Positions 1 through 64,000 of a stretch of 64,000 bases of DNA are shown here, piece by piece. Source of the stretch: Polynucleobacter sp. Latsch14-2 (GTDB lineage Bacteria; Pseudomonadota; Gammaproteobacteria; Burkholderiales; Burkholderiaceae). The stretch spans positions 1 through 64,000 of the forward strand of contig NZ_JACVPL010000003.1 in NCBI RefSeq assembly GCF_018881925.1, in the 5' to 3' direction. The position numbers and the translations under genes are program-made. A model generated the notes under the pieces. The model had not been told where the DNA came from. It did no database searches and saw only the letters and a list, made by a program, of their open reading frames with translations. Each line of letters opens with the position of its first letter. Position 1 is the stretch's first letter.

Positions 1-96
1 GAATATATCGACTATTACAACCATGATCGGATCAAACAAAAACTGAAGGGATTGAGCCCGGTTAATTACCGAACTCAATCCCTCGTGCTAACCTAA
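1..96 (+). CDS. IS3-family transposase OrfB, C-terminal fragment (cut by window edge)
   Basis: Reading frame 1 is open from the first base and ends in TAA at 94-96. The residues include [14 protein letters not shown] followed by LSPVNYR, the typical C-terminal end of the rve integrase core of IS3/IS150-group transposases (Y-N--R-----LSP--YR). The catalytic DDE residues lie upstream, outside the window. OrfB is normally made by programmed -1 frameshifting from OrfA, which cannot be seen here. The call rests on this short but characteristic tail. Confidence 0.82.
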
Positions 97-127
97 TTAA
101 ACTGTCCAACTTTTGTGGGTCAGTTCA
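1..127 (+). mobile_element. Right end of an IS3-family insertion sequence
   Basis: The window opens inside an IS3-type element. The last 31 codons of an OrfB-like DDE transposase are followed, after a few bases, by a terminal inverted-repeat-like stretch ending ...GGGTCAGTTCA at 127. IS3 elements end in TG...CA and sit close to their transposase stop codon, which fits here. The left end, the rest of the transposase and the target duplication lie outside the window. Whether the full element is intact cannot be judged. Confidence 0.8.
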
Positions 128-185
128 GTTGAGGTCTTTTTTATTCCCGCACATCCAAAAATATTGATACTGGAACTGCAGTAGT

Positions 186-644
186 TTATTTCTTGCTAGG
201 TGCAACTACATTTGCATTCTTAGGCGATGAGGTGATGGTGATAAGTGTTTTTGGTCCAGTTAGCGAGCCCTCATTTAATTCAATAGTTGAAGTGCGATCT
301 CCTTTTGTAAAAACCAAAATACTCGTTTTAGATTTGACGGCACTAATCGTTGTCCAGCCTGCCCTAGGATATTCAGATTGGAAGTAGGCATAAATATCGG
401 TTGGTGATTGCACGCCCGAGAGCACTACACGACCAACCCAGTTATCGCCACGACCAATAATTAATGAATCAGAGCCAATAATTTTGGAGGCTGCTGGCAA
501 AGGCATATCACCCAATAACTGAGTTTGAGTTTCTTGAACCTCAGCAGGGGTGCCGGTTGGAGAGTCGCCAGAAGATGCACATGCACCCAATAGCGCCACC
601 AGTGCAGCAAAAGCTATGTATCTAGAAATTAAAAAGGCATTCAT
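186..644 (-). CDS. Small putative outer-membrane lipoprotein of unknown function
   Basis: A 152-residue product. The N-terminus is a lipoprotein signal: a hydrophobic stretch ending LLGAC with the lipidated Cys at residue 22, then a Ser/Gly/Thr/Pro-rich linker. The mature part, about 110 residues, looks like a compact mixed alpha/beta domain (GRVVLSG, YFQSEYPRAGW). I do not recognise a named family. An in-frame upstream start exists at 692, but the ATG at 644 puts the signal peptide at the true N-terminus. It lies 58 bp from the IS3 end, appears intact, and is downstream of two tRNA genes on the same strand. Secretion is well supported; function is unknown. Confidence 0.75.
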   Translation of the reverse strand: MNAFLISRYIAFAALVALLGACASSGDSPTGTPAEVQETQTQLLGDMPLPAASKIIGSDSLIIGRGDNWVGRVVLSGVQSPTDIYAYFQSEYPRAGWTTISAVKSKTSILVFTKGDRTSTIELNEGSLTGPKTLITITSSPKNANVVAPSKK

Positions 645-730
645 TATTTTCACCAGGCCACTTAATGAGAACATTTTAGGGGAAGCGCCCAATTCGTCAA
701 GAGATTAACTTGCAATCTCACAGAGTTAAC

Positions 731-804
731 TGGAGGCGCGTGAGGGAATCGAACCCCCGTACGAAGCTTTGCAGGCTCCTGCCTAACCACTCGGCCAACG
801 CGCC
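731..804 (-). tRNA. tRNA-Cys (GCA)
   Basis: The minus strand folds as a full cloverleaf: acceptor GGCGCGT paired with ACGCGCC, a D-arm with GGTTAGGC, anticodon loop CTGCAAA (anticodon GCA), a T-arm GGTTCGATTCC and an encoded 3' CCA at 731-733. It follows tRNA-Gly on the same strand with about 50 bp between, so the two are probably co-transcribed. Confidence 0.95.
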
Positions 805-853
805 ATATGCCTGAATCAAAAATGGGAAGCTTTTTAGGGCTTCCCATCGAACT

Positions 854-929
854 TGGAGCGGGAAAGGAGGTTCGAACTCCCGACCTATACCTTGGCAAGG
901 TATCGCTCTACCAGCTGAGCTATTCCCGC
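854..929 (-). tRNA. tRNA-Gly (GCC)
   Basis: The minus strand gives a 76-nt cloverleaf: acceptor GCGGGAA paired with TTCCCGC, D-arm AGCTCAGCTGGTAGAGC, anticodon stem-loop CTTGCCAAG (anticodon GCC), a T-arm GAGTTCGAACCTC and an encoded CCA at 854-856. It sits downstream of pgsA on the same strand and ahead of tRNA-Cys. Confidence 0.96.
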
Positions 930-1055
930 ATAACAGGGGGATAGTTTAACAAACAATTCAAAAGAAAGCACTTTTCCGCCACTGAGCATGAATTGCCCAT
1001 CACTAAATACACGGCAAAGCCTTATGGAGATTAGGTCTTGGCGTGTCAAAGATTT

Positions 1056-1631
1056 TTAGTCGACCTTACCTACCAACTGGGGCAAAGCCTTTTGCAGGTA
1101 GTAAAACATTGACCACAATGTAAGAAATGCGGCAACCCAAATTAACCAAGTACCCACGCGAGCACAATTTAACCACCCAAATAAGGTGTCATTTAGCAGC
1201 AGAAATGGAATCGCTACAAGCTGAGCAGTTGTTTTTAATTTGCCCACCATGTGCACTGCTACGCTTTTACCAGCACCAAGTAGTGCCATCCATTCCCTTA
1301 ATGCTGAGATAGTGATCTCGCGACCAATAATCACCAGCGCCACCCATACCTGCACTCGATCCATATTCAGCAATACCAGCAAAGCAGCAGCAACAATTAG
1401 CTTATCGGCTACAGGGTCCAAGAACTGCCCAAATGCAGACTCCTGTTTCATGCGGCGCGCCAAAAAACCATCTAGCCAATCCGTCACCGCCGCAAAGACA
1501 AATAAGATGGTCGCGAACAGATTTTGCTCAAAAGGCATTAGCCAAGTATGTGGCAAATAAAAGATAGCAACCATCAATGGAATGACTGCAACGCGCAACC
1601 AGGTCAGGGCAATTGGTAAATTGAATGGCAT
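1056..1631 (-). CDS. pgsA: CDP-diacylglycerol--glycerol-3-phosphate 3-phosphatidyltransferase
   Basis: Makes phosphatidylglycerol phosphate from CDP-diacylglycerol and glycerol-3-phosphate, the first committed step to phosphatidylglycerol and cardiolipin, in the inner membrane. The CDP-alcohol phosphotransferase signature D-G-x2-A-R-x8-G-x3-D-x3-D is complete, with acidic residues at about 51, 54, 72 and 76. Several hydrophobic helices fit the usual six-helix fold. The ATG at 1631 gives the family-like N-terminus MPFNLPIALTWLRV; an upstream TTG at 1658 would overlap the uvrC stop. The gene follows uvrC by 23 bp and precedes two tRNA genes. Confidence 0.95.
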   Translation of the reverse strand: MPFNLPIALTWLRVAVIPLMVAIFYLPHTWLMPFEQNLFATILFVFAAVTDWLDGFLARRMKQESAFGQFLDPVADKLIVAAALLVLLNMDRVQVWVALVIIGREITISALREWMALLGAGKSVAVHMVGKLKTTAQLVAIPFLLLNDTLFGWLNCARVGTWLIWVAAFLTLWSMFYYLQKALPQLVGKVD

Positions 1632-1654
1632 AACGTAAGCATACCCCAATGAGC

Positions 1655-3568
1655 TCAATGAAGCTGTCGATAAATTTGCTCTGCAAGAATGATCGAAATT
1701 CCCTCTACGCTAGCAATCTCTTCAATACTGGCATTGGCTACGCCTCGCAGGCCACCGAATCTCGCTAATAGCTTTTGACGACGCTTGGCGCCAATACCTT
1801 CAATCTCCTCTAGGCGAGAAATCGTCCTTGTTTTTGCTCGTTTAGCACGCATACCGGTAATAGCAAAGCGGTGAGCCTCATCCCGAATCTGGGCAATCAA
1901 TAAAAGCGCGGCGCTATCAATCCCAAGTCCTAAAGCCTCTCGACCATCAGCAAAAATGAGAGTCTCCAATCCCACCTTCCGCCCCTCACCTTTGGCAACC
2001 CCAACGATCAAACTGACATCCATGCCAAATTCAGAAAGCACTTGCCTTGCCATCTCAACCTGCCCCTTACCGCCATCAATCAAAATGACCTGCGGGACTT
2101 TTTCGACCGGCAATTCTTGAAAATTAGCATAGCGTCTTTGTAAAACTTGGCGCATTGCTGCGTAATCATCACCGGGGGTAATGTCATTGATATTGAAGCG
2201 TCTATATTCACTAGGCTGCATCGCATTTTTTGCATAGACCACGCAAGAGGCCTGGGTTGCCTCGCCTGAAGTATGGCTGATATCAAAACATTCGATTCGC
2301 AGTTGATCTAAGCTTTCCAACTCTAAACTCAGCACGTCAGCAAGGGCGCGCGCTCTCGCCAACTGACCGCCAGTTTCAACAAGGCGCTTTGTCAGAGCAA
2401 GCTTGGCATTGCCTTCTGCCATCGCCAGCCAATGACGCCTTTGTCCTTGGGGTTGATGCAAGAAGGTAATTTTTCTACCAGCCTGCGCATTGAACAGATC
2501 TTGCAAATCCTCCGGCGGGTTTTCAGTTAAGTCCCCAGCATCATTACTCAAAGACTGCAGTGAGTGATTCAAAATAATGACTGATGGGATTAAATGAGCA
2601 GATGGAGACTCACCTTCAGTGAGACCATCTAAATAATGTTGCGTAATGAATGCTTCCAATATTTCAGTGGGGGTAAGTAAATCACCAGATGCTTGTCGAC
2701 CTCTAGGAAAATATGCTCGATCACCTAAATGGCGGCCACCGCGCACCATCGCCAGATTGACGCAGATCATACCCTCCATCTGCGCCACAGCAATGATGTC
2801 AACATCACCCTCGCCTTCAGCAACCGTATCCATTGACTGTTGCTGTAAAACACTCGATAGGTCAGCAATACGATCACGCAATACCGCAGCCATTTCAAAT
2901 TCCATTGCCTCGCTATGCGATTGCATTTCTCTTTCAAGCTCAGTTAAGACTCGACCATGATCACCCTCTAAAAATCGCGTTGCCTGTGCAACATCTTGAC
3001 CATACTGCACAGAGCTTAGACGCCCAACACAAGGCGCACTACAACGATGGATTTGGTGCAATAAACATGGGCGGCTACGATTCTTAAAAACCGAATCCTC
3101 GCAAGTTCGCAAGCGAAATACTTTTTGTAAAATTTGCACACTATTGCGCACCGCCCAAGAATTAGGAAATGGACCAAAGTAATGATTGCGCTTATCTACT
3201 TTTCCACGATAAGAGGCTAACCGGGGAAACTCATGGCCAGTCAACATGACGTAGGGATAAGACTTGTCGTCTCGAAACAAAATATTAAACGGCGGAGCCA
3301 ATTCTTTAATCAGATTGTTCTCTAGAATGAGTGCTTCTGTTTCAGTCCGTGTTACTGTTGTTTCATAGCGAGCAATCTTACCCACCATCAGCGCAATGCG
3401 CGGTGATAGTTGCGTGCGCTGGAAATAACTAGAAACACGCTTTTTTAGGTTGCGGGCTTTACCTACGTATAGAATCTGCCCCGCTTCGTCGAAAAAGCGA
3501 TACACCCCCGGCAATCCGGGAAGCCGTTTAACGTCTTGCTGAAGGTTTTGAAAAAGCGAATTACTCAT
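1655..3568 (-). CDS. uvrC: Excinuclease ABC subunit C
   Basis: Dual-incision nuclease of nucleotide excision repair, acting with UvrA and UvrB on bulky DNA lesions. In order: an N-terminal GIY-YIG nuclease domain (GVYRF...[18 protein letters not shown], about residues 18-50), a UVR motif that binds UvrB (about 205-240), the RNase-H-like C-terminal nuclease ([12 protein letters not shown] onward) and a C-terminal helix-hairpin-helix pair ([13 protein letters not shown]...VEGIS). From the ATG at 3568 the protein is 637 residues, normal for the family. An upstream start at 3601 would run 35 bases into earP and adds nothing conserved. The chosen ATG overlaps the earP start on the opposite strand by two bases. 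Confidence 0.96.
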
Positions 3569-4622
3569 GCGTTGGGATATTTTCTGCCAAATCGTAGACA
3601 ACTATGGTGATGCCGGTATTTGCTGGCGTCTAGCCCGAAGCTTATCAAGTCTTCACGGTCAAGATGTCCGCATCTTCTGTGACGACCTACCAACCCTCAA
3701 TTTACTCGCTTTGGGCGTAGACCAATCCGTTAAGCGAAAAATCGATCTTCTACCTTGGGAGGCTAGCTTTAATAATGCACGACATCCTACAGAAGCGCCG
3801 GATGTTGTTGTTGAGACTTTTGGCTGCAACCTACCAGAAAGATATCTCACCAACTTACTGATTGCCCCCAAAAAACCCATCATCATTAACTTGGAATATC
3901 TGAGTGCTGAGCCATGGATTACTGAATTTCATGGGAAACCTTCACCCCAAGCGCACGGCATTGCAAAATACTTTTTCTTTCCGGGTTTTCAAGACAATGC
4001 AGGCGGACTTCTTGTCGACCCCATTCCAAAAGAGTCTAAGCTACCCGCAACTCTAGAAGCCGCCTGGTCAAAGCTGCGTCCCAATGCCAAACGAATTAGC
4101 ATCTTTTGTTATCCAGGCGCACCATTGCGAAAATGGTTAGAAGACCTTGGTTCAATCGGTGAAAATTTTGATATTGTTCTGACACATGGTCACGCCCAAC
4201 TGCTGGGAGTTAATGTGGGCCAACAAATACACTTTCCAAAAACGATTCAATTGCTTTCTATCCCATTTGTGACGCAAGATGAATATGACTGGCTACTCTC
4301 TCAATGCGACTTTAATATCGTCCGCGGCGAAGACTCCTTCGTGCGAGCCCAACTAGCTGGAAAGCCATTCATTTGGCATATCTACCCTCAGGACGATGGC
4401 GCACATCAAGTGAAATTGGCAGCCTTTCTTGATCTCTATCTTGAGTCGGCCAGTCAAGAGCTTAAAACCGCCTCTATCGCAGCGATGTCTTGGGCAATGC
4501 CCCAAGAGTGGCTCAAATCCCTAGATGCTTGGAGTAGCCATTCCAGGGTCTGGCGGGCGCATTTACTCGAAAAACAAGCTGATGGGGGCTTAGCGGGCCG
4601 TCTGGTGCGATTTGTCGCTTAA
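3567..4622 (+). CDS. earP: EF-P arginine rhamnosyltransferase EarP
   Basis: Transfers rhamnose from dTDP-rhamnose to a conserved arginine of elongation factor P. The 351-residue protein carries the EarP (DUF2331) hallmarks: N-terminal [21 protein letters not shown], central [10 protein letters not shown] and the C-terminal [23 protein letters not shown] that forms the nucleotide-sugar site in this GT-B enzyme. The start is fixed because the conserved N-terminal strand begins three residues after Met. Its substrate gene efp lies 87 bp downstream on the same strand, the classic arrangement. It is divergent from uvrC, with overlapping start codons. Confidence 0.95.
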
Positions 4623-4709
4623 GCCTGCACGGAAAAGATCTGTGGGCGGTTACAATCTTGTCTTTGATAAAACTCGCAGAAATTTAACCCTGCACCCAGG
4701 AATAGCAAG

Positions 4710-5270
4710 ATGAAAACAGCACAAGAACTCCGCGTTGGTAACGTAGTGATGATCGGCACCGATGCCATGGTCGTTTTGAAAGCAGAATACAGCCGCTCTG
4801 GCCGCAACTCCTCTGTTGTGAAAATGAAATTCAAGAATTTATTAACTGGCGCACCTAACGAAGGTGTTTATAAAGCTGATGACAAGTTTGATGTAGTGAT
4901 TCTTGATAAGAAAGAGTGTACTTACTCCTACTTCGCCGACCCAATGTATGTATTCATGGATACCGAATACAACCAATATGAAGTTGAAGCTGAATTCATG
5001 GGTGATGCACTGAACTACCTTGAAGAAAGCATGCCCTGTGAAGTGGTGTTCTACGAAGGTAAAGCACTTTCTGTAGCAATGCCAAACTCCTTGGTTCGTG
5101 AAATCATTTACACTGAGCCAGCAGTTAAAGGTGATACCAGCTCTGGAAAAGTATTGAAGAGTGCAAAATTAGCAACTGGCTATGAACTGCAAGTGCCCCT
5201 GTTCTGCAATACTGGTGACAAGATTGAAATCGATACTCGCACTGGCGAATATCGCAGTCGCGCTAACTAA
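4710..5270 (+). CDS. efp: Elongation factor P
   Basis: Translation factor that binds between the ribosomal P and E sites and relieves stalling at polyproline stretches. At 186 residues it has the three beta-barrel domains of EF-P: a KOW-like N-terminal domain and two OB folds. The tip of the first domain reads [10 protein letters not shown], with Arg at residue 32, the position rhamnosylated by EarP in bacteria of this type; Lys-type EF-P would have lysine there. This matches earP just upstream. A strong terminator follows about 45 bp after the stop. Confidence 0.97.
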
Positions 5271-5315
5271 GCATCCAAATAATCGCATTAATGTTGATCT
5301 TGCAGCGTTTGACCC

Positions 5316-5341
5316 AAAAGCCCGGCATGCCGGGCTTTTTT
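5316..5341. terminator. Bidirectional rho-independent terminator between efp and nagZ
   Basis: A GC-rich perfect inverted repeat (AGCCCGG / CCGGGCT around a CATG loop) has an A-run before it and a T-run after it. It serves efp on the plus strand and can serve the nagZ operon on the minus strand. Confidence 0.9.
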
Positions 5342-5345
5342 ATTC

Positions 5346-6419
5346 TCAAACTAAATTCAATTGCTGCAGCAAGCCTTTAGCATGCTGATATTCCGCCTCA
5401 TTCTGAAGGGCATCCCAAGGCAATGCTGGTGTTTGTGGCATCAATCGGTTCAAACGGGTAACTGACTCGGTTCGCTTCGCTTTGGATACCTTGAGCTTTG
5501 AGAGTAGTTGATCTGCAAGATCGGGGCGATTGCAAATTAAGACGGCATCACAGCCTGCCTCAAGCGCCAGTTCAGCACCCTTTACAACAGAACCAGCAAC
5601 ACTAGCGCCCTCCATCGAGAGATCATCACTAAAGATCACGCCCTCAAAACCTAACTCTTGACGCAACACTGAATGCAACCAGATCTTAGAAAAGCCAGCG
5701 GGGAGCTTGTCGACCTGGGGATAAATTACATGCGCCGGCATTACGGCCGCCAAGCTGAGATCCAACCATTCATAGGGTTTAGCATCGTTATTCAAAATCT
5801 CCGCTAAAGATCGCTCATCTACTGGAATGGCCACATGAGAATCTGCCTCCGCCCAGCCATGGCCTGGAAAATGCTTCCCACAGTTAGCCATACCAGCCAA
5901 ACGCAAACCTTCATTCAGGCTCTTGGCTAGAGCAAAAACAATTTGCGGATCACGACTAAAAGAACGATCACCAATCACACCACTGCGACCAAAATCTAAA
6001 TCAAGTACCGGGGTAAAACTAAAATCAACGCCACAAGCACGTAATTCAGCAGCCAAGACATAAGCACAAGCAGTTGTGGCAGCCATAGCTAGCGCGGCTG
6101 ATTCAGCCGCATGATGAGATGTATTTTTTGCTGCCCAGAGATCACCCAATTTACGCATCGCTGGAAGATGTGTAAAGCCATCCGCCTTACAGCGCTGTAC
6201 TCGCCCACCCTCATGATCAATCGAGATCAGCACATCGGGACGTAGCTTTTTAATCTCAGTAGTTAGCTTGGTGAGTTGTTTGCGATTAGAAAAGTTACGA
6301 CCAAACAAAATGACGCCACCTGTTAATGGGTCCAGAATACGACGGCGATCCTCAGCATTTAGCGTAAGACCAACAACGTCTAAAGTGATGGGGCCTGGGC
6401 TCATGTTCGACTGACTCAT
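5346..6419 (-). CDS. nagZ: Beta-N-acetylhexosaminidase NagZ
   Basis: Cytoplasmic glycoside hydrolase family 3 enzyme that removes N-acetylglucosamine from anhydromuropeptides during cell-wall recycling. The 357-residue single-domain form has the family motifs: IDHEGGRVQR, the flexible loop KHFPGHGWAEADSH with its catalytic His, and FSDDLSMEGA with the nucleophilic Asp. An AGAGGA ribosome site precedes the ATG. It is the last gene of the long minus-strand run starting at mucD, 53 bp after acpS, and ends at a terminator. Confidence 0.95.
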   Translation of the reverse strand: MSQSNMSPGPITLDVVGLTLNAEDRRRILDPLTGGVILFGRNFSNRKQLTKLTTEIKKLRPDVLISIDHEGGRVQRCKADGFTHLPAMRKLGDLWAAKNTSHHAAESAALAMAATTACAYVLAAELRACGVDFSFTPVLDLDFGRSGVIGDRSFSRDPQIVFALAKSLNEGLRLAGMANCGKHFPGHGWAEADSHVAIPVDERSLAEILNNDAKPYEWLDLSLAAVMPAHVIYPQVDKLPAGFSKIWLHSVLRQELGFEGVIFSDDLSMEGASVAGSVVKGAELALEAGCDAVLICNRPDLADQLLSKLKVSKAKRTESVTRLNRLMPQTPALPWDALQNEAEYQHAKGLLQQLNLV

Positions 6420-6472
6420 ATTTTCCTCTGAATCTTTCTTGAGTGTTATGAATAACTTTTTTATATTGGAGA

Positions 6473-6865
6473 TTATTTCTGAACAACGATCACATGGGCA
6501 ATTGCCATATCTTGCTCATCGCTAACTGTTACTTGGGCTTCCCAATTGCGCTCTGCCATAAATTGAGCCAATACCCCCAAATACGAAGTGACAGGCTTGC
6601 CGCTAGGCTCATTCAATGTTTGTAAAGAGCGCCAGGTCATCGGCATGCGCATCCCCAAGCCAATGGCCTTAGAAAAAGCCTCTTTGGCAGCAAAACGTGT
6701 TGCCAAGAATGCAATGCCCCGCTTGTGATTTCTAGCAAGACGATGTTTAAAAACTAACATCTCGTCGGGGCCTAGAATCTTCTCGGCTAAGCGGCCATTA
6801 GTGCGATCATAAGCTGCTTGCAAACGCTCAATCTGAAGAATGTCGGTGCCAATACCAATGATCAT
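6473..6865 (-). CDS. acpS: Holo-[acyl-carrier-protein] synthase
   Basis: Transfers 4'-phosphopantetheine from CoA to the serine of acyl carrier protein. The 130-residue AcpS-type phosphopantetheinyl transferase has [13 protein letters not shown] at the N-terminus (Mg-binding Asp) and [15 protein letters not shown] in the middle (Glu and Lys of the active site). It lies between pdxJ and nagZ. Its substrate acpP is encoded about 9 kb upstream in the fab cluster. Confidence 0.96.
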
Positions 6866-6890
6866 TTTCTATTTATCTAACTTGAATATT

Positions 6891-7634
6891 TTAAGACTTT
6901 GCTCTGCCCTGAAGCATGAGCGCCTTCATGTCAGTGATGGCTTTTTGCCAACCCTTAAAGAGGGCTTCGGCAACAATAGCGTGCCCAATATTGAGCTCAG
7001 ATAATTCAGCAATAGCAGCAATCGGCAATACGTTGCCCTCGTGAAGGCCATGCCCAGCATTGACCCTTAGACCAATACTGACACCAAACTGAGCGGCCTT
7101 TCTAATGCGCTCCAGCTCTTTTGCTTGAGCATCACCATCAAAATCTGCATAACGGCCAGTATGCAATTCCACTACCGTGGCGCCCACATCTTTAGATGCC
7201 TGAATTTGTTTTTCTTCCGGATCTATAAATAGCGACACCCGAATACCCGCATTTTTTAACTGAATGACAGCGGCCTTAACCACCTCAAAGTGACCCAATA
7301 TGTCTAGACCACCTTCGGTAGTCACCTCTGCACGCTTCTCGGGAACGAGGCAAACATCATGCGGCTTAACTTGGCAAGCAATACCCAACATCTCCGCTGT
7401 AACTGCACACTCAAGATTCATACGAGTTTTGATTAATGGTCGCAATGCAAATAAATCCGCATCCTTAATATGGCGGCGGTCTTCGCGTAAATGTAGGGTG
7501 ATTAAATCAGCCCCGACCTCCTCAGCTAAGCGTGCCGCCCTAAGGGGGTCGGGGTAAATCGTCCCACGCGCATTACGCAATGTCGCTATGTGATCAATAT
7601 TGATGCCGAGCTCGAGCGCTTTAGAGTAACTCAT
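6891..7634 (-). CDS. pdxJ: Pyridoxine 5'-phosphate synthase
   Basis: Last ring-closing step of DXP-dependent vitamin B6 synthesis: condenses 3-amino-2-oxopropyl phosphate with 1-deoxyxylulose 5-phosphate. The 247-residue TIM barrel shows [16 protein letters not shown] (active-site His), [19 protein letters not shown] and [12 protein letters not shown], all typical of PdxJ. It sits 12 bp after recO and 25 bp before acpS; the recO-pdxJ-acpS order is widespread in proteobacteria. Confidence 0.97.
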
Positions 7635-7646
7635 TTAGCTAGATTA

Positions 7647-8381
7647 CTAGATTTTCTTGAGATCGATCAAAATTTGACGGGTTGTCAAAACCTGATCCTG
7701 TAAATGCAAACCCAAGAGGAAGCGCATCAACTGTTTGCTCTCAGCAAGTGTTTCTGGATCTGAAAAATCCCCGACTGATATCGCCAAGAGGGATCTGCCC
7801 GCTAGGGTCGGCCAGTGACCGGGATCGTCTGCCTGCACTGGTCGAACGCCGCGCTCAGGCTGGTACACATAATGCTGATCAAGCACTGGGGATGAATTGG
7901 TCTCAACACAACGATCTAATGCTGCTGCATAACCAGTTTCTTGCAATAATGCCAGCTCAAAAGGTCGCAGAATTTCTTCCAATCCCTTAGATTCAAACTC
8001 CAGATTAGATAGAGCGGAGATGGTTTCCGTATAGCGGTCATAGAGTTTTTCATACTCATCCTCACGCGCCAAAAACTTAACCAATAGCTCATTGAGGTAG
8101 AAACCGCAAAGCAGCGCATCTCCAACTAACGATGGTGTACCACCAACCCATTCAGACTTAGTGAGCGTGCGTAATTCTGATTTACCACTCCACGACACAA
8201 GTAGTGGCTGAAAGCGTTGCAAAACAGGACGTAAAGTGGAGTGTGGCCGCTTGGCGCCTTTAGCAATCAAAGCCATGCGACCATATTGCCGTGTAAACAC
8301 ATCCAGAATTAAGCTAGTCTCTTTATAGGGGATGCTGTGCAATACAAAAGCGGGTTCGTCAGCTACACGAATCGAAGCCAT
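7647..8381 (-). CDS. recO: DNA repair protein RecO
   Basis: Recombination mediator that helps load RecA onto SSB-coated single strands with RecR (RecFOR pathway). At 244 residues it has the N-terminal OB fold (AFVLHSIPYKETSLILDVFTR...IAKGAKRPHS) and the helical C-terminal half (YLNELLVKFL...EDEYEKLYDRY). It follows era by 5 bp in the lepA-to-nagZ run, so it is almost certainly translated from the same message. Confidence 0.94.
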   Translation of the reverse strand: MASIRVADEPAFVLHSIPYKETSLILDVFTRQYGRMALIAKGAKRPHSTLRPVLQRFQPLLVSWSGKSELRTLTKSEWVGGTPSLVGDALLCGFYLNELLVKFLAREDEYEKLYDRYTETISALSNLEFESKGLEEILRPFELALLQETGYAAALDRCVETNSSPVLDQHYVYQPERGVRPVQADDPGHWPTLAGRSLLAISVGDFSDPETLAESKQLMRFLLGLHLQDQVLTTRQILIDLKKI

Positions 8382-8386
8382 GAATG

Positions 8387-9325
8387 TTACTCCAGGCCCT
8401 GTGCCCGAAGTTCGGCGCGATCATCTGCCCAGCCGCGCTTTACCTTCACCCACGTCTCCAAGAAGACCTTGCCATCAAACAGTTTTTCCATATCGATGCG
8501 AGCATCCGTTGAGATCTTTTTTAGGCGCTCGCCTTTAGCACCAATAATCATTGCCTTATGACTGTCACGATCAACCAAAATAGTCGCAGCAATCCGACGC
8601 ATCTTGCCATCCATCTTAAATTGATCAATCACCACGGTACTGGTGTAAGGCAACTCTTCACCAGTAAATCGAAAGACCTTTTCCCGCAAGATCTCTGCAG
8701 CTAAGAAGCGCTCACTACGATCGGTGACGGTATCGACATCATAGATAGCATCGCCTTCAGGCAAATATCCCTCTAAGACATCTAATAATCTCTGAACATC
8801 TGCAGGACTCTTTGCACTCATTGGCACGATCTCAGAAAACTCACATTTATCCTGATCCTCATGCCCACCAATCTGACTCCAAGGCAAGGACATTTCCTTC
8901 ATAAAGTTGAGTAGCGCCTGGTCCCGCTCAGAGGGGGTCTGAAAACGACTATTAAATAAATCAAGCTTATTAAGCACTAGCACTACTGGCAGGTCAGCTG
9001 GCAACAGCTTCAAAACCTTCTTGTCGTCTTCACCAAAGTAGCCAGCTTCCACCACAAAACAAGCAACATTTACATCTTGTAATGCAGTTGTCACTGTTCG
9101 GTTCAGCGCCTTGTTCAAAGTATTCATGAGGCGCGTCTGAAAACCAGGCGTATCAATAAAAATAAATTGCGCTGCTTCACGATTCTGCACACCTAAAATA
9201 CGATGACGCGTGGTTTGGGCCTTACGCGAAGTGATACTAATCTTCTGACCAACCACTGCGTTCAGTAAAGTCGATTTGCCCATATTGGGACGCCCGACAA
9301 TGGCGATAGTGCCGCATCTAAACAC
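8387..9325 (-). CDS. era: GTPase Era
   Basis: Essential GTPase that binds the 3' end of 16S rRNA and helps small-subunit assembly. The 312-residue protein has G1 GRPNMGKST (the family usually has Val where Met stands), a DTPG switch II, NKLD, and a C-terminal KH domain with [13 protein letters not shown]. The start is GTG at 9325; the G1 motif lies about ten residues inside, as expected. It is two bases after the rnc stop, so coupling to rnc is nearly certain. Confidence 0.96.
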
Positions 9326-9327
9326 GG

Positions 9328-10119
9328 TTAGCCCTTCAGCTTTAGATTGAACTGCTCTTCGGTCACTTCTTTCTTTGCCGCCTTCTTTTTTGCAGACCTA
9401 GTCTTCTTAGGTTTGCGAGACTCTTGTGGCAAAGCTTTCAGCATTGCAATTAAAGCCAACTTGGCAGCCGCTTGCTCAGCAGCGCGGCGAGAAGCGCCCT
9501 CACCCTTGACTGCTACTTTATGACTTGGAATAAGGCACTCAACCTCAAATTGTTGATTGTGCGCAGCGCCAGTAGTGCCTGTCACGTTGTATGTTGGCAA
9601 AGGTAATTGATAACTTTGCAAACATTCCTGCAAGAGAGTTTTATCATCCTTACCCAATGTTTTAGGGTCTACATTTGCCAATATGACTGAATAGAGCTTG
9701 CGCAAGCAAGTTTTGGCAGCATCAAAGCCACCGTCTAGAAAAATTGCTCCAGTAACCGCCTCAAGCGTATCCGCAAGAATAGATGGCCTACGAAATCCTC
9801 CGCTCTTTAACTCACCCTCACCTAGGCGAAGATAGTCAGATAAAGAGAGGGTTTGGGCAATTTCATATAAAGCTTGCTGTTTTACTAAATTAGCACGCAC
9901 GCGCGAAAGGTCGCCCTCATCTAAATCCGAATAACGCTCATAAAGCATTTCAGCAACTACGCAGTTCAGAATCGAGTCCCCCAAAAACTCTAGGCGCTCA
10001 TTATTTTTCTTGCTATGACTGCGATGCGTAAGGGCCTGATTGAGTAACTCTATCTTTTTAAAGCTGTATCCAAGACGCTCCTGGAGTGGCACAGTTTCAA
10101 TGACGGCACGGGCGTTCAT
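9328..10119 (-). CDS. rnc: Ribonuclease III
   Basis: Double-strand-specific endonuclease that processes rRNA precursors and structured mRNAs. The N-terminal RNase III domain carries the signature [13 protein letters not shown] with its metal-binding acidic residues, and a double-stranded RNA-binding domain follows (about residues 150-228). The 263-residue protein is longer than the ~226 residues of E. coli because of a basic, lysine-rich tail ([14 protein letters not shown]), which may add RNA affinity; that is inference. It lies between lepB and era with gaps of 3 and 2 bp. Confidence 0.96.
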
Positions 10120-10122
10120 GAT

Positions 10123-10929
10123 TTACTGAAATCCGCCAATACGACCTAAGGAGCCAAGATTGAGCCAAACAAAAAAGGCTTGCCCTACAATATTTTGATC
10201 TGGTACAAAACCCCAATAACGCGAGTCAGCACTGTTGTCACGGTTATCGCCCATTGCAAAATAATGTCCGGCAGGGACCTTACAAGTCAAGCCAGCATTT
10301 TGATATTGGCAGTTTTCAAACCCTGGAAAATGTTCCGCCGGAAAATTACCAGCCGGGCGATCGGGGTTATTCAAGATTTGATGGCGATTGCCACCCAAAT
10401 CAGATGGGAAGCTCTCGGTGAACTCCTTTGCATAGCGCATGCTCTCGGGATCAAGATAGGCTTCACCACCACTATAGGCTAAAGGCTGGCCATTGATGGT
10501 GAGGCGCTTATCTTGATACTCAATCACATCACCTGGCAAACCCACAATACGTTTAATGTAATCAACAGATTCATCACGAGGATAGCGAAACACCACCACA
10601 TCGCCGCGCTTAGGTGAACCCAATTCAACTACTTTCTTATTGATGACCGGTAAACGAATCCCATAAGTAAATTTATTTACCAAAATAAAGTCACCAATTT
10701 GCAGAGTTGGAATCATTGATCCGGAAGGAATTTTAAATGGCTCAACCAAAAATGAGCGCAATACAAACACCGCACAAATCACCGGGAAAAAACTGGCTGA
10801 GTATTCTAACCAGAGCGGCATACGATCAATACCAGCAGCACGTCTTTGCGGCGCAAAGTAGAGCCTATCTGCCACCCAGGCGATTCCCGAAACAATCACC
10901 AACACAAAAAGGATGAGGGCAAAGTTCAT
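10123..10929 (-). CDS. lepB: Signal peptidase I
   Basis: Membrane serine protease that removes Sec and Tat signal peptides. It has a transmembrane helix at residues 3-20, a second at about 44-62, then box B with nucleophile Ser71 in KIPSGSMIPTL and the general-base Lys126 in DYIKRIVGLPGD, followed by box E GDNRDNSADSRYWG. Length, 268 residues, is usual for betaproteobacteria. Its ATG shares one base with the lepA stop (TAATG), which implies translational coupling. Confidence 0.97.
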   Translation of the reverse strand: MNFALILFVLVIVSGIAWVADRLYFAPQRRAAGIDRMPLWLEYSASFFPVICAVFVLRSFLVEPFKIPSGSMIPTLQIGDFILVNKFTYGIRLPVINKKVVELGSPKRGDVVVFRYPRDESVDYIKRIVGLPGDVIEYQDKRLTINGQPLAYSGGEAYLDPESMRYAKEFTESFPSDLGGNRHQILNNPDRPAGNFPAEHFPGFENCQYQNAGLTCKVPAGHYFAMGDNRDNSADSRYWGFVPDQNIVGQAFFVWLNLGSLGRIGGFQ

Positions 10930-12752
10930 TAATCCTCCACCTGCAAAATAGCCAAGAAAGCTTCTTGTGGAATCTCCACATTACCGACCTGTTTCATGCG
11001 TTTCTTACCTTCTTTTTGTTTCTCTAAGAGCTTACGCTTTCGGGAGATATCACCGCCATAGCACTTAGCTAAAACGTTTTTACGCAAGGCTTTCACGTTC
11101 TCACGTGCAACGATATTGCTACCAATTGCCGCCTGTATAGCCACATCAAACATTTGACGAGGAATAATGCCGCGCATCTTTGCGACAACCTCGCGTCCAC
11201 GATGTTGGCTATTACTGCGGTGAACAATGACCGATAGAGCGTCAACACGTTCACCGTTAATCAAAATATCAACCTTGACCACATCAGCAGGACGATATTC
11301 TTTGAACTCGTAATCCATCGAGGCATAACCACGTGAAATAGATTTCATCCTATCGAAGAAATCCATCACAATTTCAGCCATGGGTAACTCATAGGTAAGC
11401 TTTACCTGGCGACCCAAATAATTCATATCGGTCTGTATGCCACGTTTTCCAACGCATAAGGTAATAATGGATCCAACATACTCTTGAGGCATGTAGAGAT
11501 TGACGGTGACAATTGGTTCTAAAATAGTAGCAATCTTGCTAGGCTCTGGCATCTTTGATGGGTTATCCACCATCATCATCGTGCCGTCTGACTGCTCTAC
11601 CTGATACACCACGGTTGGAGCAGTAGTGATGAGGTTCATATCGTACTGGCGCTCTAAACGCTCTTGCACGATCTCCATGTGCAACAGGCCTAAGAAACCA
11701 CAGCGAAATCCAAATCCTAAAGCTTGTGAAACCTCTGGTTCGTACAACAGTGATGCATCGTTGAGCTTCAATTTCTCGAGCGATTCACGCAGCTGATCAT
11801 ACTCACTGGCTTCAACAGGATAAAGACCCGCAAACACCTGTGATTTCACTTCTTTAAATCCAGGTAGCGGTGCATTAGCAGGCGTACGACCTTGTTGACC
11901 TGGTGCGTGAGTAACGGTATCCCCTACTTTTGCCGCCTTCAATTCTTTGATACCGGCAATCACAAAACCCACTTGACCAGCCGAGAGCTCTGGGCGATCC
12001 ACAGACTTTGGACTAAAGACGCCCACATGCTCAACCAAATGAATTGAGCCATTAGCCATCAGCAGAATTTTATCTTTGGGTTTTAATGTGCCATTAACTA
12101 CACGAATCAACATCACTACACCGACATAGTTATCAAACCAAGAATCAATGATTAAGGCTTGCAATGGGTCACTAGCACTGCCTTTAGGCGGCGGTATGCG
12201 GTGAATCATCTCTTCAATGACTTCAACAACACCTAGGCCAGTTTTCGCAGAACAGGTGATCGCATCGCTTGCATCAATGCCAATGACGTCTTCAATTTCT
12301 TGTTTAGCACGCTCGGGGTCGGCTTGTGGCAAATCAATCTTATTGAGCACCGGAACAACTTCTACGCCCAATTCAATGGCGGTATAGCAATTGGCAACCG
12401 TTTGCGCCTCAACACCCTGACTTGCATCCACCACCAATAACGCGCCCTCGCAAGCAGATAAAGATCGACTTACTTCATATGAAAAGTCGACATGCCCAGG
12501 GGTATCAATCAAATTGATGTTGTAAGTCTTGCCATCCTTAGACTTGTAATTCAAAGCGGCTGTTTGCGCTTTAATGGTGATACCACGCTCACGTTCAATG
12601 TCCATTGAGTCGAGAACTTGGGCTTCCATTTCACGATCAGAAAGGCCGCCGCATAGCTGAATGATGCGATCTGCGAGCGTAGATTTACCGTGATCGATGT
12701 GGGCGATGATAGAAAAATTGCGGATTAAATCCATAGCGTCTTCATTGGTCAT
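10929..12752 (-). CDS. lepA: Elongation factor 4 (LepA)
   Basis: Ribosome-associated translational GTPase implicated in back-translocation and 30S assembly. The 607-residue protein has the GTPase core ([31 protein letters not shown]), an EF-G-like domain II, and the LepA-specific C-terminal domain ([20 protein letters not shown]). Two starts are possible: ATG at 12752, with AAGG ten bases upstream, or ATG at 12734, which gives the more family-like N-terminus [10 protein letters not shown]. The gene is 118 bp after mucD and overlaps lepB by one base. Confidence 0.97.
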
Positions 12753-12870
12753 TCAAAAAACGCCTTGTCAGAACGCACCACAATGATGCGCTGCAAAAAG
12801 TCGTCTTGGAGAGATTGTAATGGGTGGCGCCGAAATAGCGCCGAACCCTCTTCATTGGCCCAAAATCGGC

Positions 12871-14319
12871 TTATTTTGGCTTAACAGGGATCACCAAGGT
12901 GCTGTCAGCGCGGCGTACAAATACCGGCACAGCCTTATTGGCGTCTAGGCCTTTTATAAGGGCTTCAAACTGCTTAACCCCGCTTATATCTGCGTCTGCA
13001 ATGCGAATGATGATATCGCCAGGACGAACCCCAGAGCGGGCCAATGGACCTTCATTTAAGCTAGTAACCTCAACGCCACCGCGGATATTAAGCTCTTTTT
13101 TCTTGGCCTCAGAGACCTCAATGACCGTAACGCCAAAAGCATTAGCGCCACCGCTATTCAGATTAGGGCTCTCAGACTTTTTGACCCCAGCAACGGAAGC
13201 CTCGCCATCAGTCACTACGACCACTAACTCCTTGGCGGCGCCTTTGCGCCAAACCTGAACTGTGGCACTAGTCCCAGGTCTAGTTTCGCCAACCACCCTA
13301 GGTAAATCTGTGGCTTTTGTTATTTCATGGCTGTTAAAGTTCAGAATCACATCACCAGACTCAATCCCACCAGCTGCAGCTGGGCCACCAAGCTCAACAT
13401 TACGAACATAAGCCCCTCGTGGCTTACCCAAACCAAGGCTTTCAGCAACCTCTTTAGTCATATCGCCCAAGGCTACGCCTATACGGCCACGGACCATTTT
13501 TCCATTAGAGCGTAACTGGTCGGCAACGCGCATAGCTTCATCAATTGGGATGGCAAATGAAATTCCCATATAGCCACCGGAACGACTAAAGATTTGAGAG
13601 TTAATGCCGATGACTTGACCGGCGGTATTTAACAAGGGTCCACCAGAGTTACCAGGATTGACAGCAACGTCCGTTTGGATGAAAGGCAAGTAATCACCAG
13701 TGTCACGACTCTTAGCGGAAACAATTCCGGCCGTCACCGTATTCTCAAGACCAAAGGGTGAGCCGATAGCCAGAACCCATTCGCCCACCCTCACCCGCGA
13801 GGAATCCCCCAGGGGCAACTTTGGTAAATCACGGGCATCAATTTTGACAACCGCCACATCGGTACGCTTGTCCATGCCCAGCAGTTTTGCCTTGAACTCG
13901 CGCTTATCAGTTAAGGTGACATAGATAGTGTTAGCCCCCTCTACAACATGAGCATTTGTCAGAATCAAGCCATTGGACTCGATGATGAAACCGGAGCCTA
14001 CGCCACGATCAGCTTCTTGAGGTTTCCCAGAGTTTGGTTGCGCTTGTTTTGGAGTGCTTGGCAATCCGGGAATAGGCACCCCAAAGAAGCGGCGAAAGAA
14101 CTCCGCCTGATCTTCAGGGAGTCCCGGAATGCCGCCTTGTGACTGCTGAACCACTACTTTTTCTGTAGTGCGAATATTCACCACGGCAGGACTAGCGCGC
14201 TCAACTAAATCGGCAAAGTCTGGAATGCTCACGCGTGGAGATTGTGCCACTGCACTTGGCATAAACGAGAACTGACCAAAGCTAAAAATAGCCAAGATGG
14301 CAATGAGATACTTTTTCAT
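12871..14319 (-). CDS. mucD: Periplasmic Do-family serine protease (MucD/DegQ-like)
   Basis: Periplasmic protease/chaperone for misfolded envelope proteins. A signal peptide ends near residue 25 (AVA). The trypsin-like domain has the triad His124 (LTNAHVV), Asp154 (RTDVAVVKID) and Ser225 (NPGNSGGPLL). Two PDZ domains follow (about 285-370 and 395-478), with 482 residues in total as in MucD. In many relatives it belongs to a sigma-E operon; here it directly follows fabF with a 52-bp gap and no rpoE or rse genes. The symbol rests on position next to lepA; DegQ would be an equally fair name. Confidence 0.93.
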   Translation of the reverse strand: MKKYLIAILAIFSFGQFSFMPSAVAQSPRVSIPDFADLVERASPAVVNIRTTEKVVVQQSQGGIPGLPEDQAEFFRRFFGVPIPGLPSTPKQAQPNSGKPQEADRGVGSGFIIESNGLILTNAHVVEGANTIYVTLTDKREFKAKLLGMDKRTDVAVVKIDARDLPKLPLGDSSRVRVGEWVLAIGSPFGLENTVTAGIVSAKSRDTGDYLPFIQTDVAVNPGNSGGPLLNTAGQVIGINSQIFSRSGGYMGISFAIPIDEAMRVADQLRSNGKMVRGRIGVALGDMTKEVAESLGLGKPRGAYVRNVELGGPAAAGGIESGDVILNFNSHEITKATDLPRVVGETRPGTSATVQVWRKGAAKELVVVVTDGEASVAGVKKSESPNLNSGGANAFGVTVIEVSEAKKKELNIRGGVEVTSLNEGPLARSGVRPGDIIIRIADADISGVKQFEALIKGLDANKAVPVFVRRADSTLVIPVKPK

Positions 14320-14371
14320 GATGCTGTGGACCTAGCTGGCAAAAACCAAAAAATCGAAGATAAAACTAATA

Positions 14372-15619
14372 TTAGGTCAATTTGCCAAAAATCAAGGTGC
14401 CGTTAGTACCCCCAAAACCAAAGTTGTTTTTCACGGCATGGTCAATCTTTACATCTCTGGCAACGTTGGCGCAATAGTCCAAGTCACACTCAGGATCTTG
14501 ATTAAAGATATTAATGGTTGGTGGGGATTTTTGATTATGCAAGGCTAGGATAGTAAAAACAGATTCCAAGCCGCCAGCACCACCTAAAAGATGGCCTGTC
14601 ATTGACTTAGTTGAATTCACCAGAACCTTCTTAGCATGATCCCCCAAGGCTGCCTTAATAGCGCCAGTCTCATTCTTATCACCCAAAGGTGTAGAAGTAC
14701 CATGCGCATTGACATACTGAATCTGATCGGGATTTAAACTAGCATCGCGCATGGCATTAACCATGCAACGACGTGGGCCGTCCATATTTGGGGCTGTCAT
14801 ATGGTACGCATCGCCGCTCATACCAAAACCTAAAAGCTCACAATAAATCTTTGCGCCACGGGCTTTAGCATGCTCATACTCTTCAATCACAACAACACCA
14901 GCACCCTCACCAAGAACAAAACCATCGCGGTCAATATCCCAGGGACGAGAAGCGGTTGCAGGATCATCATTGCGTGTTGACAAGGCGCGTGCCGAAGCAA
15001 AACCACCAACACCCAATGAAGAAATGGTTGACTCAGATCCACCAGCAATCATCACGTCTGCATCGCCGTACTGAATTAAACGCGCCGCCAAACCAATGCT
15101 ATGCAAGCCCGTTGTGCAGGCAGTCACAGCAGCAATATTTGGCCCCTTGAGACCAAACAAAATACTGAGATGCCCAGAAATCATATTAATGATTGAGCCA
15201 GGTACAAAGAAGGGAGAGATTCGCCGTGGACCGCGCGCCAATAACTCGGCGCCAGTCTCTTCGATCATTGGCAAGCCACCAATGCCTGAGCCGACCATAA
15301 CGCCGATTCGCTCTGCATTTTCTTCTGTAACCTGAATGCCACTATCCCGAATAGCTTGCGTGCCAGCAGCAATGCCGTAATGAATAAAAGTATCCATGTG
15401 ACGCGCTTCTTTGGCAGAAACATATTCTTCGACATTAAAATCTTTCACCTCTCCAGCGAAATGCACGCTCAGTAGAGAATGATCGAATTTAGTGATTGTC
15501 GCGATGCCCGATTTGCCCGCGAGCAAATTAGACCAAGCTACATCAACTGAATTACCGACAGGTGAGATGAGGCCTAAGCCGGTGACTACAACCCGGCGTC
15601 GGCCATTTGATGCTGACAC
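14372..15619 (-). CDS. fabF: 3-oxoacyl-[ACP] synthase II
   Basis: Condensing enzyme that elongates acyl-ACP with malonyl-ACP. The catalytic Cys168 lies in [14 protein letters not shown]; the two active-site histidines are in [11 protein letters not shown] and [14 protein letters not shown]; the family tail [12 protein letters not shown] is present. At 415 residues it is full length. It is the last gene of the plsX-fabH-fabD-fabG-acpP-fabF cluster, 32 bp after acpP, and is followed on the same strand by mucD. Confidence 0.97.
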
Positions 15620-15651
15620 AGTAATAGCTAAGTATTTACTAAGCTAGGGAA

Positions 15652-15891
15652 TTAACCCTGAGCTTTGGATTGAGCGAAGTCAATCGCGAGCTGAACTGTG
15701 GTGATCTTTTCAGCTTCTTCATCCGGAATTTCAATCCCGAATTCATCTTCCAAAGCCATTACAAGCTCAACAGTGTCAAGAGAGTCAGCGCCTAGGTCAT
15801 TCACAAAAGAAGATTCATTCTTGATATCTGCTTCTGCTACGCCCAATTGCTCAGCGACGATCTTCTTAACGCGTTGTTCGATGTTATCCAT
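15652..15891 (-). CDS. acpP: Acyl carrier protein
   Basis: Carries growing fatty acyl chains on a phosphopantetheine arm. The 79-residue acidic helical protein has the attachment site Ser37 in the motif [13 protein letters not shown]. The ATG at 15891, preceded by GGGGGA, gives the usual N-terminus [12 protein letters not shown]; a TTG four codons upstream is in frame but unneeded. It lies between fabG and fabF, with a rather long 103-bp gap after fabG that could hold a promoter. Confidence 0.97.
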
Positions 15892-15994
15892 TAATTCCCC
15901 CAAGGGTTGTAAAAAAACGATGGAAGGATTTTATCAGCATGGCGGACAAAATCAGCAAAATCCACCAAAAAATGAGTAAATCCCCGCTTTGCCG

Positions 15995-16738
15995 TTAGGC
16001 TAAATAGAGTCCGCCATTGACGTGTAGGGTATTACCCGTAATGTAACCAGCCGCTGGAGAGGCTAAAAATGCCACTGCCTGGGCTACATCTTCTGGGCTA
16101 CCCAGTCTTGCCAAGGGAATATTCACTTTTAAGGCATTTTGCTGCTCTTCGCTCAGTGCACGGGTCATATCAGTATCAATAAAGCCTGGTGCCACACAGT
16201 TCACGGTAATGTTTCGGCTGCCAATTTCACGTGCTAGAGCACGGGTCATACCAGAAACACCGGCTTTGGCAGCTGCATAATTTGCCTGCCCTGGATTGCC
16301 CATATGCCCAACAATGGAGGTAATGTTGATAATGCGACCACCGCGCGCCTTCATCATCGGACGCATCACAGCCTGAGAGAGGCGAAAAACGGCATTCAAG
16401 TTTGTGTCAATGACATCTGTCCACTCTTCCGCCTTCATCCGCATAGCAAGCTGATCACGGGTGATACCGGCGTTATTAACCAAGATATTGATGCCGCCAT
16501 GCTCTTTCACAATGCGGTCAATAATTTCTTCACAAGCATTTGGCGCAGTGACATTTAAAACCAAGCCGCTACCACCCGAAGGGTTTAAGCGCTCGTCAAT
16601 GGCTTTTGCACCATCAGCCGAAGTGGCTGTGCCAATCACCTTGGCGCCACATTTCACCAATTCATCGGCAATCGCTTGGCCAATACCACGTGAGGCGCCA
16701 GTAACTAATGCAATTTGTCCAGTTAAGTCGAGATTCAT
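15995..16738 (-). CDS. fabG: 3-oxoacyl-[ACP] reductase
   Basis: NADPH-dependent reductase of the fatty-acid elongation cycle. Short-chain dehydrogenase fold: cofactor motif GASRGIG at 14-20, NNAG at 88-91, and catalytic Ser141, Tyr154 and Lys158 (NYAAAKAG). It has 247 residues and ends GNTLHVNGGLYLA as in FabG. It is 27 bp downstream of fabD. Confidence 0.97.
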   Translation of the reverse strand: MNLDLTGQIALVTGASRGIGQAIADELVKCGAKVIGTATSADGAKAIDERLNPSGGSGLVLNVTAPNACEEIIDRIVKEHGGINILVNNAGITRDQLAMRMKAEEWTDVIDTNLNAVFRLSQAVMRPMMKARGGRIINITSIVGHMGNPGQANYAAAKAGVSGMTRALAREIGSRNITVNCVAPGFIDTDMTRALSEEQQNALKVNIPLARLGSPEDVAQAVAFLASPAAGYITGNTLHVNGGLYLA

Positions 16739-16765
16739 ATTTGTCTTCCGTAATTGCTATGTTCT

Positions 16766-17701
16766 TTATTTGAAGCTTGCCAACACCTCATTCAAGCTTA
16801 CTTCGTCAAAAACTGGGACGCCAGTCACTTGATCATTTATGCGCTTTGTTAAGCCCGCCAAGACTTTGCCCGGACCACACTCCACCACCTGAGTAATGCC
16901 CTGGCCTGCCATAGCCTGAATAGTTTCTTGCCAGCGTACCGGTTTAGCAGCTTGGCGCACTAAAGCATCTTTAATAGCGAGTGGATCATTCAAGATTGCG
17001 ACATCGACATTATTAATAACGGCAATCGAGGGCGCCTTAAATTCAATATTGGCTAAATAGCCTTTGAGTTTTTCAGAGGCAGGTTGCAATAGTGAAGAAT
17101 GGAATGGGGCAGATACAGGCAATGGCAAAGCGCGCTTTGCGCCAGCAGCCTTTAACAGCTCACAGGCTTTGGTGACAGCATCACTTCCACCGGCAATCAC
17201 CACCTGTCCCGGAGCATTAAAGTTCACCGCCTCGACCACGCCACCTGAGGCAGCAGCAGCTTCAGCGCAGACCTTGATTACGCTTGCATCATCCAAGCCC
17301 AGAATGGCAGCCATACCACCAGTACCTACAGGTACAGCACCTTGCATCGCCTCTGCACGAAAGCGCACCAAGGGAATGGCGTCTTTAAACGCAATCACGC
17401 CAGCAGCAACCAAAGCAGAGTACTCACCCAAGCTATGACCAGCCATCACTTTAGGTAAGGGACCACCAGCAGCTAACCATGCATGGTAAAAAGCAACGCC
17501 CGCCGTCAACATCACTGGCTGAGTATTGGTTGTCAGGGAGAGCGCTTCTGCCGGCCCTGCGGCAATTAACTTGGCAACATCTTCACCCAAGGCTTCAGAT
17601 GCTTCTTGGAGGATAACGCGCACTTCTGGGCGATCGCTAATAGAGCTCAACATCCCAACAGATTGAGATCCTTGACCTGGAAATACGAATGCAAATGTCA
17701 T
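16766..17701 (-). CDS. fabD: Malonyl-CoA:ACP transacylase
   Basis: Loads malonyl groups onto acyl carrier protein. It has an N-terminal FVFPGQGSQSVGM, the nucleophile Ser90 in GHSLGEYSALVAAG, and a catalytic His in PVSAPFHSSLL (about residue 199). The 311-residue length is standard. The gene lies between fabH (44-bp gap) and fabG. Confidence 0.97.
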   Translation of the reverse strand: MTFAFVFPGQGSQSVGMLSSISDRPEVRVILQEASEALGEDVAKLIAAGPAEALSLTTNTQPVMLTAGVAFYHAWLAAGGPLPKVMAGHSLGEYSALVAAGVIAFKDAIPLVRFRAEAMQGAVPVGTGGMAAILGLDDASVIKVCAEAAAASGGVVEAVNFNAPGQVVIAGGSDAVTKACELLKAAGAKRALPLPVSAPFHSSLLQPASEKLKGYLANIEFKAPSIAVINNVDVAILNDPLAIKDALVRQAAKPVRWQETIQAMAGQGITQVVECGPGKVLAGLTKRINDQVTGVPVFDEVSLNEVLASFK

Positions 17702-17745
17702 GAGAATAAGTTTATTTGTAAGTTATTAAATAATGGATCAATTGC

Positions 17746-18732
17746 TTAATATTTGAGAGCAACAGCACCCCAAGCAAAACCGCCACCAACCCCCTCTAGC
17801 AGGAGATGCTGACCGCGCTTAATTTGACCAGAACGAATACCGACATCCAAAGCTAGCGGAATTGATGCGGCAGAAGTATTGCCGTGCTCATGAACGGTAA
17901 CAATAACTTTATCCATTGGCATACCCATCTTGCGGGCAGTGCCCTCCATGATGCGGATATTAGCTTGATGAGGCACCAACCAATCAATTTGCTCCGGCTT
18001 GAGATTGGCCTTTGCCAAAGCCTCATGGGCAACTTGTTCCAATACTTTCACAGCCAACTTAAAAACTGCTTGGCCATCCATCGTCATAAAGGGAGAGCCT
18101 TGAACCCCACCATTGCCAGCGCGCCCAGGCACACACAAAATATCGCGCTGACTGCCATCTGCATGCAATGCAGTCGAAAGAATGCCAGGCTCATTTGAAG
18201 CCTCAAGCACCACGGCACCAGCGCCATCGCCAAATAAAACACATGTAGTGCGATCTTGAAAATCTAAAATACGCGAGAACGTTTCAGCACCTAGCACCAA
18301 TACTTTCTTATAGGTACCAGTGCGTATAAATGCATCAGCAATCGCCAAGGCATAAGTAAAGCCTGCGCATACAGCTTGCACATCAAAGGCTGCACAAGAA
18401 GTATGAGCGCCCAACTTATCTTGAACAACACAAGCCGTACTTGGAAAACCGCCCAAATGATCCGGCGTTGAGGTTGCAAGAACGATGAGATCCAAATCTT
18501 CAGAAGTAATGTTGGCACTAGTCAGGGCGGCTTGTGCAGCCTTCAGCGCCAAATCACTCGTGAGCTCATTTTCAGCAGCAAAATGACGTGCAGAAATACC
18601 GCTGCGAGTGCTAATCCACTCATCACTAGTTTCCAGACCTGTTTTTGCTAGGCGCTCAACCAAATCTTGGTTGCTTAAGCGTAGCTCTGGCAGATAGCTA
18701 CCAGTTCCAGCAATTCTTGAATAGGTACTCAT
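17746..18732 (-). CDS. fabH: 3-oxoacyl-[ACP] synthase III
   Basis: Starts fatty-acid synthesis by condensing acetyl-CoA with malonyl-ACP. The catalytic Cys122 is in [12 protein letters not shown], the His in VPHQANIRI and the Asn in [11 protein letters not shown]. At 328 residues it is full length. Its start codon shares one base with the plsX stop (TAATG), implying coupled translation. Confidence 0.97.
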
Positions 18733-19742
18733 TACTTTGTCTCCGCCACAAATGCTTCGGCAATTCGCTCAACCATACGATTTTTCGCAGCTTCATAAGC
18801 ACGATCCAAAGCAAAGCCAAAAGCAAAACGGTCAGCTGAGCCATGGCTCTTAATCACGCAACCACGCAGACCTAACAATACAGCACCGTTATAGCGACGA
18901 TGATCAACGCGCTTGCGTACCCTTAATAAAGGCACCATTGCACCAACTGCCATTAATTTTGTAAACCAAGAGCGATTAAATTCTTGGCGGATTAAACCGC
19001 TCATCATTTTTGCTAAACCTTCACTGGCCTTTAAAACAACATTTCCAACAAAACCATCGCACACCACAATATCTGTCGTGCCCTTAAAAATGTCATTACC
19101 TTCAACATTGCCATAAAAGTTTAATTTACTAGCGCGCAAAAGTTCGCCGGCCTGCTTCACAACCTCATTGCCTTTAATCACCTCTTCACCAATGTTCAGA
19201 AGGCCAATGGAGGGGTGTGGTTTTCCATCTACTACCTGCACCATCACATTTGCCATATGCGCGAATTGCAATAAATGCATAGGCTCACAATCAGCATTGG
19301 CACCCAAATCCAGCATAGTGGTGCCAAGCCCTAGTTCATTTGGGATAGCAGTAGCAATCGCAGGGCGATCAACACCATCCAGTGTTTTTAAGATGTAGCG
19401 TGAAATTGCCATTAATGCGCCAGTATTGCCAGACGAGATGATGGCATCAGCCATACCTTCCTTGACTTGCTCAATTGCCACACGCATTGATGAATCTTTT
19501 TTGCGACGCAAAGCAATTTCGATAGGATCGTCCATGAGCACCACTTCACTGGCGGCAATGATCTGGATGCGCTCCATTGGCGCTTTAGGAAATTTATTTA
19601 AGGCTTGCTTGAGCACATCTAAATCACCAACCAAGACTATCTTTACGTCGGTGTGTTTTTCGAGGAAATCGCAGCAAGCAGGGACAGTAACGACCACTCC
19701 ATGATCTCCGCCCATGGCATCGATAGCAAGAGTGACGCTCAT
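18732..19742 (-). CDS. plsX: Phosphate acyltransferase PlsX
   Basis: Converts acyl-ACP to acyl phosphate for phospholipid synthesis, linking the fab pathway to membrane lipids. The 336-residue protein opens with [11 protein letters not shown] and contains [29 protein letters not shown] and [13 protein letters not shown], all PlsX signatures. It follows rpmF, but an intrinsic-terminator-like hairpin lies in the 84-bp gap. Confidence 0.96.
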
Positions 19743-19782
19743 AAAATCGTTAGCTGCTGCAAGTAGGTTTTTCCAAGAAAAA

Positions 19783-19812
19783 AGCGGCTTTTTGTGGAGC
19801 CGCTTCTATCTG
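19783..19812 (-). terminator. Intrinsic terminator or attenuator between rpmF and plsX
   Basis: On the minus strand, AGCGGCT pairs with AGCCGCT around a CCACAAAA loop (stem bases 19783-19789 with 19798-19804), followed by a T-rich tract reading TTTTTTC. This is a good rho-independent terminator placed inside the expected rpmF-plsX operon. It may be partial, and plsX may also have its own promoter. Confidence 0.75.
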
Positions 19813-19826
19813 TTTAGACTAAAAAA

Positions 19827-20006
19827 TTAGTCGTTTTTGGTTTTAACTACTTTACGACCACGATAGTAGCCGTTTGGTGAAATGTGGTGGCGCAAATGAG
19901 CCTCACCAGTTGTGGCTTCAACAGCCGTAGCGGGTGCGGTCAAAAAGTCGTGCGCACGATGCATGCCACGTTTGGAAGGTGATTTTTTATTCTGTTGGAC
20001 GGCCAT
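19827..20006 (-). CDS. rpmF: 50S ribosomal protein L32
   Basis: A 59-residue basic protein of the large ribosomal subunit. The N-terminus [20 protein letters not shown] is that of L32, and the rest ([18 protein letters not shown]) matches the L32 C-terminal region. A GGAGT ribosome site precedes the ATG. It sits between yceD and plsX, the conserved yceD-rpmF-plsX-fab order. Confidence 0.97.
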
Positions 20007-20059
20007 ATTGAACTCCTAAGCAAGGCGATATTCTAACATGGAAAAGGTGCTAAATGCTT

Positions 20060-20080
20060 GATTTACTGACAAAGTAAATC
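20060..20080. other. Hairpin in the yceD-rpmF gap
   Basis: An eight-base perfect inverted repeat, GATTTACT / AGTAAATC with a five-base loop, lies between yceD and rpmF. No T-run follows on the minus strand, so it is not a typical terminator. It could be an RNA processing or stability element; that is inference. Confidence 0.4.
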
Positions 20081-20108
20081 TCAGGCAAGTCTTGTACCCT
20101 CCCCCGCC

Positions 20109-20690
20109 TCAAGAGTTTTTCTTGATATTTTTCAATATGTTAAAGGGGTTTTCACGATTTTCAAGTGCTTCAGATGCACCTGTATCAGCCCCAAAAGAAG
20201 AGGCGTGAGCCTCACAACCCCCCTCAGAATGCTTTGGAATTAAGGGCAAAGACAACAAAATCTCATCTTCTATAGTTTCTAGGACATCAAAATGCTGGCT
20301 AACCACTAGGGGCTCTTGCTGATCATCCTCTAACGGAAAGGTGTCCGCCTCATCCTCGGACTGCACCAAGGCAAAGCGCCGACTCTCCAATAGCTCAATG
20401 GGGCAATCCTTTAGGCAACGCTGGCAAACCAAGTGGATTCGCCCTTTTAAATCCAAATTCATAAACTGAAGGGGCTCAGACCCTGGAGAATCCTCAAAAT
20501 AAGTCTCCACTTTCCAATGAAAGCCGTCTTCAGCTTCTACCGTAGAAGCTTCTTCAGCCACTCTTGGCAGCTCCCGGATACCCAAAAATCCATGCCCGCC
20601 GTAGGCTTGATGCGCACAAAGATCGACCTTACGCAGACTGCCAGCATCAGAAGTGAGTTCAACTTGAGGTAAAACATGATTACGATTCAT
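20109..20690 (-). CDS. yceD: YceD family (DUF177) protein, large-ribosomal-RNA accumulation factor
   Basis: The 193-residue acidic protein has the YceD/DUF177 core: LKGRIHLVCQRCLKDCPIELL (a CxxC pair), an acidic middle segment, and LETIEDEILLSLPLIPKH. In E. coli YceD has been linked to 23S rRNA accumulation, but its biochemical role is poorly defined. The position directly upstream of rpmF is the conserved location. It diverges from maf with only a few dozen bases between start codons. Confidence 0.88.
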   Translation of the reverse strand: MNRNHVLPQVELTSDAGSLRKVDLCAHQAYGGHGFLGIRELPRVAEEASTVEAEDGFHWKVETYFEDSPGSEPLQFMNLDLKGRIHLVCQRCLKDCPIELLESRRFALVQSEDEADTFPLEDDQQEPLVVSQHFDVLETIEDEILLSLPLIPKHSEGGCEAHASSFGADTGASEALENRENPFNILKNIKKNS

Positions 20691-20733
20691 AGCATCAGTC
20701 TAAATGAAGGCAATAGTGAAAGTACATGTGGCA

Positions 20734-21348
20734 ATGAGTAATCCATCCAATCCAAGTCTTATTCTCGCTTCAACCTCGGTGTATCGCCGTGAACTTCTCG
20801 AGCGTCTAGGGCTATCGTTTACCGTGATCTCACCCCAGGTAGACGAAACCCCTCTCCCAGGAGAAAGTACGCTGGAATTAGCGTTACGCCTAGCTCGAGC
20901 TAAAGCGGCAGCAGTTGCCAAAGAACATTCCAACACTTGGGTCATTGGTTCGGATCAAGTGGCTGACTTATGCGGGGCAGCAATTGGCAAGCCGGGTAAT
21001 TTTGAGAGGGCTATGGCACAGCTACAGTTAATGCGCGGATCAACGGTCACCTTTCATACCGCATTGTGCTTAATGAAGGGGGGTACAGAAACTACCTTAT
21101 CCGTTCCCACAGAAGTGACCTTTCGAAACCTGTCTGATGAAGTTTTAGAGTCTTACCTTCTGGCGGAAGAGCCTTATGATTGCGCAGGTAGCGCAAAATC
21201 TGAGGGCATGGGAATCGTCTTGCTAGAAAGCATCAAAAGCAATGATCCAACTGCGTTAATTGGCTTACCCCTTATTGCTTTAACTGGATTACTTCGCGAC
21301 GCAGGATTTATGATCCCGCCGAAAAAATCCCCCCTCGAAAATACTTAA
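20734..21348 (+). CDS. maf: Maf-like nucleoside-triphosphate pyrophosphatase
   Basis: House-cleaning pyrophosphatase that hydrolyses modified or non-canonical nucleoside triphosphates. It starts with LILASTSVYRRELLERLGLSF and contains the YceF/Maf pattern VIGSDQVADL and a YDCAGSAKSEGMGI substrate loop. The subgroup looks like the YceF type (m7GTP-preferring in E. coli); that assignment is inference. The start is uncertain: ATG at 20734 gives a compact N-terminus, while ATG at 20704 adds ten residues. It diverges from yceD and precedes a methyltransferase gene by 12 bp. Confidence 0.9.
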   Translation: MSNPSNPSLILASTSVYRRELLERLGLSFTVISPQVDETPLPGESTLELALRLARAKAAAVAKEHSNTWVIGSDQVADLCGAAIGKPGNFERAMAQLQLMRGSTVTFHTALCLMKGGTETTLSVPTEVTFRNLSDEVLESYLLAEEPYDCAGSAKSEGMGIVLLESIKSNDPTALIGLPLIALTGLLRDAGFMIPPKKSPLENT

Positions 21349-21360
21349 GACAAGCGGCTA

Positions 21361-22134
21361 ATGAATTCAAAGCTAGGTACCCTTTTTTTAATTCCCAACA
21401 CTTTGGGTGATCATGCTCGTGAAGAACAACTGGCTTGGGTTCTGCCAAGCGAAACGATCACACAAACAGCAAAACTAAAACACTGGATTGTGGAAGACGC
21501 CAAAACCGCGCGCGCTTTTCTAAAAGCGATTGATAGTGTTTCCCCATTGATTTGCACGATTCAAGAAATGCAGATGAATGAATGGCGCGGTGCCGCTCGA
21601 AATGCCAAGTACGGCGCTACCATTAAACCCGCTGATTTATTGAAACCACTGTTGGCAGGAAATGATGTTGGCTTAATGTCGGAGGCGGGTGTACCGGGCG
21701 TAGCAGATCCAGGCGCTGAATTAGTCTTGGCCGCGCATCAGCTCGGCGCGAAAGTAAAGCCACTGGTGGGGCCTAGCTCTATTTTGCTAGGCCTTATGGC
21801 AAGTGGCTTAAATGGTCAGCGCTTTGCATTTCAAGGCTATTTGCCGCATGAGACTCATGAGCGGAGCGCACGACTCAAGCAACTAGAAACAGAGTCTAAA
21901 AAATTACAGCAAACTCAGATCTGGATTGAGACACCCTATCGCAATGCCGCAATGGTGATGGCTTGCTTAACTTCTTTAGCCCCCCACTCCTTGCTTTGCC
22001 TTGGCATGGATCTTAGCCTGTCATCAGAAATGATTCTGACATTAAGTATTGGCGAATGGCGCAAGCGCTACCCTAATGAGGCCGCTTGCGCAACCCTGCA
22101 AAACCGACCAGCAGTATTTTTATTACTAGCTTAG
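21361..22134 (+). CDS. SAM-dependent methyltransferase of the tetrapyrrole-methylase (RsmI-like) family
   Basis: A 257-residue protein related to the 16S rRNA 2'-O-methyltransferase RsmI: it has VGLMSEAGVPGVADPGAELV (the SAM-site loop), VGPSSILLGLMASGLNG and FAFQGYLPHE. It differs from true RsmI at the N-terminus (TLFLIPNTLGD in place of the usual LYVVATPIGN-like start) and lacks the C-terminal helical domain. It looks like the separate paralogue found beside maf in betaproteobacteria. The methylation target is not known to me. It converges with the S49 peptidase gene. Confidence 0.8.
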   Translation: MNSKLGTLFLIPNTLGDHAREEQLAWVLPSETITQTAKLKHWIVEDAKTARAFLKAIDSVSPLICTIQEMQMNEWRGAARNAKYGATIKPADLLKPLLAGNDVGLMSEAGVPGVADPGAELVLAAHQLGAKVKPLVGPSSILLGLMASGLNGQRFAFQGYLPHETHERSARLKQLETESKKLQQTQIWIETPYRNAAMVMACLTSLAPHSLLCLGMDLSLSSEMILTLSIGEWRKRYPNEAACATLQNRPAVFLLLA

Positions 22135-22164
22135 GTTTGCTATAAATCTTTTGTACTTTTTTTC

Positions 22165-23124
22165 TTATTTTAAATCAGGGCTTTTAATCAAAGCTTTACC
22201 GGCAGCAGAACCCGCTTCAGCTCCAAAGCGCTTTGCGACCCGCTCAGCAAAATTTTCTTTGACGGTGTAATCCAAAATATCAGGCGCCTTAAAGATATCG
22301 CGTGCCACTGAGTCAACCGTACCGAAGCCGTCAGCTAAGCCAATTTTGACCGCTTGCTCGCCACTCCAGACGCGCCCTGAAAATAAATCGGGATTATCTT
22401 TTAAGCGCTCACCGCGCCCTTCCTTTACAACGGTAATAAATTGCTGATGAATTTCAGCGAGCATGCCTTTAATCATTTCCACCTGCTTGGGATTCTCTTT
22501 GCTAAATGGATCCATCATGCCCTTATTAGAGCCCGCAGTAATCATACGACGTGTTACCCCTAATTTATCCATCAAACCTGTGAAGCCAAAGCCCTCCATG
22601 ATCACACCAATAGAGCCAACTAAACTCGCTTTATCGACTAGGATTTGATCTCCAGCAACAGCAACGTAGTAGCCACCAGATGCGCAAATATCTTCCACCA
22701 CAACATAGAATGGTTTAGTTGGATAAAGCTTGCGCAAACGATGAATCTCGTCATTCATCATGCCCGCTTGTACTGGTGATCCGCCAGGGCTATTAATTCG
22801 CAAAATTACACCGGCGCTATTCTCGCTCTCAAAGGCAGCCAGCAAAGATGCGTTGATGTCTGAAGCATTAGCCATTGAGCTAGAAGAAATCTCGCCTTCA
22901 AGACTTACCAAAGCCGTATGCTTTTCTACACCCATACCCCGACCCGGTAGATGAATATCAAATACCGCTAACACTATGGCAATCATGACTAACAATGTCA
23001 GGATTCTGAAGACCGCTTTCCAGCAACGCGCCTTACGGGTCTCCTTTAGATTCTCCAAGAGCAAATGCTCAAGCGCTTGACGCTCCCAAGGTTGATTGGC
23101 ATTTTCGTTTTGATTGCGGTCCAT
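22165..23124 (-). CDS. sppA: S49-family signal peptide peptidase (short SppA type)
   Basis: Membrane serine protease that degrades cleaved signal peptides or other small membrane segments. A cytoplasmic N-terminal stretch is followed by one transmembrane helix (about residues 40-60). The ClpP-like catalytic domain has the substrate-strand motif LRINSPGGSPVQA, the nucleophilic Ser in EDICASGGYYVAVAGD and a Lys near VDKASLVGSIGVI. The 319-residue single-domain form is half the length of E. coli SppA and must oligomerise. It is the last gene of rluC-HAD-sppA on the minus strand. Confidence 0.88.
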   Translation of the reverse strand: MDRNQNENANQPWERQALEHLLLENLKETRKARCWKAVFRILTLLVMIAIVLAVFDIHLPGRGMGVEKHTALVSLEGEISSSSMANASDINASLLAAFESENSAGVILRINSPGGSPVQAGMMNDEIHRLRKLYPTKPFYVVVEDICASGGYYVAVAGDQILVDKASLVGSIGVIMEGFGFTGLMDKLGVTRRMITAGSNKGMMDPFSKENPKQVEMIKGMLAEIHQQFITVVKEGRGERLKDNPDLFSGRVWSGEQAVKIGLADGFGTVDSVARDIFKAPDILDYTVKENFAERVAKRFGAEAGSAAGKALIKSPDLK

Positions 23125-23162
23125 CTTTTACAACTCCTTATTCTTGCAAACGTGCATCACAC

Positions 23163-23843
23163 TTACACGGTTAAATTTTCTTTTAGCCATTGATCTAGTT
23201 GCCGAACACTATCAACATGTATTAATGATTTTGAAGTTTTTAAAGTATCAGGTGGATGAGCACCATAAGTCACTGCGACAGCATCCACGCCAGCATTTGA
23301 GGCCATATCCAAGTCATGCGTTGTGTCTCCAATCATCAGCATGCGGCGGACCGGCACTTGAGTGGCATCCGATAACTCTAGCAACATCCCAGGATGAGGT
23401 TTTGAGAACGACTCATCTGCAGTTCGGGTTTCATGAAACAAATGCCCAATGTCGTGAAAGCCCAATGAACGATCAAGGCCAACCCGAGATTTACCAGTAG
23501 CAACCCCTAGCAGATAGCCATCGGCACGCAAACCCTCTAGCAACTCACGAATGCCAGAGAACAGATGTAACTCGTGATCCTTTGCCAAATAGTGATAGCG
23601 AAAGCGTTCCGTCAATTTGGGGAAATGGGCTGGCTCAATCCAGGGGACTGCTCTTCGCAATGAATCATGAATACCCAAACCAATCACCGAACTCGCCAAA
23701 GAATCATCCGGCTCCTTCAGACCCAAATCCCGACACCCCTGTTGGATGCAATAGACGATAGTTGGCGTGGAATCCATGATGGTCCCATCCCAATCCCACA
23801 CCACTAAGTCATAACGTCTATCGAGTTTCTTAACTTCGGTCAT
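23163..23843 (-). CDS. HAD-superfamily phosphatase, phosphoglycolate-phosphatase-like
   Basis: HAD hydrolase with motif I DWDGTIMDS, motif II in GVATGKS, motif III Lys in SKPHPGMLLE and motif IV MIGDTTHDLDMA, plus a helical cap. It resembles Gph/PgmB-type enzymes encoded after rluC in Burkholderiales, but the substrate cannot be read from sequence. The ATG at 23843 gives 226 residues and lies 19 bp after the rluC stop; a TTG at 23885 would overlap rluC. Confidence 0.88.
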   Translation of the reverse strand: MTEVKKLDRRYDLVVWDWDGTIMDSTPTIVYCIQQGCRDLGLKEPDDSLASSVIGLGIHDSLRRAVPWIEPAHFPKLTERFRYHYLAKDHELHLFSGIRELLEGLRADGYLLGVATGKSRVGLDRSLGFHDIGHLFHETRTADESFSKPHPGMLLELSDATQVPVRRMLMIGDTTHDLDMASNAGVDAVAVTYGAHPPDTLKTSKSLIHVDSVRQLDQWLKENLTV

Positions 23844-23862
23844 CTTTACTAAAGTTACCTTT

Positions 23863-24882
23863 TCAATCGGCACTTCGAACTTCAAAAGTTTTCATCATGG
23901 CCTCGAACTCAGGAGGTAATGGGGATTCAATCCGCATCTTCTCACCAGTACGGGGATGAGTAAACCCAGCCAAGTGGGCATGAAGGTAGAGTCTTTTAGG
24001 TTTCATTAACTTATCACGCTCCTCAAAGCCATACTTATCGTCACCCAAAATCGAATGCCCAAGTTTTTGCAGATGAACACGAATTTGGTGCGTACGCCCC
24101 GTTTTCAATTGGGCTTCAGCCAAAGTAATTGAGGCCTCCCCTCGCTGCATTACCTTAATGACACGCAAGGCGGTATGGCTAGGCAAGCCATCAGGATCAA
24201 CACGCACTCGGCGCTCGCCATTGGCTAATAAATACTTATGCAGCGGAAATTTCAACTGCATAACTCCAGCACCTTGCTCGATCTCGCCATGAGCCAGTAA
24301 GAAGTAACGCTTATCCGTTTGACCCTCCCGAATTTGGCGATGCATCTCTACCAAGGCACTCCGCTTCTTCGCTAGCAATAAAACTCCAGAGGTATCTCGG
24401 TCTAGGCGATGGACCAACTCCAAAAAATGCAATTCTGGACGGGTAATCCGCAAAGTCTCAATGACACCTAAAGCAATCCCAGAACCCCCATGGACAGCCA
24501 ATCCAGAGGGCTTATTCACAATCAACAGTGCCTCATCCTCAAACAGGATGGGCATTTTGTCCGAATAGCCTTGAGCGCGAGATTTTGTTTGGGCACTATT
24601 GACTGCTGCCATCTGAGCGGGTTCTGCCAAACGAACGGGCGGTAATCTCACAACATCACCTTCAATTAAGCGAGTGGTTGGCTCAGCCCGCTTCTTATTA
24701 ACCCGCACCTCGCCAGACCGAATAATGCGGTAAACATGGCTTTTGGGTACACCTTTTGCCCAACGCAGCAGATAGTTATCTAGGCGCTGACCAGCCTCTT
24801 CCGGACCGATAGTTTGCAGAAGAACCGTTGCAGGAGTAGCGGTTTTAGGGTTTTCAGGCTTGGGAATGGATTCGGATTTCAT
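23863..24882 (-). CDS. rluC: 23S rRNA pseudouridine synthase RluC-type
   Basis: Isomerises specific uridines in 23S rRNA. An N-terminal S4 RNA-binding domain (QRLDNYLLRWAKGVPKSHVYRIIRSGEVRVN, about 33-65) precedes the RluA-family catalytic domain with the active-site Asp in VHRLDRDTSGVLLLAK. GRTHQIRVHLQKLGHSILGDDKYG is also conserved. At 339 residues it fits RluC (positions 955/2504/2580 in E. coli). Being head-to-head with rne is a common arrangement for rluC. Confidence 0.94.
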   Translation of the reverse strand: MKSESIPKPENPKTATPATVLLQTIGPEEAGQRLDNYLLRWAKGVPKSHVYRIIRSGEVRVNKKRAEPTTRLIEGDVVRLPPVRLAEPAQMAAVNSAQTKSRAQGYSDKMPILFEDEALLIVNKPSGLAVHGGSGIALGVIETLRITRPELHFLELVHRLDRDTSGVLLLAKKRSALVEMHRQIREGQTDKRYFLLAHGEIEQGAGVMQLKFPLHKYLLANGERRVRVDPDGLPSHTALRVIKVMQRGEASITLAEAQLKTGRTHQIRVHLQKLGHSILGDDKYGFEERDKLMKPKRLYLHAHLAGFTHPRTGEKMRIESPLPPEFEAMMKTFEVRSAD

Positions 24883-24928
24883 GATTTATCTCTCTCGCCA
24901 CCTCGGCGAGGGACTCAACAATACCCCA

Positions 24929-24954
24929 TTGTCATTCAACTTGTGCCGTATAAT
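24929..24954 (+). promoter_or_regulatory. Candidate rne promoter
   Basis: A perfect sigma-70 -10 hexamer TATAAT lies at 24949-24954. A TTGTCA hexamer at 24929-24934 is only 14 bp upstream, shorter than the usual 17, so the -35 assignment is weak. Transcription from near 24961 would give a leader of about 375 nt before rne. Confidence 0.5.
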
Positions 24955-24960
24955 CAACGC

Positions 24961-25335
24961 TCTAGCCAATTTATTGGCTTGATCCCTACCTGAAGTCAGG
25001 TTTGAATCGTGGAGCTTGGAGTCGCCCTTTAATAGACTCTCGGGGTCGCCCCTCCCCCGTTGTAATGAGGCGCAGGGTTGGTGTGCCGTATGCCGCGACC
25101 CGCGATTAGAAGACAGTTTTCAGGCGCGCGCCTGCATTGATGACCTAAAGGAGGTCTCTGCGGCGATCGTCAAGTGTGGCACTGATTAAGCCAAGGCTCA
25201 ATCTGGTGTACTAGGCAAGATATGCCTAGATTTGTTTGATCCACACTCATAAAGCCACTGGTGGGCTACGCCCCAAGTGCTTAAACTGCCCCTAACGCAC
25301 CGCCGCAGCGACGCCCTCCCCCATAGGAGAGTGTT
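24961..25335 (+). promoter_or_regulatory. Long structured 5' leader of rne
   Basis: The only gene-free stretch over 300 bases. It holds a run of local inverted repeats: AGCCAA/TTGGCT (24964-24979), ACCTG/CAGGT (24988-25001), GAGTC/GACTC (25019-25039), GGGG/CCCC (25042-25052), CAGGC/GCCTG (25121-25134), GACCT/AGGTC (25142-25156), CTAGGCA/TGCCTAG (25211-25229) enclosed by AGTGTGG/CCACACT (25173-25179 with 25241-25247), and GGGC/GCCC (25263-25273). An AGGAGA ribosome site sits just before the ATG. In E. coli the rne leader mediates RNase E autoregulation; the same role here is inference. Confidence 0.6.
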
Positions 25336-27954
25336 ATGAAACGCATGTTATTTAATGCAACTCAACAAGAAGAGTTGCGAGTTGCCATCGTCGATGGTCA
25401 AAAACTTATTGATATTGATATCGAAGCTGCCGGTCGCGAACAACGCAAAGGCAATATTTACAAAGGGGTAATTACTCGCATCGAGCCGTCGCTAGAAGCG
25501 TGCTTTGTAAATTACGGCGAAGAGCGCCATGGCTTCCTGCCATTTAAAGAAGTTGCCCGAACCTACTTTAAAGAGGGTATCGACGTCCGCAATGCTTCCA
25601 TCAAAGAAGCTCTGCGCGAAGGTCAAGAAATCATTGTTCAGGTAGAAAAAGAAGAGCGTGGCCAAAAAGGTGCAGCTTTAACTTCTTTTGTTTCCCTGGC
25701 TGGCCGTTATTTGGTTTTAATGCCCAATAATCCACGTGGGGGCGGCGTATCCCGTCGTATTGAAGGCGAAGACCGTCAAGAACTCCGCGATGCAATGTCC
25801 CAGTTAGATATACCAGATGGTATGAGCATCATTGCGCGTACCGCTGGTATTGGTCGTGACGCCACCGAGTTACAGTGGGATTTAAGCTACCTCATGCAGT
25901 TATGGGGCGCCATTGATGAAGCCGCTAAAGGCAACTCAGCACCTCTATTAATTTACCTCGAGTCCAGCTTGGTTATTCGTGCAATACGCGATTACTTCCA
26001 GCCTGACATTGGCGAGATCCTGATTGATACCGATGACATCTATGAGCAAGCTGCTGCATTTATGTCGGTAGTAATGCCGGACAATCTGCCAAGAGTAAAA
26101 CGCTATCAAGATGACGTGCCCTTGTTCTCTCGCTTTCAAATTGAACATCAAATTGAAACGGCGTACTCACGGACTGTGCCGCTGCCATCTGGGGGAGCGA
26201 TTGTGATCGACCATACCGAAGCACTGGTATCAGTTGACGTGAACTCTGCGCGCGCAACACGCGGTTCTGATATTGAAGAAACCGCAACCCGCACCAATTT
26301 AGAGGCCGCTGATGAAATTGCTCGTCAAGCACGTTTACGTGACTTGGGCGGTTTGATTGTCATCGACTTTATTGATATGGAGTCGAGCAAAGCGCAGAAA
26401 GATGTTGAGAATCGCCTACGCGATGCTTTGCGTCATGACCGTGCTCGTGTTCAGATGGGTAAGATCTCCAAATTTGGCTTGATGGAAATGTCACGCCAAC
26501 GCTTGCGACCTGCTCTCTCCGAGGGTAGCCATGTCACCTGCCCACGTTGTAACGGTACAGGCCATATTCGCGATACCGAATCATCAGCATTGCAAGTCTT
26601 GCGCATTATTCAAGAAGAGGCGATGAAAGAAAATACCGCGGCGATTCATACACAGGTACCAGTAGAAGTAGCAGCGTTCCTCCTCAATGAAAAACGTCCT
26701 GAAGTCATCAAGATTGAGAGTCGCTTCAAAGTCAATGTCTTAATGATTCCTAATAAGCATTTAGAGACACCGCATTACAAGCTCGAGCGCTTACGCCATG
26801 ACGACCCTCGTCTTGATGATCAAAAAGCCAGCTACGTGATGGCTGAAGAAGCTGCTCGCGAATTGGAAACTGATACGACCGTTAGTAAAAAAGATGCGGA
26901 CGTGAAGTCCCGTCCTGAGGCCGCCGTTAAAGGCATTACCCCTAACGCTCCAGCGCCAGTAAGTCAGCCACGTCCACCACGCGGAGAGCCGGCTAAAGTT
27001 GAAAGCTCAGGCGGGTTCTTTGGCTTCATCAAAAGTCTCTTCTCTTCATCAACACCAGAAGCAAAGCCTGAACCTGTAGCCCCTCGTGGTCGCAACCAAG
27101 GTCGCAATGGTGATCGCAACAACCGGAATGGTAACCGTGGTCGTCGTGGTGAGCGCAATGACCGTAATGGTGAGCGCGCTGAGCGTCCAGCAACAGTTGG
27201 TGCTGAAGGTGCTAGCACTGAGGGCGGCAATAATAATCGTGGTCGCAACGGCAATCGTAACGGTAATCGCAATCAAAATGGTCCAAAGCCAGAACGCACA
27301 GAAACTCCTCGCAACCAAGCTGTAGCAACACCGGCAACCGACGCGGCTCCAAATGGTGCAACCGCTCCAAGCGCAGATGGTGAAGAGCGTCGTGGTCGTG
27401 GTCGCAATCGTCGTGGTCGTGGTCGTGGTCAACGTGAGCGTACAGATGCCAATGGTGATGATGCCATTGCTTCCATAGTTGCAGTAACGACTTCATTCAC
27501 CGGCCCTCCTGTAGGCATGGCCGGCGCTTCCGCAACGATGCCAACCAAAGACTTAGGTCGTAGTTTTGGTAATCGCCAAGCAGTAGCGAGCGAGCCAAAA
27601 GAAAGAGCTGAAAGAGCGCCACGTGGTGATAGAGCTCCACGCGCGCCTCGTCCTTCTCAAGAAACCACTCCAGTGACAGTGGCGACCCCTGCTATTGAAG
27701 TGATTGCAAAGCCAATGCCTGAACTTCCAAAAGTTTCGTTTCAGGCACTAGAGGAAACACCTTTGCATAGTGTTGTGCAATCAGCTGGAATGATTTGGGT
27801 AGCAACTGACTCAAGCAAACATACGGAAGCGCAAAACCAAATTAAGGCAGAACCCGTAATATCTAATTTAGGTAGAGCACCAAAGCCACCAGCATCCCTC
27901 CCGGAAGGCCCAATGGTTTTAGTTGAAACCGGCGGCCAAGAAAAAACGGTCTAA
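25336..27954 (+). CDS. rne: Ribonuclease E
   Basis: Main endoribonuclease for mRNA decay and rRNA/tRNA processing. The N-terminal catalytic half has an S1 domain (about 35-120), metal-binding Asp301 (VDVNSARA) and Asp344 (LIVIDFIDM), and the zinc-link Cys402 and Cys405 in CPRCNGTGH. After about residue 510 the protein is disordered, with an amphipathic GGFFGFIKSLFSS stretch at 558-570 that resembles a membrane-targeting helix. Long Arg/Gly/Asn-rich repeats follow. The C-terminal tail GPMVLVET resembles the tail of Burkholderiales RNase E. Its 872 residues set it apart from the shorter RNase G. Confidence 0.96.
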   Translation: MKRMLFNATQQEELRVAIVDGQKLIDIDIEAAGREQRKGNIYKGVITRIEPSLEACFVNYGEERHGFLPFKEVARTYFKEGIDVRNASIKEALREGQEIIVQVEKEERGQKGAALTSFVSLAGRYLVLMPNNPRGGGVSRRIEGEDRQELRDAMSQLDIPDGMSIIARTAGIGRDATELQWDLSYLMQLWGAIDEAAKGNSAPLLIYLESSLVIRAIRDYFQPDIGEILIDTDDIYEQAAAFMSVVMPDNLPRVKRYQDDVPLFSRFQIEHQIETAYSRTVPLPSGGAIVIDHTEALVSVDVNSARATRGSDIEETATRTNLEAADEIARQARLRDLGGLIVIDFIDMESSKAQKDVENRLRDALRHDRARVQMGKISKFGLMEMSRQRLRPALSEGSHVTCPRCNGTGHIRDTESSALQVLRIIQEEAMKENTAAIHTQVPVEVAAFLLNEKRPEVIKIESRFKVNVLMIPNKHLETPHYKLERLRHDDPRLDDQKASYVMAEEAARELETDTTVSKKDADVKSRPEAAVKGITPNAPAPVSQPRPPRGEPAKVESSGGFFGFIKSLFSSSTPEAKPEPVAPRGRNQGRNGDRNNRNGNRGRRGERNDRNGERAERPATVGAEGASTEGGNNNRGRNGNRNGNRNQNGPKPERTETPRNQAVATPATDAAPNGATAPSADGEERRGRGRNRRGRGRGQRERTDANGDDAIASIVAVTTSFTGPPVGMAGASATMPTKDLGRSFGNRQAVASEPKERAERAPRGDRAPRAPRPSQETTPVTVATPAIEVIAKPMPELPKVSFQALEETPLHSVVQSAGMIWVATDSSKHTEAQNQIKAEPVISNLGRAPKPPASLPEGPMVLVETGGQEKTV

Positions 27955-28001
27955 GCTAATTTCTACAAGTTGTCATTTATCTCACAAGGATATTTGGCAA
28001 C

Positions 28002-29153
28002 TTGGCAGAAACTACGTTTCACAGCCATAATCACCTTATGGTTGATAAAGTAATCCCTATTCGAATCGATGAAGGCAAAGGCCTTAAGCCATCCATTCCC
28101 AAGGATTTGGTTCAAGCACATCCCCATACCAAGGATTTACGTGGGCGCACTCTGCGCGATCTTCGAATTTCGGTGACTGATCGCTGTAACTTCCGTTGCA
28201 CCTATTGCATGCCAAAGGAAGTATTCGATCAACACTATCCCTATCTCTCGCACAGCGAACTTCTGAGCTTTGAAGAAATTACTCGGCTCAGCTCTATATT
28301 TGCAGGCTTAGGCATAGAAAAAATTCGCTTAACCGGTGGTGAACCACTGCTCCGAAAAAATATAGAAGTCCTGATTGGGATGTTAGCAAATGTTCGCACG
28401 CCAGCTGGAGATGCCTTAGATCTCACGCTCACAACCAATGGCAGTATTCTGCGCAAGAAAGCCCTGGCGTTAAAAAATGCCGGCTTACATCGCATCACCA
28501 TCAGTCTTGATGGGCTAAATGATGAGACCTTTAGAAAAATGAATGATGTAGATTTTCCTGTTGCAGATGTTCTCGATGGCATTGCCGCAGCTCAAGAGGC
28601 TGGGTTCTCGAACATCAAAGTTAATATGGTCGTTAAGAAAAATATCAATGATCATGAAATCGTAGCAATGGCAAAGCACTTTAAGGGTAGCGGCATTGTT
28701 TTGAGATTCATTGAGTTTATGGATGTTGGCAGCTCAAATGGCTGGGACCTCACTCAGGTTCTTCCATCCAAAGAGGTGATCGCCAAAATACATGAAGCAT
28801 TTCCGCTGGAGCCCATCGGTGCAAATTACTCAGGAGAAGTAGCTCAACGCTGGCGCTATACCGATGGCAGCGGTGAAATCGGTGTGATCTCCAGCGTGAC
28901 GCAAACCTTCTGTCACGAATGCACGCGTGCGCGCATTTCAACTGATGGACAAATGTATCTCTGCCTTTTTGCCAATGAGGGTTTTGACTTTAAAACCCTC
29001 ATGCGTTCAGGTAAGTCCGACCTAGAAATTAGCAATGCCCTGATGGCAATCTGGGCCGCTCGCGACGATCATTACTCTGAAATTCGTGGTTCCAATACTG
29101 CCAATCCAAATTCCGGTAACCGGAAAGTTGAAATGTCTTATATCGGTGGCTAA
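28002..29153 (+). CDS. moaA: GTP 3',8-cyclase (molybdenum cofactor)
   Basis: Radical-SAM enzyme that with MoaC converts GTP to cyclic pyranopterin monophosphate. The N-terminal cluster motif is [17 protein letters not shown] follows; the C-terminal 4Fe-4S cysteines are in [11 protein letters not shown] and YLCLF. The usual C-terminal GG is present (SYIGG). The start is uncertain: a TTG at 28002 has AAGGA upstream, while an ATG at 28038 gives a shorter N-terminus. Its stop shares one base with the mobA start. No moaC, moaD or moaE is in the window. Confidence 0.95.
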
Positions 29154-29758
29154 TGATTTCTGCAAATCAAATTACCGGACTTATTTTGGCTGGCGGCCGT
29201 GCTCAGCGGATGGGAGGCATTGATAAGGGCCTGATTCCCTTTCATGGAAATGCCTTGATTGAGTCGGCAATCAACAGACTCAAGAATCAAGTTGGGCATA
29301 TTCTCATCAATGCAAATCGCAACATCACTCATTATTCTGTCTATGGATACCCAGTTATCCGAGATGAGGCCCCTGACTTTTCGGGACCTTTGGCTGGATT
29401 TAGCGCTGGGCTTAAAGCTTGCAAAACACCCTACCTACTAACCGCGCCCTGTGACTCCCCACTCCTCCCGCTCGATTTAGGCTCAAAGCTTGCAGAAGAG
29501 CTTGAAAGTGGCAATTACCAATTGGTTTACGCTTCAACAAAAGAATTTAATAGCAAGGTCTGGAAGCAACCGGTCTTCTGTTTAATGCGCAGTGATATCG
29601 CCGACTCTTTGGATACATTTCTTCGTAAAGGTGATCTCAAAATTGATCATTGGTTTAATGGTTTACATACTAGTACCGTTATTTTTGAGCATGCCCAGGC
29701 CTTTGCAAATGTAAATACTCCAGAAGAGCTTAAGCAGCTAGAAGATCTCATCAAATGA
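29153..29758 (+). CDS. mobA: Molybdenum cofactor guanylyltransferase
   Basis: Attaches GMP to molybdopterin to form the bis-MGD cofactor of DMSO-reductase-family enzymes. The nucleotidyltransferase start GLILAGGRAQRMGGIDKGLIPF is diagnostic, as are DEAPDFSGPLAGFSAGL and the Mg-binding APCDSPLLP. At 201 residues it is full length. It overlaps moaA by one base and moeA by four, so the three are one translational unit. Confidence 0.95.
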   Translation: MISANQITGLILAGGRAQRMGGIDKGLIPFHGNALIESAINRLKNQVGHILINANRNITHYSVYGYPVIRDEAPDFSGPLAGFSAGLKACKTPYLLTAPCDSPLLPLDLGSKLAEELESGNYQLVYASTKEFNSKVWKQPVFCLMRSDIADSLDTFLRKGDLKIDHWFNGLHTSTVIFEHAQAFANVNTPEELKQLEDLIK

Positions 29759-31071
29759 AACTATCTCCTAATAACCCAATACTTTTAAACTCCTCGCTAC
29801 ATGTTGACGAGGCACGCAAAGCTATCTCCGACCTAGTTATTGAGCTCATTGAAGAATCTAAAAAATTAGTTGATCCTAGCAATATTGAACTAGTACCCCT
29901 AGATCAAGCAATCAATCGCATTTTGGCCCAAGACTTACTATCCCCCATCGATGTGCCAGCGGCCGATAACTCGGCGATGGATGGCTATGCTTTCAATGGT
30001 AATTGCCTTGGGGTTCCCGAAGATAGCGTTTCATTAAAGATCATCGGCACCGCTTACGCAGGAAAACCGTTTACAGGGGAGATTGGTAAAGGGGAATGCC
30101 TAAAAATCATGACGGGCGCAGTCATGCCGACTGGTAGTGATACCGTCATTCCGCAAGAGCTAGTGAGTGCCCAATGCGATACATCCATTGAGTTCAAGCG
30201 GAACCTACTAAAACCAGGTGAAAACCGTCGCTTGCGTGGAGAAGACCTCCAAAAAGCAAAACCCGCAATTCAATCTGGCAGACTCTTGCGACCCTCCGAT
30301 CTCGGTTTAGCAGCCTCTCTGGGAGTGCCCGTTCTCAAGGTGTATCGCAAACTCAAAGTCGCCATCCTATCCTCTGGCGATGAGTTGTGCGCTCTAGGGC
30401 AAGAATTAGCTGCTGGCGGCATTTACGATAGCAATCGCCATAGCCTCACTGGCTTGTTGAATCGCTTAAATCTCGAAATTATTGATTGTGGCATCGTACG
30501 TGATGACCCAGATGCCCTTAAGGAAGCTTTCTGCAATGCTGCAAAGGTTGCGGATGTACTCATTTCTTCTGGCGGCGTCTCTGTTGGCGAAGCAGACTTC
30601 ACCAAACAAATCATGCAAGAGCTAGGGGATGTGGGTTTTTGGAAGATTGCGATGCGTCCAGGCAGACCGATGGCATTTGGAACGCTCAAGCCCATCACAG
30701 GCCAATCAACAGCACGTAGAACCCTATTCTTTGGCTTACCAGGCAACCCTGTTGCTGTCATGGTGACCTTCTATCAATTTGTCCGGGCAGCGCTTCTGCA
30801 ACTCAATGGCGCCACCCTAACCGCACCCCCAATCACCCAGGCCATTGCAGAATCTGCCATCCGTAAGAAACCTGGTCGAACAGAATTTCAGCGGGCCATT
30901 TTGAGGCGCGGCCAGGATGGCAAGCCGGTAGTTAAGCTCACTGGCAGTCAGGGCGCTGGGATTTTGCGCTCGATGAGTGAGGCAAATTGCTTCGTCATCC
31001 TCCATCACGACCAAGGAAATGTTACCCCCGGAAACTGGGTAGATGTGGCGCTTTTTGATGGACTGCTTTAA
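29755..31071 (+). CDS. moeA: Molybdopterin molybdenumtransferase
   Basis: Inserts molybdate into adenylylated molybdopterin. It has PVDVPAADNSAMDGYAF-like N-terminal residues (IDVPAADNSAMDGYA), MTGAVMPTGSDTVIPQE, the MoaB/Mog-like domain with SSGDELCALG and SSGGVSVGEADF, and FGLPGNPVAVMVTF. The 438-residue length is normal. It starts inside the mobA stop (ATGA). The partner mog, which adenylylates molybdopterin, lies at 37857. Confidence 0.96.
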   Translation: MKLSPNNPILLNSSLHVDEARKAISDLVIELIEESKKLVDPSNIELVPLDQAINRILAQDLLSPIDVPAADNSAMDGYAFNGNCLGVPEDSVSLKIIGTAYAGKPFTGEIGKGECLKIMTGAVMPTGSDTVIPQELVSAQCDTSIEFKRNLLKPGENRRLRGEDLQKAKPAIQSGRLLRPSDLGLAASLGVPVLKVYRKLKVAILSSGDELCALGQELAAGGIYDSNRHSLTGLLNRLNLEIIDCGIVRDDPDALKEAFCNAAKVADVLISSGGVSVGEADFTKQIMQELGDVGFWKIAMRPGRPMAFGTLKPITGQSTARRTLFFGLPGNPVAVMVTFYQFVRAALLQLNGATLTAPPITQAIAESAIRKKPGRTEFQRAILRRGQDGKPVVKLTGSQGAGILRSMSEANCFVILHHDQGNVTPGNWVDVALFDGLL

Positions 31072-31082
31072 TATTGTTCCTC

Positions 31083-31376
31083 ATGAAACTTAGCAAAAAA
31101 GAAATTGTCTTTCTCGATCCCATGCATACCGCCAAAACACTTGTTTTGGTTTACCTTTGCTTCTCCGTTCCCATTGTTTTGCTAGCCCTTTTTGTAGCCT
31201 TCATTCGAGATGGCGCAATCCCCGGCTTTACAGTACTCTCGGCCCTCATCCTCAATGCCTTGCTTGGTTTTGGTTTGCTGTGGATTGCATGCAAAGTCTA
31301 CAACTGGGTTGCAGATACCTTTGGCGGCATTGAGATTGCCATTAAAGAGTTGCCTGAAGAAATTGAAACTGAATAG
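31083..31376 (+). CDS. Small two-helix membrane protein of unknown function
   Basis: A 97-residue protein with two hydrophobic helices (about residues 15-40 and 50-75) and an acidic C-terminus ending KELPEEIETE. The ATG at 31083 gives the basic start MKLSKKEIV; a TTG three codons upstream is possible. It starts 11 bp after moeA on the same strand, so it is probably co-transcribed, but nothing in it suggests a cofactor role. I do not recognise the family. Confidence 0.7.
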   Translation: MKLSKKEIVFLDPMHTAKTLVLVYLCFSVPIVLLALFVAFIRDGAIPGFTVLSALILNALLGFGLLWIACKVYNWVADTFGGIEIAIKELPEEIETE

Positions 31377-31391
31377 TTTTAATTTCTGTTT

Positions 31392-32405
31392 TTAAACCTT
31401 AAATAATTCCGCATTAATTAAGCTTGGTGGCTTCTTACCATCGAGCGCAGCATGTAAATTTTTAATTGCGAGATCTACCATTGCTCTGCGTGTTTTTTCA
31501 GTAGCGCTGGCAATATGCGGTGCGAGAACCACATTACTCAATTTAAGTAATTCTGGGTTGACTGTGGGTTCCCCCTCAAACACATCTAAGCCTGCTGCAA
31601 AAATCTTCCTAGTCTTTAGTGCTTGGGCTAAAGCGAAATCATCCACAATACCTCCGCGGGCAATGTTGACCAGGGTTGCAGTGGACTTCATCAAAGCAAT
31701 TTCTTTTGCACCGATCGTATGGTGGTTTTCAGTAGTGTAAGGTAGCACCAACACCACATGATCCGCGTTTCGAAGCAAATCCTCCTTCGAAACATAGGTA
31801 GCGCTACAAGCTTTTTCATCGACCTCCGCTAGGCGACTGCGATTGTGATAGATAACCTTCATGCCGAAACCTAAGGCGCGCTTTGCAATGCCCTGTCCAA
31901 TGCGCCCCATGCCAATAATGCCTATGGTACTGTGATGCAAATCCATACCCAAAGGATTATTCACTATTGACCATTGATCCCATTTGCCAGCACGAATCCA
32001 GTGCTCTGATTCAGTGATGCGGCGAGCAGTCGCCATTAAAAGAGCGAAACCAAAATCAGCGGTGGTGTCCGTCAATACATCTGGCGTATTGGTTGCCATC
32101 ACACCAGCAGCACTCATTGCCGGGACGTCAAAGTTGTTGTAGCCAACAGAAATGTTTGCAACCACTTTTAAACCCTGTGCGCCAGATAAGGCGCTGGCAT
32201 CAATTCTTTCGCTGCCAGCCACCAATGCTCCAACAACGCTAGAAAGCTCCTTTTGCAATTCTGCGGGTGTAAAAATTTGATCAGTCTGGTTAGAGCGGAC
32301 CTCAAAAGACTCTTGCAATTTAGCAAGCGCCTCTGGAAATATCGCTCTGGCAACCAAAATTTTGGGTTTATTGGACATAACTTGGATATTTTCTGAAATT
32401 GTCAT
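31392..32405 (-). CDS. D-isomer-specific 2-hydroxyacid dehydrogenase, glyoxylate/hydroxypyruvate-reductase-like
   Basis: NAD(P)-dependent reductase of 2-keto acids. The Rossmann motif is GIIGMGRIGQGIAKRALGFGMKVIYHNRS; catalytic Arg lies in VNIARGGIVDD, Glu in LDVFEGEP and His in LAPHIASAT. N-terminal substrate contacts VANISVGYNNFDV match the glyoxylate/D-glycerate reductase group. The exact substrate is inference. Starts at 32405 or 32378 are both possible. It diverges from fdxA. Confidence 0.9.
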   Translation of the reverse strand: MTISENIQVMSNKPKILVARAIFPEALAKLQESFEVRSNQTDQIFTPAELQKELSSVVGALVAGSERIDASALSGAQGLKVVANISVGYNNFDVPAMSAAGVMATNTPDVLTDTTADFGFALLMATARRITESEHWIRAGKWDQWSIVNNPLGMDLHHSTIGIIGMGRIGQGIAKRALGFGMKVIYHNRSRLAEVDEKACSATYVSKEDLLRNADHVVLVLPYTTENHHTIGAKEIALMKSTATLVNIARGGIVDDFALAQALKTRKIFAAGLDVFEGEPTVNPELLKLSNVVLAPHIASATEKTRRAMVDLAIKNLHAALDGKKPPSLINAELFKV

Positions 32406-32528
32406 GCTTGGAACTTTACCTCAACTAAATTGCGGTTTTTGCCTGAAAAATAGGCTAATTCAGCTAAAATTGAGCTTTTATAACTTAGTAGCCCATGAAC
32501 CTCAAGGGCCCTTAATACAAAAAATATT

Positions 32529-32852
32529 ATGACTTACGTTGTTACCGAATCCTGCATCCGCTGCAAATACACAGACTGCGTTGATGTCTGTCCAGTTGAT
32601 TGCTTTCGTGAGGGCCCTAATTTTTTAGTGATCGACCCAGATGAGTGCATTGACTGCGCTGTATGCGTTCCTGAGTGTCCAGTCAATGCCATCTATGCAG
32701 AAGATGATGTTCCTGGCGACCAACAAGACTTCATCAAGCTGAATGCAGAATTGTCCCCATCTTTTACCTCCATTACCAAATCCAAAGCCGCATTGCCGGA
32801 TGCTGATGAGTGGAAAGATGTCAAAAACAAGCTTGATCAACTAGCCAAGTAA
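32529..32852 (+). CDS. fdxA: Seven-iron (3Fe-4S/4Fe-4S) ferredoxin FdxA
   Basis: Small low-potential electron carrier. The 107-residue protein starts [25 protein letters not shown], then [16 protein letters not shown], the cysteine spacing of Azotobacter FdI-type ferredoxins with one 3Fe-4S and one 4Fe-4S cluster, followed by the usual C-terminal extension. A ferredoxin-NADP reductase gene follows 38 bp downstream, so the two very likely work as a pair. Confidence 0.95.
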
Positions 32853-32890
32853 TTCTGAGCCACTCTTAGACACAAGCAAGAGATTGACTG

Positions 32891-33934
32891 TTGCCACAAA
32901 CTATTGAAACCGATGCAGTCATCATTGGCGCCGGTCCGGTGGGCCTCTTTCAGATCTTTGAGCTAGGCCTTCTGGAAATTAGGGCGCATGTCATTGATTC
33001 ACTACCGGTTCCAGGTGGTCAATGTGTAGAGCTTTACCCCGACAAACCCATCTATGACATCCCTGCAATTCCAGTATGCACTGGACAAGAGCTCACCAAT
33101 AATCTTTTAAAACAAATTGAGCCATTTGACGCACAGTTCCACTTGGGACAAGAAGTTGTTGCCCTCGCAAAGCAGGAAGATGGTCGCCTGAAATTAGAGA
33201 CTTCTCTTGGCAAAAAATTTATTTCCAAAACTGTTTTCATTGCGGCGGGGGTTGGTGCTTTTCAAGCTCGTACCTTGCGACTAGATGGCATCGACGCTTT
33301 TGAAAACAAGCAACTTTTTTATAGTGTCAAAGATCCTGAAAAATTAAAGGGTAAGCGTGTTGTCATTTGCGGCGGTGGAGATTCCGCTCTGGACTGGGCC
33401 CTACACCTAGTCGGTAAGGCTAAAAGTGTGACCCTTATTCATCGCCGAGACGACTTCAAAGCCACCCCAAACTCCATCGCGCAAATGCGTGCGCTCTGTA
33501 CGAGCAACGATATGGAACTCGTCATTGGTCAACCTACTGGGTTTCATGCCTCTAACGATCGGCTTACTGAAATCCAGGTTACCGACATTGACGGCAAGCT
33601 TCGCGCAATACCCTTAGATGACTTATTAGTTTTTTTTGGTCTATCTCCAAAGTTAGGGCCGATTGCGGACTGGGGGCTGGAGATTGATCGCAAGCAAATC
33701 GTGGTGAATACAGCCACATTTCAAACCAGTATTCCTGGGATTTATGCGGTTGGTGATATCAATACCTATCCCGGGAAAAAGAAGCTGATTTTGTCAGGAT
33801 TTCATGAAACAGCGCTGGCAGCCTTCGCTGCAGCTGAATATCTACAACCCGAAAAACAAATTCCACTCCAATACACCACTACCTCAACCAAACTTCATAA
33901 GGTACTTGGGGTAAAGAGTCCCACATTCGAGTAA
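32891..33934 (+). CDS. Ferredoxin--NADP(+) reductase, thioredoxin-reductase-like type
   Basis: Flavoprotein that passes electrons between NADPH and ferredoxin. FAD motif [17 protein letters not shown] near the N-terminus, [20 protein letters not shown] typical of TrxR-like FNRs (with no redox-active CxxC), NADPH motif [17 protein letters not shown], and a C-terminal FAD contact [22 protein letters not shown]. The 347-residue length fits. The start is TTG at 32891; there is no ATG nearby in frame. It follows fdxA directly, supporting the pair. Confidence 0.93.
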
Positions 33935-33971
33935 GCTCTATCTAAATCCTCTACTTTTAGACATTATTTAT

Positions 33972-34766
33972 ATGCACCAATATCACGATCTGATGAAGGA
34001 AGTCCTGGCCAAGGGCGTTAAAAAGTCCGATAGAACAGGCACTGGCACGATATCCGTATTTGGACATCAGATGCGCTTTCATTTGGCCGACGGCTTCCCA
34101 ATGGTCACAACCAAAAAGCTGCACCTCAAATCTATCATTTACGAATTATTGTGGTTTCTCAAGGGGAGCACCGACAATAACTGGCTCAAAGAACGCGGTG
34201 TTTCTATTTGGAATGAATGGGCGGCACCCGATGGTGACCTGGGTCCAATCTACGGCTACCAGTGGCGCTCTTGGCCTGCACCCAATGGCCAACATATCGA
34301 TCAAATCTCTGAGGTCATTGAGACTATCAAAAAGAATCCAGACTCACGCCGCATTATTGTGTCGGCATGGAATGTTGCTGATATTCCACGCATGGCATTG
34401 GCGCCTTGCCACGCCTTCTTTCAGTTTTATGTAGCTGATGGAAAACTCTCCTGTCAACTCTACCAACGTAGTGCAGATATTTTCTTAGGCGTGCCCTTTA
34501 ATATTGCAAGCTATGCACTACTAACCCACATGGTTGCTCAGCAATGCAATCTAGAAGTTGGTGACTTTGTTTGGACTGGTGGCGACTGTCACCTCTATAG
34601 CAATCACTTGGAACAAGTAGATCTTCAGCTCTCAAGGGATTTCTACCCATTACCCACACTCAAGATTCTACGCAAACCGGATTCTTTGTTTGATTACGAA
34701 TTTGAAGACTTTGAGATTGTTGGCTACCAATCTCACCCACACATCAAAGCCCCAGTAGCCATTTAA
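33972..34766 (+). CDS. thyA: Thymidylate synthase
   Basis: Methylates dUMP to dTMP with methylene-tetrahydrofolate. The 264-residue protein has [18 protein letters not shown], the catalytic Cys in [35 protein letters not shown] and the C-terminal [10 protein letters not shown]. It is followed 16 bp downstream by folA, which recycles the dihydrofolate it makes. Confidence 0.98.
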
Positions 34767-34782
34767 GAAAATTCAACCCGTT

Positions 34783-35271
34783 ATGACTCAACCAGCCATC
34801 TCCATGATTGTTGCGCGCTCACGCAATCACGTAATTGGTCGCGACAATCAAATGCCCTGGAAAATTTCCGCAGATTTGCAATTCTTTAAGCGAGTAACTA
34901 TGGGGCACCCCGTCATCATGGGTCGCAAGACTTGGGAATCAATTGGACGCCCCCTGCCTGGAAGGCGCAATGTTGTTGTTAGCAGAAATGACAAATTGCA
35001 ATTAGTGGGCGCCGAAGTTGCTGGGTCTCTAGATGAAGCTCTTAATCGTCTAGTTGAATTTTCCCGCGTTTTTGTCATCGGCGGAGAGCAGCTCTTCACA
35101 CAAGGTTTTGTTAAGGCTGATCGGCTCTATCTTACGGAGATTGATATCGATATAGATGGCGGGGATACCTTCTTTGAAATACCTAATTCAGAGGAGTGGC
35201 AAGAAGTGGAGCGCACTCCAGGGAGCGAAGGGGATATTAGTTTTAACTTTTTAACGCTAGAGCGCAAATAA
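34783..35271 (+). CDS. folA: Dihydrofolate reductase
   Basis: Reduces dihydrofolate to tetrahydrofolate. At 162 residues it has ISMIVARSRNHVIGRDNQMPWKISADLQFFK, GHPVIMGRKTWESIGRPLPGRRNVVVSR and FVIGGEQLF, with the acidic active-site residue in the ISADLQFF helix. It forms a thyA-folA pair and ends just before a strong hairpin terminator. Confidence 0.97.
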   Translation: MTQPAISMIVARSRNHVIGRDNQMPWKISADLQFFKRVTMGHPVIMGRKTWESIGRPLPGRRNVVVSRNDKLQLVGAEVAGSLDEALNRLVEFSRVFVIGGEQLFTQGFVKADRLYLTEIDIDIDGGDTFFEIPNSEEWQEVERTPGSEGDISFNFLTLERK

Positions 35272-35291
35272 AACAGTGTGCTTGAAAGCTC

Positions 35292-35315
35292 AAAGGGCTC
35301 CTAGGAGCCCTTTTA
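35292..35315. terminator. Bidirectional terminator between folA and the TRAP solute-binding gene
   Basis: AAGGGCTC/GAGCCCTT around a CTAG centre, with TTTT following on the plus strand. It separates the convergent folA and dctP-type genes. Confidence 0.85.
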
Positions 35316-35338
35316 TTTATCAGCATAAATCCCATCAA

Positions 35339-36421
35339 TCAAAGCTTCTTGCTAAAACTGTATTGGGCAAAGGCCTGCTCTGCCAAGCCAAACCACTGGG
35401 CTTCCATATTTCTGAACACGCGGTAGTCATCAAATATCTTTTTAAACTGCAGGTTTTTAGCAGACTCTTCGGCATAAGTTTCTTGTGCAGCCTTAAAACA
35501 AGCATCCATTACCGACGTATTAAATTTGCGCAATACTGCACCACTCTGAACTAAACGCTGTAGGGCCGGTGGATTAAGGGCATCGTACTTAGCGCACATA
35601 TCAGTATGGGCTTCGTAGCAAGCCGCCTCCCAAGCTGCCTGATAAGAAGGTGGTAACTCATCCCACTTTTTCTTATTCACAAGAAACGAGAGTGCAGCAC
35701 TACCCTCCCACCAGGCTGGGTAATAATAATTTTTTGCCACTTTAGCCAAGCCCAATTTTTCATCGTCATATGGGCCAACAAATTCAGCTGCGTCAATCGT
35801 ACCCTTTTCAAGAGCGGAGTAAATTTCTCCGGCTGGTAACTGTTGGGGCACTACACCAAGCTTAGATAACACCTGACCAGCAAAACCAGCGATCCGAAAT
35901 TTCAAGCCTTTTAAGTCCTCAGGGGATTTGATTTCTTTCCGAAACCACCCTCCCATTTGAGTGCCGGTCTGACCACCAAGAAAGTTCACTAAGTTATAGC
36001 TTCCATATAACTCACGCATCAACTTCATGCCATTGCCATGTAGCATCCAAGCTGTTTGTTGACGAGCGGTCATTCCAAAAGGTGCTGCAGTATCAAAAAT
36101 AAAGGCGCTATTTTTACCGAGATAATAGTAACTCGCTGTATGCCCACATTCAACGGTACCATTTTGCACAGCATCCAATACTTGCAGTGCGGGCACCACC
36201 TCACCAGCAGCAAACACTTTGACATTAAATTTGCCATCCGTAGCTTTACGCAAGGCATTAGCGAAAACTTCTGGTGTGCCATATAAGGTATCTAAAGACT
36301 TGGGGAAGCTCGAAACTAAACGCCAATTCAAGGTGGGCAAACCTTGCGCAAGCGCAGGGCTCGCTAGAGCGGCAGTACCCGCTCCTACGGCAGCTCTTTT
36401 TAAAAAGGAACGTCTTTGCAT
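35339..36421 (-). CDS. TRAP transporter solute-binding protein (DctP family)
   Basis: Periplasmic binding protein of a tripartite ATP-independent transporter. The start at 36421, with GGAGAT upstream, gives a twin-arginine signal MQRRSFLKRAAVGAG with cleavage near residue 26 (ALAQ). The body has LVSSFPKSLDTLYG and PQQLPAGEIYSALEKGTIDAAEFVGPYDD, the TRAP pattern with its conserved Arg in LKFRIAGFAGQV. Such proteins often bind 2-oxo acids or other carboxylates; the ligand here is unknown. No dctQ or dctM membrane genes are in the window. A start at 36478 would place the signal peptide internally. Confidence 0.9.
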   Translation of the reverse strand: MQRRSFLKRAAVGAGTAALASPALAQGLPTLNWRLVSSFPKSLDTLYGTPEVFANALRKATDGKFNVKVFAAGEVVPALQVLDAVQNGTVECGHTASYYYLGKNSAFIFDTAAPFGMTARQQTAWMLHGNGMKLMRELYGSYNLVNFLGGQTGTQMGGWFRKEIKSPEDLKGLKFRIAGFAGQVLSKLGVVPQQLPAGEIYSALEKGTIDAAEFVGPYDDEKLGLAKVAKNYYYPAWWEGSAALSFLVNKKKWDELPPSYQAAWEAACYEAHTDMCAKYDALNPPALQRLVQSGAVLRKFNTSVMDACFKAAQETYAEESAKNLQFKKIFDDYRVFRNMEAQWFGLAEQAFAQYSFSKKL

Positions 36422-36483
36422 AGTGATCTCCATTAATTTTTCTAATGCAGTGTAAAAAGTATATCCATCTCCAATCAATAAAC

Positions 36484-37830
36484 TTATTTACCGCCTATAG
36501 TCATAGACCGAATAAGGATGGAACCAGTTTCTTTGGTACCTCTGATCAAAGTATCGTCGCCAATCAACTCAATATCGAGTAGCATGTCTCGCAAATTACC
36601 AGCAATCGTAATGCCCTCGACCGGGTACTGAATCTCGCCGTTTTCTACCCAGTAGCCAAAAGCACCGCGCGAGTAATCCCCAGTGACATAGTTCACGCCC
36701 TGCCCCATTAATTCAGTTACCAATAATCCTGTGCCCATTTGCTTCAACAGACCAAGCAACCCTCCTGTGGGAGTTTTACTGCTATGCAGCATCAGATGAT
36801 GTGAACCGCCAGCATTGCCTGTAGTTTTCATGCCTAGTTTGCGAGCGGAATAGGTTGATAAAAAATAACCCTCCAGAACTCCTTTATTCACAACAGTGCG
36901 CGCCGCAGTTTTCACACCCTCTTCATCAAAAGGTGCACTACCTGTCATTGACTTCATGTGGGGATTCTCAAACAAACTTACGTGCTTGGGCAATACTTGC
37001 TTGCCCAAGCTATCTAGTAAGAAGCTCGAACGACGATACAGGGCTCCACCAGATACCGCCTGTACCAATCCGCCCACCAACCCCGCCGCCAAGGGCGCCT
37101 CGAAAATAACAGGACAACGCTGCGTTTTAATTGAGCGCGCCTTTAAACGCGATAACGCCCGCTGTGCCGCATACCTTCCAATCGACGCAGGATCAGCCAA
37201 TGCTTCAGGAATGCGAGAGCTTGAATACCAATCATCACGTTGCATTGCAGATTTTTTTCCGCCCTCGCTTGCAATCGGGGCACAAGAAATATAGTGCCTT
37301 GAAAAGGGATAGCCGCCCATAAAACCATGGCTCGTTCCCATCATGAAGTGTGCATGATGAGCCGATACAGAAGCGCCATCGCTATTGTTGATTTGCCTAC
37401 TAACGGCAAATGCCGCACCTTCAGCAGCCCGTGCAATTTCAACTGCTTGCTCCGACTCCAATAACCATGGATGAAACAAATCTAAATCTAATGGATTCTT
37501 TTCTAGAAGCTCTGCCTCCGCAGGACTCGCGCAATCGTCTTCGGCTGTATGTTGGGCGATATGATAAGCAGCCTCTACCGCAGCCTTTAATGAATGTTTA
37601 GAAAAATCGCTGGTACTAGCATTGCCGCGACGATGCCCCAAAAAGACCGTTACACCAACCTGTTTATCTAAACTTTGCTCAATGGTCTCAACCTCCCCTT
37701 TGCGAACGGTTACGGATAAGCCCTGCCCCTCTGAAATCTCCGCAATAGCATCAGATGCCCCTCGCTTTCGGGCCTCAGATAGCATGAAGTCAATAATTTC
37801 GGTGAACTGGTGTGATGTGTATGTAAACAT
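36484..37830 (-). CDS. pmbA: Metalloprotease PmbA (TldE)
   Basis: Subunit of the TldD/TldE protease, known from microcin B17 maturation and CcdA degradation. The 448-residue protein has SVTVRKGEVETIEQS near the N-terminus, YYSSSRI-type central residues and the C-terminal GNLRDMLLDIELIGDD typical of the PmbA subunit. In the known TldD/E complex the zinc-binding motif is in TldD, whose gene is not in this window. It diverges from mog with only 26 bp between starts. Confidence 0.93.
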   Translation of the reverse strand: MFTYTSHQFTEIIDFMLSEARKRGASDAIAEISEGQGLSVTVRKGEVETIEQSLDKQVGVTVFLGHRRGNASTSDFSKHSLKAAVEAAYHIAQHTAEDDCASPAEAELLEKNPLDLDLFHPWLLESEQAVEIARAAEGAAFAVSRQINNSDGASVSAHHAHFMMGTSHGFMGGYPFSRHYISCAPIASEGGKKSAMQRDDWYSSSRIPEALADPASIGRYAAQRALSRLKARSIKTQRCPVIFEAPLAAGLVGGLVQAVSGGALYRRSSFLLDSLGKQVLPKHVSLFENPHMKSMTGSAPFDEEGVKTAARTVVNKGVLEGYFLSTYSARKLGMKTTGNAGGSHHLMLHSSKTPTGGLLGLLKQMGTGLLVTELMGQGVNYVTGDYSRGAFGYWVENGEIQYPVEGITIAGNLRDMLLDIELIGDDTLIRGTKETGSILIRSMTIGGK

Positions 37831-37856
37831 ATCCTAATAATAGCTAGAATAGAAGC

Positions 37857-38480
37857 ATGAAGCATACCGAAGCTTGGAAACGCAATACTCCAAATGAAAT
37901 CAAAATTGGTCTAATCTCGATCTCAGACCGAGCCAGCAAGGGCGTCTATAGTGATGAGGGCATTCCAAGCCTACAGCGCTGGTTAATGGGTGCTATTAGC
38001 ACGCCATACCTCTTCCATGAACGCCTCATAGCTGACGAGCATGAAGTCATTGCCGAGACTATTGTGGAGCTCGTTGATGAAATGGGCTGTGACTTGGTAC
38101 TCACTACGGGCGGCACCGGCCCATCTCGCCGAGATGTCACCCCCGAAGCCACTCTGGATGCCGGAACACGAGAGTTACCCGGCTTTGGTGAGCAAATGCG
38201 CCAAATTAGCCTTCATTTTGTGCCGACAGCTATTTTGTCACGCCAAACCGCCGTACTACGCGAAATTGAAGGGCATGCCGCCCTGGTTATTAACTTGCCG
38301 GGACAACCAAAAGCGATTGCCCAGACCCTTGAGGGGCTGAAGGATGAAGATGGTAAGTCCATTGTTCCTGGTATTTTCGCCGCCGTACCCTACTGTCTTG
38401 ATCTGATTGGCGGACCTTACATCGAAACCAATGAATCCATCATTAAAGCCTTTAGACCAAAAAGCGCCCTCAAAAAATAA
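37857..38480 (+). CDS. mog: Molybdopterin adenylyltransferase
   Basis: Activates molybdopterin with AMP before MoeA inserts molybdate. The 207-residue MogA-type protein shows IKIGLISISDRASKGVYSDEGIPSL, LVLTTGGTGPSRRDVTPEATL and LVINLPGQPKAI. It belongs functionally with moaA-mobA-moeA about 7 kb upstream, but it is a separate unit divergent from pmbA. Confidence 0.94.
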   Translation: MKHTEAWKRNTPNEIKIGLISISDRASKGVYSDEGIPSLQRWLMGAISTPYLFHERLIADEHEVIAETIVELVDEMGCDLVLTTGGTGPSRRDVTPEATLDAGTRELPGFGEQMRQISLHFVPTAILSRQTAVLREIEGHAALVINLPGQPKAIAQTLEGLKDEDGKSIVPGIFAAVPYCLDLIGGPYIETNESIIKAFRPKSALKK

Positions 38481-38482
38481 AT

Positions 38483-38503
38483 AAGGCCCACATAGCGGGC
38501 CTT
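38483..38503 (-). terminator. Terminator between orn and mog
   Basis: AAGGCCC/GGGCCTT with a seven-base loop. On the minus strand a T-rich stretch (TTATTTATTTTTT) follows, so it best fits the end of orn; it may also stop mog transcripts. Confidence 0.7.
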
Positions 38504-38521
38504 ATGCAGTACCAAGCCTAT

Positions 38522-39118
38522 TTACGGCAAGGGAGCGATGAATTTTTCTCGATAATACTTTAGCTCTTCAATAGATTCTTCGATATCAGCGAGTGCTGTA
38601 TGGGCCTGTTTCTTTGTAAAGCCTTTGAGCAATTCTGGATGCCAGCGCTTGCATAATTCCTTCAAAGTGGAAACATCGACATTCCGATAATGAAAGTAGG
38701 CCTCTAATTTAGGCATGTACTTGGCCATAAAACGACGATCTTGTCCAATCGTATTGCCGCACATTGGGGAGACGCCAGCCTTCACATACTGCTTCAAAAA
38801 AGCAATACATTCAGCCTCAACAGCAGCTTCATCCTGTTTGGCGGCTTTTACTTTATCAATCAAACCGGAGCGCCCATGAGTGCCCTTATTCCAAGCATCC
38901 ATGGCATCGAGCACAGCGTCCTCTTGGTGTACTACCCAAACGGGGGCGGTGGCAATGGTATTAAGATGCCCGTCCGTCACAATCATTGCAATCTCAAGGA
39001 TGCGCTCAGATTCAGGATTTAAGCCTGACATCTCCATGTCAAGCCAAACCAGGTACTCATTGGCTGGAGCCGGCTTTGTTATCGGTGAATCAATTTGTTC
39101 GCTCATATTAAAAGGCAT
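38522..39118 (-). CDS. orn: Oligoribonuclease
   Basis: 3'-5' exonuclease that finishes RNA decay by degrading 2-5-mers (and pGpG). DEDD-type motifs are visible: [38 protein letters not shown] and the C-terminal [18 protein letters not shown]. Starts at 39118 and 39106 are both possible; about 20 extra residues precede the conserved core either way. It diverges from the Bug gene. Confidence 0.96.
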
Positions 39119-39171
39119 TTTATGCTCTAAAAGAGTCCGCCAGCAAAAAAGGAAGGCGCAAGCTTAGCAAA

Positions 39172-39185
39172 CATGTACGCACATG
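39172..39185. promoter_or_regulatory. Short palindrome in the orn-Bug gap
   Basis: CATGT-ACGC-ACATG is a perfect 5+4+5 inverted repeat in the 187-bp divergent region between orn and the Bug solute-binding gene. It could be an operator for the downstream catabolic-looking operon, but a repeat this short may be chance. Confidence 0.25.
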
Positions 39186-39305
39186 CTTTAGGTTCGCTTA
39201 AACCCAGCCAATTTAAAGGAAAGTATTTGATTTTATTTCCATGTGTAAGATAGCAAATAATGAATATTTCTAATCTTTATTTCTCAATACGCTAGGCAAC
39301 CTTAT

Positions 39306-40334
39306 ATGTCTCAATCTAGTCAAGCTTCTCTTTTTATTGCAGGCTGCATTCGCGCCTTCCACCCTGTCAAAAAACTTAAAAATGCATTGGGTCAAGCAAG
39401 TCTTATAGCGAGCCTGTGTGTGCCAGCTCTAGCATTTGCTGCCTACCCTGATCACCCCGTAAAACTGGTTGTCCCTTTTGCGCCCGCTGGAGCTGTAGAT
39501 GGAATCGCGCGACTTTTTTCCTCAGATTTTGGGAAAAATTTAGGTCAAACTGTGATTGTTGATAATCGACCTGGATCAGGGAGCACCATCGGCATACTGA
39601 GTGTTATTAAGGCGCCGCCTGATGGATATACGCTCTTACTGGGCAATATTGCAACCGCTTCTGCGCCTGCGATGTACCCAAAATCCACAATCAATCTTAA
39701 ACTCCTTCAGCCGATCACATTGATTGGGAGATCGGCTTATGTATTGGTAGTGAAAAATGATTTTCCCGCTCAGAACGTACCTGAATTAGTCGCCCTATTA
39801 AAAGCTAACCCTGGAAAATTTAATTATTCATCTGCCGGCTCTGGATCGGCCATTCACCTTGCGGCTGAGCTTTTTAAAAATAAAGCAGGGGTTGATATTA
39901 CCCACATCCCCTATAAAGGTGCGGGCCCCGCAATGAATGCCTTAATGGCAGGAGATGTGGAAATGATGTTTGGCTCTGTCGCAGAATTGAAATCTCAAAT
40001 TCAGGCAAAACGATTTAGAGCGATTGGCGTGACTACCAACACTAGATCTTCCACGCTCCCCGATGTACCGACCATGATTGAGGGCGGCGTGAAGGATTAC
40101 GATGTTGCGGGCTGGTATGGTGTCTACGCACCAGCCAATTTACCCAATGATGTATTGACGAAATTAAGAAAAGCGGCCGAACTCACCTTGGCCTCAGATG
40201 GCATTCAGCAATTACTAAAAAGATATGCCATGGAGCCCGTACAAGGTGGCTCAAAAGAGGCAGGCGATATGCTGGATGCTGAGACAAAGCGCTGGACAGA
40301 AGTCATTACTAAAGCAAATATTTACGCTGATTAA
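39306..40334 (+). CDS. Tripartite tricarboxylate transporter solute-binding protein (Bug/TctC family)
   Basis: Periplasmic binding protein for a small carboxylate. A long N-terminal region ends in a signal-like segment (VPALAFAAYPDHP). The mature part has YPDHPVKLVVPFAPAGAVDGIARLF, IVDNRPGSGSTIG, LPDVPTMIEGGVKDYDV and WYGVYAPANLP, all Bug hallmarks. These families are greatly expanded in Burkholderiales and ligands cannot be read from sequence. It is followed 9 bp later by two MmgE/PrpD genes, so the ligand is probably their substrate or a relative. No TctA/TctB membrane genes are present here. Confidence 0.93.
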   Translation: MSQSSQASLFIAGCIRAFHPVKKLKNALGQASLIASLCVPALAFAAYPDHPVKLVVPFAPAGAVDGIARLFSSDFGKNLGQTVIVDNRPGSGSTIGILSVIKAPPDGYTLLLGNIATASAPAMYPKSTINLKLLQPITLIGRSAYVLVVKNDFPAQNVPELVALLKANPGKFNYSSAGSGSAIHLAAELFKNKAGVDITHIPYKGAGPAMNALMAGDVEMMFGSVAELKSQIQAKRFRAIGVTTNTRSSTLPDVPTMIEGGVKDYDVAGWYGVYAPANLPNDVLTKLRKAAELTLASDGIQQLLKRYAMEPVQGGSKEAGDMLDAETKRWTEVITKANIYAD

Positions 40335-40343
40335 GGATTAAAA

Positions 40344-41702
40344 ATGGGAATGCATATTAAAGAAGATGGAAGTCCTGCATATACAGAGGACTTCGCCACA
40401 CACATCTCTAAGGTTAAATTTGAAGATTTATCTCCCGCAACAATTCATGCTGGTAAGCGAGGCATCTTAGACTGGCTTGGATGCGCCTTGATTGGCAGTC
40501 TTGATTCCACTCCAGACATCTTAATAGAGACCCTTAAGGAAGATGGGGCAGAACCTCAGGCGATTGTTTTAGGTAAAAAATCATCCCTGTCTTATATCAA
40601 TGCGGCAATGGTAAATGGTCAGATGGGTCATTTATTAGATTTTGATGACACCCATATGGGTGGAGTTGTGCTGCATGCTAGCTCCCCTACTTTATCCGCA
40701 CTATTTTCTGAATCGCAACGCCAAGCTAGTAGTGGTAAAAATTTTCTAGTTGCCTATATTTGCGGTTTTGAGGCTGGCGTTCGGGTTGGCCAATCATCTC
40801 CCGCCCATCATGCAGGAGGGTGGCACCTCACGGGCACTCTGGGGCACTTCTCAGCAGCAGTAGCTGTAGCAAAGCTATTGGGACTAAATGCTAGCCAAAT
40901 GACGCACGCAATGGGTATAGCAGGCACGCAAGCTAGCGGCATGCAACAAAACCGCGGAACCATGTGCAAATCTTTCCATGCGGGAAAAGCTGCCGCTAAT
41001 GGAATCTTATCTGCACGATTAGCTATGAAGGGCTTTAATAGCAGCGTAGAAATCGTGGAAGGCAAAAGAGGTTTCTGTCGCATCTACAGCGCTAGCTCGG
41101 CGCCGGAGCGCATGACTCATGAATTGGGTGTTGATTGGGAGATTGCCCGTAATGGCTTTAAGCCTTATGCATGTGGTGTTGTATTGCACCCGGCGATTGA
41201 TGCGCTCATAGCACTGCGCCAATTGAAGCAATGGGATCATGACGCCATTGAGTCGATTGAGGTTAAGGTCAATCCCCTAGTTGTATCTATTACTGGCACA
41301 CTAAATCCTAGCTCTGGTCTACATTCAAAATTTAGTATCTACCATAGTATTGCAGTTGCTTTCCTAGATGGCAAAGCGGGCATTGAGCAATACTCTGATC
41401 GTAGGGTATTGGATCCAATAGTTGAAAAGTTACGTCAAAAAATTACAGTGGCCGTTGATGAATCCCTACAAAGAGATCAAGCATATGCTCGCATTAATAC
41501 TAACGCTGGCTCGGAAGAAATTTATATTGAACATGCCAAGGGAACAGTTGACCACCCCATGTCAGATGAAGATCTCATTGAGAAATTTCTCTCTAATGCC
41601 ACTCCAGTCATTGGAGCTCAGAATGCCCAACAAGCCCAAAAAATGATATGGGATATTGATCGTGAGCAGGATATGAAAAAGCTTTTACAGCTTTGCAGAT
41701 AA
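40344..41702 (+). CDS. MmgE/PrpD-family protein (first copy)
   Basis: A 452-residue member of the family that includes 2-methylcitrate dehydratase (PrpD), cis-aconitate decarboxylase and iminodisuccinate epimerase. Visible signatures are DWLGCALIGSL, AAMVNGQMGHLLDFDDTHMGGVVLHAS, AYICGFEAGVRVGQ, GTLGHFSAAVAVAKLLGL and KPYACGVVLHPAID. The rest of the methylcitrate cycle (prpB, prpC, acnD) is absent, so a propionate role is unlikely. Substrate unknown. It lies between the Bug gene and a second, divergent family member. Confidence 0.88.
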   Translation: MGMHIKEDGSPAYTEDFATHISKVKFEDLSPATIHAGKRGILDWLGCALIGSLDSTPDILIETLKEDGAEPQAIVLGKKSSLSYINAAMVNGQMGHLLDFDDTHMGGVVLHASSPTLSALFSESQRQASSGKNFLVAYICGFEAGVRVGQSSPAHHAGGWHLTGTLGHFSAAVAVAKLLGLNASQMTHAMGIAGTQASGMQQNRGTMCKSFHAGKAAANGILSARLAMKGFNSSVEIVEGKRGFCRIYSASSAPERMTHELGVDWEIARNGFKPYACGVVLHPAIDALIALRQLKQWDHDAIESIEVKVNPLVVSITGTLNPSSGLHSKFSIYHSIAVAFLDGKAGIEQYSDRRVLDPIVEKLRQKITVAVDESLQRDQAYARINTNAGSEEIYIEHAKGTVDHPMSDEDLIEKFLSNATPVIGAQNAQQAQKMIWDIDREQDMKKLLQLCR

Positions 41703-41728
41703 ACAACTCACCTCATCACGAGCACCCT

Positions 41729-43102
41729 ATGGAACTAATATCATCACCGATGCCAAAAGTGTCTGAGTACATCGCCAATGCACTCAAGCAGGATCTGCCG
41801 GACCATGTTCTTGAAAAAGTGAAGTTTCATTTTTTAGACACCGTTGCATCCATGATCTCTGGCTCCACAATGTTGGCAGGTGAAAGAGCAATTCAATTCA
41901 TCAATGCACAAGGTGCAGCCGCTCCTCAGGCCAGCCTTCTCGGTACGAGGTTGAAAACAACGGCCATTAATGCTGCCTTAGCAAATGGAATGTTCGGCCA
42001 TGCTGATGAAACCGATGACTCTCATGCAGAGTCCTTGACCCATCCCGGCTGCGGCATTGTTGCCGCGGTAATGGCTGCAGGAGAGCTACAGAATAGTTCA
42101 GGCATCGACCTGCTCAAAGCCATGACTCTGGGTTACGACATTTGCTGTCGTCTAACAAAGTCTTTACACCCTTATCAATTTAGGGCGAATGGGCATTCAT
42201 CTCACACCTTTGGACCGAACTTTGGCGCTGCTGCCGCTGCTGGCGCCCTTTTTGGGGTCAACGCAATCCAAGCCAGATATCTCTTGTCTTATGCAGCTCA
42301 ACAAGCCTCAGGAGTTTCATGCTGGATGCGCGATAAAGACCACATCGAAAAAGCTTTTGATTTTGGAGGAATGGCCGCTAGAAATGGAGTTACTGCGGCG
42401 ATGATGGTCGCCAATGGTTTTACAGGTGTGGATGATGTTTTTTCAGGTGAACGCAATTTCTATGACGCCTATGGAATTGATCCACTCAGACAAGAACTTG
42501 GTGTTGACCTAGGCATTCGTTATGAAATTTTACAAACTAGTATTAAACGCTGGACCGTTGGCTCTCCAATTCAAGCGCCCCTTGACTGTGTAGATGAATT
42601 AATTCATACCCTTGGAAAAAAACTTGACCCATCTAATATCATTAACATTCACGTCAAGATTCCACATGAATCCTTAACCATCGTTAACAATCGAGAGATG
42701 CCTGAAATCTGTCTACAGCATCTAGTTGCCTTAATGATTATCGAAGGCAAAATGGATTTTCACCTGGCTCACGATCGAACTAAGATGGCAAATCCTGAAG
42801 TGCTCAAGCTTAGAAAATCCATTACCCTAGAAGGCAGTGATGAGCTATCAAAAAATATGCCGACTAGACAAGGGATTGTGCGACTAACACTCCAATCTGG
42901 CGAGAGCTTTGAAGTTTATACACGGGATGTGAAGGGTACACCAAATAATTCAATGACTCGGATAGAACTCGACAGAAAATGTACCGACTTGATTTCACCG
43001 ATCCTGGGCGCCGAGCAAGCCAGAAAAATTTGCCAAGCCGTCTGGGAACTTGAAACCTGTGATTCGGCTCGAGATTTTGCATTGCTATTAACAAAAAAGT
43101 AA
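41729..43102 (+). CDS. MmgE/PrpD-family protein (second copy)
   Basis: A 457-residue relative of the preceding protein, clearly not a recent duplicate: it reads FLDTVASMISGS, NAALANGMFGHADETDDSHAESLTHPGCGIVAAV, LGYDICCRLTKSL and FGPNFGAAAAAGALFG. The ATG at 41729 lies 26 bp after the previous stop; a TTG at 41693 would overlap it. Two family members behind one Bug gene suggest a two-subunit enzyme or successive steps on related hydroxy or amino dicarboxylates; this is inference. Confidence 0.86.
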   Translation: MELISSPMPKVSEYIANALKQDLPDHVLEKVKFHFLDTVASMISGSTMLAGERAIQFINAQGAAAPQASLLGTRLKTTAINAALANGMFGHADETDDSHAESLTHPGCGIVAAVMAAGELQNSSGIDLLKAMTLGYDICCRLTKSLHPYQFRANGHSSHTFGPNFGAAAAAGALFGVNAIQARYLLSYAAQQASGVSCWMRDKDHIEKAFDFGGMAARNGVTAAMMVANGFTGVDDVFSGERNFYDAYGIDPLRQELGVDLGIRYEILQTSIKRWTVGSPIQAPLDCVDELIHTLGKKLDPSNIINIHVKIPHESLTIVNNREMPEICLQHLVALMIIEGKMDFHLAHDRTKMANPEVLKLRKSITLEGSDELSKNMPTRQGIVRLTLQSGESFEVYTRDVKGTPNNSMTRIELDRKCTDLISPILGAEQARKICQAVWELETCDSARDFALLLTKK

Positions 43103-43207
43103 TTTCTCGACGAGTTAGTGTTTTAGGGATAGCCTAGTTTTGGTCAAAAGCACTGCTTACGAGAAAAGTTTTAGGCTTATCTCATTTAAAGCAAAACTAT
43201 AAATATA

Positions 43208-44467
43208 ATGGGGGTCATGACATTCACCATTGTTTTCCTCATTGCCTTCATTACAAGCTTCGGCATACGCCACTGGCTAGCTCAACGTCAAATGCGCTTC
43301 GTCGCTCAACATCGGATAAATGTACCCATAGAGTTCACTGAAAAGGTCACGCTAGCAGAACATCAAAAGGCAGCGGATTACACTATCGCCAAATTACGGC
43401 TAGGTATTTTAGAGAACGGTGTCAGCGCCATTATTTTGATTGCCTTTACCCTGCTCGGTGGATTGCAGATTCTCAATCTATCTCTTTTGCAGTTGTTCGG
43501 TGATGGTATTGCCCAGCAGATTGCCTTACTGGGCTCGATTGCTATTATTTCCGGAGTAATTGACCTACCCTTCTCCTGGTACAAGCAATTTCATGTTGAG
43601 GAGCGCTTTGGCTTTAATCGCATGGATAAGAAACTATTCTTTATCGATTTGATTAAAGGTGTTGGTATTGGTGCGGCAATTGGTGTTCCACTGCTGTGGG
43701 CCATTTTGAGCTTGATGGCACAGGCTGGAGACCTTTGGTGGCTTTGGGCTTGGGTTGTACTAACTCTATTTAGCCTGCTAATGCAGTGGATTTTTCCTAG
43801 CTTTATTGCGCCTTTATTTAATCAATTTCAGCCTCTCCCAGAGGGTGCCCTGAAGACTCAAATTGAGGCCCTCTTGACGCGTTGCGACTTTGCGAGCCAG
43901 GGCTTATTTGTCATGGATGGCAGCAAGCGAAGCGCTCATGGCAACGCATTTTTTGCTGGCATGGGTAAAGCCAAACGGATTGTGTTCTTTGATACCTTAA
44001 TAGAAAAACTAAATCCCGACGAAGTTGAGGCGGTATTGGCTCATGAACTTGGTCACTTTAAGTGCAACCATATTCGCAAACGTTTATTGGTGTCATTTGC
44101 CCTCAGCTTTGGTATGTTTGCCTTGTTGGGTTGGATCAGCACTCAACTATGGTTTTATACAGACCTTGGCGTCATGCCCAATCTGAATGGCTACAACGGT
44201 GGGCTAGCACTAGCTCTATTTATGCTGGTATCGCCAGTATTTAGCTTCTTCTTTACACCTCTAGCTAGCATTGCCTCTCGTAAACATGAATACGAGGCGG
44301 ATGGATTTGCAGCCAGTAAATCTTCAGCAAAAGATCTTATCTCGGCACTGGTAAAACTGTATCAGGATAATGCTTCCACCCTAACGCCTGATCCGATCTA
44401 TACCGCGTTTTACAGCTCTCATCCTCCTGCACCACTTCGCATTGCCAATCTTCAACGTCAAAGTTAA
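43208..44467 (+). CDS. M48-family membrane metallopeptidase (Ste24-like CAAX-protease type)
   Basis: Integral membrane zinc protease. The zinc motif HELGH is in VEAVLAHELGHFKCNHI, with the third ligand Glu in ASRKHEYEADGFA. Several hydrophobic helices and the N-terminal HVEERFGFNRM segment match the Ste24/CAAX prenyl protease 1 type; bacterial members probably act in membrane-protein quality control. ATGs at 43208 and 43217 are both in frame. It is 6 bp upstream of rsgA. Confidence 0.9.
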   Translation: MGVMTFTIVFLIAFITSFGIRHWLAQRQMRFVAQHRINVPIEFTEKVTLAEHQKAADYTIAKLRLGILENGVSAIILIAFTLLGGLQILNLSLLQLFGDGIAQQIALLGSIAIISGVIDLPFSWYKQFHVEERFGFNRMDKKLFFIDLIKGVGIGAAIGVPLLWAILSLMAQAGDLWWLWAWVVLTLFSLLMQWIFPSFIAPLFNQFQPLPEGALKTQIEALLTRCDFASQGLFVMDGSKRSAHGNAFFAGMGKAKRIVFFDTLIEKLNPDEVEAVLAHELGHFKCNHIRKRLLVSFALSFGMFALLGWISTQLWFYTDLGVMPNLNGYNGGLALALFMLVSPVFSFFFTPLASIASRKHEYEADGFAASKSSAKDLISALVKLYQDNASTLTPDPIYTAFYSSHPPAPLRIANLQRQS

Positions 44468-44473
44468 ATACTG

Positions 44474-45487
44474 ATGGAGCAATTTCATGCGTTACTAATT
44501 GCTTCCTACGGAAGGCACTATTTAGCGCAGCGTTTAATCAAAGACACTCATGAAAATGAATCTCCCGATGGCCCGCTAATTCAGGTAAGCACTCCTGCTA
44601 AACAACATATCGGTGCCGTAGGTGATCGAATGTTGCTAGAGATGACTTCGGCAGATCAAGCGCGCATCATTCAAATCGAGCCCAGAGAAAACCTTCTCTA
44701 TCGATCGGATGCCTTTAAGAGCAAACTCATTGCATCTAATGTTGATCAAATTTTAGTTGTCTTGGCAACGCAACCTGCATTCTCACCAGACCTATTGGGC
44801 AGAGCAGTCGTGGCCGCAGAAACTAATCAAATTGGCTTGCATATCATCCTAAATAAATGCGATCTACCAGACAACTTAGAACAGGCTCGCAAAATCATTG
44901 CGCCTTATGCGCGGATGGGCTACCCAGTCAGTGAAGTTTCTGCCAAGTTTGATGCAACTTCAATGGAAGCATTGCGCCCTGCCTTGCAAGGCAAGGTCTC
45001 GGTATTTGTAGGGCAATCTGGCATGGGTAAATCGAGTCTTCTTAACGCTTGGGTACCTAATGCTGCCGCCCTTACCCAAGAGTATTCGGTAAGACTAGAT
45101 ACGGGAAAACATACCACTACAGCGTGCCGTTACTTCGAGCTACCAAAGACCTGGGGAAGAGATGCTCATGGCAAACTGGGGGCGCTCATTGATTCGCCAG
45201 GCTTTCAGGAATTTGGTTTAGCGCATATGTCAGTAAGTGAGCTAGAACATGCTTTCAGAGAGTTCAAGGGGCTGATTGGTAAATGCCGTTTTCATAATTG
45301 TGCACATCAATCTGAGCCTGATTGTGCGGTCCGTGATGCAGTAGCTAAAAATGAAATAGCGCCAGAAAGACTGGCGCTATTTAGGCAATTGCGATCTGAT
45401 TCAAAAACAGCAGATACGCAGATTCAAGGGATTAGCCAAGCCAAAGAGAGATGGTCAGCATTAGCAATAAAGCCATCCAAGCGATAA
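44474..45487 (+). CDS. rsgA: Small ribosomal subunit biogenesis GTPase RsgA
   Basis: Circularly permuted GTPase that checks late 30S assembly. It has an N-terminal OB fold, then the permuted order NKCDL (G4), GQSGMGKSSLLN (G1) and DSPGFQEFG (G3), and a C-terminal zinc knuckle CRFHNCAHQSEPDC. The 337-residue length is typical. Its last 56 bases overlap the 3' end of the convergent CobD/CbiB-type gene. M48 protease, rsgA and orn often neighbour each other in relatives. Confidence 0.95.
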   Translation: MEQFHALLIASYGRHYLAQRLIKDTHENESPDGPLIQVSTPAKQHIGAVGDRMLLEMTSADQARIIQIEPRENLLYRSDAFKSKLIASNVDQILVVLATQPAFSPDLLGRAVVAAETNQIGLHIILNKCDLPDNLEQARKIIAPYARMGYPVSEVSAKFDATSMEALRPALQGKVSVFVGQSGMGKSSLLNAWVPNAAALTQEYSVRLDTGKHTTTACRYFELPKTWGRDAHGKLGALIDSPGFQEFGLAHMSVSELEHAFREFKGLIGKCRFHNCAHQSEPDCAVRDAVAKNEIAPERLALFRQLRSDSKTADTQIQGISQAKERWSALAIKPSKR

Positions 45488-46391
45488 CCAAGCGCCACAC
45501 CAAACCAATTGCGGAACGCATTGTCCGCTCAGTTGGCTCAAGACCTACTTCATAAACAATAGGTTCACCCGCTTCAGCCATACGCAAAGCTTCATCGCTA
45601 TCAGGCTCGCTTAAAGGCTCTCCTAAGCGCACACCAAGCGCACCGCTACCTGCCGCAAGAATCACCGCTGATAATGAATCAGCCCATTTGCCAGTCAAAT
45701 AACGCCAAGCATAGACTGCACCTTCAAAATTACCTACGATCGCAAAACCCATTGCAGTAATCCGGGCTGGAATCCAATCTAATACATAGAAGAAATGGCG
45801 AGCTGCCTCACTTAAATTAAAGTCACCCCTGTCCGACCAACGCTGGGCTGCAATATCGGCCAAGCGATAAAGCACAACGCCTGCTGGGCCCATAGGCATC
45901 ATGAACCAGAACAAGACCCCAAATACATGATGATGAGAGCCGATAATCGCACGCTCTAAAGCCAGGGATATAACTTCAGCCTCATTCAAACTGGATACGT
46001 CCAACTCAGGACCATACCACTCACCTAAGGCGAGACGAGCTGCAGGTAAATCATGATTCTCAATCGCTTCATGCACCAAAGTAAATGAGTGGCTGAACTG
46101 ACGAAAACCAAAAAATAAGTAAGCAATAGTCACATTCCAAATAAAACCCAAGATTGGATAAGTGAGCATGCAGGCTACATACACTATAAAAACTAAAAAG
46201 GTGGGAAGAATGAAGGCGACTAAACAGGCCATCCGCGCACCCACCGGGCTTGCTCCATCCTCAGTCTTGCCACCAAACTCACCGGCGACCCAATCTAGCC
46301 ATCGAGCACTTACACGATGGATCCAATGATTAACTGATACCGGACGATACTGTTCGGCGATCAGGGCAAATAGAATAGAAAAGAAAGTCAT
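45432..46391 (-). CDS. CobD/CbiB-family membrane protein
   Basis: A 319-residue multi-pass membrane protein with the N-terminal pattern FFSILFALIAEQYRPV and the central DIAAQRWSDR...FFYVLDWIPARITAMGFAIVGNFEGA typical of CobD/CbiB. The classical family member attaches the aminopropanol arm in cobalamin synthesis, but no other cobalamin gene is near, and this single-gene form is common beside nudL in Burkholderiales. An AmpE-like sensor role has been proposed for relatives; function here is unproven. It overlaps nudL by four bases and converges on rsgA. Confidence 0.78.
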   Translation of the reverse strand: MTFFSILFALIAEQYRPVSVNHWIHRVSARWLDWVAGEFGGKTEDGASPVGARMACLVAFILPTFLVFIVYVACMLTYPILGFIWNVTIAYLFFGFRQFSHSFTLVHEAIENHDLPAARLALGEWYGPELDVSSLNEAEVISLALERAIIGSHHHVFGVLFWFMMPMGPAGVVLYRLADIAAQRWSDRGDFNLSEAARHFFYVLDWIPARITAMGFAIVGNFEGAVYAWRYLTGKWADSLSAVILAAGSGALGVRLGEPLSEPDSDEALRMAEAGEPIVYEVGLEPTERTMRSAIGLVWRLVIAWMALLLMLTISLWLG

Positions 46392-47125
46392 ACTTTTAAT
46401 AAATGATACAGGTTACGTAACATTCCAGCTGTCGCTCCCCATATAAAGCGATCCTTGTAGGGCATTGCATAAAAGCTGCGGCTACCTTGGTCGCTCTGCC
46501 AAACCCGAATCTGGTGATTTGCTGGATCCATCAAAAATTGCAGAGGTACCTCAAATATATCCGCTACCTCGAATTCATCCAAGACATATTCTGCCTGAGG
46601 TTTGACCAAGCCAACAATTGGGGTCACGCTGTAACCGGAAACCGTCAAATACTCAGGTAATTGACCAATAATCTCGACCCGCTCTCGCTCTAGACCAATT
46701 TCTTCCCTGCTTTCGCGCAAAGCTGTCTCATGAGGACCGGTATCCTGAGGGTCCATGCGACCGCCCGGAAAGCTAATTTGACCAGCATGGTCCCGCAAAT
46801 GATTAGTTCGCTGGGTCAATAAGATCGATAAACCATCCGGGTTTAGTAGCAAAGGAATCAGTACGGCAGCACGCGTAACCTTCCCAGCTGCTTGACGCTT
46901 GGCAATGATGTCAGCTGCAATCACATGTCGATTCTCATCGGTAATTTCTGGCTCCCATTCGGGCGGAGACTGAAATCGCTCTTGAATGGCCAAAGGACTT
47001 AAAAGATGAGGGGTCACCTTAGTCTGGTTATCGCAAATGCCTCTGATAGGGACTGCCTGCGCATCAAAACCTGCAGGAGCTGCAACATTGATTACATGTT
47101 CTTCAGGTTTCGATATCTTGGGCAT
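46388..47125 (-). CDS. Nudix hydrolase, CoA-pyrophosphatase type (NudL)
   Basis: A 245-residue protein with the UPF0035 motif SILLTQRTNHLRDHAGQISFPGGR leading into the Nudix box G-x5-E-x7-REEIGL (the segment ending ALRESREEIGLE). This pair of motifs marks enzymes that cleave CoA to 3',5'-ADP and phosphopantetheine. An N-terminal extension of about 90 residues is unusual compared with the shorter E. coli NudL. It is coupled to the CobD/CbiB gene by an ATGA overlap and follows the rplS terminator. Confidence 0.9.
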   Translation of the reverse strand: MPKISKPEEHVINVAAPAGFDAQAVPIRGICDNQTKVTPHLLSPLAIQERFQSPPEWEPEITDENRHVIAADIIAKRQAAGKVTRAAVLIPLLLNPDGLSILLTQRTNHLRDHAGQISFPGGRMDPQDTGPHETALRESREEIGLERERVEIIGQLPEYLTVSGYSVTPIVGLVKPQAEYVLDEFEVADIFEVPLQFLMDPANHQIRVWQSDQGSRSFYAMPYKDRFIWGATAGMLRNLYHLLKV

Positions 47126-47145
47126 ATTGTTATTTTAGGGCAACA

Positions 47146-47171
47146 AAAAAGGCGACCAAGGCCGCCTTTTT
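47146..47171. terminator. Terminator after the rpsP-rimM-trmD-rplS operon
   Basis: AAAAAGGCG/CGCCTTTTT with an eight-base loop, giving a T-run on either strand. It lies 17 bp after the rplS stop and ends that operon before nudL. Confidence 0.88.
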
Positions 47172-47187
47172 CACTTCAAGCCGATCA

Positions 47188-47580
47188 TTATTCAGCAGCT
47201 GGTACAGCCGCTGCTTTTCGTGCAGGAAGCTTTTCTTTGATACGTGCAGACTTACCTGAACGATCGCGCAAGTAGTACAGCTTCGCACGACGTACATCAC
47301 CGCGACGCTTCACTTCAATGCTAGCAATCAATGGTGAGTAAGTTTGGAATGTACGTTCAACACCTTCGCCAGATGAAATCTTACGAACGATGAAGCTGGA
47401 ATTGAGTCCACGATTGCGCTTGGCAATCACAACGCCTTCAAAGGCCTGGGTACGCTTACGTGTACCTTCAACTACGTTTACACCAACAATCACTGTATCG
47501 CCAGGAGCAAAACTTGGCAGTGTTTTATTGGCAGTTAAGCGAGCAATTTCTTCTTGCTCAATTTTTTCAATCAAATTCAT
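47188..47580 (-). CDS. rplS: 50S ribosomal protein L19
   Basis: Large-subunit protein at the 30S-50S interface. The 130-residue protein has [55 protein letters not shown] and [17 protein letters not shown], standard for L19, with an alanine-rich tail. It is the last gene of the rpsP-rimM-trmD-rplS operon, here separated from trmD by 126 bp. Confidence 0.98.
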
Positions 47581-47706
47581 TTTTAATCCTTAAACATCTT
47601 GTCAGCGTTTAATCCCGAGATATAAATCAACGGACCAGACAGAGGATGCAGTTAAATCAATTTCACTAAACCAAAACATAAGCGCCTTATTCAACACTGA
47701 GATGAC

Positions 47707-48453
47707 TCACAGTGATTGAAGAAATAACTCATCTTCTCGGGTTAGCAACCCTTTGGCTCGGGCGGATTCAATTAAATCCGGCCTTAACCTAAGCGTCAGC
47801 TCTAAAGACTTATGCCGACGCCAATCTGCTATTTTAGCGTGATGTCCGCCTAAAAGCACGTCCGGCACCGATAAATTTTCATATATTTCAGGGCGGGTAT
47901 AGTGCGGATGGTCTAAAAGACCATTAATAAAGCTATCCTGGACAGCAGAATCATCATCGCCCAGCGCCCCTGGGATAAGCCGAATAACCGCATCCATCAT
48001 GGCCATAGCAGGCAATTCACCCCCAGAAACCACAAAATCGCCAATAGAAAGCTGTAAATCGATATTGCGATCTACAAAACGCTGGTCAATCGCTTCATAA
48101 CGACCGCAAATAAAGTTGATATTGCCGTAACTCAGAATCTCAGAGGCCGTCTTTTGGGAAAAAGTTTCTCCCTGGGGCGCCAAAAGACAAATCGGTCCAG
48201 ATTTAATGTTTTCAGACTCGTGAGCCGCCTTGATAGCATTTACCGTATCTTCCAATGGCTTAGCCATCATGACCATGCCAGGACCACCTCCGTATGCACG
48301 ATCATCCACTGTTTTACGAGAATCACTGCAATAGTCACGCGGATTCCACAGATTGATGCTAGCCAAACCCTTTTCGTAGGCACGCCCAGTAATACCCCAC
48401 TGCGTTAAAGCTTGGAACATTTCTGGAAATAAGGTGACGACATCAAAGCGCAT
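47707..48453 (-). CDS. trmD: tRNA (guanine-N1)-methyltransferase
   Basis: Methylates G37 of tRNAs reading CNN codons, preventing frameshifts. The 248-residue SPOUT enzyme shows RFDVVTLFPEMF, DRAYGGGPGMVMMAKPL, FICGRYEAIDQRFVD, LSIGDFVVSGGELPAM and DHPHYTRPEIYE. It is 25 bp after rimM in the ribosomal operon. Confidence 0.98.
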   Translation of the reverse strand: MRFDVVTLFPEMFQALTQWGITGRAYEKGLASINLWNPRDYCSDSRKTVDDRAYGGGPGMVMMAKPLEDTVNAIKAAHESENIKSGPICLLAPQGETFSQKTASEILSYGNINFICGRYEAIDQRFVDRNIDLQLSIGDFVVSGGELPAMAMMDAVIRLIPGALGDDDSAVQDSFINGLLDHPHYTRPEIYENLSVPDVLLGGHHAKIADWRRHKSLELTLRLRPDLIESARAKGLLTREDELFLQSL

Positions 48454-48478
48454 AGTAGGGTTAAAAGTATTGACCGAC

Positions 48479-49042
48479 TTACCAGTCAGCTTGCCAATCT
48501 AGCGTAATCGATTTATTGGGTAGATCCACATTGTGAACAACCTCTTTTACAAAAGGCACCAATTGTTTTATTGCCCGACTGACGGAGTCCCCTATAGCAA
48601 TGACACCATGAGCACCATTTTCGGTAACATCCAAAACCTCACCTAAATGTTCGCCCTGAAGATTATTTGCCTGACAACCAATTAAGTCTACCCAGTAATA
48701 ACTATCTTGATCAGCCTGCGGAAAATCCTTGCGCCCAACCAAGATTCGAGCACCCTTTAATGCAAGCGCTTGATCACGGTCTGCGATGCCATCCAAAGCA
48801 AGGATGACAGTACCGCTATGCATTTTTGCTTGCTTGACCTTGTATGGACGTAAAGAGGCCTGCTCTTGAAATGCAGAAACACCTGCGTCCCGTCGGGGGA
48901 TCAGAGAAAGCCAAATTTCTTTTGAAGAAAGAAGTGCTACAGGGTCAGGGGAATGAGGGCGAACCTTCACTTGACCTTGTAAACCTTGAGCATCAGCGAT
49001 TGCACCAAGCTCAATCAAATCGCTTAGGGATGGCGCGCTCAT
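48479..49042 (-). CDS. rimM: Ribosome maturation factor RimM
   Basis: Helps 30S head assembly through ribosomal protein S19. It has the N-terminal domain LIELGAIADAQGLQGQVKVRPHS and the C-terminal PRC-barrel with SYYWVDLIGCQANNLQGEHLGEVLDVTENGAHGVIAI and LVPFVKEVVHNVDLPNKSITLDW. At 187 residues it is full length. It is encoded between rpsP and trmD. Confidence 0.96.
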   Translation of the reverse strand: MSAPSLSDLIELGAIADAQGLQGQVKVRPHSPDPVALLSSKEIWLSLIPRRDAGVSAFQEQASLRPYKVKQAKMHSGTVILALDGIADRDQALALKGARILVGRKDFPQADQDSYYWVDLIGCQANNLQGEHLGEVLDVTENGAHGVIAIGDSVSRAIKQLVPFVKEVVHNVDLPNKSITLDWQADW

Positions 49043-49091
49043 AATGAATTCACCCGGTCTCCCTAGATAACACTGCTGATGAATCCTGCTA

Positions 49092-49124
49092 CTAGAAGCC
49101 CCATCATTTAGATAGGGTTTCTAG
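49092..49124 (-). other. Imperfect hairpin between rpsP and rimM
   Basis: CTAGAA (49092-49097) pairs with TTCTAG (49119-49124), and an inner CCC/GGG extends the stem around a mismatch. It lies in the 93-bp rpsP-rimM gap and has no T-run. It may tune rpsP message stability; that is inference. Confidence 0.35.
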
Positions 49125-49135
49125 AAATGGAGTCT

Positions 49136-49381
49136 TTAGACTGCAGGATTATTCTTGATTAAACGAACAACCGTTGGGGAAATTTGCGCACCAACACCAG
49201 TCCAGTAGGTCAAACGGTCTTGAGCAATACGCATTGCTTGCTCTGACTCAGCTGCCTTAGGATTGAAATAACCAATACGCTCGATAAAGTTCGAGTCGCG
49301 ACGATTGCGCTTGTCAGTAGCAACGATACTGTAAAAAGGGCGCTTCTTAGAACCGCCGCGTGCTAGTCGAATGACGACCAT
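49136..49381 (-). CDS. rpsP: 30S ribosomal protein S16
   Basis: Small-subunit assembly protein. The 81-residue protein starts [41 protein letters not shown], the S16 signature. It is the first gene of the rpsP-rimM-trmD-rplS operon; the 237-bp region upstream, shared with a divergent lipoprotein gene, must hold the promoter. Confidence 0.98.
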
Positions 49382-49618
49382 AGTTATTCCTTAAAATCTA
49401 AAATTAAAAACAGGTTGATTACAACCCAACGACATTTCTACAAAAATCTTGGGCTCAAGCTCACCGAGCAAATAAGTAAAACAAATGCACGGTATAGCGG
49501 AAAACCTCATATTCTAGACGAAAACCCCTACTTATTCCACCTATTTGAAGTCCTAAGTCAGTAGAATAGCTGCTTCAAGGTGATAAAAATTGATTAAAAA
49601 ACAACGAGTTAGATAAAT
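49382..49618. promoter_or_regulatory. Divergent control region between rpsP and a META-domain lipoprotein gene
   Basis: An AT-rich gap of 237 bp without a gene. A small inverted repeat GGTTG-ATTA-CAACC (49413-49426) lies in the rpsP leader. TATACC on the minus strand (plus-strand GGTATA, 49491-49496) is a possible -10 for rpsP, but I see no good matching -35. The assignment is by position only. Confidence 0.35.
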
Positions 49619-50149
49619 ATGTCCCGCAAAAATAGCCTCGCTAGTTCGTTTAGAAGCAGCTTAAATCATTCATTCCTGGCATTTTCCTGTCTAGGTTTAA
49701 GTCTTTTAACGGCCTGCGCCAATGTCATCCCCCCCTGCGGAGCGAAGATCAGCCCCCCAACTCGAGAACTCAAAAATACCCAGTGGGAGCTTATCCGCTG
49801 GAATCTCACCCCCAACAGCAACGGTGAGGTGCGCGCTAGGCAAATTCCCCAAGGTGAAAGTAGCAACCCCATTCAAATCGTATTTGATGCGAATGGCGAA
49901 CGCCTTAGCGGCTCCACAGGTTGCAATCGATTTACAGCCCAGATTAGCGAAGATGAACGTGGCTTTACCCTAGAAAAAATCACCAACACCAAAATGGTCT
50001 GCAGTCCACAACGCATGGAACTCGAGAACGATTTTCTCTATGAGCTCAATGATTACCGAACCATTGTGCGTGATGGCGATCGATTACTCATTATTGGTCG
50101 TGACCGTGAAGTGCTGAGCTTTGCGCAACGTGAAGTCAACAAAAAATAA
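49619..50149 (+). CDS. META-domain lipoprotein (HslJ-like)
   Basis: A 176-residue secreted protein with a lipoprotein signal: hydrophobic core SFLAFSCLGLSLL and lipobox LLTAC. The mature part is a META/HslJ domain: LKNTQWELIRWNL, FDANGERLSGSTGCNRFTAQISE and ITNTKMVCSPQRMELENDFLYELND. Family members include heat-shock-associated HslJ; the molecular role is unclear. It is followed by a membrane-protein gene 26 bp later on the same strand. Confidence 0.87.
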   Translation: MSRKNSLASSFRSSLNHSFLAFSCLGLSLLTACANVIPPCGAKISPPTRELKNTQWELIRWNLTPNSNGEVRARQIPQGESSNPIQIVFDANGERLSGSTGCNRFTAQISEDERGFTLEKITNTKMVCSPQRMELENDFLYELNDYRTIVRDGDRLLIIGRDREVLSFAQREVNKK

Positions 50150-50175
50150 TCTCAATTAATAACACGAAGGTTTTA

Positions 50176-50610
50176 ATGAAGCACTCTAAATTTATTTTCT
50201 GCTTACTAGGATTTATTTTTCCAGGAACCGGCTTTAACTGCATCTACTTACTCGGCCTCAAATCTTTTTGGGCATGGGCGCAATTATTTTCTTTGCTTGG
50301 CGGTGTTGGTGGCTGGTTTCTCTTAAAGGCGGCGCATTTTCATTCTGCGCCTGGCTGGGTTCTACTGACCCTAGGCTTTATGGCAATGGAGGCTAGCTGG
50401 CTCACAACGATTGCCTTGGGATTGCGGGCAGATGAAAAGTGGGATGCGCAATTTAATTCGGCAGGAAAAACACAATCGGGCTGGCCAGTGATATTGACAG
50501 TCATTTTTTCATTGGTATTTGGAGCGGCCGTAATGATGACCTTCTTAGCCATTTCCTTTGAGCAATTTTTCATCTCCCAAATTACAGAAGCAAAAAAGCT
50601 ATCCCAGTAA
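50176..50610 (+). CDS. Conserved membrane protein of unknown function
   Basis: A 144-residue protein with about four hydrophobic helices (near residues 5-22, 32-50, 58-80 and 105-130) and a glycine/aromatic-rich first loop FPGTGFNCIYLLGLKSFWAWAQ. I do not recognise the family. Its last codons contain the hairpin that serves as terminator for the convergent acyl-CoA dehydrogenase gene. Confidence 0.72.
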   Translation: MKHSKFIFCLLGFIFPGTGFNCIYLLGLKSFWAWAQLFSLLGGVGGWFLLKAAHFHSAPGWVLLTLGFMAMEASWLTTIALGLRADEKWDAQFNSAGKTQSGWPVILTVIFSLVFGAAVMMTFLAISFEQFFISQITEAKKLSQ

Positions 50611-50622
50611 TGCGGATAGCTT
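50591..50622 (-). terminator. Terminator of the acyl-CoA dehydrogenase transcript, overlapping a neighbouring CDS
   Basis: AAGCTATCC/GGATAGCTT (50596-50604 with 50614-50622). On the minus strand it is followed by a TTTTTT run. Half of the stem lies inside the last codons and stop of the plus-strand membrane-protein gene. Confidence 0.75.
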
Positions 50623-50648
50623 ATTAATAATAAGTGGTAATGGGTGCG

Positions 50649-52436
50649 TTAAAACTGCTCGACCGCTAAAGCATTAGTAGAGTGACCACCCTCTAAAATG
50701 GAAGTAGATAAGGCCTGCGCCTGAGGCAATAAGTTTTCCGCAAAGAAACGCGCAGTAGCAATTTTGGCACCATAAAAATGGGGGTCGCCGTCATACAAAC
50801 CTTCGGCAACTAGAAGTGCGCGAGCCATTTGCCATGCACCTAAAACCAATCCACACAAGCGCAGATAAGCGAAGCTACCAGCATAAACAGCCTTCACTTC
50901 TTTTTTAGCATTAGCTAAAATATAAGCAACGGAAGCTTCAAAAGCTTCGCGTGCGGGAATAAATTGCTTAAGGACGGCTTTAGCATCAGCACTACTAGCT
51001 GCCGCCAGATCCTTTTCTGCTTGCTTCATCTTTTCTACCAAGACTTGAGCTGTGGCACCACCATCACGAACAGTCTTTCTGCCAACTAAATCATTGGCCT
51101 GAATCGCGGTTGTCCCTTCATAAATAGTCAGAATACGGGCATCGCGATAATGTTGAGCAGCACCAGTTTCCTCAATGAAGCCCATGCCACCATGTACCTG
51201 AACTCCTAAACTAGCTACATCAATCGACATCTCAGTAGAGAAGCCTTTTACGATAGGGACTAAAAATTCATAGATTGCCTGGCTGGCTTTACGAGTCTCT
51301 TCTTGCGGCGAAGCATGTTGCGCATCGCACTCTGCAGCGGCGTAATACGCCAAAGCCCTTGAGGCTTCAATGTACGCGCGCATCGTCATCAACATACGCT
51401 TCACATCAGGCTGGTGAATAATCGCCACAGGGCCAGGGGAGCCGGTAAGATCACGGCTTTGAATGCGATCCTTGGCATATTGCACTGCCTTCTGATAGGC
51501 ACGCTCAGCCACTGCAATGCCCTGCATACCAACAGAGAAGCGTGCTGCGTTCATCATGACAAACATATACTCTAGGCCACGGTTTTCCTCTCCGACCAAA
51601 TAAGCAATAGCGCCACCATGATCACCAAACTGCAATACTGCAGTAGGACTCGCCTTAATACCTAACTTATGCTCCAAAGAAACACATTGAATATCATTGC
51701 GCTCACCTAAGGAGCCATCAGCATTGACCATAAACTTGGGAGCCACAAATAAAGAAATACCCTTTACTCCCTCAGGCGCATCAGGAGTACGCGCCAATAC
51801 GAGATGGACAATATTCTTAGCCATGTCGTGTTCGCCATAGGTAATAAAGATCTTGGTAGCAAAAATCTTATAAGTACCATCATCCTGTGGCACGGCGCGT
51901 GAACGCACCATAGATAAATCTGAGCCTGCTTGCGGCTCCGTGAGATTCATGGTGCCAGTCCACTCACCGGAAATCATTTTAGGAACATATTGCTTTTGCA
52001 GCTCTGGGCTAGCAGCAGTTAATAGGGCCTCGATTGCGCCATCAGTCAACATCGGACACAAGGCAAATGACAGGCTTGCTGAATGCACCATCTCAAAGCA
52101 GGCGGTTGCGATTAGCTTAGGTAGACCCTGACCACCAAATTCGGAGGGATGAATAACACCCTGCCAACCAGCCGCAGCAAATTGCTCGAAAGCCTCTTTA
52201 AAACCAGGAGTGGTATAGACCTCACCATCACGTAGAGCGCTCGGGTTTTGATCTCCAGGCCAATTGAGTGGAGCAACTACATCTTGATTAAACTTTGCCG
52301 CCTCCTCCAAAATAGCAGGGGCTAAATCCACGTCGGCACCAGTCTGGGCATACTCAGGATAAGCAACCACATCAGATAGCCCCGCTAATTCGTTCATCAC
52401 AAATAGCATGTCTTTGACTGGGGCTACATATGGCAT
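50649..52436 (-). CDS. Acyl-CoA dehydrogenase
   Basis: FAD enzyme for the first oxidation step of fatty-acid degradation. The 595-residue protein is the longer type with a C-terminal extension. Signatures: MNLTEPQAGSDLSMVRSRAV, KIFITYGEHDMAKNIVHLVLAR, GVQVHGGMGFIEETGAAQHYRDARILTIYEGTT with the catalytic Glu in YEGTT. An AGGAG site precedes the ATG. Its electron acceptors etfA and etfB lie directly upstream, so the genes form one route from acyl-CoA to the quinone pool. Chain-length range is unknown. Confidence 0.95.
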   Translation of the reverse strand: MPYVAPVKDMLFVMNELAGLSDVVAYPEYAQTGADVDLAPAILEEAAKFNQDVVAPLNWPGDQNPSALRDGEVYTTPGFKEAFEQFAAAGWQGVIHPSEFGGQGLPKLIATACFEMVHSASLSFALCPMLTDGAIEALLTAASPELQKQYVPKMISGEWTGTMNLTEPQAGSDLSMVRSRAVPQDDGTYKIFATKIFITYGEHDMAKNIVHLVLARTPDAPEGVKGISLFVAPKFMVNADGSLGERNDIQCVSLEHKLGIKASPTAVLQFGDHGGAIAYLVGEENRGLEYMFVMMNAARFSVGMQGIAVAERAYQKAVQYAKDRIQSRDLTGSPGPVAIIHQPDVKRMLMTMRAYIEASRALAYYAAAECDAQHASPQEETRKASQAIYEFLVPIVKGFSTEMSIDVASLGVQVHGGMGFIEETGAAQHYRDARILTIYEGTTAIQANDLVGRKTVRDGGATAQVLVEKMKQAEKDLAAASSADAKAVLKQFIPAREAFEASVAYILANAKKEVKAVYAGSFAYLRLCGLVLGAWQMARALLVAEGLYDGDPHFYGAKIATARFFAENLLPQAQALSTSILEGGHSTNALAVEQF

Positions 52437-52486
52437 TACAACTCCTCTTTATTTAGATCAAATCATTAAATAGAAACATTAATGAT

Positions 52487-53431
52487 CTAGCCAAGCGCTT
52501 TCGTTAATTCGGGAACGGCTGTAAATAAATCAGCCACGAGTCCGTAATCAGCAACACTAAAGATTGGCGCCTCAGGATCTTTGTTAATGGCAACGATCAC
52601 CTTAGAGTCTTTCATCCCCGCTAAATGCTGAATCGCACCAGAAATTCCAACAGCAACATAAAGTTGTGGGGCAACGATCTTGCCAGTTTGACCCACCTGA
52701 TAATCATTTGAAACATAACCGGCATCAACCGCGGCGCGTGATGCACCCAATGCAGCGCCTAGTGTATCGGCCAATGGAACTATCAATTCTTGATATTTAT
52801 CTCCTGAACCTAAACCACGACCACCAGAAACAATAATCTTGGCTGCAGTTAATTCTGGGCGATCCGATTTGGTCAGCTCACGACCCACAAAGGTGGATGA
52901 GGAAGAATTACTGGCTGCAGCATCAGCAGCCGGCTTTTCAATACCAGCAGCTCCACCCGTTGCGGGAGCTGGATCAAAGCCCGTGGTACGCACAGTAATC
53001 ACTTTAAGCGAGTCGCTAGATTGCACCGTAGCAATGGCATTGCCTGCATAGATAGGACGCTCAAAGGTATCGGGCGAGAGGACTTTAGTCACATCAGATA
53101 ATTGAGCAACATCCAGCTTTGCCGCTACTCGCGGAAGAACATTTTTACCGTTCGCCGTTGCTGGAGCCAAGATATGAGTGTAGTGCGAGGCCAAAGAGAG
53201 AATCTGAGCTGCCAAGGGTTCGGCCAGCTGATCAGCCAAGGAAGGCGCCTCAACTTGGAGTACTTTACGAACACCCGCAATTTGAGAAGCAGCCTGTGCG
53301 ACAACATCAGCGTTGTGTCCACAGACTAAAACATCTACCTCTGGAGAGCACTGCAAGGCAGCAGCAACGGCATTAAGTGTTGCAGCTTTTAAAGAAAGAT
53401 TGTCATGTTCAGCAATAACTAGGGCAGCCAT
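52487..53431 (-). CDS. etfA: Electron transfer flavoprotein alpha subunit
   Basis: Carries electrons from acyl-CoA dehydrogenases to ETF-quinone oxidoreductase. The 314-residue protein has the C-terminal FAD-binding part [70 protein letters not shown]. It starts immediately after the etfB stop, so the two subunits are made together. Confidence 0.97.
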
Positions 53432-54181
53432 TTAAATCACCTTCGCTTCATTTTTTAGTTTTTCCACAAGGGCCGCCACATCGGCAACCATTACGCCAGC
53501 GCTTCGTTTTGGAGGCTCTTCTACTTTGATTGTCTGAAGACGTGGGGTTATGTCGACACCCAAGTCCTCTGGCTTAACAATCTCCAAAGTCTTTTTCTTG
53601 GCCTTCATGATATTAGGCAAAGTCACATAACGAGGCTCATTGAGACGCAAGTCCGTAGTAATCACTGCCGGGATTGAAATGGCAATAGTTTCCAAACCGC
53701 CGTCAACTTCACGAGTCACACTCGCTTTACCGTCTGCTACAACAAGCTTGGATGCAAAAGTAGCTTGCGGGATATCTAACAATGCAGCTAACATCTGACC
53801 AGTTTGATTGCTGTCGTCATCGATTGCCTGTTTACCCAAAATCATGATCTGGGCTTGCTCTTTATCGACGAGAGATTTCAAAATCTTAGCAACAGCTAAT
53901 GGTTGCAGTTCAGCATTACTTTCGACCAAGATTGCACGATCAGCACCAATAGCCAAAGCGGTACGTAAGGTTTCTTGACATTGACTCGGACCAGCCGAAA
54001 CTGCCACTACTTCGGTAGCAATGCCAGCCTCTTTTAAGCGCACAGCTTCTTCCACCGCAATTTCGTCGAATGGATTCATACTCATTTTGACGTTGGCAAT
54101 ATCTACGCCACTGTTATCAGATTTGACGCGCACTTTGACGTTGTAGTCCACCACACGCTTGACTGCTACTAAAATCTTCAT
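53432..54181 (-). CDS. etfB: Electron transfer flavoprotein beta subunit
   Basis: Partner of EtfA; binds AMP and forms the heterodimer. The 249-residue protein starts [20 protein letters not shown] and has [40 protein letters not shown] and [21 protein letters not shown], typical of EtfB including the recognition loop. It is 85 bp downstream of the acyl-CoA synthetase gene. Confidence 0.97.
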
Positions 54182-54248
54182 CTTACTTTCTCAATCTTCA
54201 AAAAACGGTGCTCATTGATTAAAAACGGGGTACTTGTCTATTTTAGAC

Positions 54249-54261
54249 GCCTTAAGAAGGC
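54249..54261 (-). other. Short hairpin after the acyl-CoA synthetase gene
   Basis: GCCTT-AAG-AAGGC lies a few bases past the synthetase stop, before etfB. The tail is only weakly T-rich (CTAAAATAG), so at most it is a weak or partial terminator. Confidence 0.3.
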
Positions 54262-54266
54262 TTAGA

Positions 54267-55919
54267 CTAAACATCAATCGCAGAAGCAGAGCCAGCCTTT
54301 TTCCGCAACTCAAATTTTTGGATTTTGCCAGTGGAGGTCTTGGGTAGCTCCCCAAAAACTACCGCCCTAGGGACCTTAAATCCTGCTAAATGCCTCTTAC
54401 AGTGCGCGATGATCTCTTGTATGGTGACTTGGGCGTCCGGCTTTATTTCTAAGAACGCACAGGGCGTTTCACCCCACTTCGGGTCGGGCATCGCGACAAC
54501 CGCAGCAGCAATCACAGCGGGATGCCTAAAAAGCACATCCTCCACCTCGATGGAAGAAATGTTTTCTCCCCCAGAAATAATAATGTCCTTGCTACGATCT
54601 TTAATCTTGACGTAACCATCGGGACTCATGACGGCTAAGTCACCTGAATGAAACCAGCCGCCCTCAAAAGCCTCCTTAGTGGCTTTCTCATTTTTTAGAT
54701 ACCCCTTCATCGCGATATTACCCTTGAACATAATCTCGCCCATGGTTTCACCATCAGCGGGTACAGGCTGCATTGTCTCTGGATTTAATACGGTAATAGC
54801 TTGTTGCATGTGGTAACGCACCCCCTGGCGCGCATTTAGGCGCGCACGCTCACCAATATCTAAGTCATCCCACTCATCCTGTTTCACACAAACTGCTGCC
54901 GGGCCATACACTTCAGTAAGTCCATAGACATGAGTTAAGTCAAAGCCTAATTTCTCCATGCCCTCAATAATCGATGCCGGTGGTGCGGCGCCCGCAATCA
55001 GACCTTTCACACCAGTTGGAACACCCAGCTTCATCTCCTCGGGGGCATTGACTAGCAGATTATGAACAATTGGAGCTGCACAGTAATGAGTCACCTTGTA
55101 CTCTTTAATTGCAGCAAAAATATGTTGTGCATCAACACGACGCAGGCAAACATTAATACCAGCACGTGCTGCTACAGTCCAAGGAAAACACCAACCATTG
55201 CAATGGAACATCGGCAGGGTCCATAAATACACTGGATGCTTATTAATATCCCAATCTAAAATATTCGAGACTGCATTGATTGCAGCACCACGATGATGGT
55301 AAACAACACCCTTCGGGTTCCCAGTTGTACCAGAGGTGTAATTCAAGCAGATTGCTTGCCACTCATCCGTAGGAACTTGCCATAGATATTGTGGATCACC
55401 TTGTGCTAATAATTGTTCATAAGTAAGACTGCCTAGCTTTACACCAGAAACATCAAACTCGTTTTCCTCCACATCAATCACCAAAAAATCTCGGCCGCTT
55501 TCTTTTTTCGCAATCGCTAATGCCTCTTTCATGGTCCCTGAAAATTCAGGATCAACAATCACTACTTTTGCTTCACCATGATTCAACATGAAAGCAATAG
55601 ACTGAGGATCTAAACGGGTATTGAGGGCATTTAAAACAGCACCTACCATTGGAATGCCAAAATGGGCCTCAACCATGGGCGGCGTATTGGGCAACATCAC
55701 GGCTACCGTATCTCCAATCCCAATACCATGCTGACTGAGTGCACTTGCGAGACGTCGGCAGCGGGCATAAGTTTGCCCCCAAGTTTGACGTAAATTCCCA
55801 TGAATTACTGCTAAGCGATTTGGATAAATTTCTGCAGATCGCTCTAAAAATAATAGCGGGGTAATGGGTGTGAAGTTTGCTGAATTACGCTCCAAACCTT
55901 GCTCGAAAATGTTTACCAT
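54267..55919 (-). CDS. Acyl-CoA synthetase (AMP-forming)
   Basis: Activates a fatty acid to its CoA ester through an acyl-adenylate. The 550-residue ANL-family enzyme has the P-loop LNYTSGTTGNPKGVVYHHR, HVYGLTEVYGPA, GWFHSGDLAVMSPDGYVKIKDRSKD and the catalytic Lys in KTSTGKIQKFELR. The set resembles the medium/long-chain acyl-CoA synthetases of this family. It sits in the same strand run as etfB-etfA and the dehydrogenase, consistent with beta-oxidation. Confidence 0.93.
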   Translation of the reverse strand: MVNIFEQGLERNSANFTPITPLLFLERSAEIYPNRLAVIHGNLRQTWGQTYARCRRLASALSQHGIGIGDTVAVMLPNTPPMVEAHFGIPMVGAVLNALNTRLDPQSIAFMLNHGEAKVVIVDPEFSGTMKEALAIAKKESGRDFLVIDVEENEFDVSGVKLGSLTYEQLLAQGDPQYLWQVPTDEWQAICLNYTSGTTGNPKGVVYHHRGAAINAVSNILDWDINKHPVYLWTLPMFHCNGWCFPWTVAARAGINVCLRRVDAQHIFAAIKEYKVTHYCAAPIVHNLLVNAPEEMKLGVPTGVKGLIAGAAPPASIIEGMEKLGFDLTHVYGLTEVYGPAAVCVKQDEWDDLDIGERARLNARQGVRYHMQQAITVLNPETMQPVPADGETMGEIMFKGNIAMKGYLKNEKATKEAFEGGWFHSGDLAVMSPDGYVKIKDRSKDIIISGGENISSIEVEDVLFRHPAVIAAAVVAMPDPKWGETPCAFLEIKPDAQVTIQEIIAHCKRHLAGFKVPRAVVFGELPKTSTGKIQKFELRKKAGSASAIDV

Positions 55920-55945
55920 TACTTTACCCTTGATATTGATTTTAA

Positions 55946-56866
55946 TTAGAGGTCTGCCAAAGCTTTCACATGAGCAACAACACTACGACCCAATGCGGAA
56001 AGGTTGTAACCACCTTCTAGGCAGCTGACTATTCGACCGTGAGCATATTGCTCCGCCACCCCCTTTAATTGATGGGTAATCCAGACATAATCATCTTCTA
56101 CCAAACCCATCTGCCCCAGATCATCTTCACGATGTGCATCAAAGCCAGCAGAAATAACAATCAGCTCTGGCTCGAAATCTCGCAAGCGTGGCAACCACTG
56201 CTCCTCCACGATCGAACGCACTACATCACCTCTTGTAGATGCCGGCAGCGGGACATTGACCATATTCTTCGCGCCATCTAAACCACTGTACGGATAAAAC
56301 GGATGCTGAAAGAAACTGCACATCAGCACATTGGTGTCATTAAAAAAAGCAGCCTCAGTGCCATTTCCATGATGGACATCAAAGTCAATAATCGCGACGC
56401 GTTTGATGCCGTATTGCTCCATGGCATAACGCGCTGCGATGGCAACATTATCAAAAACACAGAATCCCATCGAGCGCGTTGGCTCGGCATGATGTCCTGG
56501 TGGGCGAACAGCACAAAAAACATTGCTTACCTCCCCCTTCATGACCGCATCCACTCCCGCAATGGCAGCTCCAGCCGCACGCAAGCATGCCCTCCATGTG
56601 TGTGGATTCATAATGGTGTCACCGTCAAGCATAAAATAACCACTCTCTGGAGAGCACTCTTTTACAAAAGCGATATGATCGGGGCTATGCACCAACTCCA
56701 ATTGATCTTCTGTTGCCAACGGTGCATCTAAATGTTGGAGAAATGGGTCTAAACCGCTACGTATGAGCTGATCATTAATCGCCTGAATGCGCTCCGGGCA
56801 CTCAGGATGGTGGCTACCCATCTCATGCTTTAGAAAATCTGGATGGGTTATGTATCCTGTTGTCAT
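55946..56866 (-). CDS. Histone-deacetylase-family protein (class II-like amidohydrolase)
   Basis: Zinc-dependent deacetylase fold. Zinc ligands and charge-relay residues are visible in VRPPGHHAEP, IIDFDVHHGNGT and VISAGFDAHREDDLG, and the end GGYNLSALGRSVVAHV is family-typical. The 306-residue length matches bacterial HDAC-like amidohydrolases and acetoin-utilisation-like proteins. Natural substrate unknown; polyamine or protein acyl groups are possible. It is the first gene of the minus-strand fatty-acid group, 26 bp before the synthetase. Confidence 0.9.
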   Translation of the reverse strand: MTTGYITHPDFLKHEMGSHHPECPERIQAINDQLIRSGLDPFLQHLDAPLATEDQLELVHSPDHIAFVKECSPESGYFMLDGDTIMNPHTWRACLRAAGAAIAGVDAVMKGEVSNVFCAVRPPGHHAEPTRSMGFCVFDNVAIAARYAMEQYGIKRVAIIDFDVHHGNGTEAAFFNDTNVLMCSFFQHPFYPYSGLDGAKNMVNVPLPASTRGDVVRSIVEEQWLPRLRDFEPELIVISAGFDAHREDDLGQMGLVEDDYVWITHQLKGVAEQYAHGRIVSCLEGGYNLSALGRSVVAHVKALADL

Positions 56867-56941
56867 TATTTAAAACTTTCAAAAACAAAACTACAATTTT
56901 TTAATTTAATCAACGTGCCGTTATCCCAAAGCTGAAATCAC

Positions 56942-58198
56942 TTGAAAATCTATTTCCAAATCTCTGGTCTCATTTTGACCCTGCTTCTTGGGGCATGCTC
57001 TAGCACCCCCGCACCACAAAGTAGCACTACTCAAGCTATCGTAAACCAAACCGATGAAGCAGCATCTGAGGTCCTGCTCACCCAAAATATCAACGAATTA
57101 CTAGCGGAAGTAGCACGGACCCAGGAAATCCCTTTCCCCATACTTGAAACTAGCTTTAGCGATGCTAAGACAATTCCCTCGATACGCAAATTGGTATTAC
57201 CCCCATCCGGCACTTTTAAGAAGAACTGGGTGGCTTACCGCAAACGCTTTATTGAGCCAGTCAGACTAAAAGCTGGAAAGGCCTTTTGGGAGCAAAACCA
57301 TGCATTTTTGAGTCAGATTGAACAAGAATCCGGGGTGCCTGCCGAAATCATTGTCGCCATCATTGGCATTGAAACCATCTATGGGCGTCAAACCGGCAAC
57401 TTCAGAGTCAAAGATGTCTTATCAACGCTGGCCTTTAGCTACCCCAATACACCTAATAAAGCCAGTCGCGAACAACTCTTCAAAGATCAACTGAAAGAGC
57501 TTATTTTGATGTGCTGGTCGGATGCAGGCGGTAAGCTGCCGGCCCAAAATAATGTTCAGGGGATTAGTGATCAACGCTTTAACACCTGCCTTAATCAAAA
57601 TAGCTCCTATGCTGGAGCTATCGGTTTACCTCAATTTATGCCCAGCAGTATTCGCAGCTACGCGATAGACGGCGATGGAGATGGCCGCATTGACCTTCGC
57701 CTTAGCACCAAAGATGCTATCGCCAGCGTGGGTAATTTCATGAAGAAACATGGTTGGCAACCTGGAATGCCAATCTCCTTCCCAGTTCAAGACTCTGGTT
57801 TAAGCGAAGCCAAATTGCTGGCCGATGGTGAGCCCCAACTTAAATACAGCGTTGAAGAACTGATTCGCAAGGGAATTCTAAAGTCAGCGCAAGGCGACCT
57901 CCAAGCCGGTGGAGTGGCGCCGGATAGTAAAGCATTTATTGTGGATCTTCCCTACCCTGATGCTGAAGATAGGGACCAAGTTCACTACGTAGTTGGTTTA
58001 AATAATTTTCTAACGATTGTGCAGTACAACCGTAGCTATTTTTATGCACAAAGCGTTGCCGAGTTTGCAGAGGCCTTGGGCTATAAGAACCAGAGCGCCG
58101 CACCAACGAGCAAATCGATCAACGGAGCTACATCGATGAAAGCCGAGGAAACAAAAGTTAAAAAAACCAAGTCAAAGAAAAAGCCTAAATCATCTTAA
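56942..58198 (+). CDS. mltB: Membrane-bound lytic murein transglycosylase B
   Basis: Cleaves peptidoglycan glycan strands with formation of 1,6-anhydromuramic acid. A lipoprotein signal ends LLLGAC (start TTG at 56942; no ATG fits). The SLT-type domain has FLSQIEQESGVPAEIIVAIIGIETIYGRQTG with the catalytic Glu in the second segment (IGIETIYG), then GAIGLPQFMPSSIRSYAIDGDGDGRIDL, exactly MltB-like. The C-terminus carries a lysine-rich tail (KVKKTKSKKKPK) not typical of the family. Its stop overlaps the convergent cysM stop. Confidence 0.93.
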   Translation: MKIYFQISGLILTLLLGACSSTPAPQSSTTQAIVNQTDEAASEVLLTQNINELLAEVARTQEIPFPILETSFSDAKTIPSIRKLVLPPSGTFKKNWVAYRKRFIEPVRLKAGKAFWEQNHAFLSQIEQESGVPAEIIVAIIGIETIYGRQTGNFRVKDVLSTLAFSYPNTPNKASREQLFKDQLKELILMCWSDAGGKLPAQNNVQGISDQRFNTCLNQNSSYAGAIGLPQFMPSSIRSYAIDGDGDGRIDLRLSTKDAIASVGNFMKKHGWQPGMPISFPVQDSGLSEAKLLADGEPQLKYSVEELIRKGILKSAQGDLQAGGVAPDSKAFIVDLPYPDAEDRDQVHYVVGLNNFLTIVQYNRSYFYAQSVAEFAEALGYKNQSAAPTSKSINGATSMKAEETKVKKTKSKKKPKSS

Positions 58199-59106
58199 GC
58201 TGGAAAAACGCCCGTAGATAAATAGCGATCCCCCCGATCACAGACAATAAATACGATCGTAGCATTTTTGACTTGACGGGCGACACGCAAAGCTACCACT
58301 AGAGCGCCACCAGCAGAGATACCGCAAAAGATACCTTCTTCCGCAGCCAAGCGGCGCGCCATCTCCTCTGCTTCAGCCTGAGTAACATACTCAATGAGAT
58401 CAACTCTATTGCCTTGATAGATTTTTGGAAGATACTCTGGAGCCCATTTACGAATCCCAGGAATTTGCGAGCCCTCTTCAGGTTGTGCGCCAATAATTTG
58501 AATTTCGGGATTCATGGACTTAAGATAAGTAGAGACGCCAGTAATGGTACCCGTAGTCCCCATCGCAGAAATGAAATGGGTAACCTGCCCATCAGTATCT
58601 CGCCAAATCTCAGGACCTGTAGTTTCAATATGGGCACGCGGATTATCCGGATTAGCAAACTGGTCAAGTAACTTGCCACGCCCTTCTTTTTGCAGTTGCA
58701 TGGCGTAATCTCTTGCAAACTCCATGCCGCCTGATGCAGCCGTCAGGATTAATTCTGCTCCATAAGCGGCCATACTTTGGCGACGCTCAATACTCTGGTT
58801 CTCTGGCATAACTAAGACCATCTTGTAGCCCAGCATTGCTGCAGTCATTGCTAGCGCAATACCCGTATTACCACTGGTTGCTTCAATTAGCGTGTCACCA
58901 GGTTTAATTTCACCACGCTCTTGTGCGCGCACAATCATCGACAGCGCAGGTCGGTCCTTCACCGACCCGGCTGGATTATTCCCCTCCAACTTACCCAAAA
59001 TCACGTTGCCATTAGTCTCGTTTTCAAGACCAGGAATACGTTGCAAGCGAACTAAAGGCGTATTGCCAACAGTTTGTGAAATAGTTAAGTAGGAGGGTTT
59101 ACTCAT
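58195..59106 (-). CDS. cysM: Cysteine synthase B
   Basis: PLP enzyme making cysteine from O-acetylserine, with the ability of this isoform to use thiosulfate. The PLP lysine is in NPAGSVKDRPALSMI, the phosphate loop in EATSGNTGIALAM, and GTTGTITGVSTYL is conserved. The CysM-type GSVKDR and the 303-residue length favour CysM over CysK. The last four bases overlap mltB on the other strand through a TTAA shared by both stops. Confidence 0.93.
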   Translation of the reverse strand: MSKPSYLTISQTVGNTPLVRLQRIPGLENETNGNVILGKLEGNNPAGSVKDRPALSMIVRAQERGEIKPGDTLIEATSGNTGIALAMTAAMLGYKMVLVMPENQSIERRQSMAAYGAELILTAASGGMEFARDYAMQLQKEGRGKLLDQFANPDNPRAHIETTGPEIWRDTDGQVTHFISAMGTTGTITGVSTYLKSMNPEIQIIGAQPEEGSQIPGIRKWAPEYLPKIYQGNRVDLIEYVTQAEAEEMARRLAAEEGIFCGISAGGALVVALRVARQVKNATIVFIVCDRGDRYLSTGVFPA

Positions 59107-59147
59107 GGACCCATTTTAGCCGTAAGGCCAACTACACACGGAAGGGC

Positions 59148-59567
59148 TTAATTACGGCGACCTGCTCCCGCACGACCCTCATTAGGGCGAGGGCTATTTT
59201 GACCACGTGTGCTGCGTCGGCCAGCACCAGAACCTTCTTTTTTTGTCCTGCCATTCGGCTCACGAAAAGAGCCCGGGGCTTCGATGGTTAAACCGTTATC
59301 GACCATTTTTTCAACGGATTTCATGCCGATACCGCGTACACGTTTTTGCAAATCATTAGCATCTTGAAAATGGCCACCATCTAGTCGTTCAGCGATGATT
59401 GTTTTAGCTTTGGAGGGACCAATCCCCTTAATGCTTTCCAATTCAGTTTGCGTGGCAGTATTGACATTAATTGGTGATGCAATCACTGCCGAAGACGCTA
59501 ACAATGTAGCAAATGCTACGGCCTTTAAAAAACGATGCGCACTACCTAATTTGAATTGATGTGTCAT
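59148..59567 (-). CDS. ComEA-like helix-hairpin-helix secreted protein
   Basis: A 139-residue protein with a signal peptide (cleavage near ASSAVIAS, about residue 31) and a helix-hairpin-helix DNA-binding domain: PINVNTATQTELESIKGIGPSKAKTIIAERLDGGHFQDANDLQKRVRGIGMKSVEKM. A basic, glycine/arginine-rich tail follows. Short periplasmic ComEA proteins bind incoming DNA in natural transformation; that role is inference here. The ATG at 59567 with GGAGAAAG upstream puts the signal peptide at the N-terminus; a start at 59615 would not. Confidence 0.9.
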   Translation of the reverse strand: MTHQFKLGSAHRFLKAVAFATLLASSAVIASPINVNTATQTELESIKGIGPSKAKTIIAERLDGGHFQDANDLQKRVRGIGMKSVEKMVDNGLTIEAPGSFREPNGRTKKEGSGAGRRSTRGQNSPRPNEGRAGAGRRN

Positions 59568-59707
59568 TCTTTCTCCAATCATAAAATCCGCAAACATGAA
59601 ATATGCGCGGATCAATTACAACGATGCAAGATGGGGTCTGTTGACGACCTTCAGAAAAATCAGAAAGTACTGAACATTGACTTAATAAAAGCAGATATCT
59701 CGTGAAA

Positions 59708-59727
59708 TTTTTGATCCACATCAAAAA
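59708..59727. promoter_or_regulatory. FNR/CRP-family operator
   Basis: TTGAT-CCAC-ATCAA (59711-59724) is a perfect match to the FNR consensus TTGAT-N4-ATCAA, and flanking T and A runs extend the dyad to ten bases per arm. It lies in the 247-bp gap between comEA and the UbiM-like gene, centred at 59717.5. If the TATACT at 59776-59781 is the -10 of the hydroxylase, the site is about 70 bp upstream of the start point, an accepted class I activator position. Confidence 0.7.
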
Positions 59728-59750
59728 CTAGGACGCCCAATCATTTTCTG

Positions 59751-59766
59751 AATCAAATAGTTGATT
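59751..59766. promoter_or_regulatory. Second palindrome upstream of the UbiM-like gene
   Basis: AATCAA-ATAG-TTGATT is a perfect 6+4+6 inverted repeat with the half-sites of the FNR-type box in inverted order. It begins 36 bp after the start of that box and sits just upstream of, or overlapping, the presumed -35 region. It may be a repressor site, or a second site built from the same half-sites. Confidence 0.45.
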
Positions 59767-59775
59767 TTGAAAATC

Positions 59776-59781
59776 TATACT
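59776..59781 (+). promoter_or_regulatory. Candidate -10 element of the UbiM-like gene
   Basis: TATACT, with a poor -35 (TCAAAT) 17 bp upstream, 33 bp before the ATG. A strong -10 with a weak -35 fits an activator-dependent promoter, but this is inference from spacing alone. Confidence 0.4.
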
Positions 59782-59814
59782 CAAGGGAGATCTATTTAAG
59801 ATATTGGAAAAAAC

Positions 59815-61014
59815 ATGGATGTTGATATTGTTATTATTGGAGCAGGTCCATCAGGACTATGTCTTGCAAGATCCCTAAGTGGCCGAGGATTAAGTATTGC
59901 AATCGTTGAACAACAGCCAATAGATGCTATTGCTAATCCAGCGTTTGATGGCAGGGAAATTGCACTTACACAACACTCAGCCACCGCCATGAAAGAACTT
60001 GGCTTATGGCAACTCATCGAACCCAAGGCGATTTCGCAGTTACGCGATGCCAAAATCCTAGATGGCAGATCCCAGTTTGAAATGCTGATTCCCCATCAAC
60101 TCAGCCAGTACCAAGAACTTGGGTGGTTAATCTCAAACCACATCATTCGAAGGGCTGCATATGACGCTACACAGGAAGCCATCAAACTCAACGACGATAT
60201 CCAATTGATTCCCGGATGCAAAGTCACTAAAGTACAAACAACTCAGCACGATGCCTCTGTCACACTGGATAATGGGGGGAAAATTAAAGCCAAACTCGTA
60301 GTGGCTGCCGATAATCGCTTTTCCACGACGCGTCGCATGATGGGTATTGCCGCCGATATGCATGACTTTGGTCGCAATATGCTGGTCTGCTGTATGACGC
60401 ATGATGTACCTCATGAGCATATTGCATGGGAGTGGTTTGATTACGGCCAGACTCTTGCGCTGCTGCCAATGAACCCAGATCCAACCACCGGACTCTACCG
60501 CAGTTCGGTAGTCATTACAGTGGCAAGCGATGAAGCTGATGAGCTTATGAAATTGAGTCCAGAAGCGTTGTCAAAAAATATTCGAGAGCGATTTGATAAT
60601 CGACTTGGAGATATGAACCTGGTCAGCACAATCCACTCCTACCCACTGGTATCCGTATATCCTAAAAGATTGGTGGCTAATAGGTTTGCCACGGTTGGAG
60701 ATGCAGCAGTTGGGATGCATCCAGTCACTGCGCATGGCTTTAATTTCGGCTTACTGGGCGTTCAGAAGCTTTCTCAAGAAATTTTAAGCGCTCATCAAAT
60801 CGGACAGGATATTGGCGATCAAGTCCTTTTATTGCGTTATGAAAAAATCCATAAGCGTAAAACTCGGCCACTATTTTTAATGACTAGATTGATTACAGAA
60901 ATCTATTCCAAAGAATCTCTGCCAGCAAAATTCGCTAGAACAGCACTTCTGCATGTCAGCGAACGCTTAACGCCATTTAAGAAATCAATTGCCCTAGCAT
61001 TAACAGGCCGATAA
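59815..61014 (+). CDS. ubiM: UbiH/UbiF-family FAD-dependent hydroxylase, probably UbiM
   Basis: Aromatic hydroxylase of ubiquinone synthesis. The 399-residue protein has the N-terminal FAD motif VDIVIIGAGPSGLCLARSLSG, the second FAD region AADNRFSTTRRMMG (Asn where most relatives have the Gly of the DG motif) and GDAAVGMHPVTAHGFNFGL, where the common PxxGQGxN is replaced by PVTAHGFN. That replacement points to UbiM, the versatile hydroxylase of Neisseria-type bacteria, rather than UbiH, UbiI or UbiF; I recall this without a database check. It has an FNR-type box upstream and converges on hldD 8 bp away. Confidence 0.72.
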   Translation: MDVDIVIIGAGPSGLCLARSLSGRGLSIAIVEQQPIDAIANPAFDGREIALTQHSATAMKELGLWQLIEPKAISQLRDAKILDGRSQFEMLIPHQLSQYQELGWLISNHIIRRAAYDATQEAIKLNDDIQLIPGCKVTKVQTTQHDASVTLDNGGKIKAKLVVAADNRFSTTRRMMGIAADMHDFGRNMLVCCMTHDVPHEHIAWEWFDYGQTLALLPMNPDPTTGLYRSSVVITVASDEADELMKLSPEALSKNIRERFDNRLGDMNLVSTIHSYPLVSVYPKRLVANRFATVGDAAVGMHPVTAHGFNFGLLGVQKLSQEILSAHQIGQDIGDQVLLLRYEKIHKRKTRPLFLMTRLITEIYSKESLPAKFARTALLHVSERLTPFKKSIALALTGR

Positions 61015-61022
61015 AGCAGTCT

Positions 61023-62042
61023 CTATAGTGGCGCCGACAAGAAATCAGCATTAGCTGACAGCCAGTCGATATAACGACTAACACCCTGCTCAACATTGAG
61101 AAAGGCCTCCGTATAGCCAGCAGCGCGTAGCTTCGTTAAATCCGCCTGCGTAAAGCACTGGTATTTACCTTTGAGTGCCTCTGGAAATGGAATGTACTCA
61201 ATGGCTTTTTCTTTTACCAACTCCTCTAGGCTTGCTGGATTTGCCTTATCTATTTTGCGCATTGCATTAGCAACTGCACATGCAACATCATTAAAAGGTT
61301 GCGCACGACCGCTACCTAAATTAAAGATACCGCTGACTTCAGGATGATCCAGGAAAAATAGATTTACTTTGACCACATCTTCAACGGAAACAAAGTCACG
61401 ACTTTGCTCACCAGCAGCATAACCACCATATTCACCAAATAGTTTTACCTGCCCATTGGCCTTGTACTGGTGATATTGATGAAATGCGACTGATGCCATG
61501 CGACCTTTATGAGATTCACGGGGGCCATACACATTAAAGTAGCGGAAGCCAACAACTTGGGCGCTATTTGCGTTTTCAGCAAAACGCTTACGCATGACTT
61601 GATCAAAAAGAAATTTAGAGTAGCCATAAATATTCAACGGCTTCTCATGCTCACGACTCTCAATAAATACATCTGAACCGCCATAGGTTGCCGCCGAAGA
61701 AGCGTAAAGTAGCTGCACCTTCTGGTCGGTGCAGATATCAAGCAGATCCATGGTGTAGCGATAGTTATTCGCCATCATAAATATGCCATCTGTTTCCATG
61801 GTATCGGAGCAAGCACCCTCGTGGAATACCGCGCGAATCTTGCCTAATCGACCACTTCTAAAGGCCTCTAGAAACTCGTCTTTATCTAAGTAATCAGTGA
61901 TATCTAAATCTGCTAAGTTGCGATATTTGTCGGCAGGACGAAGGTCGTCGACTGCAATAACATTTTTTTCGCCACGCGCGTTTAAAGCTTGGACAATATT
62001 CGCACCAATAAAACCTGCTGCGCCAGTAACAATGATGGTCAT
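61023..62042 (-). CDS. hldD: ADP-L-glycero-D-manno-heptose 6-epimerase
   Basis: Last step of heptose-precursor synthesis for the LPS inner core. It is an extended short-chain dehydrogenase: NAD(P) motif [31 protein letters not shown] and catalytic [29 protein letters not shown] is the HldD signature, and the length is 339 residues. It overlaps hldA by four bases (ATGA). Confidence 0.96.
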
Positions 62043-62968
62043 TGCAACTCCTCCGAAGTAACGGTTGCCGTCCCCAACTTACCAACCACAATGCCACCCG
62101 CACGATTAGCCAAGGCCATAGCCTTTTCAAGCGGCCATTTAGAGGCTAATGCGACCGCTAAAGTGGCAATTACCGTATCGCCAGCACCAGATACATCAAA
62201 GACCTCACGCGCTTGCGCTTTTACATGACTTACGCCAGCATCTGTGAATAAGCTCATACCTTCTTCTGATCTAGTAAGCAATAAGGCTTGTAGCTTAAGA
62301 GACTGTCGAAGATCTTGTGCTCTGCGGTTTAAATCCTCTTCATTTGCCCACTGACCCACCACTTGACGTAGCTCGCTACGATTGGGTGTTAAGACAGTAG
62401 CGCCGCGGTACTTTTCATAATCCTCACCTTTAGGGTCTACTAAGATCACTTTATTTTGTGCGCGTGCCTGCTCAATCATAAGACTTACTTGACCTAGAGC
62501 ACCTTTGCCATAGTCAGACAAAATAATCACATCAGCATCAGCCAAGGATTTTTCAAAACGTTCTAATTTATGGGCCAAAGCAGCCTCGCTAGGCGCCTCT
62601 TCAAAATCTAAACGAATCAATTGCTGTTGCCGTGCAATCACACGCAACTTCACCGTGGTAGGCACTTTACCGTCAACCTCAAGCTGGCTATCAACACCAC
62701 TAAACCTTAGCAACTCAGTCACGCGACGACCAGCCTCATCATCACCAATCACGCCCAGAATAGTTGTCTTGGCACCCAATGCAGCAACGTTGCGTGCTAC
62801 GTTTGCAGCACCACCTAAACGCTCATCGATCTTACTAACTTGAACAACAGGAACAGGTGCCTCCGGAGAGATGCGGTTGGTATCGCCAAACCAGTAACGA
62901 TCAAGCATGACATCACCCACCACTAGTAAGCGGGTCTGGGAGAACTGTTCTCGGTTGGCTTTTTCCAC
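62039..62968 (-). CDS. hldA: D-glycero-beta-D-manno-heptose-7-phosphate kinase
   Basis: Phosphorylates heptose 7-phosphate at C1 in LPS core synthesis. The 309-residue PfkB/ribokinase-family protein has [42 protein letters not shown] and the catalytic [17 protein letters not shown]. It ends where the kinase domain ends: the adenylyltransferase half found in the fused E. coli HldE is missing, so a separate hldC is expected elsewhere. Confidence 0.95.
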
Positions 62969-62998
62969 GGGCAGACTTTTTCTTTATTTAAGCTATTT

Positions 62999-64000
62999 TT
63001 AATTATGACGACCAATACCTTGGTACTCAATGCCTAATTCTTGCATAGCCTGTGGTTCATATAAATTACGGCCATCAAAAATGATCGGACGTTTGAGCTT
63101 TTGCAGTAGAAGATCAAAATCTGGACTGCGGAAGACCTTCCACTCCGTCACAATCACCAAGGCATCGCAGTCATCTACGGCTTCCATTGGGTTTGCCACC
63201 ATCGAGACTTTCTTGAGGCCCTCAGAATTACCTTTGAAGTCAAGATCAAGACAATGCAATGCTTCTGGCATCGCTACTGGGTCATAAGCAACAACTTGTG
63301 CACCACGCTTTACCAGCTCTTGAATAATGACGCGACTTGGGGCTTCGCGCATATCGTCTGTATTGGGTTTAAAGGCTAAGCCCCAAAGAGCAAATTTCAT
63401 ATTGGAGAGGTCAGAGCCAAAACGCTTTTCAATCTTTTCTACCAAAATCGTCTTTTGAGCTTCATTGACTGCCTCTACGGCATCGAGGATCTTCAGATCT
63501 CTGCCGTACTCAATGGCTGTTTTGGAGAGTGCAGATACGTCTTTTGGAAAGCAAGAGCCACCGTAACCTGTGCCAGAGTACAAAAAGCCATATCCGATAC
63601 GGGAATCCGAACCAATACCTTGACGGACAGATTCAATATCAGCCCCGACTAGATCGGCTAGGTTAGCCAGCTCATTCATAAAAGAGATCCGAGTTGCCAA
63701 CATCGCATTGGCCGCGTACTTTGTTAACTCAGCACTTTTTACATCCATGTAATAAGTGCGTTCATGGTGACGATTAAACGGGGCATAGAGTTTGCGCATT
63801 TGCTCTTTGGCATGCAGGCCGGATGGCGTACTCTCAGTCCCAATCACAATCCGATCTGGGCGCATAAAGTCTTCTACCGCTGCACCTTCTTTTAAAAACT
63901 CAGGGTTAGAGACTACCGAACATAAATCTGCGCTTAAACCCCTCTTTTGCAGCTCTTCAATTACTGCAGCTGACACCTTATCGGCAGTACCTACCGGCAC
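62999..64000 (-). CDS. ugd: UDP-glucose 6-dehydrogenase, C-terminal part (5' end outside window)
   Basis: Oxidises UDP-glucose to UDP-glucuronate for surface polysaccharides. The window holds the last 333 residues; the N-terminal Rossmann motif (GxGYVGL) lies beyond base 64000. Visible are [48 protein letters not shown], the catalytic Cys in [11 protein letters not shown] and [13 protein letters not shown]. It lies upstream of hldA-hldD on the same strand with a 30-bp gap, so the three probably form one operon. Confidence 0.95.

Follow-up and report, generated by a model that had tools for sequence, protein, structure and literature searches.

The ubiM gene of Polynucleobacter sp. Latsch14-2 is preceded by an FNR-type box that, judging from its exactness and its retention in relatives, is a real, conserved FNR-type site of this gene. 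We consider it probable that the box is the site of the single FNR of the genome and that ubiM is activated by FNR at low O2; the binding, the activation and the low-oxygen role are what we infer from the site, the regulator, the spacing and the conservation. The features concerned are located as follows in the window, which is the whole 64-kb stretch of DNA that was analysed.

59711..59724, no strand assigned: FNR-type site TTGATCCACATCAA, the proposed class I activator site of ubiM, with the exact consensus, kept in 9 of 11 ubiM loci of the genus
59739..59748, + strand: A/T-rich stretch AATCATTTTC, a possible contact region for RNA polymerase alpha, read from the genus alignment
59751..59766, no strand assigned: second dyad AATCAA-N4-TTGATT, AATCAAATAGTTGATT, exact here and probably due to chance
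59776..59781, + strand: -10 element of ubiM, TATACT, in all 9 box-bearing loci of the genus, with a predicted transcription start at about 59788
59815..61014, + strand: ubiM, ubiquinone biosynthesis hydroxylase of 399 aa (NCBIfam NF006593, 531 bits against a cut-off of 420)
59148..59615, - strand: divergent ComEA-like helix-hairpin-helix gene (HHH_3 and TIGR00426 matches), with TTG at 59615 as its listed start

The first-pass annotation had described the gene downstream of the box as UbiM-like, and its score against the NF006593 model confirmed it as a UbiM equivalog, the start codon being the ATG at 59815. From its family membership, the product is predicted to be an O2-using ubiquinone ring hydroxylase. 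The genome also encodes two UbiH-family hydroxylases and two Coq7-like proteins, a complement that would make UbiM an accessory O2-using enzyme. With UbiM counted in, there are five candidate ubiquinone hydroxylases in 2.3 Mb (three of the UbiH family and two Coq7-like), the Coq7-like proteins being the products of two different genes (L093:1486-2115, - strand, and L094:1459-2013, + strand). No TTGAT-N4-ATCAA within one mismatch was present in the 300 bp upstream of the four other hydroxylase genes. A genome search revealed no UbiU/UbiV pair in the genome, a protein of 439 aa being its single U32 protein.

A pattern scan indicated that TTGATCCACATCAA is an exact TTGAT-N4-ATCAA and the sole exact match within the window. 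When the 246-bp gap was subjected to 5000 dinucleotide shuffles, 0.3% of them contained an exact box, and shuffled 64-kb windows contained a mean of 0.17, so that the perfect FNR-type box noticed in the first-pass annotation was borne out as exact, rare in shuffles and, as described below, conserved. The -10 of the ubiM promoter is good, but its -35 is poor. When the start is placed 12 bp past the first base of the -10, the centre of the box lies at about -70.5/-71.5, which fits the class I position about 70 bp upstream that had been proposed earlier, and the spacing to the start is, as far as the sequence allows, compatible with activation from this box. The A/T-rich stretch AATCATTTTC between the box and the -10 has a AATTATTTTC-like counterpart in several relatives in the alignment of the genus loci.

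The occurrence of ubiM in the genus is sporadic (11 of 186 genomes), and the UbiM of Polynucleobacter finlandensis was 83% identical to that of the window. A comparison of the gap across Polynucleobacter genomes, as had been suggested with the original observation, demonstrated that the box is kept in nine of the 11 ubiM loci as TTGATCCA-N-[AG]TCAA, being exact in six (L017, L018, L088, L089, L021 and L091) and having one change, G for A, in three (L019, L020 and L090). The distance from the box to TATACT was 65 bp in seven of these nine loci and 66 bp in the other two, and the majority base of a column was shared, on average, by 7.5 of the nine loci in the box and by 8.7 in the -10, compared with 5.7 between them and 5.3 upstream. 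In the most distant ubiM loci of the genus, L022 and L023, the class I site was absent, L022 ending 81 bp upstream at a contig end; both have a one-mismatch TTGTTCTATATCAA near -48, which is ambiguous. The class II composite described below was found in none of the 11 genus loci. The cysM gene was nearby in eight of the 11 loci and not in three, of which L022 is cut by the contig end; the sporadic presence of ubiM, together with the varying presence of cysM, suggests loss or transfer of the gene together with its promoter.

The box is situated in a gap shared with the divergent ComEA-like gene, for which the ATG at 59566-59568 is a likelier start than the listed TTG, and a ComEA-like match was found beside six of the nine box-bearing loci (in pieces in L089). 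These observations could mean that the box serves the ComEA-like gene and that its nearness to ubiM is incidental. However, the interval between the box and the ubiM -10 is fixed at 65-66 bp, and boxes occur upstream of ubiM outside the genus too. Furthermore, the box is kept at L020, L021 and L091, at which there was no ComEA-like match (nor a cysM match in the case of L091), and its retention in these three of the nine loci indicates that it goes with ubiM. The ComEA-like gene is hence an unlikely target of the box, and service to that gene alone seems to us highly improbable.

The second palindrome noted upstream of ubiM fared differently. The sequence AATCAAATAGTTGATT is indeed an exact 6+6 dyad and the sole exact match within the window, and this exact dyad appeared in 0.04% of shuffles of the 246-bp gap. 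As an unspecified palindrome, however, it is unremarkable, because some perfect 6-bp dyad with a spacer of 0-8 was present in 50% of 500 shuffled gaps. Its half-sites are everted compared with those of an FNR site, and it was intact in only one of the nine box-bearing genus loci, namely that of the species of the window, with two mismatches in the relative L089. As the dyad is not conserved in relatives, a role as an operator or regulator site was rejected, and it is probably a chance sequence.

With respect to the regulator, a whole-genome search found one protein over the cut-off for a Crp-type helix-turn-helix, a second, sub-threshold match being a GntR-family protein. In FNR, four cysteines bind an O2-sensing [4Fe-4S] cluster. 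The CRP/FNR protein of this genome passed the FNR model narrowly (230.4 against 228 bits), and in an alignment its Cys13, 16, 22 and 115 stood opposite the cysteines of the solved FNR 9qmc. Its gene (C33:116671-117441) lies outside the window, a few kb from a COX1-type oxidase gene which, from its neighbours, is taken for ccoN of a cbb3 oxidase. The FNR/CRP-family protein on which the earlier proposal depended is thus present, as one FNR with the four cluster cysteines. The FNR search covered the genome of the window and 121 genus genomes, which hold seven of the 11 ubiM genomes; FNR was detected in all seven, which says little about co-occurrence because it was also detected in 100 of the 121 overall. 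Other CRP/FNR-family regulators share nearly the same site, and further FNR-like proteins are found in other genomes of the genus (e.g., G087, with three matches), so it is conceivable that the box is used by another regulator of the family, such as an NO-responsive one, in place of the O2 sensor. We regard this as quite improbable, considering that the genome of the window has a single family protein over the cut-off and that this protein carries the four cysteines.

The pattern TTGAT-N4-ATCAA occurs 14 times exactly in the 2.34-Mb genome, compared with once for the reversed pattern. By manual reading of open reading frames, eight of the 14 exact boxes are intergenic (L005, L006, L007, L008, L009, L010, L012 and L014) and six lie inside genes. 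The intergenic boxes adjoin ubiM, the COX1-type oxidase gene, a nitronate-monooxygenase-like gene, a PAS sensor kinase gene, an MFS transporter gene, short unnamed frames, an OmpW-like gene after hemN (106 bits, under the OmpW cut-off of 287) and a Usp gene, and genes of a low-oxygen kind are found downstream of some of the other boxes. By eye, the boxes of the oxidase and Usp genes are followed by the -10-like sequences GATAAT and CATAAT at 22 and 21 nt downstream, respectively. At L008:1501-1514, an exact box has a TATACT on the + strand 51 nt downstream, the same class I geometry as at ubiM, and precedes a 66-aa cysteine-containing reading frame without a Pfam match. The 14 exact sites in the genome, six of them inside genes, could speak for the ubiM box being a chance or relict sequence without function; nevertheless, this can hardly be the case, inasmuch as one spacing is held across nine loci while the surrounding columns vary, and similar sites elsewhere are far above background.

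The latter point comes from ubiM loci outside the genus, for which 250 bp upstream was scanned in 78 of 80 loci, L123 and L124 being omitted as repeats of the genus loci L018 and L088. Because the 80 loci are the best ones out of at least 561 relatives, they lean to close relatives; they are also not independent, as genera recur, Hydrogenophaga most. Exact TTGAY-N4-RTCAA was present in 24 of these 78 loci (from the best 80 of at least 561) and a version with one mismatch in 20 more, whereas the shuffle means for the 78 loci were 0.09 (maximum 2) and 1.32 (maximum 4), and the expectations from their flanking DNA were 0.67 and 3.07, respectively. When spacers of 0-10 were compared in the 78 loci, spacer 4 accounted for 24 loci, spacer 7 for one and the others for none. 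The everted pattern was found in none of the 78 (best 80 of at least 561). Moreover, TANNNT was located 21-23 nt after the box in 36 of the 78 outside loci (best 80 of at least 561), compared with 0.18 expected, the offset being 22 in 26 cases and 21 and 23 in five each, with five in total elsewhere in 0-69. Such a spacing would correspond to a class II arrangement with the site near -41.5. As a separate observation, the distance from the end of the -10 to the ubiM start codon was 6-9 nt in 17 of the 36 class II cases, 14 of which had exactly 8 nt (the 17 are L128, L139, L142, L143, L157, L163, L165, L167, L168, L170, L171, L174, L175, L185, L191, L193 and L198). With a -10 so near the start codon, transcripts are predicted to begin at or next to the ATG, and these 17 ubiM transcripts may be leaderless and FNR-dependent. 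For L150, L183, L189 and L192, the tblastn match did not run from the start codon and the distances are approximate, only composite loci having been checked in this respect.

The link is not universal. In 34 of the 78 outside loci (best 80 of at least 561) there was no box within one mismatch, and among the 78 it was absent from all Pseudomonas, Zavarzinia, Paraburkholderia and Caballeronia loci and from part of those of Methylotenera. A further 28 loci of the same family as the window (L095-L122), which were scanned apart from the 78 and with ten further matches left out, yielded no exact box and one with one mismatch, although some of them probably duplicate Caballeronia or Paraburkholderia loci of the 78. 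In a tree of 89 UbiM proteins, boxes were present in both main halves, and the fewest changes of presence were eight. The absence of the box from many lineages, including 27 of the 28 further loci of the family, indicates that the connection between ubiM and FNR is lineage-dependent.

Several correlates of the presence of the box were tried. The comparisons of hydroxylases and UbiUV were made on 50 hand-chosen loci of the 78, of which 31 have the box; the other 19 were counted as lacking it, L180 among them despite a one-mismatch site 230 bp upstream. UbiU/UbiV-like pairs, identified by manual reading of adjacent matches (G529 was counted on its UbiV-like match alone), were found in 10 of the 31 outside genomes with the box, four of the 19 without it and one of 11 in the genus. 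Their frequency is similar whether or not the box is present, so there is no anti-correlation, and the idea that UbiM replaces UbiUVT was rejected. The number of hydroxylases was likewise rejected as a divider, as further hydroxylases accompany UbiM in most genomes, whether the box is present or not. A position of ubiM inside an operon was considered as an explanation for the loci that lack the box; an upstream open reading frame ended within 60 bp in 15 of the 34 loci without the box and nine of the 36 class II loci, by a rough test that is too noisy in G+C-rich DNA to be used.

The sign of the control also needs to be considered. FNR might bind the box and repress ubiM at low O2, so that an enzyme that consumes O2 would be saved when O2 is lacking; anaerobic repression of an O2-dependent enzyme would be nothing unusual. 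In the available part of PMC3688515, moreover, the -71.5 site of E. coli yccA carries a minus sign, which makes the sign of control at -71 less sure. However, the box in the genus overlaps neither the -10, the -35 region nor the predicted start, and the spacing in 36 of the 78 outside loci (best 80 of at least 561) is that of a class II activator site. Therefore, we regard repression as unlikely.

Activation by FNR could proceed as follows. When O2 falls, the [4Fe-4S] cluster of FNR would remain intact and FNR would dimerize; the dimer would bind at about -71 and make a class I contact with RNA polymerase alpha, a domain of which could occupy the A/T-rich stretch between the box and the -10. 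This contact would activate a promoter in which a good -10 is combined with a poor -35, and the resulting rise in the level of UbiM would allow ubiquinone synthesis to keep pace though its substrate O2 is scarce, while a high-affinity oxidase, the gene of which also has an FNR-type site, would still need ubiquinol at low O2. The same link would take the form of a class II promoter, with the site near -41.5, in several other members of the Beta- and Gammaproteobacteria. The first-pass annotation had interpreted the arrangement as an oxygen-dependent feedback. The proposed oxygen-dependent control agrees with the identity of ubiM, the conserved box and the one FNR, whereas the term feedback is doubtful. 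FNR senses O2, not quinone, and the logic would accordingly be one of feed-forward compensation rather than feedback.

If FNR control of ubiM is accepted, it would offer a reason why UbiM stands beside other hydroxylases in some bacteria, and it gives a simple prediction for several species, i.e., the induction of ubiM at low O2 through FNR. More tentatively, it is possible, though we would not quite favor it, that UbiM serves several beta- and gammaproteobacterial lineages as a ubiquinone hydroxylase dedicated to low oxygen, which is under FNR, works beside housekeeping hydroxylases and is probably adapted to scarce O2, with a transcript that in some of these lineages starts at or next to the start codon. 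If that were true, a separate micro-oxic isoenzyme would exist for the O2-dependent arm of ubiquinone synthesis, much as the cbb3 oxidase does for respiration.

A literature search over titles and the starts of abstracts, with most subscription papers outside it, found no report of FNR control of ubiM among the papers listed, and UbiM and Fnr occurred together as whole words only in PMC10470549 and PMC11707229 in the literature searched. In these two papers, as far as their available parts go, the search for FNR sites was confined to the regions upstream of ubiTUV, and the main text of PMC11707229 has UbiM once, in the annotation methods. FNR does not occur in the main text of PMC5069965, the available part of which describes the UbiM of Neisseria meningitidis as the sole ubiquinone hydroxylase there, with O2-using ring hydroxylation shown for this enzyme when expressed in E. 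coli and a broad regioselectivity. The UbiM of the window is of the same enzyme family, but its genome adds the two UbiH-family and two Coq7-like proteins. FNR promoters are of a known kind; what appears new is that they are used, in a conserved manner, for an O2-dependent ubiquinone hydroxylase. According to the available parts of the respective papers, FNR activates ubiUV in E. coli and UbiT is lowered in an fnr mutant (PMC10470549), and the ubiTUV genes are predicted to have FNR sites across Pseudomonadota (PMC11707229). The ubiM arrangement resembles ubiUV and ubiT of E. coli in having an FNR site before ubiquinone-hydroxylation genes and low oxygen as the signal, and differs in that ubiTUV serve an O2-independent route whereas UbiM is among the O2-using hydroxylases; FNR control being documented for the O2-independent UbiUVT route, the ubiM site would extend FNR to the O2-dependent arm. 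Regarding geometry, the available part of PMC3688515 places the site near -41.5 in 19 of 23 FNR-activated E. coli promoters with known starts and at -60.5 in one. The -41.5 geometry of class II promoters such as narG and dmsA described there is like that of the 36 of 78 outside ubiM loci (best 80 of at least 561), while the genus of the window, unlike narG and dmsA, has its site at a class I distance.
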